Position numbers and translations under genes: made by a program
IMG/VR virus record: IMGVR_UViG_3300039204_000031
Coordinates: 1-35,276 of that record
DNA from: a virus
DNA length: 35,276 nt
Direction: 5' to 3' (one strand)
The notes under the pieces: generated by a model
What the model was told of the DNA's origin: nothing
Databases searched by the model: none
What the model saw: only the letters and a program-made list of their open reading frames with translations
Part shown: in pieces, positions 1 to 35,276 of the stretch
How the letters are laid out: every line of letters starts with the position of its first letter
Numbering within the stretch: the stretch's first letter is position 1

Positions 1-17
1 GTTTCCCAGTCACGATC
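1..17 (+). other. Random-PCR primer sequence (non-biological)
   Basis: The 17 bases GTTTCCCAGTCACGATC match the constant part of the primer B used in random-primed viral amplification. The exact reverse complement is found at 35260-35276. Both copies fall inside the tape measure reading frame and are absent from the duplicated internal copy of the flanking DNA, so they were added during library preparation. Confidence 0.93.
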
Positions 18-181
18 GCATTCTTTTTATCTGTCTTATAAAGTTTCCCTTTTCTCTCTACAAGCTCAGTCCTTCCGCTAGGGTGGTCATTTATCATCAT
101 TAACCCGTCATGCGTCATTTCACCACCTTCCGCAAATTGTGGTATTGGTTGCGCTAAAACGGTAGCTAATTGCACCGCTCC
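18..181 (+). repeat. Terminal direct repeat, left copy (164 bp overlap)
   Basis: This stretch is identical to 35096-35259. It begins directly after the primer and its partner ends directly before the reverse-complement primer. Such an overlap is expected when a circular or circularly permuted molecule is assembled as a linear contig. The offset of 35,078 keeps the tape measure reading frame intact across the join. Confidence 0.93.
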
Positions 182-2845
182 TAAAGCCGCAACAACAGTA
201 GAAAAAGGAACACCAAACAAAAATCCTCCTTGAGCTAATGCTTTCGAAACTCCTACTGCGGTGTTAGCGATTACTTCAGCAGCATCAAAAGCCTTTTTGG
301 CTCTTGCCTGTTTTGTGAGTTCCTGGTTTCTCTTCTCTTGCAATACCTTTTCTTTTGCGTCTCTTTGCTCCTCTAATGCCGTTCTTTGTTCGTCTGTTAA
401 TTCTTCGTTATTTAATATACCTTCGTAGTATTCTGTATTTGCTGTTAACTGTTCTTCTAATCTATTTATATTTCCTTCAAACAGAGCGTTAGATATTTCA
501 CCTAAGAAATCAAATGTCGCGCCAGCTACTTCTGCTATATCTTCAAATGTTGCCTTTCCTTTTTTTCCTACCTGATCGAAGTTTGTTATTAAAGTATCGA
601 AAAACCTTTGAGTCACCCTAGCGTCAACACCAAAAGCATCATTTAAAGCTGTTGATATTCCCGATATAGATTGCTCTATAATTTCTCTCCTCCTTGCCTC
701 ATCTGTTAAAAACTTCTCTAATTGCTCATCTGAAAGCTTTGCTCTTAGTTTAGATAATCTATCCTCTAATATTTCTCTTTGCTCTGCGGTTATCGCTATA
801 GCTTTAAGTTCTTTAGTGGTTAGATCTATCAGATCTTTTAGCTGACTTATTCGTAATTCACTTATTTTATCTCTGGTTTGTTCTTCTATTTCCTCTTCTA
901 AAGCGCCTCTTTTTCTTAATATATCTTGTAAAGTAGATAATTCGTTTTGGAAATCCCTTTCAGACTTGGTTGTAAAATCTTCTATTATATCTAATCGTTT
1001 CTTAAATCCGTCTTCAAATATCTTAATATTATTGTCTTGTGCCTCTTGTTGTATTTCTGAGTTCCTATCTGCAAACTTTTCATTTATAAGCTCTTCTCTA
1101 AGTTTAAACTGCTCTAAAGTTACTTCTCTGTTTTTTAACGACTCCTTCAATAGTTTAATATCAAAATCTCTTTGCGCTTCAGACAGTTTTAGTTGGTCTT
1201 TTTGTAGTTGTATCGCTGCATTTGTTCTTTGTAATGCGGTATTCTCGTCATTATCTAAAATATTTTGATTAATTTCTATTAACTGTTGTAGTCTAAACTC
1301 TTCTAAAGCGAATCTATCAGAAAGTATTGAGTTACTTGCTGACGTAGCGTTGTTTGACTCTACTAAAGAATCTATAAAGTCATCACTTAGATTTCTTGCG
1401 GTTTGTATTACCTCGTTATTTTTCTCTCTTAGTTTAGTATTCTCCTCTACTAACTCGTCCTCTTTTTGTTGCTCATTTACTAATACAGTTGTAGTTTCCT
1501 GAAGCTGATTTTTAGCCTTGGTTACTGCATCTATACTTATAGCGGAGGCTTTTTGAAGATTGTCTTCAAGAACTAACTGTCTATTCGTTAAATCTATTAT
1601 TCTTAGTCTTCTTTCGTCTATTTCTATAAGATTAGATGCTATTTTTTGATTTCTCTCGTCGTTGCTAGATAATAAAGCGGTTGCTATTTGTCTATTAGCT
1701 ATTGATTTTATTAACCTGTTTTGTATATTTATACTATCTTCTTCTAATAAATTTAGTCTTTGCTGAACGGTTATTTGACCATTACTTAGCTCTATAATTT
1801 TATCAGCAGCCTTTATTCTATCTTCTTGCGATTCTGTAACATCTCTTGTTATTTCAAAAAGAGCCTCTAAGGTGGTTATTTCACTAGCAGCAGCTTTTGA
1901 CCCTTCCTCCTGTGCTTTATTAAATGCTTCTTGCGACTTAGCAGCCTCTTCTAAAGCATCATCTCCTTTTAACAACTCCTCAACCCATGCGCCTATCTCT
2001 TTACCATAAACAACAATTAAAGTAATCGCAACAGACATCAAAGAATTAAAACTTAAAATAGCCCCTCCTATCCTTTTAAATACGTTCTGAACTGGTTTAC
2101 CTTGTGCTACTAGCTGTTTATTAGTTGCTATTAATCTATTTATCTCATCGGCTAGTATTGGGATGTTATTAGATATTGCTAAAAAACCTGTTTGTGCTGA
2201 TATTGCAAATGCTGGTAGTTCTCTACTTACTTGGGCAACACTATTTCCAAGACCGTCATAGGCACTTGCATAATTTCCTACATTTCTTCTAAAATTTCCT
2301 ATCTCCTGATCTGTCTCTGATAATACTCTTTGATTTGCCTTTATCGTATTAGTAAGCTCTGTTAGTCTAGCAATTTCTTGATCCGTTAAATCATTATTAG
2401 TCTTTTGTCTAATAGCTAAGTCTTGTCTTTCCCTAATAAGTCTATTGTTTTGAGCAGCTAAATTATCATAAGCATTCCCTAAATCAATAACCGACCTAAC
2501 TTGGTTTCTTAGCTCTTTTCTTAAAGCTGTCTCTGCTACCCTTTGCTCTATTCCTTTTTTAGTTGCTCTAGTTCTAGTCTGTTGAAGTCTTGCGACTTGC
2601 TCAGCCAACTTTAATGTTTCTTTCCTTTGGTTGTCTAACTCAAAATTAAGCTTTTTAATTGCATTTTCGTAAGCTTTTGTATTAGCCTCAGCGTCTTGTG
2701 GTAAAGAAATCCCACCAAAATCTCCAACAGACTTCCTAGCGGTCTCGCTTATTTTCAGAATAGAAGATTGTACGGTATTTAATTTTGATACCGTTACGTC
2801 TAACTCCGAATTTATATTTTTAACTGCTGTTAAATTATTAGCCAT
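18..2845 (-). CDS. Tail tape measure protein, N-terminal and central part (runs off left end)
   Basis: This is the tail-length ruler and scaffold of a long-tailed phage. The protein starts MANNLTAVKNINSELD at the ATG at 2845 and overlaps the stop of the upstream chaperone frame by 8 bp. The N-terminal half is rich in Glu, Lys, Gln and Arg with long coiled-coil stretches; a hydrophobic segment (about residues 270-280, ILSFNSLMSVAITLIVVYG) follows, and further coiled coil fills the middle. Near the left end comes a hydrophobic Ala/Val/Gly-rich segment (GGFLFGVPFSTVVAALGA) leading into QPIPQFAEGGE. In the parts of this frame that were read there is no stop, and the frame continues without a shift into the fragment at 34795-35259. 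The joined protein would be about 1042 aa, which implies a tail of roughly 150 nm by the usual rule of about 1.5 Å per residue. Position between tail chaperones and tail tip genes supports the call. Confidence 0.9.
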
Positions 2846-3467
2846 TTACCAAAGATTTTTTCTTGCGTTCAGTTATTATTTTCACCTCATCCCAGTACGA
2901 TAACCAATCTAGGACACTTTCTCTTTTTACATCTATTTTTATACCTAAGATTACTTCTAGTTTTATTTTCTGTTGTATTAAACTTAAAGACTCTTGTTTT
3001 TCTTTTGTTAACTCTTTGTATTCTGATTTCTTTCGTTTTATCTTAGTGATTGAGTTGTTCAGCGCTTTAGTTATCTTATTTATTTCGTCTCTCATAGGCT
3101 TCTCTTTGTTTATAAAGAATCCCCATTTGTTTATCTCCTCTACTGCCATATTGAAAATATCAATATCCGTAGAGCTTATCATAATATCTATAAGCATAGG
3201 CACAACCTTTAATCTAAGGCTTAGATAGTTTATCTCCCCTAATAATAGATAAACCCTTACAATAGTGTTATTTTTAGTTTTAGACGCATATTCATTGTAT
3301 AGCTTTTTCCACGATTCCTTATACGCTTCGCTAATCTTTACGTTAGTTACGTTTTCAACATTAGCTAAATATCTTAAATCACCATTAATAATCTTATCAA
3401 ACCTATAAATAGAAATCTCCTCTAATGAACTGTATAACTCTATATTTTTACGCTTTCTAAAACCCAT
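2838..3467 (-). CDS. Putative tail assembly chaperone, downstream frame (GT-like)
   Basis: A 209-aa charged, Lys-rich protein of unknown fold, encoded between the first chaperone frame and the tape measure. Its place and its 28-bp overlap with the preceding frame (relative frame -1) match the G/T gene pair of lambda-like phages, where the second frame is translated as a fusion after programmed frameshifting. It has its own ATG (MGFRKRK), so independent initiation is possible. The run GTAAAAATA in the overlap allows a P-site tRNA-Lys to slip back one base, giving a junction ESVK-NIELYSS. The product is expected to bind the tape measure during tail assembly. The role is inferred from gene order, not from sequence similarity. 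Confidence 0.6.
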   Translation of the reverse strand: MGFRKRKNIELYSSLEEISIYRFDKIINGDLRYLANVENVTNVKISEAYKESWKKLYNEYASKTKNNTIVRVYLLLGEINYLSLRLKVVPMLIDIMISSTDIDIFNMAVEEINKWGFFINKEKPMRDEINKITKALNNSITKIKRKKSEYKELTKEKQESLSLIQQKIKLEVILGIKIDVKRESVLDWLSYWDEVKIITERKKKSLVNG

Positions 3468-3874
3468 GTAACTAAATCTATCTCTAATTGTTCGTTTGTT
3501 TTTGTTTCATTTTCTTTATTCAGTTTAGCAATGTCAGCACCGTACTTGTCAATAAGCTTAGGTGTCTTTGAGTCTGTAAAGAATATATCTAAAACCCCGT
3601 TACTATATCTTAAATCCTCACTTCTATAAAAATCTCCTTCATCAAACAACGTAACTACATTAGGGTCTCTTCCTTCAGAAATCTTAACCGCCCTTGTAAA
3701 AGGAGTATAAGGCTCTAGCTTCCTATTATTACCATCCTCTCCTAATTCAAATAACTGATCTAATCTAACATAGTCTAGTATCTTCTTTTTGTCCTCATTT
3801 ATAAATATGTTTGCTTGGCTCTCTAAATTGTTTTGAGCGCTCTCAACTTGCTTTATAATAGAACTTATACTCAT
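3440..3874 (-). CDS. Putative tail assembly chaperone, upstream frame (G-like)
   Basis: A 144-aa protein starting MSISSIIKQVESAQNN at an ATG. It lies between the major tail protein and the tape measure, the standard position of the first tail assembly chaperone. No catalytic motif is visible; the sequence is soluble and mixed alpha/beta in character. The reading frame ends LESVKI inside the start of the next frame, with a possible -1 slip site just before the stop. A hairpin with a T-run separates it from the major tail protein gene and probably lowers its expression relative to that gene. Confidence 0.6.
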   Translation of the reverse strand: MSISSIIKQVESAQNNLESQANIFINEDKKKILDYVRLDQLFELGEDGNNRKLEPYTPFTRAVKISEGRDPNVVTLFDEGDFYRSEDLRYSNGVLDIFFTDSKTPKLIDKYGADIAKLNKENETKTNEQLEIDLVTWVLESVKI

Positions 3875-3888
3875 TAGATTTCTAATAA

Positions 3889-3919
3889 AAGGGTAGGAGC
3901 AACTGTGCGCCCACCCTTT
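3889..3919 (-). terminator. Hairpin with T-run after the major tail protein gene
   Basis: Read on the minus strand, AAAGGGTGGG pairs with CCTACCCTTT (10 bp with one G-U pair) around a loop of about 11-12 nt, followed by TTTTATT. It starts a few bases past the stop codon of the major tail protein gene and ends about 15 bp before the next start. In the middle of an operon this would act as a partial terminator that favours the highly expressed tail tube gene, or as a 3' stabilising structure. Confidence 0.72.
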
Positions 3920-3925
3920 AAGTTA

Positions 3926-4852
3926 TTATGCAACTACTGTTGTTGTTGCTCTGAATGAACGATAAAGCCCATCCCCTACAATCTCTATAACATCGTTAAA
4001 AGACACGTTTACAACATCATCTGTTGCAACTGCTGTAACAGTTAAAGTATAAACGTTTAATGCCTCAGCTACCAAAGTAACTGGATTATCAACGCCATTA
4101 ACAGTTACTTTCCAGTCTGCTGTGTTTGTAGCTCCTGTAACAAACTCCTCTAACCCCCTTGACACTCTTGCTACAACTGTAATAGTAGTGTCTGTATCAG
4201 ATGGCACAGCAGTATAATCAATAGTAGACTGAATAACAGCCTCTATTAATCTTGGGTCAAAGCTTAAAGCTTCTGAATTTCTAAAAACAAAGTTGTCTTG
4301 TAGCTCATAAGTGTTAGCTAATTGGAAATCTAAAGTAGCTTTTTGACCTACTCCTGGAGATTGTAACGTAAACTTAGCTCTCGCTGTTCTTGACGTTAAG
4401 AATCCTCTTGATTTTCCTTCTTCACTCCCTTGAGTCATTAACATGTTTCCAGCAGAATCTACAAAGATAAACCTGTTGTTCCCTTGACCTTCAATATATC
4501 CTAATAGTTTGTTAAACCATAAGTCAGCACTAGCAAATACTGGAGAGTACTTGTATTTTGCGTCTCCAGCGCTAATCTCCGTATTATCTGGTAGTGTTTC
4601 AATTAAAGGGTCTGTTCCATTCTCTGGAAAATCTGTAATCCCTTTAATGATACTTAAATTACCAGCTAATTGCAAAGACTTAATATAGTCAGCGTCAAAC
4701 TCTACTGAGTCATCAAACTCAAAGTCTGCTGGTGTTCTCCATAATTCTATGGTGTTTTTAAAGTTGTATGGGCAACCTTTTTGAGCGTTATACCCAACTA
4801 GGTTTGCATTTCCACAAACTCCTAAATTATTTAATTGCGTTCCTGTTGCCAT
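3926..4852 (-). CDS. Major tail (tube) protein with C-terminal Ig-like domain
   Basis: 308 aa, starting MATGTQLNNLGVCGNANLVGYNAQKG. The N-terminal two thirds have the low-Lys, beta-rich look of Bacteroidetes phage tail tube proteins. From about residue 215 the sequence (SDTDTTITVVARVSRGLEEF to YTLTVTAVATDDVVNVSF) resembles a bacterial Ig-like domain, a common decoration on tail tube proteins. The gene lies between connector genes and the chaperones and is followed by a hairpin terminator, which fits the most abundant tail protein. Its ATG shares a base with the upstream stop codon (TAATG). The family assignment comes from context and general sequence character. Confidence 0.75.
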   Translation of the reverse strand: MATGTQLNNLGVCGNANLVGYNAQKGCPYNFKNTIELWRTPADFEFDDSVEFDADYIKSLQLAGNLSIIKGITDFPENGTDPLIETLPDNTEISAGDAKYKYSPVFASADLWFNKLLGYIEGQGNNRFIFVDSAGNMLMTQGSEEGKSRGFLTSRTARAKFTLQSPGVGQKATLDFQLANTYELQDNFVFRNSEALSFDPRLIEAVIQSTIDYTAVPSDTDTTITVVARVSRGLEEFVTGATNTADWKVTVNGVDNPVTLVAEALNVYTLTVTAVATDDVVNVSFNDVIEIVGDGLYRSFRATTTVVA

Positions 4853-5037
4853 TATTTTATAATTTTATTTTGTTTATAATTATCGTATTCTTTTTTTGAT
4901 AAACCATTCACTCTATTACCTAAACTTTTAGTCCAGTCATATTTAGAACCTATTTTAATAGGTTTTAGAACAATTCCTGAGTAAGTCTTTGCTTTAGACT
5001 TCTTTCTTGGTTTATCATTGTTTAATTCGTTATCCAT
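4852..5037 (-). CDS. Small basic protein in the head-tail connector region
   Basis: A 61-aa Lys-rich protein (MDNELNNDKPRKKSKAKTY) that overlaps the upstream gene by 16 bp and is coupled by TAATG to the major tail protein gene. No family was recognised. Its position suggests a minor structural or assembly role; nothing in the sequence defines it. Confidence 0.6.
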   Translation of the reverse strand: MDNELNNDKPRKKSKAKTYSGIVLKPIKIGSKYDWTKSLGNRVNGLSKKEYDNYKQNKIIK

Positions 5038-5555
5038 TTTATATTATTTGAGCATGAGTTATTAAATTCAATTCTACAATCTATTCTAGTAGCGTCCCAC
5101 AATTCAATAGAACCCCCTTGATTAGAGTTACTGTCCTCTGAGTAATTAGGAAACTTAGTTATATTCACATCGTTATCATTTAATATGCGTGTCTTCGAGA
5201 AACTTCTAAGTCCTTGTATTACATAGCTAGTAACTGGGTTTAGAATGTTATTGAAAGTACCTTCGTATCTTTGTGGATTATAAAGGTCTTTTCTTGTTTC
5301 TAAAGTAGCTACTACAATACTGCAATCCCTTTCTACCTTTGATGAGTTATCAACGTGAGCCTCTACAGACGGAGATAATAACCAAACTAAAGGGTAACTA
5401 TCGTTTCTTCTTAACAATAGATACTTATTTAGTTCTTTTTTATCACCCCAACCAAACTGTATCGTCCTAACTAAGTCAATGCTGTTTTGACCTTGATACG
5501 ATATTTGCGGCATTTGGTTTACAATATCCCTAAGTATGTATTCAGGTACTATCAT
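5022..5555 (-). CDS. Putative tail completion / neck protein
   Basis: A 177-aa protein encoded between the predicted head connector and the tail tube. It contains YPLVWLLSP (residues about 53-61) followed by predicted beta strands (ERDCSIVVATLET), a pattern seen in tail-terminator-like proteins of Bacteroidetes phages, which usually cap the tail tube where it joins the head. It overlaps the upstream gene by 4 bp and the downstream gene by 16 bp, so translation is probably coupled. The function rests on gene order and general character. Confidence 0.55.
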   Translation of the reverse strand: MIVPEYILRDIVNQMPQISYQGQNSIDLVRTIQFGWGDKKELNKYLLLRRNDSYPLVWLLSPSVEAHVDNSSKVERDCSIVVATLETRKDLYNPQRYEGTFNNILNPVTSYVIQGLRSFSKTRILNDNDVNITKFPNYSEDSNSNQGGSIELWDATRIDCRIEFNNSCSNNIKWITN

Positions 5556-6250
5556 ATCCCAAAAGTATTTTCTCTATAATAAAACTTAAAATGTAAATTA
5601 AAATCAGGAAAAGAAGTAGGGTCTAACGTGTTTTGATCTGTTAGATATTGATACAAATTAGAGAAATTGTTTTCTCTTTTCCCGTAATAATCCAGTCCTA
5701 CATTACCAGACGTATTAATTATAATGTTAGGGTTATTATTCCTATTATAACAGTCCGATAATTCACCTTGATATTTATTTACAAAATTATTGTAAGAGAA
5801 TATATACTTAGGAGTAGGGTCAACATTTATCGAATTAGCCGAATCTGTTAAAACTACTCCTCCTGTAGTATATATACTTTGGTTATTTCTGAGATATTGA
5901 CAATAAATATAAAAAGCTATTAAGCTTTGGCTATTCATTCCCGTTAATCCATCCCATCTATAACTCTTGCCTGATATAGTATAGTCTTTACCATTGACCA
6001 AGTCAATCCATTTCTGAGGAGCTGTTTCAGTAGCTTCCTCGTTAAATGGTAAAAGCAATAAAGCTGCTTGTAACTCATTGTACAAAGTAATTCCTAAAGC
6101 GTTAATTAGTAAATACCTTTCATATATATCAATAAAGAACTGCAAGTCACTGCCTGAATTAGGCACTCCCGGCACTTGAACGACAATATTATCGTTGTTC
6201 GGTATTAATAACGTTCCTTGTTGAAAATATGTAGTATTTACTATTGACAT
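5552..6250 (-). CDS. Putative head-tail connector (DUF6712-like)
   Basis: 232 aa. The region from about residue 36 (LQFFIDIYERYLLINALGITLYNEL) resembles the N-terminal helical part of proteins found just after the capsid gene in many Bacteroidetes phages and annotated as DUF6712 or head completion proteins. Such proteins form the ring below the portal. The start codon overlaps the stop of the preceding 57-aa gene (TAATG). Alternative: an uncharacterised structural protein. Confidence 0.55.
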   Translation of the reverse strand: MSIVNTTYFQQGTLLIPNNDNIVVQVPGVPNSGSDLQFFIDIYERYLLINALGITLYNELQAALLLLPFNEEATETAPQKWIDLVNGKDYTISGKSYRWDGLTGMNSQSLIAFYIYCQYLRNNQSIYTTGGVVLTDSANSINVDPTPKYIFSYNNFVNKYQGELSDCYNRNNNPNIIINTSGNVGLDYYGKRENNFSNLYQYLTDQNTLDPTSFPDFNLHFKFYYRENTFGI

Positions 6251-6423
6251 TACTTTTTAGGTTTACTCTTTGGTTTAATAGATTGTTTAGGTTTAGGCAT
6301 ATCTTCAACGTACTTAGCGAATCCTTTTTTTACAGCAATAGCCATAATGTCTCGACTCCCTTTCCATTTTTGATTCTTGCTAAAACCAGTATAATCTTTT
6401 ATAAATTGAATTTCTTGTTTCAT
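6250..6423 (-). CDS. Small basic protein downstream of the capsid gene
   Basis: A 57-aa frame (MKQEIQFIKDYTGFSKNQKW to SKPKK) that starts 10 bp after the capsid stop and shares one base with the next start. The N-terminal half is mixed; the C-terminus is a Lys/Pro-rich basic tail. Genes of this size in this place are common in related phages, but no function is known. The tight spacing on both sides supports it as a real gene. Confidence 0.6.
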   Translation of the reverse strand: MKQEIQFIKDYTGFSKNQKWKGSRDIMAIAVKKGFAKYVEDMPKPKQSIKPKSKPKK

Positions 6424-6433
6424 GGTGTTAATA

Positions 6434-7705
6434 TTATGATGCTAACGTTACTAAATCAGCGCCAATATCAGTACTCTTTAAGAAACCTGTTTTGTCAACT
6501 TCTCTAATTAAGAATAATAATCTTGCTCTAGCCTTTAGCGTTTTTAAATCTCCAGTAAATTGGTCGTTTACATACCCTTCCGAAACGGTTACTCCGTTCA
6601 TCTCGTATATTCTACCAAACCTTCCATCTCCAACAACTAAAGTGTTATCAGCTAGGTTATTGTCCTCAACGATGTCTAATCCAGCAATTGTCCCTGTTTC
6701 CATGTCGAACATATAGTTGTTATTAGCATCTTTCTTTAAAATATACTGATCTATAACATCAGAGTTAGCAGCTACAAAATTAGGAGAATACTTACTGCCT
6801 CTTGTTTTTACAATAGCTGTACGCATCTTACGCACTAAATCCTTAATGTTTGCGTCAGCGATACCGCTTGAAACAGCAGTATAAGTTGGTGAGGCAGTAA
6901 ATAAACCTTCAATGTCATTTGCTCCACCCGCTCCAACTGCAATTTTAGTATCAATTAAAGTATTTACATTCACTCTAATGAAGTTTTCTAGTTCAGAAGC
7001 AGCTAATACTTCATCTTCTCCAAACTCTTCTGAAACTGGTAACGTATCACCAATCTTTTGTAGTTTAGTTGTGTATTCAGCGAATGCAGCAGTAGACTCA
7101 GGAAATTGTGCGCCCTCTGCAACAATAGCAGCAGCCCTTACAATAGTTGCCTCGTCCCAGTCGATATATGCAATAGTTCCGTTGTGGTTTCCTGTTGATA
7201 CTGGAAACTTAGAAAAATAGTCATATAAAGCACGTTGTTTAACCCCTAATTGACCAATACTACCAAGCCTTACAGCTTCAGTATTATTAGCGATTGAAGC
7301 TCTTACAACATTAGCCTTAATTACTACTTCTTTACCTTTACTAATACCTTTAGCAATGCTTTTAATCGCTTCGATATTATCAGATACTTCCTTTTGGAAT
7401 GCTTTTACCTCATTCTTACCACCTTTTTCTTTTAACTCAGTGATTTGAGAGCTTAAATCTTCAATAGTTTCTTTCATTGATTTGTATTCGTCTCCTTTAA
7501 CTTCTTTTAATTCAGTAGCTAAAGCATCGAACTCGCTTTTTAAACTATCAAAATCCCCTGTCTTTACAGCAGTATCTAGTTTTTTATCTATCTCATTCGA
7601 GAAATAGTCTTGGTATTCTTTATCTAATACCTGTAATTCAGCAGCAGTCTTTTCTTTGTATTGCGCTTCTGAAATACCTTTTGTCTCTAAAAATCTTTTA
7701 AACAT
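6434..7705 (-). CDS. Major capsid protein, HK97 fold
   Basis: 423 aa. Residues 1 to about 130 form a charged coiled coil (EFDALATELKEVKGDEYKSM) that matches the delta/scaffolding domain of HK97-type capsid proteins, normally removed by the prohead protease. The rest (from about VVRASIANNTEAVR) has the expected capsid character, including GTIAYIDWDEA, a long helix region around the middle, and a C-terminal GVTVSEGYVNDQFTGD stretch typical of the family. It overlaps the protease gene by 8 bp, the classic portal, protease, capsid order. Confidence 0.88.
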   Translation of the reverse strand: MFKRFLETKGISEAQYKEKTAAELQVLDKEYQDYFSNEIDKKLDTAVKTGDFDSLKSEFDALATELKEVKGDEYKSMKETIEDLSSQITELKEKGGKNEVKAFQKEVSDNIEAIKSIAKGISKGKEVVIKANVVRASIANNTEAVRLGSIGQLGVKQRALYDYFSKFPVSTGNHNGTIAYIDWDEATIVRAAAIVAEGAQFPESTAAFAEYTTKLQKIGDTLPVSEEFGEDEVLAASELENFIRVNVNTLIDTKIAVGAGGANDIEGLFTASPTYTAVSSGIADANIKDLVRKMRTAIVKTRGSKYSPNFVAANSDVIDQYILKKDANNNYMFDMETGTIAGLDIVEDNNLADNTLVVGDGRFGRIYEMNGVTVSEGYVNDQFTGDLKTLKARARLLFLIREVDKTGFLKSTDIGADLVTLAS

Positions 7706-8549
7706 CTTTATTTAAATTTTTGTTAATAATGTATTGTTTCACTTCTTCTTGCCGTGATTTCTCGAGGGCTTCCTTTGATTGAGTGTCTGCTGACGAGTCA
7801 ATTATAATTTGTCCAGTTTCGCTATTACTACCTTGTAATACTAACGAACTTTCACCTATATTCTTAGCTTCTTTAACTACCCAAAAATAGCTTATCTCTC
7901 CTTCATCCTCCTCGTATTTAGCCTTATTTGCTATTTGGTTTATATATGTATCAAAATTATTCTTATAGAACTCATCTTCTGGACTTTCACTATCCATTGC
8001 TAACTCTATTTGTACATATTGCATTCTAACACTAGCCTCTATGTCGTCACCACTATCTAACCACTCCTTAGCTAATGTGTTAATAACCTTATCTTTTGGT
8101 ATTTTATAGATTAATGCCTGGGTGTTTCCTTTTAAGCTAGATCCTATTAATGAAAAAGGAATCTCTGATAATAGTATTTCAACATTTTCCTTTCTTGCTA
8201 TTGTTGTAGTCATGTGCATTACATGAGAATCTAATAAGTAGTTTCTCCTGTTTTGATTCTTTACTGTCCTATTCCATATACCATCTATATGCAAATCCCT
8301 ATGACTATCCAATATCTTTGTGGTGTTAACTACTATATAATAGTAATTTTCATCCTTAAAATCTTCTTTGTTAACCTCTGAAAACTTATATACATCAATA
8401 GGCTTAGATTTAACTGAAATACCTTTTTCAAAGGACTTGTATATTTGTGCTTTCTTAAACGATATAATATCACTCTTGCTTTCTTTAAGTGCTGTAAACA
8501 TTTCTTGCTTACTGTTAAACTCCTTATTTAGTTCCTTACATAAAATCAT
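7698..8549 (-). CDS. Putative prohead (capsid maturation) serine protease
   Basis: 283 aa. The order portal, this gene, capsid is that of HK97-like phages. A His in LLDSHVMHMTTTIA (about residue 108) and a Ser in DDIEASVRMQYV (about residue 171) match the spacing of catalytic His and Ser in the U35/HK97 prohead protease fold, where the Ser follows a conserved strand. It would cleave the coiled-coil delta domain from the capsid protein. The C-terminal part is acidic and repetitive. Overlaps at both ends (ATGA upstream, 8 bp downstream) indicate coupled translation. Confidence 0.72.
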   Translation of the reverse strand: MILCKELNKEFNSKQEMFTALKESKSDIISFKKAQIYKSFEKGISVKSKPIDVYKFSEVNKEDFKDENYYYIVVNTTKILDSHRDLHIDGIWNRTVKNQNRRNYLLDSHVMHMTTTIARKENVEILLSEIPFSLIGSSLKGNTQALIYKIPKDKVINTLAKEWLDSGDDIEASVRMQYVQIELAMDSESPEDEFYKNNFDTYINQIANKAKYEEDEGEISYFWVVKEAKNIGESSLVLQGSNSETGQIIIDSSADTQSKEALEKSRQEEVKQYIINKNLNKDV

Positions 8550-8668
8550 TTTAATACGGTTTTATTTCTTTCTAATATTTGTATCTTCTCAGACAAATGA
8601 CGTTTCAACTTAAAATCAGTTGCTTTATTCATTAGTTTCCTTAACTTACTTATCTTTTTGTCATTCAT
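8546..8668 (-). CDS. Tiny basic protein between portal and protease (40 aa)
   Basis: Frame MNDKKISKLRKLMNKATDFK to RNKTVLK. It shares one base with the stop of the upstream gene (TAATG) and overlaps the protease start as ATGA. A second in-frame ATG lies at 8632. Strongly basic and probably one or two helices. No family recognised; the perfect junctions are the main support. Confidence 0.55.
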   Translation of the reverse strand: MNDKKISKLRKLMNKATDFKLKRHLSEKIQILERNKTVLK

Positions 8669-8811
8669 TATTGTCTCATTTTAATAAAAGCATCCCTAGT
8701 AAAAATCTTCTTATCCTCATCTAACGATTCATAGTAATCACTTATTTTATTTAACAGATAAGCCGTTTTATCTAACTCCTTGTTTACTTCTGTAATATCT
8801 ACATTATCCAT
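8668..8811 (-). CDS. Small protein directly after the portal gene (47 aa)
   Basis: Frame MDNVDITEVNKELDKTAYLL to FIKMRQ, likely helical. The ATG shares a base with the portal stop (TAATG) and the stop shares a base with the next ATG. No function can be assigned; as it sits between portal and protease it may be an assembly factor. Confidence 0.6.
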   Translation of the reverse strand: MDNVDITEVNKELDKTAYLLNKISDYYESLDEDKKIFTRDAFIKMRQ

Positions 8812-10043
8812 TATATATCAAATTTAATTCCTACGTTCCCCATAAATTGGATAGCCTGTTCCTCTGTTAAACCTGATTGTATTAAGTTTCTTACAGATGT
8901 TGTAATCTTTAGAGCTCTGTCCGCTTTTAAATCCTCTGTTATTTGCATTGTAGGTAAATGCTCAAAAGAAGCTTTAAATGGTCTGTCTTGGTTTCCAAAT
9001 GAATCCGTCCAACTGCTTGCAATATTGTTTGCTCTTGGCTGTATAACGTTTTGTATAAATCCTAACTCTGCTTGTTTTTGGTTCTCAAAAGTATCTCCTT
9101 TTGTAAACGCTTTGTATATCTCGTTAGGTACTTGAAACCTTTGAGCAACTATATTAGAGTTTGTCTCTCTACTTTCATTCAGTCCTAAATCACCTAACTT
9201 AACGCTCATATTCACCCATCCCATCTTTTTGCTTGGCGTCAACGTTCTACTACCTCCTGAACGCATTAAATACTTGCTGTTTAGAATCTTTTGTATGTTT
9301 TCTTTATCATCATTAGTCATTGGAACAGTGCCTCCAAGATTGTTTCCTTGTTGATCTACAAACATCATTTCTCTACCGTTGGTTTGTATTACTACATTCT
9401 CCGCGTCTGAAGCTAAAGATATATTTGATGCCTCTTTTATAATAGAATCCAATCTACTTGGAGAAGTAACCGCGCTTGTATCTGAATTATCCGTACTGTT
9501 AGACACGTCAAAGAATGGTATAATGTCATTAAACTTAATACTCCTGGTATCGTTTACATCTGAATAAGAAAATTCATTGTTGTAGTAATCCCTTTCGTCT
9601 TTCTTTGTTATAATTAAAGAGTTACCCATTTTATTAGGAAACTGTATTTGTGAGGAGTTTAGATTATATATATATTTTGGTGTGCCCTGTAATGCGTTCA
9701 TGTAAGGTCGTTGATATACCCACCCATAAGAACATAAGAACCATTCAAATTGAATTAAAAAATCTTCTGTAGATTGGTGAGGGTTTGGGTTCTTTATAAA
9801 GTCTAGTGAAGGGTCGTCAAAGTTTTTATCTCCGTTTTCATCATCTACATAAAACATGACCTTTGATAAATAATCTGCTCTAATAGATATTACCGAAGCT
9901 AAAGTAGAATTATCTAAAGATACTTGCAACTTGTCTTTTCCGTTTATGTAAGTAGTATTGTTTTTAGATACGCTGTACCAATTTGAGCCATTAGAATATC
10001 TAACATATCCCATACTTCTCATTAACCCACTGAAAACACCCAT
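8811..10043 (-). CDS. Portal protein (HK97-like)
   Basis: 410 aa. The dodecameric portal is the DNA entry channel of the head and the terminase docking site. Seen here: LASVISIRADYLSKVMFYV (about 48-66), the helix typical of the Phage_portal family, then DFLIQFEWFLCSYGWVYQRP, a central beta-rich region with a long wing, and a C-terminal part with VPNEIYKAFTKGDTFENQKQ (about 310-330), the motif surrounding the family's conserved stem/tunnel region. It is the first gene of the late block and has a predicted promoter and structured leader upstream. The ATG lies 4 bp after a hairpin with a T-run. Confidence 0.88.
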   Translation of the reverse strand: MGVFSGLMRSMGYVRYSNGSNWYSVSKNNTTYINGKDKLQVSLDNSTLASVISIRADYLSKVMFYVDDENGDKNFDDPSLDFIKNPNPHQSTEDFLIQFEWFLCSYGWVYQRPYMNALQGTPKYIYNLNSSQIQFPNKMGNSLIITKKDERDYYNNEFSYSDVNDTRSIKFNDIIPFFDVSNSTDNSDTSAVTSPSRLDSIIKEASNISLASDAENVVIQTNGREMMFVDQQGNNLGGTVPMTNDDKENIQKILNSKYLMRSGGSRTLTPSKKMGWVNMSVKLGDLGLNESRETNSNIVAQRFQVPNEIYKAFTKGDTFENQKQAELGFIQNVIQPRANNIASSWTDSFGNQDRPFKASFEHLPTMQITEDLKADRALKITTSVRNLIQSGLTEEQAIQFMGNVGIKFDI

Positions 10044-10047
10044 ATAA

Positions 10048-10081
10048 AAAGCCTCTATCTATTTTATAAGGTAAAGGCTTT
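10048..10081 (-). terminator. Terminator-like hairpin in the portal leader
   Basis: On the minus strand AAAGCCTTTA pairs with TAGAGGCTTT (10 bp, one G-U) around a 14-nt AT-rich loop, followed by TTTAT and, after a single base, the portal start codon. The stem plus T-run is a standard intrinsic terminator, but it lies between the predicted promoter at 10143-10175 and the portal gene, so it can only act as an attenuator or as the end of transcripts coming from upstream. Confidence 0.72.
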
Positions 10082-10139
10082 AAGTCAATTGTTCAGAAAG
10101 CCGATTACTCTTAATAAATTAATAATAAGAACAATCGAC
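10082..10139 (-). promoter_or_regulatory. Structured leader upstream of the portal gene, possible attenuator
   Basis: GTCGATTGTTC (10129-10139) pairs with GAACAATTGAC (10084-10094): 11 bp with one G-U. The enclosed loop holds GGCTTT (10097-10102 on the map), which can pair with AAAGCC (10076-10081), the 5' arm of the terminator hairpin. The segments GGCTTT, AAAGCC and GGCTTT therefore compete, as in an antiterminator/terminator switch. Read by eye only; no folding energy was computed. Confidence 0.5.
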
Positions 10140-10142
10140 CGT

Positions 10143-10175
10143 CAAATATAATGATTTTATTTATAACAAAACAAA
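10143..10175 (-). promoter_or_regulatory. Predicted Bacteroidetes-type promoter for the late operon
   Basis: On the minus strand TTTG (10172-10175), 21 bp, then TATATTTG (10143-10150), matching the Bacteroidetes housekeeping consensus TTTG-N19-21-TAnnTTTG. It stands in the 148-bp gap before the portal gene. Predicted RNA start near 10136-10139, giving a leader of about 95 nt. Confidence 0.62.
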
Positions 10176-10191
10176 TAAATATAGATTTTGT

Positions 10192-10593
10192 TTATTGTAG
10201 TGTTGTTTGTAACTCTTCTCCAGTTAAAGCAAAGTATAGGTTTTGTAGCTGGTGTAGATTAGTTAAGTCGTTTAAAATATAACTTAGCTTTAAGTTAGCT
10301 TCATCACACCAATATATAGACCATCCACTATTTATTCTCAAATAAGAACGAATTGAAAAATCACCTAAAGTAAATACATCAACCTCTTCAATATATTCAA
10401 ACCCAAACTTCAACAACCACTCTTCAGTTAGTGGGATTGGTTTTATTAACCCTAAAGGGACTTCATACAATGTTTCTCTTGATTTATCTGACAATAAATG
10501 ACACTGAACCCTATACTGGTCAATACCATCAATTATTTCAGTTCTTTGTTCATTGTTAACATAATTTCCTATTCTTAATTCTTTTGCTTTCAT
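10192..10593 (-). CDS. Conserved hypothetical phage protein (133 aa)
   Basis: Begins MKAKELRIGNYV and contains PIPLTEEWLLKFGFEY (about 51-67) and a C-terminal LHQLQNLYFALTGEEL (about 112-127). These three blocks are characteristic of a small family very common in flavobacterial phages and prophages, with no known function. It is the last gene before the late promoter and overlaps the upstream gene as ATGA. Confidence 0.7.
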   Translation of the reverse strand: MKAKELRIGNYVNNEQRTEIIDGIDQYRVQCHLLSDKSRETLYEVPLGLIKPIPLTEEWLLKFGFEYIEEVDVFTLGDFSIRSYLRINSGWSIYWCDEANLKLSYILNDLTNLHQLQNLYFALTGEELQTTLQ

Positions 10594-10976
10594 AATTTCA
10601 TAAATGTTAAATAAGATTCCACTTTTCTATAACTCATGTCTATTTCTGTTAGTATTCCAACTTCGGGATTGTAGTATAGGTCATTTTGTTTTATAATAAA
10701 ATGACCGTTTTTACCGTTCCAATTAGGGGAGCTTAATAGTATTATTGAGTTGTTAGGTATGTGCTCTAAGGTAATTTTTAATCCATATCTTGTAACTCTA
10801 CTAAGTTCAACGTTTTTCATAGTTGGTTCAAGATATGGCATCAAATCATTTTCTAAACTTGTTCCTGAAAAGTTATTTAACTCATCGCAAATAGCTCCTA
10901 GTGATTTTCCTGTTATCATTGCTAAACATGCCTGACCACATAGTTTTGTGTCATAGCCTTGTGATACGAATTTCAT
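10590..10976 (-). CDS. C39-like (papain-fold) cysteine peptidase domain protein
   Basis: 128 aa. The N-terminal motif YDTKLCGQACLAMITG (Cys13, Gln15, Cys17) and the later GKNGHFIIKQND (His at about residue 92, followed by an Asp) match the active-site blocks of C39-like peptidases, in which a Gln forms the oxyanion hole before the catalytic Cys and a His-Asp pair completes the site. No signal peptide is visible, so it should act in the cytoplasm. It is coupled to its neighbours (ATGA downstream, TAATATG upstream). It could process a phage or host protein, or trim a leader peptide; no substrate can be named. Confidence 0.6.
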   Translation of the reverse strand: MKFVSQGYDTKLCGQACLAMITGKSLGAICDELNNFSGTSLENDLMPYLEPTMKNVELSRVTRYGLKITLEHIPNNSIILLSSPNWNGKNGHFIIKQNDLYYNPEVGILTEIDMSYRKVESYLTFMKL

Positions 10977-10977
10977 A

Positions 10978-11118
10978 TTAAAATAAAGGTTTAAATTTCA
11001 TATTGCCACACCTTTCACACTCATACATCTTAATATTTTTAAGAGACCTGTTTTGATATTCAAGTGGTTTTTTAGGGTATTTGTGTATCATTACTCTACA
11101 CATCCAATGTTTTTCCAT
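10978..11118 (-). CDS. Small protein with a CxxC pair (46 aa)
   Basis: Frame MEKHWMCRVMIHKYPKKPLE to MKFKPLF with CERC near residue 34-37 and another Cys at residue 7; possibly a partial zinc-binding unit. It is preceded by AAAAACTATAATATG, the same start context found at two other genes here, and its stop lies one base before the peptidase start region (TAATATG). Function unknown. Confidence 0.55.
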   Translation of the reverse strand: MEKHWMCRVMIHKYPKKPLEYQNRSLKNIKMYECERCGNMKFKPLF

Positions 11119-11157
11119 ATTATAGTTTTTAAGGTATTACAATATACAAAATATTTT

Positions 11158-12639
11158 TTATATAAACCTATCTGGAAAATAATCTCTGCACAATAAAGCT
11201 AATAAAGCTAAAGAATCTACAGAGTCATCTTTCTTAAAAGAACCGTCCTTTAAGTATCTATAAAGTAGTTTCATTGCTTTGTCATAGTTAGACCCTTCTT
11301 CGTAGTCTCTTCTAAATACAAAGTGATTTCTAATGAATTGTGCTTGGTTTATTATTCTGCTGTGCTTGTTTGCTGTTTGTAGTACTGGAATTATATTTGA
11401 GTTACTTACGTTGTTAGATACACCCATTATAAAAGCGTGTCCGTGATTGTTAGTCTCAATAGCTAAGTGGTTTATATTATGTTCTTTGGTTAGAGAGGTG
11501 GTTTTTGGTATTGTAAATTCCATGTTCTCCTGCGTGAATAACCAATCAGTTATGTAAATCTTATCTGAATACAAATATCCAATAGGAAAGGACAAATAAT
11601 CTATCCCTTTGTCTGCTACATCAACAGCTCCCAAAACACTTTCCTTAGCACTTAAATCTAACTCGTCTAATGTGAAATAGTTTAACTCGTCTCTATTAAA
11701 TACAACACCTTTAGAAGGCTGTGGATTTTGCATATACTGAGTCTCAAACACATGAGCTGTCTTAGGTGAGGTTTTTAGTTCGTGTATATCGTCTAGGTTA
11801 TGCTTCCAACCCCATAAAGGCACACCATCCTTTACAACTGGCATTACTAAAAACTTAACCTTTTCGTTGTCCGTTCCGTAATGTTCTTTTAATTGCTCTG
11901 TTAAATCACTTAACCCAGCTCTTTGTTGAATGTTTATAATTGGAGTATCTTTGGAGTTCCTCCTGGATAGTATCGTATTAAAAAATACCCTAGATACTTT
12001 TTCGTTGTTAGCGTTCTCTATCTCAGAATCGTCTGTTTTGTTAGCGTCATCAATAACGATACTTCCCTCAAAGTCTCTAACGTAATCGTCTAAGTCCTCG
12101 TTAATCTTCATTTGCCCAGCACCAAACCCCGTAATTTGTCCGAATATGGTAGCGGTTTTTAATCCTCCTCCTTGCTCGGTTCTCCAAAGGTTTTTAGCGT
12201 TTTGGTCTTTCTTTAACTCAACCCCATACATTATTTTAAAGTATGGATGCATTACAATATCCCTTATAGATACAGATGTTTGTGATCTAAGCTCGTCAGA
12301 GGCTGTTATGTATAAGTAATTTGCTGAAGGGTTCATTCCTATTCCTCTAGCTATAAAGTTAACTGCTGCTAATTCAGTCTTTGAAAAACGAGGTGGTATA
12401 TTGATGTTTAGTATCTCTAAATTGTAAGAGTCTAATTCATGTAAGTAGTTAGCTATTGTTTGGTGGTGGTGGTTTACAATAAACTTAGTTCCTTTTAGCT
12501 CCTTGTAAAAGAACCTAGTAAAGAACAATAAATCCTTATCGCATTTAGCTCTTATTATTGCTAGCTCTTGTCTTGTTTTTTGCACTATTCGTAATTTGTT
12601 CTCGAAACTCTTTGCATTATTCGTAATTAAAGAATCCAT
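11158..12639 (-). CDS. Terminase large subunit
   Basis: ATP-driven DNA packaging motor with a headful or cos nuclease. N-terminal ATPase: Walker A variant NIPPRFSKTELA (about 81-92), Walker B SIVIDDAN (about 191-198), coupling region NIQQRAG (about 235). C-terminal RNase H-like nuclease begins with GAVDVADKGIDYLS (about 338-351), with the metal-binding Asp. Length about 493 aa is normal. I chose the ATG at 12639 (MDSLITN); a TTG three codons upstream (12648) is possible. The gene follows the small subunit after about 40 bp. Confidence 0.9.
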   Translation of the reverse strand: MDSLITNNAKSFENKLRIVQKTRQELAIIRAKCDKDLLFFTRFFYKELKGTKFIVNHHHQTIANYLHELDSYNLEILNINIPPRFSKTELAAVNFIARGIGMNPSANYLYITASDELRSQTSVSIRDIVMHPYFKIMYGVELKKDQNAKNLWRTEQGGGLKTATIFGQITGFGAGQMKINEDLDDYVRDFEGSIVIDDANKTDDSEIENANNEKVSRVFFNTILSRRNSKDTPIINIQQRAGLSDLTEQLKEHYGTDNEKVKFLVMPVVKDGVPLWGWKHNLDDIHELKTSPKTAHVFETQYMQNPQPSKGVVFNRDELNYFTLDELDLSAKESVLGAVDVADKGIDYLSFPIGYLYSDKIYITDWLFTQENMEFTIPKTTSLTKEHNINHLAIETNNHGHAFIMGVSNNVSNSNIIPVLQTANKHSRIINQAQFIRNHFVFRRDYEEGSNYDKAMKLLYRYLKDGSFKKDDSVDSLALLALLCRDYFPDRFI

Positions 12640-12678
12640 AATACCCAATCAAATAATGTATCTCTATTATATCATACA

Positions 12679-13131
12679 TTAATACTCATTGTCTAGTTTT
12701 TCCTTAGCTTGTTTAATCTCTTCTTCTGACAAAGGTAGTTCAATGTTAATATTCTTAACCTCCGTCTTGTCTCCGTACTTTTTAGGATTAAGTTTAGATA
12801 AGTACCATTTACGAGCATCTATCTGCAATCTCCTATGCCCTAACATATCCCCTTTAGTAGTTTCAATAACACCATCCTTCTCTTTTTCAGTGTAGCCTAT
12901 TTCTGGATTATCAGCAATTTCAATTATCTCTTCAAACAAGTGTTCAGCCCTATATTCAGTCGCGCGCGCGTACTGTTTTACCATATCTTTATCATTATCT
13001 AACCACTTAAAAAATGTTCTGCTACTAGGCATTTCTTTTCCCAATAGAATAGTTCTTACAGCCTCTCCTTTCTCTATTCGTTCTATAATAGAGTTAAATA
13101 CTTCTTTTATTTGTTCTTCTGTGTAGTTCAT
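12679..13131 (-). CDS. Terminase small subunit
   Basis: 150 aa. The N-terminal half is a helix-turn-helix-like region (MPSSRTFFKWLDNDKDMVKQ), and the middle holds the family's RAEHLFEEIIEIADN and RRLQIDARKWYLSKLNPKKYGD blocks, seen in Sf6-like small terminases that form a ring and recognise the packaging site. It precedes the large subunit. A 14-codon frame (MPKNGNIHTT, 13128-13172) ends on its start codon as ATGA and may be a leader. The gene contains an unusual run of ten alternating C and G bases. Confidence 0.88.
   Translation of the reverse strand: MNYTEEQIKEVFNSIIERIEKGEAVRTILLGKEMPSSRTFFKWLDNDKDMVKQYARATEYRAEHLFEEIIEIADNPEIGYTEKEKDGVIETTKGDMLGHRRLQIDARKWYLSKLNPKKYGDKTEVKNINIELPLSEEEIKQAKEKLDNEY
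12961..12970. repeat. Alternating CG tract inside the small terminase gene
   Basis: Ten bases of strict CG alternation in a strongly AT-rich genome. They encode part of YARAT in the small terminase. The tract is self-complementary. Packaging sites are often inside or next to this gene in other phages, so this is a candidate recognition element, but that is inference. Confidence 0.4.
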
Positions 13132-13178
13132 TGTTTTATTATAGTAGTGTGTATGTTTCCGTTCTTAGGCATTGTTAT

Positions 13179-13355
13179 TTATTTATGAAATATGCTTTGA
13201 GACTTCGTTCGTTTTTTCTTTTCAATAAGATTACCATTGTTATCTATTGGAAAACTTGCAAACAATTCTCCATTTGGTGAAGAATACAGTCCTTGAAATA
13301 CAAGAATTTCAAAACCATGTTCTCCTAAAACTCCTTTTCCTTTAAATATTGCCAT
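13179..13355 (-). CDS. Hypothetical protein (58 aa)
   Basis: Frame MAIFKGKGVLGEHGFEILVF to QSIFHK, starting with ATG. It has beta-rich character with a Lys/Arg-rich C-terminus. Its stop is 7 bp upstream of a 14-codon frame coupled to the small terminase gene. No homology recognised. Confidence 0.5.
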   Translation of the reverse strand: MAIFKGKGVLGEHGFEILVFQGLYSSPNGELFASFPIDNNGNLIEKKKRTKSQSIFHK

Positions 13356-13405
13356 AACTTCATTTTAATTGTTTTTGTATTGTAGAGGTTAATCCAATGA
13401 TTTTT

Positions 13406-13552
13406 TTAATCTTTATCTGGTTGAAATTCAATATTTACTATCTGTCCATTTTTATAATGGAATATTCTAGTTCCTGGTCCATTTTCATCTCCAAATCCAT
13501 AGTCTTATATAAATCCTGTAAAACATTCTTTACACTTTCCTGTTAGTTCCAT
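13406..13552 (-). pseudogene. Small frame broken by an in-frame TAA
   Basis: The frame starts MELTGKCKECFTGFI at 13552, meets TAA at 13505-13507, and continues DYGFGDENGPGTRIFHYKN to a normal stop at 13406. The part after the stop has no usable in-frame ATG. MELTGKCK is a start often seen in short flavobacterial phage proteins. One base change would restore a 48-aa protein. Confidence 0.5.
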
Positions 13553-13570
13553 TATTACAAATATAGTTAA

Positions 13571-13660
13571 TTATTTTTGTTTACTTGCTTTTCGTTGCTG
13601 ATGCCATTTTATCCTCCAATCTTCAAATTCTTTGTTTAAAAATTCTCTTGCTGATTCCAT
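13571..13660 (-). CDS. Very small protein (29 aa)
   Basis: Frame MESAREFLNKEFEDWRIKWH to KASKQK, a single charged amphipathic helix. It is preceded by TAGAATATG, a junction used by several real genes here, and follows the broken frame at 13664-13888. Too short for firm support. Confidence 0.4.
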   Translation of the reverse strand: MESAREFLNKEFEDWRIKWHQQRKASKQK

Positions 13661-13663
13661 ATT

Positions 13664-13888
13664 CTACAGATTTAAAATGTTATCTAGTTGTTTCAATTGG
13701 TCTAAGGTCACAACCTTTCCAATCACTTCATCGATTGTAATATCAACCGTCTTTAACTTGTCCGTTTCAGTTTCATAAGTAAACTCTACTTAGATAATTC
13801 CCTTTTGAAATCTGTTCGTAGAATATTGATTGTGATTGTATCTTTTCACTAAATCAAACCCTAACATTTCTATGCTGTTTTCAGTCAT
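13664..13888 (-). pseudogene. Small frame broken by an in-frame TAA (74 codons)
   Basis: The frame starts MTENSIEMLGFDLVKRYNHN and meets TAA at 13790-13792. It then continues VEFTYETETDKLKTVDITID to TAG at 13664. The two halves join into one sensible protein; a GAA to TAA change is the simplest explanation. The final TAG leads directly into the next start (TAGAATATG). Confidence 0.55.
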
Positions 13889-13901
13889 GGTAATTACAGT
13901 T

Positions 13902-14231
13902 TTACTGATTATCAAATTCATCTGCCTTTTCTCGAATTTCTTTTACGATCTCGGAATCATCTTCACTATCTTCAACTAACATTGAGCAGAACTCTTGAAT
14001 GTCATATTCTTGTTTGTCAGAAATCATACGCCTAAGGCTATCGAGTGTATAGTTTGACTTACTCATACTAATTGTACATTCACTCATAAACACAGAAACT
14101 CGTTTTTCCATATTTATAGCATCAAGAGATTCTTTATAGCATTGCTCTAATAATTCTTCTCTTGTCATTTTTTCAAATTCTTCTACCAAATCTGGTCGCT
14201 GTTTTTTTAATTTTTCTACTGATTCTATCAT
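13902..14231 (-). CDS. Hypothetical acidic helical protein (109 aa)
   Basis: MIESVEKLKKQRPDLVEEFE to KADEFDNQ; rich in Glu, Asp, Lys and Met, probably all-helical with a short coiled coil near the N-terminus. No motif or family recognised. It follows the tRNA-like element after about 30 bp. Confidence 0.6.
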   Translation of the reverse strand: MIESVEKLKKQRPDLVEEFEKMTREELLEQCYKESLDAINMEKRVSVFMSECTISMSKSNYTLDSLRRMISDKQEYDIQEFCSMLVEDSEDDSEIVKEIREKADEFDNQ

Positions 14232-14264
14232 TTTTATAAATTTTACGTTAATTACTGTTTTAGT

Positions 14265-14307
14265 GAAGGTAGGGGGATTCGAACCTACGTGCTTGCCTAC
14301 TACCTTC
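14265..14307 (-). ncRNA. tRNA T-arm-like element (43 nt)
   Basis: Minus strand: GAAGGTAG at the 5' end pairs perfectly with CTACCTTC at the 3' end like an acceptor stem. Inside is GGTTCGAATCC, the universal T-loop core of tRNA genes. D-arm and anticodon arm are missing: only about 11 nt separate the 5' stem from the T-arm-like part. The element is flanked on both sides by AAAACAGTAATTAA, one copy of which includes the stop of the upstream gene. It may be a decayed tRNA, an attP core derived from a host tRNA, or a mini tRNA-like RNA. Confidence 0.5.
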
Positions 14308-14319
14308 TTGTTGTTTTAA

Positions 14320-14454
14320 TTACTGTTTTTGGTTATCTTCTTGTTCATCTACTAACTCAGATATTTTATACCAATAAATCAATAATGATATTCCAAATGC
14401 CGTGAAGCATATCATTGCTACGTTAGGATCTACTTTATTTAAAAATTCTACCAT
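14320..14454 (-). CDS. Small single-pass membrane protein (44 aa)
   Basis: MVEFLNKVDPNVAMICFTAF, then GISLLIYWY, then an acidic tail (ELVDEQEDNQKQ). One transmembrane segment at about residues 13-28 with the charged C-terminus probably inside. Spacing to both neighbours is short. Function unknown. Confidence 0.55.
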   Translation of the reverse strand: MVEFLNKVDPNVAMICFTAFGISLLIYWYKISELVDEQEDNQKQ

Positions 14455-14473
14455 ATTTTAAATTTTAAGGTTA

Positions 14474-14827
14474 CTACTGATTTTTTATATACCTAATAAC
14501 TAACTCCTCTATGCTTTCATGCTTTTTAGAATCACCCTTTAAATACCACTCTAAAAAATCAACTAAGCCGTCTTTGTTAAGGGTTTGGTTATTTTTAAAC
14601 ATTCCTTGTCCGTTACAGGTTATACAACATTCCTTTTCCTCTATGTGATCTCCGTCAACATATCCAGTTCCACTGCATGAAGGACATCCATCTACAGGGT
14701 AACCCATTGCAGCACATTCCTGTGGATTTTCACTCCAAAGTTTAATTCCTGTACTTGATTCTATTAACGCAAAATGACTTAAAGCGCCATTATCTGAATA
14801 AACTTCTATGATTGTTGGTTTTTCCAT
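14474..14827 (-). CDS. Protein with DnaJ-type zinc-ribbon repeats (117 aa)
   Basis: Two CxxCxGxG motifs, CPSCSGTG (about 48-55) and CITCNGQG (about 67-74), are separated by an acidic stretch, as in one zinc site of the DnaJ central domain. There is no J domain. The N-terminus (EKPTIIEVYSDNGALSHFAL) is a predicted beta region. A role in protein or nucleic acid binding is plausible but cannot be specified. Confidence 0.6.
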   Translation of the reverse strand: MEKPTIIEVYSDNGALSHFALIESSTGIKLWSENPQECAAMGYPVDGCPSCSGTGYVDGDHIEEKECCITCNGQGMFKNNQTLNKDGLVDFLEWYLKGDSKKHESIEELVIRYIKNQ

Positions 14828-14838
14828 TATCTACTGTT

Positions 14839-15480
14839 TTAAAATAAAGCTACTCGCTTTTGGTTCTTGTAATTGTAAACTCTTTCTATTAAGTAGAGAT
14901 ATTCCTTAGCATTAGATTTTTTCTCCATTAAGTTAGGAGCACTCTTAATTTTACCTTTTAATACCTCAAAATCACATTTCCCTTCTGTTATCAGTTTCTC
15001 TGTTGCTCCTAGCAACCCTCTGTCATTCCAAAACTTATATCTACCAAATACCTCTAAAGCTTTGTTTGCTATATTCTTGGCCCACTCCAAATAATGAACT
15101 TCAAATTTTCCATCTCTAAAACTTTCCATTGTATTTCCCCTACCTCCTTCAGCAATAGCTTTAGCCATAAGCATGGAAATTGACGTGGAGTAATTGATTT
15201 TAAATTCATCAATAAAATCTGCCAACACTCTGTAATTCTGATTCCCTAATTCTATATAGCATTTTAAAAAGTCAGAATTTTTCCACTTATCACTTCTACT
15301 ATTAATAGAAGCAATTCTGGCCAAGTCTAATTTACCACACTCAACAAAGTAAATTGGATTCTTTGTTTGTACTTGAAAAAAATATGGCATCGCTGTACCT
15401 CTATTTGATTGGGAATTCATTTCTTTTGAAATCTCCATTAACTTTTCATACATCTCATCCGAGACCTCTATTGTCTTCAT
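14839..15480 (-). CDS. Conserved hypothetical phage protein (213 aa)
   Basis: Starts MKTIEVSDEMYEKLMEISKE, which resembles a short ribbon-helix-helix-like segment, followed by GTAMPYFFQVQTKNPIYFV, a block I associate with uncharacterised phage proteins. The C-terminal half is helical (EVLKGKIKSAPNLMEKKSNA). It may bind DNA through its N-terminus; this is inference. It lies in the methyltransferase region and has a normal ATG start. Confidence 0.55.
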   Translation of the reverse strand: MKTIEVSDEMYEKLMEISKEMNSQSNRGTAMPYFFQVQTKNPIYFVECGKLDLARIASINSRSDKWKNSDFLKCYIELGNQNYRVLADFIDEFKINYSTSISMLMAKAIAEGGRGNTMESFRDGKFEVHYLEWAKNIANKALEVFGRYKFWNDRGLLGATEKLITEGKCDFEVLKGKIKSAPNLMEKKSNAKEYLYLIERVYNYKNQKRVALF

Positions 15481-15495
15481 ATTCTTTTTATTACA

Positions 15496-15666
15496 CTAAT
15501 TATTAAATTTGATTTCTTCTTCAAAAATGTTGTCAGCTTCAAATTTGCTTTCAACAAACTTTATTTTATAAACTCCGTTCGATTCATCTGAACCAACTTT
15601 GATTTCTTTACCTGTTTCATCTGGAAACTCTTCTCCTATATATGTTCCTTTTCCCCAATATTCCAT
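15496..15666 (-). CDS. Hypothetical acidic protein (56 aa)
   Basis: MEYWGKGTYIGEEFPDETGK to EEEIKFNN. Strongly acidic with beta-hairpin character. The ATG follows TAGATA, the same junction type seen before the gene that starts at 14827. No family recognised. Confidence 0.55.
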   Translation of the reverse strand: MEYWGKGTYIGEEFPDETGKEIKVGSDESNGVYKIKFVESKFEADNIFEEEIKFNN

Positions 15667-15675
15667 TATCTACAA

Positions 15676-16422
15676 TTAATTAGTTACAGTCTCGCCAAGT
15701 CTCTCTCGGCAAGTATTAAAATGTTTTAATGTCTTTTCTATCATAATGTAATTTCTATTTAAGTTTTTAGCAGCTAATCCATACGTCCCACTTCCTGCTG
15801 CGTTGTCTAAAATCAAATCACCTTCATTTGAGTAAGTTTTTACGAAATACTCTCCTAGTGAATATGGCTTTTGAGTTGGATGTAAACTTGATTTTTGTTT
15901 ATCCTTTGCAAACTTTAATACGCTCCTTGGGAATCTTTCAGTACTGGAGTAAGGTGTTGTTGATTGTTTACCATAAACAAGGCTGTTGGAATCATTTGAT
16001 TTACTCGCTGTTGCTGTTGAAACCGACTTTAATTTATGCCCTTTAGTCATTTGAGGATTATATGTTGGTCTTTTCTTGTAAAACACAAGTACATTCTCAT
16101 GAGCTTTCATTGGCATGTAATGAGCATTCAAATGTCCTGTTGCTGCTGTTTTCTCCCAAATCCATTCGTAACGCAACATCTTCAAATTACTTGCTCCTAA
16201 AACTTTATCAAAAGGAGCTTGAGCATTTAAAACAATAGCTCCAGTAGGCTTGATTACTCTTTTGTATTGCAACCATAGCTTATTCAAATCAATAACAGAA
16301 TCCCATTTACATTGAGTTGTACCAAAAGGCAAATCACAAAGGATTAAGTCAACAGAGTTATCCTCAATGTCTTTCATGACCTCGAGACAATCTCCTAGAT
16401 ATGTTTTATTGATTTGTAGCAC
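15676..16422 (-). CDS. DNA methyltransferase, beta-class amino-methylase
   Basis: 248 aa. Catalytic motif IV is present as LILCDLPFGTTQCKWDS (about 30-46), a DLPF variant of DPPY, followed by the target region (YEWIWEKTAATGHLNAHYMP). The AdoMet-binding motif I comes last (LILDNAAGSGTYGLAA), after HPTQKP, so the order IV then I defines the beta class. It would methylate adenine N6 or cytosine N4 in phage DNA, probably protecting it from host restriction. No partner endonuclease is encoded nearby. Start is GTG; no in-frame ATG precedes motif IV except one that would cut into it. Confidence 0.85.
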   Translation of the reverse strand: MLQINKTYLGDCLEVMKDIEDNSVDLILCDLPFGTTQCKWDSVIDLNKLWLQYKRVIKPTGAIVLNAQAPFDKVLGASNLKMLRYEWIWEKTAATGHLNAHYMPMKAHENVLVFYKKRPTYNPQMTKGHKLKSVSTATASKSNDSNSLVYGKQSTTPYSSTERFPRSVLKFAKDKQKSSLHPTQKPYSLGEYFVKTYSNEGDLILDNAAGSGTYGLAAKNLNRNYIMIEKTLKHFNTCRERLGETVTN

Positions 16423-16434
16423 TATTATTACTGT

Positions 16435-16596
16435 TTAATCGATTGTTTTACTATTTTCTAATTCCCAATCAATACAATCGGGTCTATAATTAATTCCGAA
16501 TAACTGCATGCCTCGTGAATAGAAATATCCAAATCGGTTTTTCTTTCTCTTGCATCCGCATAGGGTGCATTTGTTGTCTTTCCAAGTGTGATTCAT
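16435..16596 (-). CDS. Small Cys-rich protein (53 aa)
   Basis: MNHTWKDNKCTLCGCKRKKN to NSKTID. Cys residues at about 10, 13, 15 and 41 could form a small zinc site. Similar short CxxCxC proteins occur in flavobacterial phages. Function unknown; junctions fit the surrounding gene train. Confidence 0.55.
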   Translation of the reverse strand: MNHTWKDNKCTLCGCKRKKNRFGYFYSRGMQLFGINYRPDCIDWELENSKTID

Positions 16597-16599
16597 ATT

Positions 16600-16761
16600 C
16601 TAAAGTTTGTTAATTATTTGCTTAAGAATTAAAATATTTTTACATATTTCTGCTTGAACTAGAGTTGGTACATCTTCAAATTTTTTTCTTCTAGTTTTAA
16701 GAGCTAGTTCTTCTAAATTTTCCAATAACCAACCTTTTATTTCAAAATTATTTTCACTCAT
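16600..16761 (-). CDS. Hypothetical helical protein (53 aa)
   Basis: MSENNFEIKGWLLENLEELA to KQIINKL; mostly helix-forming residues. Its TAG stop runs into the next start as TAGAATATG, a repeated junction in this genome. Confidence 0.5.
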   Translation of the reverse strand: MSENNFEIKGWLLENLEELALKTRRKKFEDVPTLVQAEICKNILILKQIINKL

Positions 16762-16763
16762 AA

Positions 16764-16898
16764 CTACAGTTTAAATTGATTTACATTTATTACTTTATTT
16801 CTGAGTAAAACTCTTGCATGATTCTCATCAAATGCAAAAATTTTTATCTCCATTGTCTTGTCTAAACTTCTAAATATGTATGTATTTAATGGTTTCAT
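16764..16898 (-). CDS. Hypothetical small protein (44 aa)
   Basis: MKPLNTYIFRSLDKTMEIKI to VNQFKL. Beta-alpha-like pattern with no recognised motif. The start has the TAGAATATG context, and the stop lies 3 bp before the next ATG. Confidence 0.5.
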   Translation of the reverse strand: MKPLNTYIFRSLDKTMEIKIFAFDENHARVLLRNKVINVNQFKL

Positions 16899-16907
16899 AT
16901 TCTACAG

Positions 16908-17162
16908 TTATTGGAAAAGGTTAGGTTCCTTATCTATACACTTCTGGGCTTCGTTAATTTCAGCACGAAGTAACTCTACAAACTTTGTGGTGTTACAAAG
17001 TCCAATCTCCATATCGTTGACTTTTACCATGATTGCAAAATCGGGTTGCCTAGTCAACATTTCGATCATTCCCGTACATTCTCCAATGTGCAAATAAGCT
17101 TCTGACTCTATTGGTTTTGGAGCTGGTATTTGATCTAGTAATTTTTTCATTTCTGTGTTCAT
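16908..17162 (-). CDS. Hypothetical protein (84 aa)
   Basis: MNTEMKKLLDQIPAPKPIES to PNLFQ, a compact alpha/beta sequence with two Cys. No family recognised. A 16-bp perfect hairpin lies about 17 bp upstream of its start. Confidence 0.55.
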   Translation of the reverse strand: MNTEMKKLLDQIPAPKPIESEAYLHIGECTGMIEMLTRQPDFAIMVKVNDMEIGLCNTTKFVELLRAEINEAQKCIDKEPNLFQ

Positions 17163-17178
17163 AATTTTATGTTTTTAA

Positions 17179-17194
17179 GTAGTCCGTTGACTAC
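17179..17194. repeat. Perfect inverted repeat, possible operator or RNA hairpin
   Basis: GTAGTC, four bases, GACTAC: a 6-bp stem with tetraloop AACG on the minus strand. It overlaps the stop of the 28-aa frame and lies just before the gene starting at 17162. No T-run follows, so it is not a normal intrinsic terminator. Confidence 0.45.
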
Positions 17195-17277
17195 AATATT
17201 AATACATTAATAATAACTAATACTTTCAATATTTGAAGCTCTGATTCTTGTTTATTAAGTATTTTTTTCTGTATCAT
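17191..17277 (-). CDS. Possible tiny hydrophobic peptide (28 aa)
   Basis: MIQKKILNKQESELQILKVL, then VIINVLIL at the C-terminus, which could be a short membrane anchor. It fills part of the 160-bp gap between two genes. Support is weak: there is only an open frame and an ATG. Confidence 0.3.
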   Translation of the reverse strand: MIQKKILNKQESELQILKVLVIINVLIL

Positions 17278-17324
17278 TTTAACTCTTTTTTAGTTATTTA
17301 TAGTTTGATGTTGTTTTGTGTAAT

Positions 17325-17654
17325 TTATTTGTTTTCTTTCTTTAAAATACTTAGCTCTTGTTGCATTGTAAACATTGTTTTTTCTATTGCCTCCATTATC
17401 TTTCTTGTAATCCTAAGCTCCGGATGCTTAACATCTGCTCTAACTTTTGCTGCTGCTACACTCTCACTCACGTCTCTATTATATATTAACTTATTCCAAT
17501 CATCGTAAGATTCTATATTTACTTTTGTTATAAGATAGTTATAAAAAGATAAATCCCTGTTTAGAAGTACTAATTTATCTATTGACAACCATTCTCCGCT
17601 TTTGTGAGTAGTTATTATTTTATCAATCTCTATCAATACTTCTTCTAGTTTCAT
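17325..17654 (-). CDS. Conserved phage protein linked to the YqaJ exonuclease (109 aa)
   Basis: MKLEEVLIEIDKIITTHKSG with a helical C-terminus (KIMEAIEKTMFTMQQELSIL). Proteins of this type are commonly encoded next to YqaJ-family exonucleases in flavobacterial phages; the blocks VLLNRDLSFYN and IYNRDV appear typical of them. Start lies 3 bp after the exonuclease stop. A recombination accessory role is inferred from context. Confidence 0.55.
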   Translation of the reverse strand: MKLEEVLIEIDKIITTHKSGEWLSIDKLVLLNRDLSFYNYLITKVNIESYDDWNKLIYNRDVSESVAAAKVRADVKHPELRITRKIMEAIEKTMFTMQQELSILKKENK

Positions 17655-17657
17655 TGA

Positions 17658-18281
17658 TTATAAATATTTTTTTTCATCGTCTATTAACTTTAAAAAATCC
17701 TCTAGTCTTGGAGTAATCATTTCTATTTCTTTTAAATAATCCTCTCTTTTTAATCTATGTATAAATAGCTTCTTATTTTCTGTATAAGTATATCCGTAAC
17801 TTATAAAATCAATCCAATCTAAATCACAAAGCCACATATTACCAAGTAGTTGCCATTTATAAGACGGATCAAAAGAGTTTCTTTTTATGGTTTTTCTTTG
17901 GGTATAATCTATAACCGACTTTATTTCTATTCCTCCACCAAAAGAACCAATAAGTCCATCAGGAGAACCCCCTACATTATATTTTTCGTGTTGACAGAAT
18001 CCACCATTTTCAACAACATAGAATGTTTTTTCCTCATAGCTTGATTTAGCTACTGGCTCCCAGGTATGACCATTTTCCATGTGTTTATTAGTGTAATAAT
18101 CCTCCTCTTCTCTTTGTCCTGTTATTTGCTCTTTAGCTAATCTAAACGCATATTTAATAGCTGGTTCTCCGAAAGATTTTCCATAGTTAGCCATAAAAAC
18201 ACCAAACTTAGAAGTAGTAGGTTTACCTAACCTAAGATTAAACCATTCTTCACTGTTTTGAATAACATCGTGAAATATCAT
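17658..18281 (-). CDS. YqaJ-family phage recombination exonuclease
   Basis: 207 aa, lambda-exonuclease-like PD-(D/E)XK fold. Seen in order: SEEWFNLRLGKPTTSKFG (about 10-27, the WxxxRxGxxTASxxG entry motif), GHTWEPVA (about 71-78, with the conserved Glu), and GGSPDGLIG followed by GGIEIKS (about 103-122, the D-(15)-ExK metal-binding site). It degrades one strand at double-strand ends to allow single-strand annealing or concatemer formation. It overlaps the upstream gene by 4 bp. Confidence 0.86.
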   Translation of the reverse strand: MIFHDVIQNSEEWFNLRLGKPTTSKFGVFMANYGKSFGEPAIKYAFRLAKEQITGQREEEDYYTNKHMENGHTWEPVAKSSYEEKTFYVVENGGFCQHEKYNVGGSPDGLIGSFGGGIEIKSVIDYTQRKTIKRNSFDPSYKWQLLGNMWLCDLDWIDFISYGYTYTENKKLFIHRLKREDYLKEIEMITPRLEDFLKLIDDEKKYL

Positions 18282-18799
18282 TCTTTAATTAATTTAAGAT
18301 TAAATTCAGATATATCATATACCTTTAAAACCCCTTTCTCCTTGCCGTCTATAATTGCTTTTTTAGCCTCCTCCCATCTTGGATGATTAGGTGTTAGTTC
18401 AGGTTTTTTTATAATTGGTTGAGTTGGTCTTATTTTTACACCCCCTACTATTTGTCCTTTCATCTTTACAGAACTATCAATATATAACTCTACTAAAACA
18501 TTATTCCAGTCCTCTACTATTGGACTTTTATCTTTATGAAAACTTTTCATAATTTTAGAGTTTGTGGCATTTAAAACCATTGGTTTTATTTTATCTACAA
18601 AATATGCTATATTAGCACTTATTCTTTTTCCAGCTACAACTACTCCAGAGTTTTTATTATTTTCAATAATATTATACTGTACAACTTTTTCTATTGTAAA
18701 AACAAGTTTCCTTCCTTGCTCTAACATTTCTTCTAAATCAGCAACACCTAAGTGATCGCTTTTAAATACTTTTCTGTAGTGATTTCTATTTGTTTCCAT
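18278..18799 (-). CDS. Conserved partner of the YqaJ exonuclease, possible annealing protein
   Basis: 173 aa. Blocks DHLGVADLEEMLEQGRKLVF, ANIAYFVDKIKPMVLNATNS and KMKGQIVGGVKIRP are typical of a family encoded directly upstream of YqaJ in many Bacteroidetes phages. No known RecT, Erf or Rad52 motif is visible. By gene order it could be the single-strand annealing or DNA-binding partner. The start has the AAAAACTATAATATG context. Confidence 0.6.
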   Translation of the reverse strand: METNRNHYRKVFKSDHLGVADLEEMLEQGRKLVFTIEKVVQYNIIENNKNSGVVVAGKRISANIAYFVDKIKPMVLNATNSKIMKSFHKDKSPIVEDWNNVLVELYIDSSVKMKGQIVGGVKIRPTQPIIKKPELTPNHPRWEEAKKAIIDGKEKGVLKVYDISEFNLKLIKE

Positions 18800-18814
18800 A
18801 TTATAGTTTTTAGT

Positions 18815-19003
18815 TTATTTATTTTTTCCAATAAGGTCGTGCCACCCTTTATTCCCTATTTCAATGAGTAATTCGTTAAAAGAGTTGGCATGTATTGTTT
18901 CTATATCGTTTCTAGGGTATTGATTGAAAGGTAAAGAGTCAAATTCATACAAAGTGCAAATGTGTTTCTCTTGATCTGCTGTTATGTCTAGTCCGTGATT
19001 CAT
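18815..19003 (-). CDS. Hypothetical protein (62 aa)
   Basis: MNHGLDITADQEKHICTLYE to HDLIGKNK. No motif recognised. Three bases separate its start from the upstream stop, and a 15-bp gap separates it from the recombination gene. Confidence 0.5.
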   Translation of the reverse strand: MNHGLDITADQEKHICTLYEFDSLPFNQYPRNDIETIHANSFNELLIEIGNKGWHDLIGKNK

Positions 19004-19006
19004 ATA

Positions 19007-19195
19007 TTACTTTTTAATTCGTTCATATTGGTCATCTAAAAAATCTTTTGTTTTCATTCCAACAAATTTGTTATCTGGTATTGTTCTCCATCCAAAGGGA
19101 GTTTTTTTATAACTGAATGAACCACTTTTTGCCCATTTAATAGTCATTACTCCGTTTTCTAATGACCTTGATAATATTTTATCCGTTATTGCCAT
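19007..19195 (-). CDS. Hypothetical protein (62 aa)
   Basis: MAITDKILSRSLENGVMTIK to QYERIKK, basic and beta-rich at the N-terminus. No family recognised. It is part of a tight run of small genes downstream of the promoter at 19717-19748. Confidence 0.5.
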   Translation of the reverse strand: MAITDKILSRSLENGVMTIKWAKSGSFSYKKTPFGWRTIPDNKFVGMKTKDFLDDQYERIKK

Positions 19196-19205
19196 AATTA
19201 CAGGT

Positions 19206-19499
19206 TTAATGTATTAATCTTTCTTGATGTTGTCTATCGTTCCAATCAAAACCCATTAACCTTTCTTGTTTTTCGGTTTGTAATAGCTTATAACAGTAGT
19301 CTATTATCTTATTCCAATAACCGTTACTTATAGATATGTTTCTGTCTTTTTTAATATCATAAACCTCTATCTCGTGTTTATCTTCTTCAAAATCACACGT
19401 AATATCTATCTCGTATTTATTAGTAGTAGTTGATAAGTAAACTATCTCACCTTTAAATGATGGTGGTATTGATTCTATTATTTTAATGATGTTTTTCAT
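19206..19499 (-). CDS. Hypothetical protein (97 aa)
   Basis: MKNIIKIIESIPPSFKGEIV to HQERLIH. The first half looks like a beta sheet (YLSTTTNKYEIDITCDFEE), the second half is helical. No known domain. Its ATG lies one base after the upstream stop (TAATATG type junction). Confidence 0.55.
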   Translation of the reverse strand: MKNIIKIIESIPPSFKGEIVYLSTTTNKYEIDITCDFEEDKHEIEVYDIKKDRNISISNGYWNKIIDYCYKLLQTEKQERLMGFDWNDRQHQERLIH

Positions 19500-19500
19500 A

Positions 19501-19695
19501 TTAAAGTATTTTTTCAGAAAGTTTCATGTTTTTTTTCGGGTCAAATTTTTCGCCACACATTGGGCATTTACACCTTAATATAATTTCGCCACTTGAAATT
19601 CTTCTAAGTTTTGCTTTCATTTCTGAATCATCTGTACAATTATAAAGAAGTGTAATCTCTTCTTTTAACGCTGATATAATTTCTTCATTACTCAT
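19501..19695 (-). CDS. Small zinc-ribbon-like protein (64 aa)
   Basis: MSNEEIISALKEEITLLYNC to KLSEKIL, with RCKCPMCGEKFDP (about 45-57), a CxCxxC knuckle. I take the ATG at 19695: the open frame extends upstream to a TTG, but that codon lies inside the predicted -7 box and therefore cannot be the start. The start has the context AAAAACTATAATATG and is about 20 bp after the promoter. Confidence 0.6.
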   Translation of the reverse strand: MSNEEIISALKEEITLLYNCTDDSEMKAKLRRISSGEIILRCKCPMCGEKFDPKKNMKLSEKIL

Positions 19696-19716
19696 ATTAT
19701 AGTTTTTATTATACAC

Positions 19717-19748
19717 CAAATATATGTAATATTATTTATATATACAAA
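19717..19748 (-). promoter_or_regulatory. Predicted Bacteroidetes-type promoter (middle operon)
   Basis: Minus strand: TTTG (19745-19748), exactly 20 bp, TATATTTG (19717-19724). The -33 region and spacer are nearly identical to those of the promoter at 26344-26375. It would drive the small-gene and recombination block. Confidence 0.68.
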
Positions 19749-19751
19749 TAA

Positions 19752-19967
19752 TTAAGGTAGTTTATTCATCTTGTCTTTTATATATTGTGCTAATTCGTAT
19801 CGTTCGTTAACAATAGAGTCGTTTAAATGAAAATCTAAAAACCTATGTGGCGTCTTATCAATTATCTCTTTGTACTTATCAAGTTTACTTAAATATTCAT
19901 CATGTGTATCTCTAGGTATATTATCAATACAGTGAAATATTCTATCTACAATCCAATTCTCATTCAT
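19752..19967 (-). CDS. Hypothetical protein (71 aa)
   Basis: MNENWIVDRIFHCIDNIPRD to KDKMNKLP, helical and acidic. Its last codons (KLP and stop) lie in the segment duplicated near 26.38 kb together with the promoter. ATGA overlap with the tiny upstream frame. Confidence 0.55.
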   Translation of the reverse strand: MNENWIVDRIFHCIDNIPRDTHDEYLSKLDKYKEIIDKTPHRFLDFHLNDSIVNERYELAQYIKDKMNKLP

Positions 19968-20023
19968 TTTTTATCAGGTTTAACTTCTTCGTACTCTACT
20001 TCTATTTCGTTTATGTCTATCAT
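19964..20023 (-). CDS. Possible tiny acidic peptide (19 aa)
   Basis: MIDINEIEVEYEEVKPDKK, ending as ATGA on the next start and beginning 4 bp after the NinG stop. The junctions fit, but the length gives little support. Confidence 0.35.
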   Translation of the reverse strand: MIDINEIEVEYEEVKPDKK

Positions 20024-20026
20024 ATT

Positions 20027-20641
20027 TTACCAGTATTTTACTTTGTTTATCTTTTGTAGTTCATTGACCTTTTTGCGATAAGTGTCAGATATATTTTTAT
20101 AAAACAGATAACTCGTTTTAACTATTGACCTAGATAAGTTTTCTATTTCTACAACCTTATTTTCTCCTATTTCGTATGATAGATTCACTCTAAACTCTGC
20201 CTGTTTTCCATTGTGCTTGGTATCACCGTTGCAAGTTTTGCACTGGGGTCTACAATTATTTTCATGGTATCTAGTTGCTTTATGTTCTCGCTTCATATAA
20301 TGCCCGTTATCAACTTCTTTTATATCTTTTATAGTTCCGCAAGTATAACAAGTACATGACCCATCTTTACTATATTTTAATCTTATGTATCTACTAAAGT
20401 AAGTATCTGCTAATTTCATAGCGCCAGGAACATTTAAAGACCTCTTTAGTTCTCTTTTCCTTTTATCAGTTACTTTCTTAACCTTTTTACTAAAAGTCTT
20501 TTGATTATAAACCTTTCCTCTTTCATCTGTTTGCATCCAATCATAAAAACACGAGGCACAAAGACCTAACTTCCTGTAATTACTTTCCTTTCCGCATGAT
20601 TCGTAACCTCTTGTTTTGCTATTTGTTGGTTTGCATTTCAT
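20027..20641 (-). CDS. ninG: NinG-family recombination protein (HNH-like nuclease)
   Basis: 204 aa. An N-terminal Cys region (KLGLCASCFYDWM) precedes the diagnostic NinG/Rap block: CTCYTCG (about 113-119), EVDNGHYMKREHKATRYHEN (about 126-145) and CRPQCKTCN (about 147-155). The two CxxC pairs bind zinc and the HYM-R-H segment is the HNH-like active region. In lambda the Rap protein acts as a Holliday-junction nuclease supporting phage recombination. It lies between the helicase/methyltransferase block and the exonuclease. Confidence 0.85.
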   Translation of the reverse strand: MKCKPTNSKTRGYESCGKESNYRKLGLCASCFYDWMQTDERGKVYNQKTFSKKVKKVTDKRKRELKRSLNVPGAMKLADTYFSRYIRLKYSKDGSCTCYTCGTIKDIKEVDNGHYMKREHKATRYHENNCRPQCKTCNGDTKHNGKQAEFRVNLSYEIGENKVVEIENLSRSIVKTSYLFYKNISDTYRKKVNELQKINKVKYW

Positions 20642-20653
20642 TCTTTATTTATT

Positions 20654-20797
20654 TTAATCAGAACTAATAGTAGTATAAAAAAGTAGCAGAAACATAAACC
20701 CAAAATGCCTTGTTATCAAGATACCTATAAGAATACTAAGTATAATACTTATGTTTTTTAATTGAATCCATTTCATGTGTTCTGGTGTAATATTCAT
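20654..20797 (-). CDS. Small membrane protein (47 aa)
   Basis: MNITPEHMKWIQLKN, then two hydrophobic stretches (ISIILSILIGILI and FGFMFLLLFYTTI) split by RH. Probably two short transmembrane helices. Function unknown. Confidence 0.5.
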   Translation of the reverse strand: MNITPEHMKWIQLKNISIILSILIGILITRHFGFMFLLLFYTTISSD

Positions 20798-20801
20798 AAT
20801 T

Positions 20802-21008
20802 CTATCTTATTAATTCATAAATAGTTGAATATATTTGTTTTTGAGCCTCTATACAAGTATCAAAATACTTTTGCCCTTTCTTAAATAACTCTTTTTGGAA
20901 ATATACATCTCCTTTAACTCCTTTTTCTGTTCTGTTTAATTTAACTTTATATCCCCTTCCCTCGCAAAAGTTAGTCATAAATATAAAGTTTGGTAAAAAT
21001 TGTGTCAT
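20802..21008 (-). CDS. Hypothetical protein (68 aa)
   Basis: MTQFLPNFIFMTNFCEGRGY to YSTIYELIR, basic. No motif recognised. It starts one base after the methyltransferase stop (TAATATG) and is probably cotranslated with it. Confidence 0.55.
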   Translation of the reverse strand: MTQFLPNFIFMTNFCEGRGYKVKLNRTEKGVKGDVYFQKELFKKGQKYFDTCIEAQKQIYSTIYELIR

Positions 21009-21009
21009 A

Positions 21010-21729
21010 TTAAAATAGTTTTATATTTTTTTTAAATGTTTTATATCTATTCTCTTGAAGATTAAAATATTCTAAATCAATTTCACTTCCTATAAATTCA
21101 GATACATAATCATCAAAAGCAATTCTATCACTTCCAGAACCATTATGTCCGCAATAAACTTTTTTACCTTTTAAGTCAAAATCTAATGCTAGTTTCTTAT
21201 ACAACAATGTCGGTTTATGGCAAGGATGTATTCTTTTCTCATTTAGTTTTTTATTTCCCTGTTGTGTCATTGGGTTTTTTAAATCTGCAGCTTGGCACAT
21301 TCCAGCCCATAATAAATCTATTTCGTGAGTGTGGTTTATACTCGAGCAATAAGCCATTTCATAATCTTTAAAACTCATTCCTTTTGCTACACCTTTATTC
21401 CATTTAATTCTGCCTTTACCTAAATCATTCCAATCAACATATTCAACACCAAAAATTATTTGATTTTTAGATATTCTACGCATTTCATCAAAATAATCTT
21501 GTTTAGGAGCTTCATTATCCCAATCTTTTTTGGTGTAAGCCTTTTTATTAGTATTACCATTTAGTTTATTACCGTTTTTTTGTTTAACAGTCGTTTTGGT
21601 TTCTTTCAAATAAGCCATTTTTCCAACACCAATTCCATAAGGAACATCATCTACAACCCAATCAAAATATTTGTTAGGTATCTTTTTAGTTGTTATTCTC
21701 CAATCTTCATTATAAACAATACTTATCAT
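21010..21729 (-). CDS. DNA methyltransferase with atypical DVPY motif
   Basis: 239 aa. Motif IV is DWVVDDVPYGIGVGKMAY (about 22-39), DVPY instead of DPPY. Motif I comes C-terminally as KKVYCGHNGSGSDRIAFDDY after HPCHKPTLLYKKL, the beta-class order, but the usual Asp-Pro-Phe is replaced by Tyr-Cys-Gly-His. The ATG at 21729 fits: it lies one base after the helicase stop, whereas a longer frame would need a non-ATG start inside the helicase gene. It may methylate adenine or cytosine in phage DNA; the altered motifs leave activity uncertain. Confidence 0.75.
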   Translation of the reverse strand: MISIVYNEDWRITTKKIPNKYFDWVVDDVPYGIGVGKMAYLKETKTTVKQKNGNKLNGNTNKKAYTKKDWDNEAPKQDYFDEMRRISKNQIIFGVEYVDWNDLGKGRIKWNKGVAKGMSFKDYEMAYCSSINHTHEIDLLWAGMCQAADLKNPMTQQGNKKLNEKRIHPCHKPTLLYKKLALDFDLKGKKVYCGHNGSGSDRIAFDDYVSEFIGSEIDLEYFNLQENRYKTFKKNIKLF

Positions 21730-21730
21730 A

Positions 21731-22747
21731 TTAAAATGGTATTTCATCTTTAAACGCTTCTTGTGGGGTAATCTTTGGCAGTTGTTTTTCCTCTTCAAAA
21801 AAGCTATTATCTTCTAATTTAAAAGGATTGTATTTCCGTACTAATTTAGCTATTATGTTTTCTTCTCGCATTGATTGGTCTTGATAGCTTATATCTATTT
21901 TTGTAGGACTCCAATGTAATACTACTGGGTTTTCGTTATCTGTTTCACCTCCTCCAGTATGTTTGTTTCTTACATTCTCAACTATTATTTGGTTTTCGCT
22001 TGATCCGCTTTCTCTGTCAATGACCCAAGTAAAAGACGCTTTATTTAAAAACCACCCTCCCTCACCTTGATAACTTGTTACTCTACCTTGCTGTCTTTGA
22101 GCCGACATAACTGGGTGTTGACTAATATGTACAGAACAAAACTTTTTAGTAAAGTTAAGAATATTTATCGCAGCTACCGAACCATCTGAAAATCCATTAC
22201 CTGTATCTTGCCATCCGTTTTTAAAAGAGTTAATAGGGTCTAAAACAACTGCATGAACATTTTTCCCACTTTCAATTATCTTTTGCGTAACGTCTAATGC
22301 TGTTTTTATGTCGTCTACATCAATAAATATAAAATGTTCGTCTATCCAGTCACTAACTTTATTATAAAGGCTTAAATCCTTTTTTTTAACATCAGAGGCA
22401 AATTCACATAACGCGTAATTCATGTAGTTAAGTTTTGCACTCCATTCGCTATTCTCTTTAAAAGCTACAACCCAAATTAAACCATTTACAATACTTTGTG
22501 GTATTTGTAAAGCTTGATTAACTGTTGTTTTTCCCCTACCTTTTTTCCCTGTTAGAACATAAAACTCGTTATTCTTACAAACGAAATGATTATCTAAAGC
22601 CTCAACACCAATCTTATACCCTTTCGGTATCTTACCACTTAAAAATTCTTCTACATCGTTGTTAACCTTATCAGAAGATACAATATAATCTTTATAATTG
22701 AATTCTTTTTCAACTTCTGAATTGTTATTTAGTTCTATCCTTTCCAT
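21731..22747 (-). CDS. DnaB-like replicative helicase (RecA-fold core only)
   Basis: 338 aa. Walker A GKKGRGKTT (about 67-75), Walker B HAVVLDPIN (about 165-173), a sensor-like VHISQHPVM and a C-terminal REENIIAKLVRKYNPFK. The N-terminal DnaB domain is missing and there is no primase domain, as in the short T7 gp4/Twinkle-like helicases of several flavobacterial phages. The C-terminus ends DEIPF, acidic and hydrophobic like an SSB tail. It overlaps the upstream gene by 13 bp; that gene may supply loading. Confidence 0.83.
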   Translation of the reverse strand: MERIELNNNSEVEKEFNYKDYIVSSDKVNNDVEEFLSGKIPKGYKIGVEALDNHFVCKNNEFYVLTGKKGRGKTTVNQALQIPQSIVNGLIWVVAFKENSEWSAKLNYMNYALCEFASDVKKKDLSLYNKVSDWIDEHFIFIDVDDIKTALDVTQKIIESGKNVHAVVLDPINSFKNGWQDTGNGFSDGSVAAINILNFTKKFCSVHISQHPVMSAQRQQGRVTSYQGEGGWFLNKASFTWVIDRESGSSENQIIVENVRNKHTGGGETDNENPVVLHWSPTKIDISYQDQSMREENIIAKLVRKYNPFKLEDNSFFEEEKQLPKITPQEAFKDEIPF

Positions 22748-23187
22748 TGAGAATGTTTAAGTATTACTTCGTTAACTTGTTCTATTATGTTATTAGATAC
22801 GTAATCTTCGTTGTAAGGCGTTATTTTTATTTTTTGGATGTCTTGTACCTCTTTTGCATTTAAAACGTCTCTATCAACCTTAATTTGATTAATAAGGGTA
22901 TAAAACTCACTTATACAATCGTCTAAACTTCTAAAAAGTATTTTATTTAGTTCTTTTTTCGGCTCTTGGTTGAAAACATCTGAATTGTAATGTATTAAAA
23001 ACTGACCGTAAACATGGATATATAATTTAGCAAACAACTCTTGATTTATTATTTGGCTAGATTGCTTTTCTTTAACGTAATCAACAATAGTATTATAAGC
23101 TTCAATATCATTCTCATTCGCCTTTAAACGACCTTGATTGATATTCCATCCAAATCTTTGTACTGCTTTTTCTATGCTGAATTTCAT
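22735..23187 (-). CDS. Hypothetical replication-module protein (150 aa)
   Basis: MKFSIEKAVQRFGWNINQGR to KHSQWKG, mainly helical. It is sandwiched, with overlaps on both sides, between the replication protein and the helicase. By position it may be a helicase loader or cofactor; no AAA+ motif is present, so this is inference only. Confidence 0.55.
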   Translation of the reverse strand: MKFSIEKAVQRFGWNINQGRLKANENDIEAYNTIVDYVKEKQSSQIINQELFAKLYIHVYGQFLIHYNSDVFNQEPKKELNKILFRSLDDCISEFYTLINQIKVDRDVLNAKEVQDIQKIKITPYNEDYVSNNIIEQVNEVILKHSQWKG

Positions 23188-23789
23188 TAAACGTATCTTA
23201 TTGGTTTTTGTTTAGGTATTACTTTTATTATTTCTTGTAAATTAAGCCAGTTCGTAAAATGTTCTTTAAATTCTTTTATGTTTTCCTTCTGTTCTCCTGT
23301 TTGTATTAACTTTCCTTCAAAAGTGTTTAAGTATTTTTTTATAGTATCTTGATTCGTTCTAGTTTGCATTGATTGAACTTCCATCCATTGAGCGTCTTTT
23401 AAGCAAGAATTTAAAAATGGTTTATTATTAATAATAGTTACTTCTTCTTCTTCTTTCTCTTCTACTTGTTGGGTAGGGGTTAAATTACCCCCATCGGTAG
23501 GGGGGGATGCAAGGGGTTTATCGGTTGGTTTTCCCTCTTTAATATAAGCCTCCCCATTCAGTCTTGTTTTTGTTTTATCTTCATAACCCTTAACTTGACT
23601 GTCTATACTGTTAACTTGACTTATCCATGCAAATTTAGCCATTCCTTTTAAGTCTTTGGGCTTCAACCCTAAGAACTGTCTATCTAAAAGAGCTTGTATA
23701 AAAGAAAGCTTATCCTCGTTGTTTAGTTCATTATAAACATCGTAATAGCTTCTAAAAAAGTTAAATCCCTTGCGTTTTGTTAATTTCAT
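23187..23789 (-). CDS. Putative replication initiation protein (DUF6291/DUF7833-like)
   Basis: 200 aa. The N-terminus GFNFFRSYYDVYNELNNEDK (about 8-27) matches the DUF6291-type start. A flexible Pro/Thr/Gln/Glu-rich linker follows (about 90-118). The C-terminus has KEFKEHFTNWLNLQE (about 171-185), like the wing-helix tails of phage replication proteins. The gene is first in the replication block and has repeats and a hairpin in its leader. The linker DNA is G-rich on the plus strand and could contain the origin, as in lambda O. Confidence 0.65.
   Translation of the reverse strand: MKLTKRKGFNFFRSYYDVYNELNNEDKLSFIQALLDRQFLGLKPKDLKGMAKFAWISQVNSIDSQVKGYEDKTKTRLNGEAYIKEGKPTDKPLASPPTDGGNLTPTQQVEEKEEEEVTIINNKPFLNSCLKDAQWMEVQSMQTRTNQDTIKKYLNTFEGKLIQTGEQKENIKEFKEHFTNWLNLQEIIKVIPKQKPIRYV
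23471..23516. repeat. G-rich tract with two GGTAGGGG repeats, origin candidate
   Basis: Plus strand: GGGTAGGGG, then CCCCC, GG TAGGGGGGG and GGGG within 46 bp, in a genome that is otherwise AT-rich. GGTAGGGG occurs twice, 24 bp apart (23472 and 23496). It lies in the linker-coding part of the replication gene. A G-quadruplex or an origin is possible; not tested. Confidence 0.4.
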
Positions 23790-23791
23790 GT

Positions 23792-23839
23792 TTCACGTTT
23801 TTATTCACGTTGTAAAAAAAGAATGTGCAGGAACGTGAA
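23792..23839. repeat. Three TTCACGTT repeats in front of the replication gene
   Basis: TTCACGTT occurs at 23792-23799 and 23804-23811 on the plus strand and inverted at 23832-23839. The first is 3 bp upstream of the replication gene start. Two direct copies are 12 bp apart; the third forms the near-palindrome GGAACGTGAACC. Such iterons suit an operator or initiator binding site. Confidence 0.5.
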
Positions 23840-23875
23840 CCTCTTTGAATTCAACCGCTAAGTTGAAACACATTC
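23814..23875 (-). terminator. Hairpin with T7 run in the replication leader
   Basis: Minus strand: GAATGTG (23869-23875) pairs with CACATTC (23821-23827), followed by seven T. The loop holds a second hairpin, TTCAAC-TTAGCG-GTTGAA (23850-23867). It terminates or attenuates transcripts arriving from the 24-26 kb genes. If the promoter-like box at 23876-23883 is real, most of the first arm would lie at or before the RNA start. Confidence 0.55.
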
Positions 23876-23883
23876 CAAATATA
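23876..23883 (-). promoter_or_regulatory. Promoter -7 box candidate before the replication gene
   Basis: TATATTTG on the minus strand fits TAnnTTTG. No TTTG is found at the expected 19-21 bp upstream distance (nearest is 12 bp), so this is weaker than the promoters at 10143, 19717 and 26344. Confidence 0.35.
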
Positions 23884-23888
23884 CAAAA

Positions 23889-24119
23889 TTATTTACAAAT
23901 ATCTTTAGTTTCTTTAATTAAATCAATTAGATTATAAAGATTATCTAAACTTAATGTAATATAAGTATAGTTTTTAGTGTTTATTTCTACACACTCATCA
24001 TTATTAAAAGTACAACTTAAAACGTCTATTTCTGCGTCTAATATTTTAGATGAAAATATACCTTCTTTATATCTTAATTCTCCTGATGATGGTAAAAACA
24101 TTTTTTCTATAATATCCAT
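23889..24119 (-). CDS. Hypothetical protein (76 aa)
   Basis: MDIIEKMFLPSSGELRYKEG to KETKDICK, with beta-strand character in the middle. No family recognised. The last gene before the replication leader. Confidence 0.55.
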   Translation of the reverse strand: MDIIEKMFLPSSGELRYKEGIFSSKILDAEIDVLSCTFNNDECVEINTKNYTYITLSLDNLYNLIDLIKETKDICK

Positions 24120-24134
24120 TATTAACTTTTTTAA

Positions 24135-24392
24135 TTACTCATAAAGTTTAAATATTTCTTTTAGTTTTTCTTTATCAATAGCTTTGTAGGTCGTGTATTT
24201 TCTTGACTTATTATGCTTGGTTGTAAAGGATTGTTTCCCACGTTCTACTAATGTTCCATGTTCAGCTTCAATTTCTCCTAATCGGGTTTGAAACTTATAA
24301 AACATAGAATCATTAATTACGTCTTTTAAAGAGAACTTATCCCATTTTATTAGGTAATAGATAGCTTCTTGCCATTGGTTATTTACTTTCAT
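24135..24392 (-). CDS. Putative winged-helix protein (85 aa)
   Basis: NNQWQEAIYYLIKWDKFSLK, NDSMFYKFQTRLGEIEAEHG and TTYKAIDKEKLKEIFKLYE form a helix-turn-helix plus wing pattern common in small flavobacterial phage proteins encoded near replication genes. It could bind DNA as a regulator or replication factor. The assignment is from pattern only. Confidence 0.55.
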   Translation of the reverse strand: MKVNNQWQEAIYYLIKWDKFSLKDVINDSMFYKFQTRLGEIEAEHGTLVERGKQSFTTKHNKSRKYTTYKAIDKEKLKEIFKLYE

Positions 24393-24400
24393 ATTTATAG

Positions 24401-24574
24401 TTATTTAATATATCCTTCTCTTTTATAGAAACTAATTAAATTAATAGCAGCTTTAAAATCTTTTGCTATTAATGATATTTTTTTAGCCTCCTCTTTGTTT
24501 GGTACATTCAAAGCAACCCACTCTTGGTCTTCAATATCTTTTAGATATTCTGTTAGTACTTTTACAGGAGTCAT
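24401..24574 (-). CDS. Hypothetical protein (57 aa)
   Basis: MTPVKVLTEYLKDIEDQEWV to YKREGYIK. I chose the ATG at 24574, one base after the DUF3127 stop; a longer reading would overlap that gene by 53 bp. Mostly helical. Function unknown. Confidence 0.55.
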   Translation of the reverse strand: MTPVKVLTEYLKDIEDQEWVALNVPNKEEAKKISLIAKDFKAAINLISFYKREGYIK

Positions 24575-24575
24575 G

Positions 24576-24947
24576 CTAAAATGGCAAATCATCTGGTTCA
24601 TCATTAGATAAATCTGGTGCTGGTGCAAATTGATCTAAAGGAGGTAATTCTTGAGCTGGAGCAGCTTGAGATAAACTCTCTATTCTCCATCCTTGGATAG
24701 AGTTAAAGTACTTTGCTTCTCCTTGAGGATTAATCCATTCTCTACCGTTTAGATTGTAATTTACTTTAATATCATCACCGACACTGTAAGAGTCCAATAA
24801 TTCGCACTTATCTTTTATAAGTTCTATTATTATCTTTTGAGGATATTGTGAATCCGTTTCTATTACAAATTCTCTTTTCTTAAAACCATTAGATCCGTAT
24901 TCTTTAGTTTCGTTTTTAATTATTAATTTACCTTGTACTTCGCTCAT
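24576..24947 (-). CDS. DUF3127 protein, OB-fold single-strand DNA-binding candidate
   Basis: 123 aa. MSEVQGKLIIKNETKEYGSN, then KKREFVIETDSQYPQKIIIE, DDIKVNYNLNGREW and YFNSIQGWRIE define DUF3127, a Bacteroidetes family with an OB-like five-stranded layout. The Pro/Asp-rich C-terminus ends DEPDDLPF, closely resembling the protein-recruiting tail of SSB. It probably serves as the phage SSB during replication and recombination. Confidence 0.8.
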   Translation of the reverse strand: MSEVQGKLIIKNETKEYGSNGFKKREFVIETDSQYPQKIIIELIKDKCELLDSYSVGDDIKVNYNLNGREWINPQGEAKYFNSIQGWRIESLSQAAPAQELPPLDQFAPAPDLSNDEPDDLPF

Positions 24948-24957
24948 TGTTTTTAAT

Positions 24958-25068
24958 TTATGTTATTATAATAGCTATTACCAATCCGATAAATAAAACC
25001 ATCTCAACTAAGTTTGTAAAAGACTTAGCTTTTCTGTAATAGCTGTTAATGTGTTCTTTTTGTTTCAT
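24958..25068 (-). CDS. Tiny single-pass membrane protein (36 aa)
   Basis: MKQKEHINSYYRKAKSFTNL, then VEMVLFIGLVIAIIIT as one membrane helix with its C-terminus outside or embedded. It fits the 160-bp gap between two genes. Function unknown. Confidence 0.5.
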   Translation of the reverse strand: MKQKEHINSYYRKAKSFTNLVEMVLFIGLVIAIIIT

Positions 25069-25109
25069 TGATTTCTAATATATTTTTACGTATGGTCTAT
25101 ATCCAATTG

Positions 25110-25451
25110 TTATAAAACATTTGGGTAATTACCTATTTGCCAAGTCCATTTCTTTTTCAAAAATGCGTCATTGGTTTCCTTCACACTTTTCAAAGTTCCA
25201 TAATCTCTTATTTTACTTTTAAGTATGTTTTCATTCCAAGGCATTCCAACATTTATTTGGAATATCCATATTTGCATTTCTTTAAAGTTTCCACCTCTTG
25301 TACTCCACCAATAAGAAAACCAATTACTACGCACTTTTATATTAATGTAAAAGACCCAAGGCAAACGTTTTATAACACTGTATAAATACAATGCTTTACT
25401 GTATTGCTTGCCGTCTAATCCGTTTAAATGAAATTCTGTGTTTTTGTCCAT
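25110..25451 (-). CDS. Hypothetical Trp-rich protein (113 aa)
   Basis: MDKNTEFHLNGLDGKQYSKA to QIGNYPNVL, with many aromatic residues (WFSYWW, WTWQIG). I chose the ATG at 25451; the frame is open to a GTG at 25475. No family recognised; it may be a compact beta protein. Confidence 0.55.
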   Translation of the reverse strand: MDKNTEFHLNGLDGKQYSKALYLYSVIKRLPWVFYINIKVRSNWFSYWWSTRGGNFKEMQIWIFQINVGMPWNENILKSKIRDYGTLKSVKETNDAFLKKKWTWQIGNYPNVL

Positions 25452-25493
25452 ATTATTTATTTTTATAATTCGCACTGTTTTTATACTTATCCG

Positions 25494-25697
25494 TTACTTA
25501 ACTTTTATAAGTTCATCTAAAGAGCAACCAGTCATTTCTACAACCTTGTTTATTACTTGTAATATATTAGCAGCGTTCTTTTGATTGTTTAAGAACGTTC
25601 CGTAAGACACTCCAGTCTCTTTAGACATTCTGTATACTGATACACCGTATTTCTTAGAAACTCCCTTAAAATCAATGTATGTTGTTTTTTTTGTCAT
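25494..25697 (-). CDS. Cro/CI-type helix-turn-helix regulator (67 aa)
   Basis: VSKKYGVSVYRMSKETGVSYGTFLNNQKNA spans the helix-turn-helix region (about 13-42), with the Gly-x-Ser turn and TF recognition helix, followed by the helical NILQVINKVVEMTGCSLDEL of small XRE regulators. With only a DNA-binding domain it resembles Cro or a lone XRE regulator and lies near the early promoter, which it may control. Confidence 0.72.
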   Translation of the reverse strand: MTKKTTYIDFKGVSKKYGVSVYRMSKETGVSYGTFLNNQKNAANILQVINKVVEMTGCSLDELIKVK

Positions 25698-25698
25698 G

Positions 25699-25866
25699 TT
25701 ATAGTTTGTTTATTTCTTGTTTAACCTCTTCCCAATATGAGTATACATATCCATAATGTGAGTTATGCTTTTCTAAATCATAAAGAATTTCATCAACACA
25801 CATTAAAGCGTGTTCGATTGTTCCGAATTTATCTACTAGATGTCGAGCCTTTTGTTTAGCGTTCAT
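25699..25866 (-). CDS. Conserved small phage protein (55 aa)
   Basis: MNAKQKARHLVDKFGTIEHA, then LMCVDEILYDLE and YWEEVKQEINKL. This pattern is very common in flavobacterial phages and prophages with no known function. The ATGA overlap with the upstream gene supports the start. Confidence 0.65.
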   Translation of the reverse strand: MNAKQKARHLVDKFGTIEHALMCVDEILYDLEKHNSHYGYVYSYWEEVKQEINKL

Positions 25867-25988
25867 TGTTTATCGTTTTTATCTATTACTTCAACTCTAT
25901 AATTACCTGTGTCCTTATTCAATTTAAAATAAGTCTCTATTCCTGTGGGTAATATTACATTATTTGGTTTGTTGTAAGTTCTTTTCAT
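25863..25988 (-). CDS. Hypothetical protein (41 aa)
   Basis: MKRTYNKPNNVILPTGIETY to DKNDKQ. It overlaps the next start as ATGA and the previous frame by 29 bp. No motif recognised. Confidence 0.45.
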   Translation of the reverse strand: MKRTYNKPNNVILPTGIETYFKLNKDTGNYRVEVIDKNDKQ

Positions 25989-26103
25989 ACTGTTTTGATA
26001 TTTCATTTTGAAATTCTATTATATACATTAACTTACGAGTTTCTGTTTTACTTTCGTTTAATTTACCTAATAGCCATTTTGGACTGTATTTTTCTGCTGT
26101 CAT
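25960..26103 (-). CDS. Hypothetical protein (47 aa)
   Basis: MTAEKYSPKWLLGKLNESKT to NLQQTK, helical. It overlaps the next gene by 29 bp. A 12-bp perfect palindrome lies about 7 bp upstream of its start. Confidence 0.45.
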   Translation of the reverse strand: MTAEKYSPKWLLGKLNESKTETRKLMYIIEFQNEISKQYEKNLQQTK

Positions 26104-26109
26104 TGTTTA

Positions 26110-26121
26110 AGTTTTAAAACT
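26110..26121. repeat. 12-bp perfect palindrome, possible operator
   Basis: AGTTTTAAAACT lies in the gap between two early genes, close to a second imperfect inverted repeat (CTCATCG and CGTTGAG, one mismatch). It could bind a dimeric regulator such as the XRE protein encoded at 25494-25697, but AT-rich palindromes also occur by chance. Confidence 0.3.
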
Positions 26122-26169
26122 CAACGATTAAATCCCCCAATAAAACCGATGAGTAAGGAGAATAACTAA

Positions 26170-26325
26170 TTAATTGTTATTGTATTTTGATATGTTTGCT
26201 AATATTAACAAAGACCAAAATTCTAAATCAAACTTGTCTGTTAAGAACGTCCCTATAAGACACACTATAGCAAGTATGAAATATATGTTAGATGTCTTTT
26301 TAAGAAATGATAGTATTTTTTTCAT
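26170..26325 (-). CDS. Small membrane protein, first gene of the early operon (51 aa)
   Basis: MKKILSFLKKTSN, then IYFILAIVCLIGTFL and a second hydrophobic part FWSLLILANI. The ATG is about 12 nt after the predicted RNA start of the early promoter, with start context AAAACTATGATATG. Function unknown; first early genes often act on the host. Confidence 0.55.
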   Translation of the reverse strand: MKKILSFLKKTSNIYFILAIVCLIGTFLTDKFDLEFWSLLILANISKYNNN

Positions 26326-26343
26326 ATCATAGTTTTAGTTAAG

Positions 26344-26375
26344 CAAACCTATAACATTATTTTTATATATACAAA
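26344..26375 (-). promoter_or_regulatory. Predicted early promoter
   Basis: Minus strand: TTTG (26372-26375), exactly 20 bp, TAGGTTTG (26344-26351), a full match to the Bacteroidetes consensus. It stands behind the late terminator and in front of the first early gene, and shares a nearly identical -33 region with the promoter at 19717-19748. Confidence 0.7.
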
Positions 26376-26421
26376 TAATTAATGTAGTTTATTTGTTATA
26401 GTGTGATATTAGATCATAAAA

Positions 26422-26445
26422 AAGAGTCAACAAGCGTTGACTCTT
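26422..26445 (-). terminator. Intrinsic terminator of the late operon
   Basis: A perfect 10-bp stem, AAGAGTCAAC and GTTGACTCTT, with a 4-nt loop. On the minus strand it is followed by TTTTTT. It lies about 50 bp after the last late gene and before the early promoter, separating the two transcription units. Confidence 0.85.
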
Positions 26446-26496
26446 AAACTTATGAAAATCCTCAATTTCCAAAATATGAAAGCACTAATATAGTAA

Positions 26497-26754
26497 TTAT
26501 TTTTTAATATTATTACATTCAGATAATTCTTTTTCTAAATGTTGTATTTTATGCTCGTAGTTTAGCTCTTTTGTAGCGTGTTTTAACCTGCGTTTATTAG
26601 CCTCTGTACTGTATTGTATTTGTTCTTCGTTATCGCTTACCCTTTGTATTGTTAAAGATACCGTATTAGTACCTATAACGATTGCAAACATCATAGGGAC
26701 AAACGCTTTTAAGCGCATACTGAACATTTTTTCATCTGTTGGGGTGTTTTCCAT
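26497..26754 (-). CDS. Putative spanin-like membrane protein (85 aa)
   Basis: One transmembrane segment (about 17-33, AFVPMMFAIVIGTNTVSL) followed by a charged coiled coil (EEQIQYSTEANKRRLKHATK, HKIQHLEKELSE). This layout and its place directly after the holin fit an inner-membrane spanin (Rz-like), though no lipoprotein partner was seen. It is coupled to the holin (TAATG). It ends the late operon. Confidence 0.55.
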   Translation of the reverse strand: MENTPTDEKMFSMRLKAFVPMMFAIVIGTNTVSLTIQRVSDNEEQIQYSTEANKRRLKHATKELNYEHKIQHLEKELSECNNIKK

Positions 26755-27230
26755 TATTTATTCTTACGCATTTTTTGGATTTTCTCTAAAGACCTTCCGC
26801 CAAAATAAGCACCATATACCAACAATAGTAAACTAGATAACAACCCTATCCAATCTTCTTTTACGTTAAAGCCGTCTGTTGCGCTGTCTACTGTTATGTA
26901 GACTGACATAACTAAGGTTAAAAATATAATTATAAGAGGTCTAACGTTTTTAGAAAGCCAACTATCCGACTGCATATCGCTTTGCCATCTTTTAGTAACT
27001 TCTTGCATTTCTGAAATGTCTTGCTCTAGCTCCTTAAATAAAATTTCTTTATCTAATTGAGTAAGTTCTTTTTCGTTATTGATAAGTCCTGTTAATTTAG
27101 CAACGTCCGTAAGACCTGTGGCGTCTGTTATAGCGCCTATTAAATTAGGACTAACAGCTTTTCCTATGGTTCCAATACCTTTTAGTAATCTTCCAAAAAA
27201 GGTTTTCTTTTTTTTAGGTGTATCGCTCAT
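26754..27230 (-). CDS. Holin of the 3TM family
   Basis: 158 aa. A basic amphipathic N-terminus (KKKKTFFGRLLKGIGTIGKA), a helical middle, then SWLSKNVRPLIIIFLTLVMS (about 90-109) and DWIGLLSSLLLLVYGAYFGG (about 126-145) followed by RSLEKIQKM. The W-RP motif before a membrane helix and the G-A-Y-FGGRS-EK ending are diagnostic of the GTA/HP1 type 3TM holin family. It would form membrane lesions that release the lysis enzyme. Confidence 0.8.
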   Translation of the reverse strand: MSDTPKKKKTFFGRLLKGIGTIGKAVSPNLIGAITDATGLTDVAKLTGLINNEKELTQLDKEILFKELEQDISEMQEVTKRWQSDMQSDSWLSKNVRPLIIIFLTLVMSVYITVDSATDGFNVKEDWIGLLSSLLLLVYGAYFGGRSLEKIQKMRKNK

Positions 27231-27286
27231 TGTTTAGTATATTTGTTTTTAACGATAGGATTTATTCCTTGACGCTTTACGTTCAT
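27227..27286 (-). CDS. Possible tiny basic peptide before the holin (19 aa)
   Basis: MNVKRQGINPIVKNKYTKQ, overlapping the holin start as ATGA. It fills the gap between the lysis protein and holin genes. Support is weak because the same DNA on the plus strand reads like a small transcription unit. Confidence 0.35.
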   Translation of the reverse strand: MNVKRQGINPIVKNKYTKQ

Positions 27287-27287
27287 G

Positions 27288-27310
27288 CCCTCTTAATTGA
27301 GGGTTTTTTT
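27288..27310 (+). terminator. Plus-strand hairpin with T7 run
   Basis: CCCTC, six bases, GAGGG, then seven T on the plus strand, overlapping the end of the DUF5675 gene on the other strand. As all genes are on the minus strand it would stop antisense transcripts, or end a small plus-strand RNA begun at the TATATTTG at 27237-27244. Confidence 0.5.
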
Positions 27311-27725
27311 ATTGTATTATAACTTTAATTTGTTTCTCGTTTCTTAATAATCTATGAAATGTCTCCATAGTATCGCCGCTATTTGTAACGTCTAATTGAA
27401 AATCTCTTCCTATGTTCTCTGCGGTGTCTCCTAAAGCGATACAGCCGTTTAATTGATTCCAGTAGTTACTAGCATGAAATTTGCATTCGGATCGGTTAGG
27501 AACGTTCTTTAGCTCCCATAGTTCTTTTTTGAATCTAGGCGAGTATTCTAATAGACAATCATACGCGCCCTCTGGTACGCTTGAAACGTTCGGCTTGTTA
27601 TCTAACCATCCACGCTCTAAACTAATAGACGTAAATACTGGATTTAGGTCGCTGTCTAATAAAGTCATCGTTCCTAAAGTTTGACTTTCATCGCTCCAGT
27701 ATCTTTGTATTATTGCTGTGTACAT
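27309..27725 (-). CDS. DUF5675 family protein, lysis-module enzyme candidate
   Basis: 138 aa. Blocks TSISLERGWLDNKPNVSSVP (about 32-51), EGAYDCLLEYSPRFKKELWE and CKFHASNYWNQLNGCIALGD (about 82-101) fit DUF5675, whose members have a predicted L,D-transpeptidase-like active site (His, then GC-I). Here the usual IHxGN reads FHASN. It lies between a two-pass membrane protein and the holin, the place of an endolysin, but no classic endolysin domain is present. Enzymatic activity is inferred. Confidence 0.68.
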   Translation of the reverse strand: MYTAIIQRYWSDESQTLGTMTLLDSDLNPVFTSISLERGWLDNKPNVSSVPEGAYDCLLEYSPRFKKELWELKNVPNRSECKFHASNYWNQLNGCIALGDTAENIGRDFQLDVTNSGDTMETFHRLLRNEKQIKVIIQ

Positions 27726-28081
27726 TATTTGTCTTTTTTATTATTACGTTTTATCATTTCGTGTGTCTCTTCATGGTGTCGTAAAACCTCATCAGCTTTT
27801 TCTAATTTGTTTATCCTCTTTTTTCTCTCCTTTAACTCTTGCTCTTTTAATTCGTTCTCCAATCTTTCGTGCTTTCTTTTAGCTATTAAAGACAGTATTC
27901 TAAAGGGTAATTGTATTACAATGTACAAAAAACCAACTAAAGCAAACCACATCTTAAAATCAGAGCTTATATCTCCTAGTATTTCCAGGTCGGTTATAGC
28001 TATTAAATCTATAATTGTTAATCCCCAAATACCTAAAGAGAATTTCTCTAGATAAAACCACACAATCCTTATCGACGCCAA
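27725..28081 (-). CDS. Membrane protein with coiled-coil tail (118 aa)
   Basis: Two hydrophobic stretches (LGIWGLTIIDLIAI and MWFALVGFLYIVIQLPF) followed by a long charged helix (KHERLENELKEQELKERKKR). The first in-frame ATG lies only at about residue 44, after the first membrane segment, so the TTG at 28081 is the likely start. The layout suits a holin or spanin-like lysis accessory. Coupled to the next gene by TAATG. Confidence 0.55.
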   Translation of the reverse strand: MASIRIVWFYLEKFSLGIWGLTIIDLIAITDLEILGDISSDFKMWFALVGFLYIVIQLPFRILSLIAKRKHERLENELKEQELKERKKRINKLEKADEVLRHHEETHEMIKRNNKKDK

Positions 28082-28239
28082 ATCTTATTTTTTAACTTAT
28101 TTATATTATAGTTTATGTAGTTTCTTAACTTTATAAAATATACCTTTATTAATTCTTTTAATTCCTCTCTGTATTCATATCCCTGTATTACTGAAAATAT
28201 CATCATAGCTAGACCAACCTTAACAATACCGAAATACAT
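28069..28239 (-). CDS. Small membrane-associated protein (56 aa), possibly a -1 frame extension
   Basis: MYFGIVKVGLAMMIFSV followed by a basic helical tail (INYNINKLKNKIWRR). The ATG is the last A of a seven-A run in the preceding frame, and the two frames are related by -1. It may be a separate gene or the second half of a frameshifted or corrupted gene with 28209-28328. Confidence 0.5.
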   Translation of the reverse strand: MYFGIVKVGLAMMIFSVIQGYEYREELKELIKVYFIKLRNYINYNINKLKNKIWRR

Positions 28240-28328
28240 TTTTTTGCCGCTTCCTGGAAATATATTTCTGAAGTAACCGTATCAGATATATATAAATCGT
28301 TTCCTATTATTTCGTACTTCTTTGCCAT
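28209..28328 (-). CDS. Small protein (39 aa) ending beside an A7 run
   Basis: MAKKYEIIGNDLYISDTVTS EIYFQEAAKK, then CISVLLRLV after the run of seven A. A slip of -1 at A-AAA-AAA would give EAAKKMYFGIVKVGLAMM, i.e. a single protein of about 86 aa with a cytoplasmic head and a membrane helix. A one-base sequence error would look the same. Confidence 0.5.
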   Translation of the reverse strand: MAKKYEIIGNDLYISDTVTSEIYFQEAAKKCISVLLRLV

Positions 28329-28339
28329 AATTTATATTT

Positions 28340-28585
28340 TTAATTGTTTAATATCATAAACATAATAATTGGAATAGCTGAATAAACAAAGTCTAAAAAC
28401 TCTGGATTTCCTTTTTTCATTAATTTATCATGTATGATTTCTTTTGCCACGACTAATCCTAAAGAGATTAACCCTCCATAAAAACCAAAGAATAACACTA
28501 AAGGAAAACCAAACAGTATTCCTAACAGTATATGGTCTTTCTTATCTTTAGGTATTTTATATATAATTTTTTCTATTATTCCCAT
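28340..28585 (-). CDS. Small integral membrane protein with KDH and KEI-HD motifs (81 aa)
   Basis: MGIIEKIIYKIPKDKKDHIL, two or three hydrophobic helices (LGILFGFPLVLFFGFYGGLI, SLGLVVAKEI), then HDKLMKKGNPEFLDFVYSAI. The KDH...AKEI.HD pattern is found in small membrane proteins near phage lysis genes in Bacteroidetes phages. I chose the ATG at 28585; the frame is open further upstream without a good start. Function unknown. Confidence 0.55.
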   Translation of the reverse strand: MGIIEKIIYKIPKDKKDHILLGILFGFPLVLFFGFYGGLISLGLVVAKEIIHDKLMKKGNPEFLDFVYSAIPIIMFMILNN

Positions 28586-28595
28586 AATTTGTTTT

Positions 28596-28691
28596 TTAAG
28601 CGTAAATCCAATTTGTACCGTCATAGAAAACAGAAACTTTATCAAATCCTAATTCAGTTGCCGTTCATCTATAACTTATACTAGACGACAT
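28596..28691 (-). pseudogene. Short frame with in-frame TGA after the tail fibre gene
   Basis: MSSSISYR, TGA (28665-28667), then TATELGFDKVSVFYDGTNWI YA and a TAA stop. The sequence after the stop is coherent and has no start of its own. A TGG to TGA change (Trp) would explain it. Lies directly downstream of the tail fibre gene. Confidence 0.45.
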
Positions 28692-28727
28692 TAAATCGCC
28701 TCTTATATGTTTTAATTTTTATCCTCA

Positions 28728-30572
28728 CTACCAAGTAGCTAGAGCTGATCTAACCCAAGTGTTTGTCGCTATACAAACATATATGAATCCAGATGTTATT
28801 CTAATTTCTCCAGTTGTTCCCGTATCTGTTGCAGAAGATGGAGCCGTATTTAAGGCTGATAGTTTGTATTGCGTTGACTGAGTAAGTCCATTTATATCTA
28901 ATTTCGCTCCAGAATCGGCAACTTTACCAACTCCAACATTACCATTAAGGTCAACCCTAACTCTTTCGCTTCCGTTAACAATTAATAATAAATTGGCGGA
29001 TGTGCCCGCTTCTAATCTTAGATTTGAATCTGCAACAATTTGAGAAGTGGAAGAATTAAATTCAGATAAATCTATAGTTGTATTTGCTCCATTAAATATT
29101 ATATCTTTATTAAAAAGTATTCTATCTGACCTAAGATCAACTAAATCTAAAGAGTTAGTGTCATCCCTTATATAGTAACTAGTACCATTAGTATAATTAA
29201 TCCAATTATTTGTTGCACCCTTTAAAGAAACTCCATTAACTCCATTAACTATTACATTTTTATCTATTGTAAAATTCCCAAAAGTTTCTAAATCTAGATT
29301 AGATTTAATCAGTAAACCAGTAGCAGTAGAATTCAAATTGATTCTAAAATCACCAGCGTTATTTTGGAATAATTCAGCTCCATTTCCACCATTATATAAA
29401 GAACTACCAAACTTAATACTAGATTGACCAGAACCTCCTAAAAATAGATTTCTAAAATTCGTATCAGAATTAAATGTACCTGCATAAGAAGTCGTTATTC
29501 CTGTTCCAACAACTCCTCCAGAAACATTTATACCTGCTGAACTTACATTTACTACATCAGCTGCTTTGGCTTTTAAAATTAAATTATCTATAGTATGATC
29601 ATAAACTACTCCACCTAAACCAAAACTATTTGTATTAGAAAAATAAAGATTTGAAAATCCAGTCTCTCCAGCTAAAATTTCAACTTGCGCATTATCTGTT
29701 GATATTCCACTATTTCGTATAAACAGTTGAGAATCAATATCTCTAGCAGCACCGCCACTACCCGTTATAAGTACATCAGAATTCAAATTTATTTCTTGAG
29801 AGTCATCATCAATAGTTATTTTAGTTCCATTTCCCGAGTCGTCATAGTCCCCTAAGATTAAAATTAAGTCGCCCCCAGATCTTGTCCCTGTGAATGTTGA
29901 CCACTCAACCGTATCACTTGAATTATCTATTTTGGCCCAACCGGCATCTGTTTTAATTGCCCAATCGTTAACTTCCCAGTCTGTAATTCCTCCTAAGTCT
30001 GTATTACCAGCCACGCTAACAATCCAATAGTAACCAGATTCAGTAGTGCTTGTAATATCGGGAGTGTTCGTGTCAGCATTCCAGTTACCTTGTGCCACTA
30101 ACCCTCTTTCTATTGTAGAAAAAAGATTTTGCACCCATTCTCTAGATACCAATATCTTTCCTGAGCCAAAACCGTCTATAATTGCATTAGTTAAGTTATT
30201 AGGTAATATATACCCAAAGAAAGCATCAAAGTTAATCGTTCCAGTAGATATTGGTGCAGTCATAGAAATAGCCTCTCCCTCAATACCTATGCTTGAACCT
30301 GTTTGAGTTATTCTTAGTTTAGTTCCGTTAACGCTATCATCATAATCACCTATTTTAACCTCTAAATCACCTACTGTTCTATCACCTGTAACCAAAACCC
30401 AGTCTAAATCATCTTCATCTAATATTGATTTTTGTACACTTTCTAATCTGTTGTTTGCCTCACTCCATATAAGAAATAAATCTGTGTCCTGGACTTGTAG
30501 GGCAATCGGTAACTGATCCCCTTTTTTACTATTTAATAGTATTGTTAATACTTGCTCTATTGCTGTTGCCAT
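28728..30572 (-). CDS. Tail fibre / receptor-binding structural protein
   Basis: 614 aa, Asn/Ser/Thr/Gly-rich and beta-repeat-like. A tandem-like block occurs twice: WVLVTGDRTVGDLEVKIGDY (about 58-77) and WSTFTGTRSGGDLILILGDY (about 224-243), each followed by DDS-NGTK. Between them is a module with GNWNADTNTPDI and DWEVNDWAIKTDAGWAKIDN, seen in adhesin-like phage fibres. The C-terminal tip (TGTTGEIRITSGFIYVCIAT NTW) is the common knob of such fibres. Its place after the large tail proteins supports host recognition. Confidence 0.75.
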   Translation of the reverse strand: MATAIEQVLTILLNSKKGDQLPIALQVQDTDLFLIWSEANNRLESVQKSILDEDDLDWVLVTGDRTVGDLEVKIGDYDDSVNGTKLRITQTGSSIGIEGEAISMTAPISTGTINFDAFFGYILPNNLTNAIIDGFGSGKILVSREWVQNLFSTIERGLVAQGNWNADTNTPDITSTTESGYYWIVSVAGNTDLGGITDWEVNDWAIKTDAGWAKIDNSSDTVEWSTFTGTRSGGDLILILGDYDDSGNGTKITIDDDSQEINLNSDVLITGSGGAARDIDSQLFIRNSGISTDNAQVEILAGETGFSNLYFSNTNSFGLGGVVYDHTIDNLILKAKAADVVNVSSAGINVSGGVVGTGITTSYAGTFNSDTNFRNLFLGGSGQSSIKFGSSLYNGGNGAELFQNNAGDFRINLNSTATGLLIKSNLDLETFGNFTIDKNVIVNGVNGVSLKGATNNWINYTNGTSYYIRDDTNSLDLVDLRSDRILFNKDIIFNGANTTIDLSEFNSSTSQIVADSNLRLEAGTSANLLLIVNGSERVRVDLNGNVGVGKVADSGAKLDINGLTQSTQYKLSALNTAPSSATDTGTTGEIRITSGFIYVCIATNTWVRSALATW

Positions 30573-30578
30573 AATTTT

Positions 30579-32588
30579 TTATTCTATATATAATAATCCA
30601 TCCCCTAATCCCTCTATTGCTAAAGGAGTTCCGCTATTTATACTAATGCTTCCGTCACTAGAAAGACTGTCAAATATATAATTAGCTTTTGTTAATTGCT
30701 GTGTTACTTCGTAAACATTTGTTCCGTTAAAACCTCTTGTTTCTGCTTCAGTCTCTTTTATAAAACTAATAGAATCCCCAAATACTCTGTCGTTTGCACA
30801 AAGTAATATAAACTTCTGAGCCATTGCTGTTGGTATTACATTTAACCTTACTAAATAAAATTCTCTAACAGTAGAATCTATCTGAATTGTGTTTGTATCT
30901 GCTACATAAACATCGTTCGTACTATTTGGCAACCATTCAAAGTTATAAATATATTTGAACCTAGCCTTATTTCTTATACCAAAAGAGTAATTTATTTCGT
31001 TATTTTCTGTATTATACCATTCAAATAGGTGTGTTTTTGGTTGAGACTCCAAAACTTCTATCCTTTCACTTAAATAACTTGTCGCTGTAAATTCGCTATC
31101 AGTTAAGTCTATTCTTATTTGATAGCATCCGTTTAAAGTAGATAAATCTAAGCTAAACTGATAAACTTCATAATTTAACTGGTTGTAATAACTTACAACC
31201 CTTCTTACTAATCCTTGTTGTGGAATTGACTCTGGATAAGACGCTACTAAAGCATCCATTATCGCGGTACTAACGCCATCAATAACGATTATATCCCTAA
31301 CTTTAATCCAACCAGCATTTTGTATATTTAGGTATTCTCCAATATCTATCCAGTCTGGTAAAGAGTTACCTAAAGAATAAGTACCGTTTGGTAATAATGT
31401 TACTGGGTCATAGGTATTACCGCTACCAAATTGCAAAGCTACATATTGTTGAGCTTCATAAGTCGCACTTATTACTGTACCATCCCTAACATCTTCTATG
31501 TTTAAGTTTTGTGATTTTTGGTCTACCGCTAAAGCAAACTCATCATTATTAGAGTCAATATACACCACTTCGTTAACTTCATAACTACTTTTAAACTGTT
31601 GTGTAATTATTCCGTCTGAAATCTGGTATGGTTGTTTATAGTTTAACTCTGGATTTTGTACATTTTCTTCGTATGATAAAGTGTTTTCAACTGTTTTTAT
31701 GTTTGTTGAAAAATCTTCACATATCTTAAATCTAAACGATCCAGAATTAGAAACAAAAGAGTATTGCACCCTCTCATCTATTTGAGGAGTGAACTCATCA
31801 ATATCAAAATCTAATGAGAAATCACAACCTAAACTATCTCTAACGTAAACCGTGTAACTTCCTACAGCTAATCCACTAAATGAATTACTGGCGTAAAATA
31901 TAACATTGTCTAAAGAGTATTCTAAATCAAATAAAGGTGTTTGTATATAATTATTATTAACCGTTACCGTTCCTCCGTTTGGAGCTAACACAACATCAGC
32001 AGAGAAATCAGCAGCAACCAAAGAAGGAATATAAACCGTTTCTGTGTCTGAGTTGTTAGAGTCATTTAACGTAACATTAAACCTTCCTGTTCTTTGAACA
32101 TCTACAATATAAGGGTTTGTTGCGACTGTATCAATAATCGGAGACGTAATATCTGTTGCTTGTACATTTGTTGTAATTGTTAATTTTACATTAGTACAAG
32201 GCAATGAATCAGCTTCAGATGTTGTAATACTATCAATAGTGAAAACAGTTGGCGCAACCACATTGTTAATTGTATTAGTAACCCTTCCAGATGTATTGTT
32301 GGACTCTTCTGTAAACGAACTGTTTACATTTGTAGCAACTACACTTATTTCGTTGTTTATGTAGTCGGGTGTTATTGTGTATAAATTCGTGTTGTTATAT
32401 GCACTCTCTAAAAACTGATAAGTATATAAAATAGTTTCATCTATAGTAGTTCCTAATAATGGAAAATCAACAGTAGACAATCCATAGTCAACTAATATTA
32501 ACTGTAAAGGCGTCAAACCATCTTGTATAGAGAAAGAATCTGTACCTAATGGATTAGAGTTATATTTTATGATAAAATCACTTGTCAT
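30579..32588 (-). CDS. Large tail protein (669 aa)
   Basis: Predominantly beta-structured, with Ig-like or SprB-repeat-like segments (SLDNVIFYASNSFSGLAVGS YTVYVRDSLGC, about 225-255). That last segment resembles the repeats of Bacteroidetes gliding adhesins. It lies between the tail tip protein and fibre genes, so it probably belongs to the tail tip or baseplate. No enzymatic motif is visible. Confidence 0.62.
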   Translation of the reverse strand: MTSDFIIKYNSNPLGTDSFSIQDGLTPLQLILVDYGLSTVDFPLLGTTIDETILYTYQFLESAYNNTNLYTITPDYINNEISVVATNVNSSFTEESNNTSGRVTNTINNVVAPTVFTIDSITTSEADSLPCTNVKLTITTNVQATDITSPIIDTVATNPYIVDVQRTGRFNVTLNDSNNSDTETVYIPSLVAADFSADVVLAPNGGTVTVNNNYIQTPLFDLEYSLDNVIFYASNSFSGLAVGSYTVYVRDSLGCDFSLDFDIDEFTPQIDERVQYSFVSNSGSFRFKICEDFSTNIKTVENTLSYEENVQNPELNYKQPYQISDGIITQQFKSSYEVNEVVYIDSNNDEFALAVDQKSQNLNIEDVRDGTVISATYEAQQYVALQFGSGNTYDPVTLLPNGTYSLGNSLPDWIDIGEYLNIQNAGWIKVRDIIVIDGVSTAIMDALVASYPESIPQQGLVRRVVSYYNQLNYEVYQFSLDLSTLNGCYQIRIDLTDSEFTATSYLSERIEVLESQPKTHLFEWYNTENNEINYSFGIRNKARFKYIYNFEWLPNSTNDVYVADTNTIQIDSTVREFYLVRLNVIPTAMAQKFILLCANDRVFGDSISFIKETEAETRGFNGTNVYEVTQQLTKANYIFDSLSSDGSISINSGTPLAIEGLGDGLLYIE

Positions 32589-32592
32589 TTTC

Positions 32593-34794
32593 TTATGCTT
32601 TTTTTAATAATTTCCAGTTTCCTTCGTTGTTAGGGCTTAATTCTAAAATATACCCTTCTTCTTTATTTCCAAACTCATTAATAAATCTAACCTTTCCGAA
32701 GAAGTTTGGCACTGATCTATCACCTACCTGAGTCCTTCCGTATATTTGTTGATTTATCTCAAATGTTACCTTTGATTTAAATTCTACAACCTCATTAACA
32801 AATAAAGGATAATCTAAATCATCTATCAAAACAGATGAATTTTCAGACCTTTCCACCCCTCCTGTTGGTTGAGTTGTCAATAGTTCGTTTCCTATTGAAT
32901 TACTAAATGTTATACTTTCTGATACAAATTTACTTAAAAAAGACCTTAAAAACTTGCCATGCCTTAAATAATTATTCAAAGGACTTAATCTCAACCCTGT
33001 TATTGTTTCAGGACTGTAAACCCCTGTTGGTAGTTGTTCAAAATCATCACTCCATATTCTTTCCTCTAACGCTTCTCCAGAACCTTCTTTTAAATCTAAT
33101 ACAAATATACTTTTATCGTATCTGGTATCATCTGTTGGATTAGTTTCTATTGATTGCCTCCTAGCAAATTCCTTTCCATAACTATCTGCTCTATAATCAG
33201 AAGATATATCGTATACATTATCTACTCTAGTAATTGGTGTGTCGTATGTGTTTAATATGTTTGGCTCGTCTAATCCTTGCGCCTCTTCGTATAGGTTATC
33301 TCCTGAAGGCTTTTTATATCCTGACTTCATAGATGTATAAGCCTTCTCAGAAAAAGCACTCCTTACAACCTCGCTTACTTGCTCTGTTAAGTCAACAGCT
33401 ACAAAATCCTGAAAGAAATAATCTATAGACTCATGTACAATGGCTTCTTCTCCATCAATTCTATCTATAGTATAGCCTGTTAAGAATAAAGATTTACTAT
33501 TATTTATAAAAGAATCGAAGCTAATTTCTATATTTTTATCGTAAAATTGTCTTATCCATAACCCTAAAGACAATGCAGATAGTTTAAAGTCGCCATTAGT
33601 AAAGAAATCACTAATATACTTTCCTTTTTTTCCTGTTATTATTTGAGTTATTTTCTCTCCAGCGTCCTTCATAAGTACCGCCTGTGTTTGAGAATTAGAT
33701 CTTACGCTGTCCTCGTTTATATCTAATGTGCATGAAACGTCTTTAAAATCCACTGAATAAGCCGCAAAGTCATCAGCGGTAGCGCCTCCGTACCATTGTA
33801 AGGATAAACTTTCTCCAGCTTCTAGTGTTATAGTTTCATTAAATGTTATTGTTTGTGGTTCAGAAGCAACGAAATAATTAATTACGTTAGCCTCTCCTGT
33901 AACATTGAATAACTCCCTCCTTTTTGTTAGGTCTACATCTAATACATTTTCATTGTTATATGTTTCCAATATAACGCTAAAAAAAGCATCGTTTTCTAAA
34001 AACTCAATATCTTTATATACTGGAGTGAATGACAATTCAAATGAAATATTTACATTTTTAGTTATGTCGTTGTTTAAGTAAAAAACCATCGAAGCTAATC
34101 CCTCATATTGAGTTAAAACGCTCCTTATTATTTGATCTTTTATTTGAGCAGCTACCATGTTATCACTCTCGTAATTTATAGTTAAAGGAACTCCGACATG
34201 AGACTCGAAATAAATAAACGGGGCAGGAGGGATCGATCTAAAAGATTGTGTTAAGGAGTCTTCTTCTGATGTTTCTAATTGAGAAACTAATAGTATATCC
34301 CTACTTGTTAACGATACATCTTGCTTTATAAGTTCGTCTATTTCTGTTCCGTCTAGCGACAAAGTCCTTTCTAATTCAAACTTTTCTTTCCCTTTTGATT
34401 TAAGTAATGCATTCAGACCCCCACTTTTAAAAGGGATGCTTACATAAGTCTTATAGCTAATGTATTCGCTAAAATCAAACTTTCCCTGACTATAAATATA
34501 TCTTACATCTGTGTTAGGATTAAATCTATATTCTATTAAATCAACATCTGCCTCTATATCTCTTATTAAGTAAGCAGACCTTAAAAAATCAGCTCCTTGT
34601 TTAGTAAACTCTAACTCTCTTGATATTTGAGTAATAACCCCAAAATTATCTAAACTCCTTTTTAAAGTAACCTCAGATTCCTCCCAGTTTCTAGGTGGTG
34701 GATAATAAGTACCTCCTGGCTCTGTGTCGTTTAACAAAACACTTGTCCCGTTGTCATTATTAATTAAAAGATATTCTACTCTTTTGTAATTCAT
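32593..34794 (-). CDS. Large tail tip / baseplate protein (733 aa)
   Basis: Begins MNYKRVEYLLINNDNGTSVL, directly after the tape measure stop (TAG, then ATG). The gene after the tape measure normally encodes the distal tail or hub protein. The sequence is beta-rich throughout with a conserved start ESEVTLKRSLDNFGVITQIS (about 39-58). Family membership was not recognised beyond its similarity to structural proteins at this place in Bacteroidetes phages. Confidence 0.65.
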   Translation of the reverse strand: MNYKRVEYLLINNDNGTSVLLNDTEPGGTYYPPPRNWEESEVTLKRSLDNFGVITQISRELEFTKQGADFLRSAYLIRDIEADVDLIEYRFNPNTDVRYIYSQGKFDFSEYISYKTYVSIPFKSGGLNALLKSKGKEKFELERTLSLDGTEIDELIKQDVSLTSRDILLVSQLETSEEDSLTQSFRSIPPAPFIYFESHVGVPLTINYESDNMVAAQIKDQIIRSVLTQYEGLASMVFYLNNDITKNVNISFELSFTPVYKDIEFLENDAFFSVILETYNNENVLDVDLTKRRELFNVTGEANVINYFVASEPQTITFNETITLEAGESLSLQWYGGATADDFAAYSVDFKDVSCTLDINEDSVRSNSQTQAVLMKDAGEKITQIITGKKGKYISDFFTNGDFKLSALSLGLWIRQFYDKNIEISFDSFINNSKSLFLTGYTIDRIDGEEAIVHESIDYFFQDFVAVDLTEQVSEVVRSAFSEKAYTSMKSGYKKPSGDNLYEEAQGLDEPNILNTYDTPITRVDNVYDISSDYRADSYGKEFARRQSIETNPTDDTRYDKSIFVLDLKEGSGEALEERIWSDDFEQLPTGVYSPETITGLRLSPLNNYLRHGKFLRSFLSKFVSESITFSNSIGNELLTTQPTGGVERSENSSVLIDDLDYPLFVNEVVEFKSKVTFEINQQIYGRTQVGDRSVPNFFGKVRFINEFGNKEEGYILELSPNNEGNWKLLKKA

Positions 34795-35259
34795 CTATAG
34801 TATATCGTTTTTTCTATTCAAGAATCTTAAATCTTTAGCTATGTCTATTTTTTGATTTAAGTATATTGGTCTACTTTGGTTGTTAATTGCCTTAATTATC
34901 TTATTTGCTGATTGGTCATTACTGTTTATCAACTTACTAGCCATGTCGTGCTTATCAGATAAATAGTTTTGATGTGTAATATTAGACATTACAATATGTC
35001 TTTGCAAATCATTTACTATTTGACTGTCTGAGTAATTAGACAAATATTCGTTTGCGTCTGGATGTATAATGTCCCCTTTTTTACCATGAACAACAGCATT
35101 CTTTTTATCTGTCTTATAAAGTTTCCCTTTTCTCTCTACAAGCTCAGTCCTTCCGCTAGGGTGGTCATTTATCATCATTAACCCGTCATGCGTCATTTCA
35201 CCACCTTCCGCAAATTGTGGTATTGGTTGCGCTAAAACGGTAGCTAATTGCACCGCTCC
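34795..35259 (-). CDS. Tail tape measure protein, C-terminal part (runs into the right end)
   Basis: The last about 150 codons of the tape measure: QPIPQFAEGGEMTHDGLMMI, VHGKKGDIIHPDANEYL, and a Lys/Asn-rich end DLRFLNRKNDIL with TAG. Translation can be read as starting at an internal Met (35253), but this is not a start: the same DNA at 18-181 shows the frame continues upstream in the left-hand piece. GE(M)THDGL and IIHPDAN are typical tape measure C-terminal segments. Confidence 0.88.
   Translation of the reverse strand, partial: GAVQLATVLAQPIPQFAEGGEMTHDGLMMINDHPSGRTELVERKGKLYKTDKKNAVVHGKKGDIIHPDANEYLSNYSDSQIVNDLQRHIVMSNITHQNYLSDKHDMASKLINSNDQSANKIIKAINNQSRPIYLNQKIDIAKDLRFLNRKNDIL
35096..35259 (+). 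repeat. Terminal direct repeat, right copy
   Basis: Identical to 18-181. In the true circular genome only one copy would exist. It lies inside the tape measure gene. Confidence 0.93.
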
Positions 35260-35276
35260 GATCGTGACTGGGAAAC
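35260..35276 (-). other. Random-PCR primer, reverse complement (non-biological)
   Basis: GATCGTGACTGGGAAAC is the exact reverse complement of positions 1-17 and follows the terminal repeat. It should be trimmed. Confidence 0.93.

Follow-up and report, generated by a model that had tools for sequence, protein, structure and literature searches.

Late antitermination in phage lambda is organized around a promoter and then a terminator (6S RNA) upstream of the late genes, and the put sites of HK022 are cis-acting antitermination RNAs, made of two fixed stem-loops, that act on distant terminators. Three phage systems couple a leader RNA to termination in ways that bear on the locus described here: in the pR'-tR'-Q system of lambda, late expression depends on read-through; in P4 immunity (CI RNA, seqA and seqC), a segment of the untranslated leader has two complementary partners in that same leader and transcription terminates prematurely; and a single promoter of the Gifsy-1 prophage yields both the short terminated RNA IsrK and a read-through mRNA, with alternative folds (PMC4825925).

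The window analyzed here, the whole of IMG/VR record IMGVR_UViG_3300039204_000031 (35,276 bases) and derived from a phage of flavobacteria-type hosts, carries its genes on the minus strand in the order terminase, two small ORFs, portal, a further ORF and major head protein, with 148 noncoding bases separating the ORF at 10192-10593 from the portal gene (Table 1). Like lambda pR'-tR'-Q, it has, judging from sequence and relatives, a promoter and then a predicted terminator before the first late gene; unlike lambda, the leader (99 nt from the TATATTTG box to the portal ATG) is strongly structured, its 5' end has two competing partners and the first ATG directly adjoins the terminator. Neither of the two ORFs directly upstream, the pair compared in this respect, matches a Q family (one belongs to phrog_10066, of unknown function, and the other has no match). 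With moderate confidence, we read this element as a 5' leader that attenuates transcription of the late (head) operon and requires regulated read-through; it probably serves as an inbuilt brake on virus-particle production, whose layout is kept in related viruses despite changes of letters. Elsewhere in the window, a perfect 12-bp inverted repeat (GGTCATTTTGTT/AATAAAATGACC) followed by GTTTTT lies at 10679-10706 on the plus strand, inside the ORF at 10590-10976.

Table 1. Features of the portal leader and of the second leader in the window
Feature	Position	Strand	Basis and remarks
Portal protein gene (phrog_12)	8811..10043	-	first gene 3' of the leader
-7 box TATATTTG (TAnnTTTG, sigma-A type)	10143..10150	-	sequence; consensus and spacing from PMC9723704; predicted +1 at ~10138
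Segment A GGTCGATTGTTCTTA	10126..10140	-	RNA 5' end; pairs with B and with C
Segment B TAAGAGTAATCGGCT	10099..10113	-	near partner of A; 15-bp hairpin in the minimum-energy fold
Segment C GAACAATTGACT	10083..10094	-	far partner of A, 12 bp; kept in L143, L145, L102 and JQ
GGCTTT	10097..10102	-	antiterminator arm according to the preliminary description; lies partly over the 3' end of B
Predicted intrinsic-terminator hairpin AAAGCCTTTA ... TAGAGGCTTT	10048..10081	-	T7 equivalents in L143, L145, L102, JQ, L010 and L158
Terminator T-run	10046..10050	-	sequence; ends 2 nt short of the portal ATG (10043)
Second -7 box TATATTTG	23876..23883	-	upstream of a replication-type gene
Second promoter-proximal leader: GAATGTGT ... 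GCACATTC hairpin, then T7	23814..23875	-	fold weaker, z = -1.56
DUF6291 + DUF7833 gene	23187..23789	-	Pfam; behind the second leader

The promoter-like box, already recognized in the preliminary description, agrees with the TAnnTTTG primary sigma box that a map of transcription starts in Flavobacterium psychrophilum places at -12 to -5 (PMC9723704); this spacing sets the predicted +1 at ~10138, where 10137 had been proposed. Because the median 5' UTR of F. psychrophilum is 24 nt (PMC9723704), a leader of 99 nt is unusually long. A generic sigma-70 and terminator scan gave no excess of sites; as it relies on the E. coli consensus and allows loops of no more than 8, it listed neither the TAnnTTTG box nor the portal terminator.

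The whole leader folds at -32.5 kcal/mol, compared with -18.05 +/- 2.5 in shuffles (z = -5.8; 0/200 shuffles). Its 5' segment A pairs either with B (10140-10126 with 10113-10099; 15 pairs, -14.8 kcal/mol), as in the minimum-energy fold, or with C (10140-10129 with 10094-10083; 12 pairs, -14.4 kcal/mol), the two helices being mutually exclusive. None of 3000 shuffles reached A:B, none A:C and none both jointly, figures which, like the other shuffle p-values, take leaders as random sequence and concern arms initially picked by eye. Further downstream, a terminator stem (10081-10072 with 10057-10048; 10 pairs, -10.8 kcal/mol) is followed by T5 and is overlapped by neither A:B nor A:C. The sequence thus bears out the promoter-terminator-gene order and the 10-bp terminator hairpin described earlier, with the T-run stopping 2 nt short of the portal ATG. 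The 11-bp hairpin reported alongside them is also real and corresponds to A:C, but the 15-bp A:B hairpin of the minimum-energy fold had been overlooked; likewise, competing pairings do exist and are conserved, but they set A:B against A:C and leave the terminator stem untouched. GGCTTT, which had been cast as an antiterminator pairing with the 5' arm of the terminator, was rejected for this role: its 6 bp with AAAGCC (10081-10076; -6.0 kcal/mol) are at chance level (p = 0.066) and are not conserved, with no counterpart in Tenacibaculum phage JQ or Nekkels_1 and a match of just 4 bp in L102 (p = 0.5). Moreover, the state that contains this pairing (-21.0 kcal/mol) lies ~10 kcal/mol above the best fold, the A:B and A:C states with the terminator being at -30.9 and -26.4 kcal/mol, respectively.

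An attenuator of the amino-acid type was likewise rejected, as the short ORF that would encode its leader peptide is not conserved: the window leader contains no ATG, and a 7-codon TTG frame common to it and L143 is absent from JQ, L145 and L102. An Rfam search assigned the window leader to no family (the best weak match, the trpB motif, has E = 0.11 and scores 24.1 bits where the cut-off is 59), and an exact search of IMG/VR with the terminator sequence returned no match.

Searching with the portal protein of the window alone yielded no relatives; these came from portal alignments, at identities of 68% and below. In most of those fetched, a TAnnTTTG box lies directly upstream of the portal ATG, a rule among relatives that supports the promoter call. 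Promoter position, A:C and an ATG-abutting terminator are shared by five portal leaders, two of which are close to each other: those of the window, L143 (portal 68% identical to that of the window), L145 (44%; box TATATTTA), JQ (43%; expected start 5 nt after TATTTTTG) and L102 (38%). Within this set, A:C exceeds chance in 5/5 leaders (p <= 0.002) and A:B in 4/5 (p <= 0.0045; p = 0.14 in L102). Around A and B, the window and L143 can be aligned base for base and differ by a triple compensatory change, in which GTC-GA-TTGTTC becomes GTC-AG-TTGTTC in A (GA to AG), AATCGGC becomes AACTGGC in B (TC to CT) and ATTGAC becomes TCTGAC in C (TT to CT); all three segments having changed to match, both helices are restored. 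JQ, a cultivated phage that infects Tenacibaculum geojense and for which the geometry was fixed from the window, has a 12-bp A:C with a separation of 46 nt in a 99-nt leader, in the same place and with the same spacing; the best ungapped identity of the two leaders is 40/99, and A:C was reached in 0/5000 shuffles. Covariation of the hairpin arms among relatives, which the preliminary description had put forward as a check, is therefore favorable: L143, L145, L102 and JQ all hold A:C and the terminator with differing letters. Read directly from these sequences, the element is a promoter-like box in a conserved position, two helices and a terminator, in a conserved layout that includes compensatory changes.

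Conservation of this kind bears on the reading of the leader as an ordinary operon boundary, whose hairpin would end transcripts arriving from the terminase side and whose box would be fortuitous or weak. The leader does sit between two gene blocks, and intergenic regions often hold both a terminator and a promoter; nevertheless, this explanation is very unlikely, as a terminator that lies 3' of its promoter and touches the ATG would stop the portal mRNA too, the position of the promoter before portal is kept in most relatives, and both A:B and A:C have been maintained through compensatory changes.

Outside the five leaders, the architecture varies. A minimal form, seen in L010 (50%) and L158 (34%), consists of the box, one hairpin from near +1, T7 and the ATG; L078 and L087 combine a small 5' hairpin with a 14-bp terminator; and Nekkels_1, with an unrelated portal type, has an 11-bp A:C, extra complements of A and two T-runs. 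Many other portal relatives (the lillamy type, L012-L014, L022-L039 and L146-L155) have the promoter without a terminator; therefore, the brake is not universal, and the device has been gained and lost. Matches to Cellulophaga phages in a blastn search of the region cover the upstream phrog_10066 ORF, and none falls on the leader. Two other RNA elements were observed before portal genes. In L151-L155, ~72 nt upstream of portal, there is a 7-bp long-range pairing (CGTCAAA:TTTGACG) without a terminator. In Lillamyvirus and relatives, a short GUGA-loop (GNRA-type) hairpin with a covarying stem, AAYGYYGUGARRCRUAGRU, directly precedes the portal ATG (L091 19369-19399, L031, L042-L049, L054 and L076), and its lillamy copy has no match in Rfam.

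The order of box, hairpin, T-run and ORF was counted in 1.04 Mb of fetched phage DNA, where TAnnTTTG gave 23 distinct matches against 1-9 for ten permuted words, an enrichment partly due to real promoters sitting in intergenic DNA. By a stricter count, the 79 noncoding TATATTTG sites near ORFs divide into 60 with no terminator, 11 with the conventional order of a terminator and then the promoter, which is thus also common, 7 with the promoter and then a terminator, and 1 with both; portal leaders make up 5/7 of the promoter-then-terminator sites. The layout is not unique to the window, as it also occurs upstream of portal or replication genes in other flavobacterial phages. The 15 nt upstream of portal starts are 47% T and 26% A; because other genes of the same phages are A-rich there (50-56% A), the T-run before the portal ATG is not ordinary start-site composition. 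The 27 portal starts in the fetched loci are T-rich and A-poor upstream also where the hairpin is absent, and some of this T-richness may serve another purpose, as hairpin-less starts share it.

U-rich tracts upstream of portal starts that lack a terminator hairpin would suit a post-transcriptional 5' untranslated element, in which the 5' helix protects the mRNA end, the hairpin and U-rich tail gate ribosome access, and no regulated termination takes place. The geometry is compatible with end protection, A starting within ~2 nt of the predicted +1 in the window, JQ, Nekkels_1 and L010, and the hairpin ends 4 nt from the ATG, within the expected footprint of a ribosome. We regard this alternative as unlikely: a stem with an immediate T7, as found in JQ, L102, L143, L145, L010 and L158, is the classic form of a terminator, a stabilizing hairpin has no need of a T-run, and the two mutually exclusive partners of A are left unexplained.

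These two partners are what relates the portal leader to P4, where control by CI RNA also involves a segment complementary to two others; unlike in P4, where the shared segment is flanked by its two targets, A is located 5' of both B and C, and while CI is processed and acts in trans on replication genes, the gene behind this leader is portal. The likeness to IsrK lies in the pairing of alternative folds with a predicted short terminated RNA and a read-through mRNA; unlike IsrK, which controls translation of orf45/anrP, the portal leader has no sequence or Rfam relation to it. The combination of a doubly complementary A, a terminator and read-through, which approximates the logic of CI/seqA/seqC and IsrK (PMC4825925), raises the prospect that the leader is a small-RNA gene, whose terminated ~95-nt product would act in trans like these RNAs, with A of one molecule pairing with B or C of another. 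This is distinctly improbable, considering that 12-15 bp of intramolecular pairing should beat pairing in trans, that no target was identified and that Rfam families of the Gifsy or P4 type are not matched.

A related architecture precedes replication genes. A pattern scan for TATATTTG, 72-98 nt and GGCTTTTTTTATG gave at least 120 matches; among those listed, 71/77 distinct leaders are 94-102 nt long (82-108 being permitted), and many sit upstream of DUF6291-like replication proteins. In these leaders, the loop of a 5' hairpin is complementary to the apical loop of the terminator, with at least 42 distinct best-stem sequence pairs. In an alignment of the 71 listed leaders, 88.5% of the A:C cells are paired, compared with 35-48% for slid partners, and double changes occur in 7/7 pairs; among listed leaders with less than 90% identity, all seven pairs are Watson-Crick in 27/42, against 2.5 with shuffled partners. 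Diversifying selection on the loops was rejected, the A and C loops being no more variable than the stems. The class (L223-L338, L091:13361, L096:33887(-), L342:322 and L343:586) is found in phages of Flavobacterium, Cellulophaga and Polaribacter, its topology being present in the cultivated phages lillamy, tooticki, elemoA, phi19:3 and P12002S, and 15 loci with replication leaders had no match in Rfam. Rfam matches of other kinds are a Pistol ribozyme (RF02679, 46.5 bits) in Cellulophaga phage phi19:3 (L005 441-508, minus strand) and a DUF805b RNA (RF02914) upstream of gp038 in Flavobacterium phage lillamy9-7 (L091 12044-12078, plus strand).

The portal leader resembles this loop-loop class in its TATATTTG box, a leader of 95-100 nt, a T-run abutting the ATG and a 5' segment that pairs ~50 nt downstream. 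It was rejected as a member because its C lies 5' of the terminator, whose loop contains no complement of A, unlike the loop-loop class, where the partner of A is in the apical loop. Consistent with this, the covariance model R1 gave no hit at E <= 1 anywhere in the window, although the model, being nested, is strict: it also fails to find L091 and L096, whose topology is the same by eye, and lillamy and P12002S are among the phages so missed. The window has a second leader of its own (Table 1), in front of a gene whose DUF6291 end resembles the N-termini of proteins behind loop-loop leaders in other phages; no loop-loop pairing was found in it (23883-23814). Two AACGTGAA repeats that lie past the T-run of this second leader, ahead of the ATG, are complementary to TTCACGTT within it. 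The loop-loop replication leaders are possibly more important than the original portal finding.

As an attenuator, the portal leader would work as follows. Host RNA polymerase with its primary sigma factor would start at ~10138, the first 12-15 nt (A) would pair back with B, and C could then take A over, before the nascent RNA arrives at the intrinsic terminator, with its T-run directly against the portal ATG. Most transcripts would, by default, stop as a ~95-nt RNA; read-through by the polymerase, which the state of phage or host would have to bring about, would allow the head genes to be made. The agent could be an antitermination factor encoded by the phage, or else the A/B/C fold acting on polymerase or terminator; as with HK022 put, structured nascent RNA just past a phage promoter could confer read-through on polymerase. 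Neither helix overlaps the terminator stem, and contact with a protein or with polymerase is no less plausible than a switch made of RNA alone. Termination, its regulation and its switch are what we infer from the sequence.

A wider and rather doubtful reading is that flavobacterial phages time their two main operons by a self-contained family of RNA switches, whose terminated RNA may also act in trans in an immunity-like manner. If so, each leader would be ~99 nt long, with a 5' end pairing to a segment ~50 nt further on, within or beside an ATG-touching terminator, the replication form being a loop-loop pseudoknot and the portal form toggling A between B and C. The timing of gene expression in Bacteroidota phages is almost unstudied, and these leaders raise the question of how flavobacterial viruses read through terminators. 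A conserved leader of the head operon and a covarying replication leader in cultivated phages would offer testable RNA-based timing devices.
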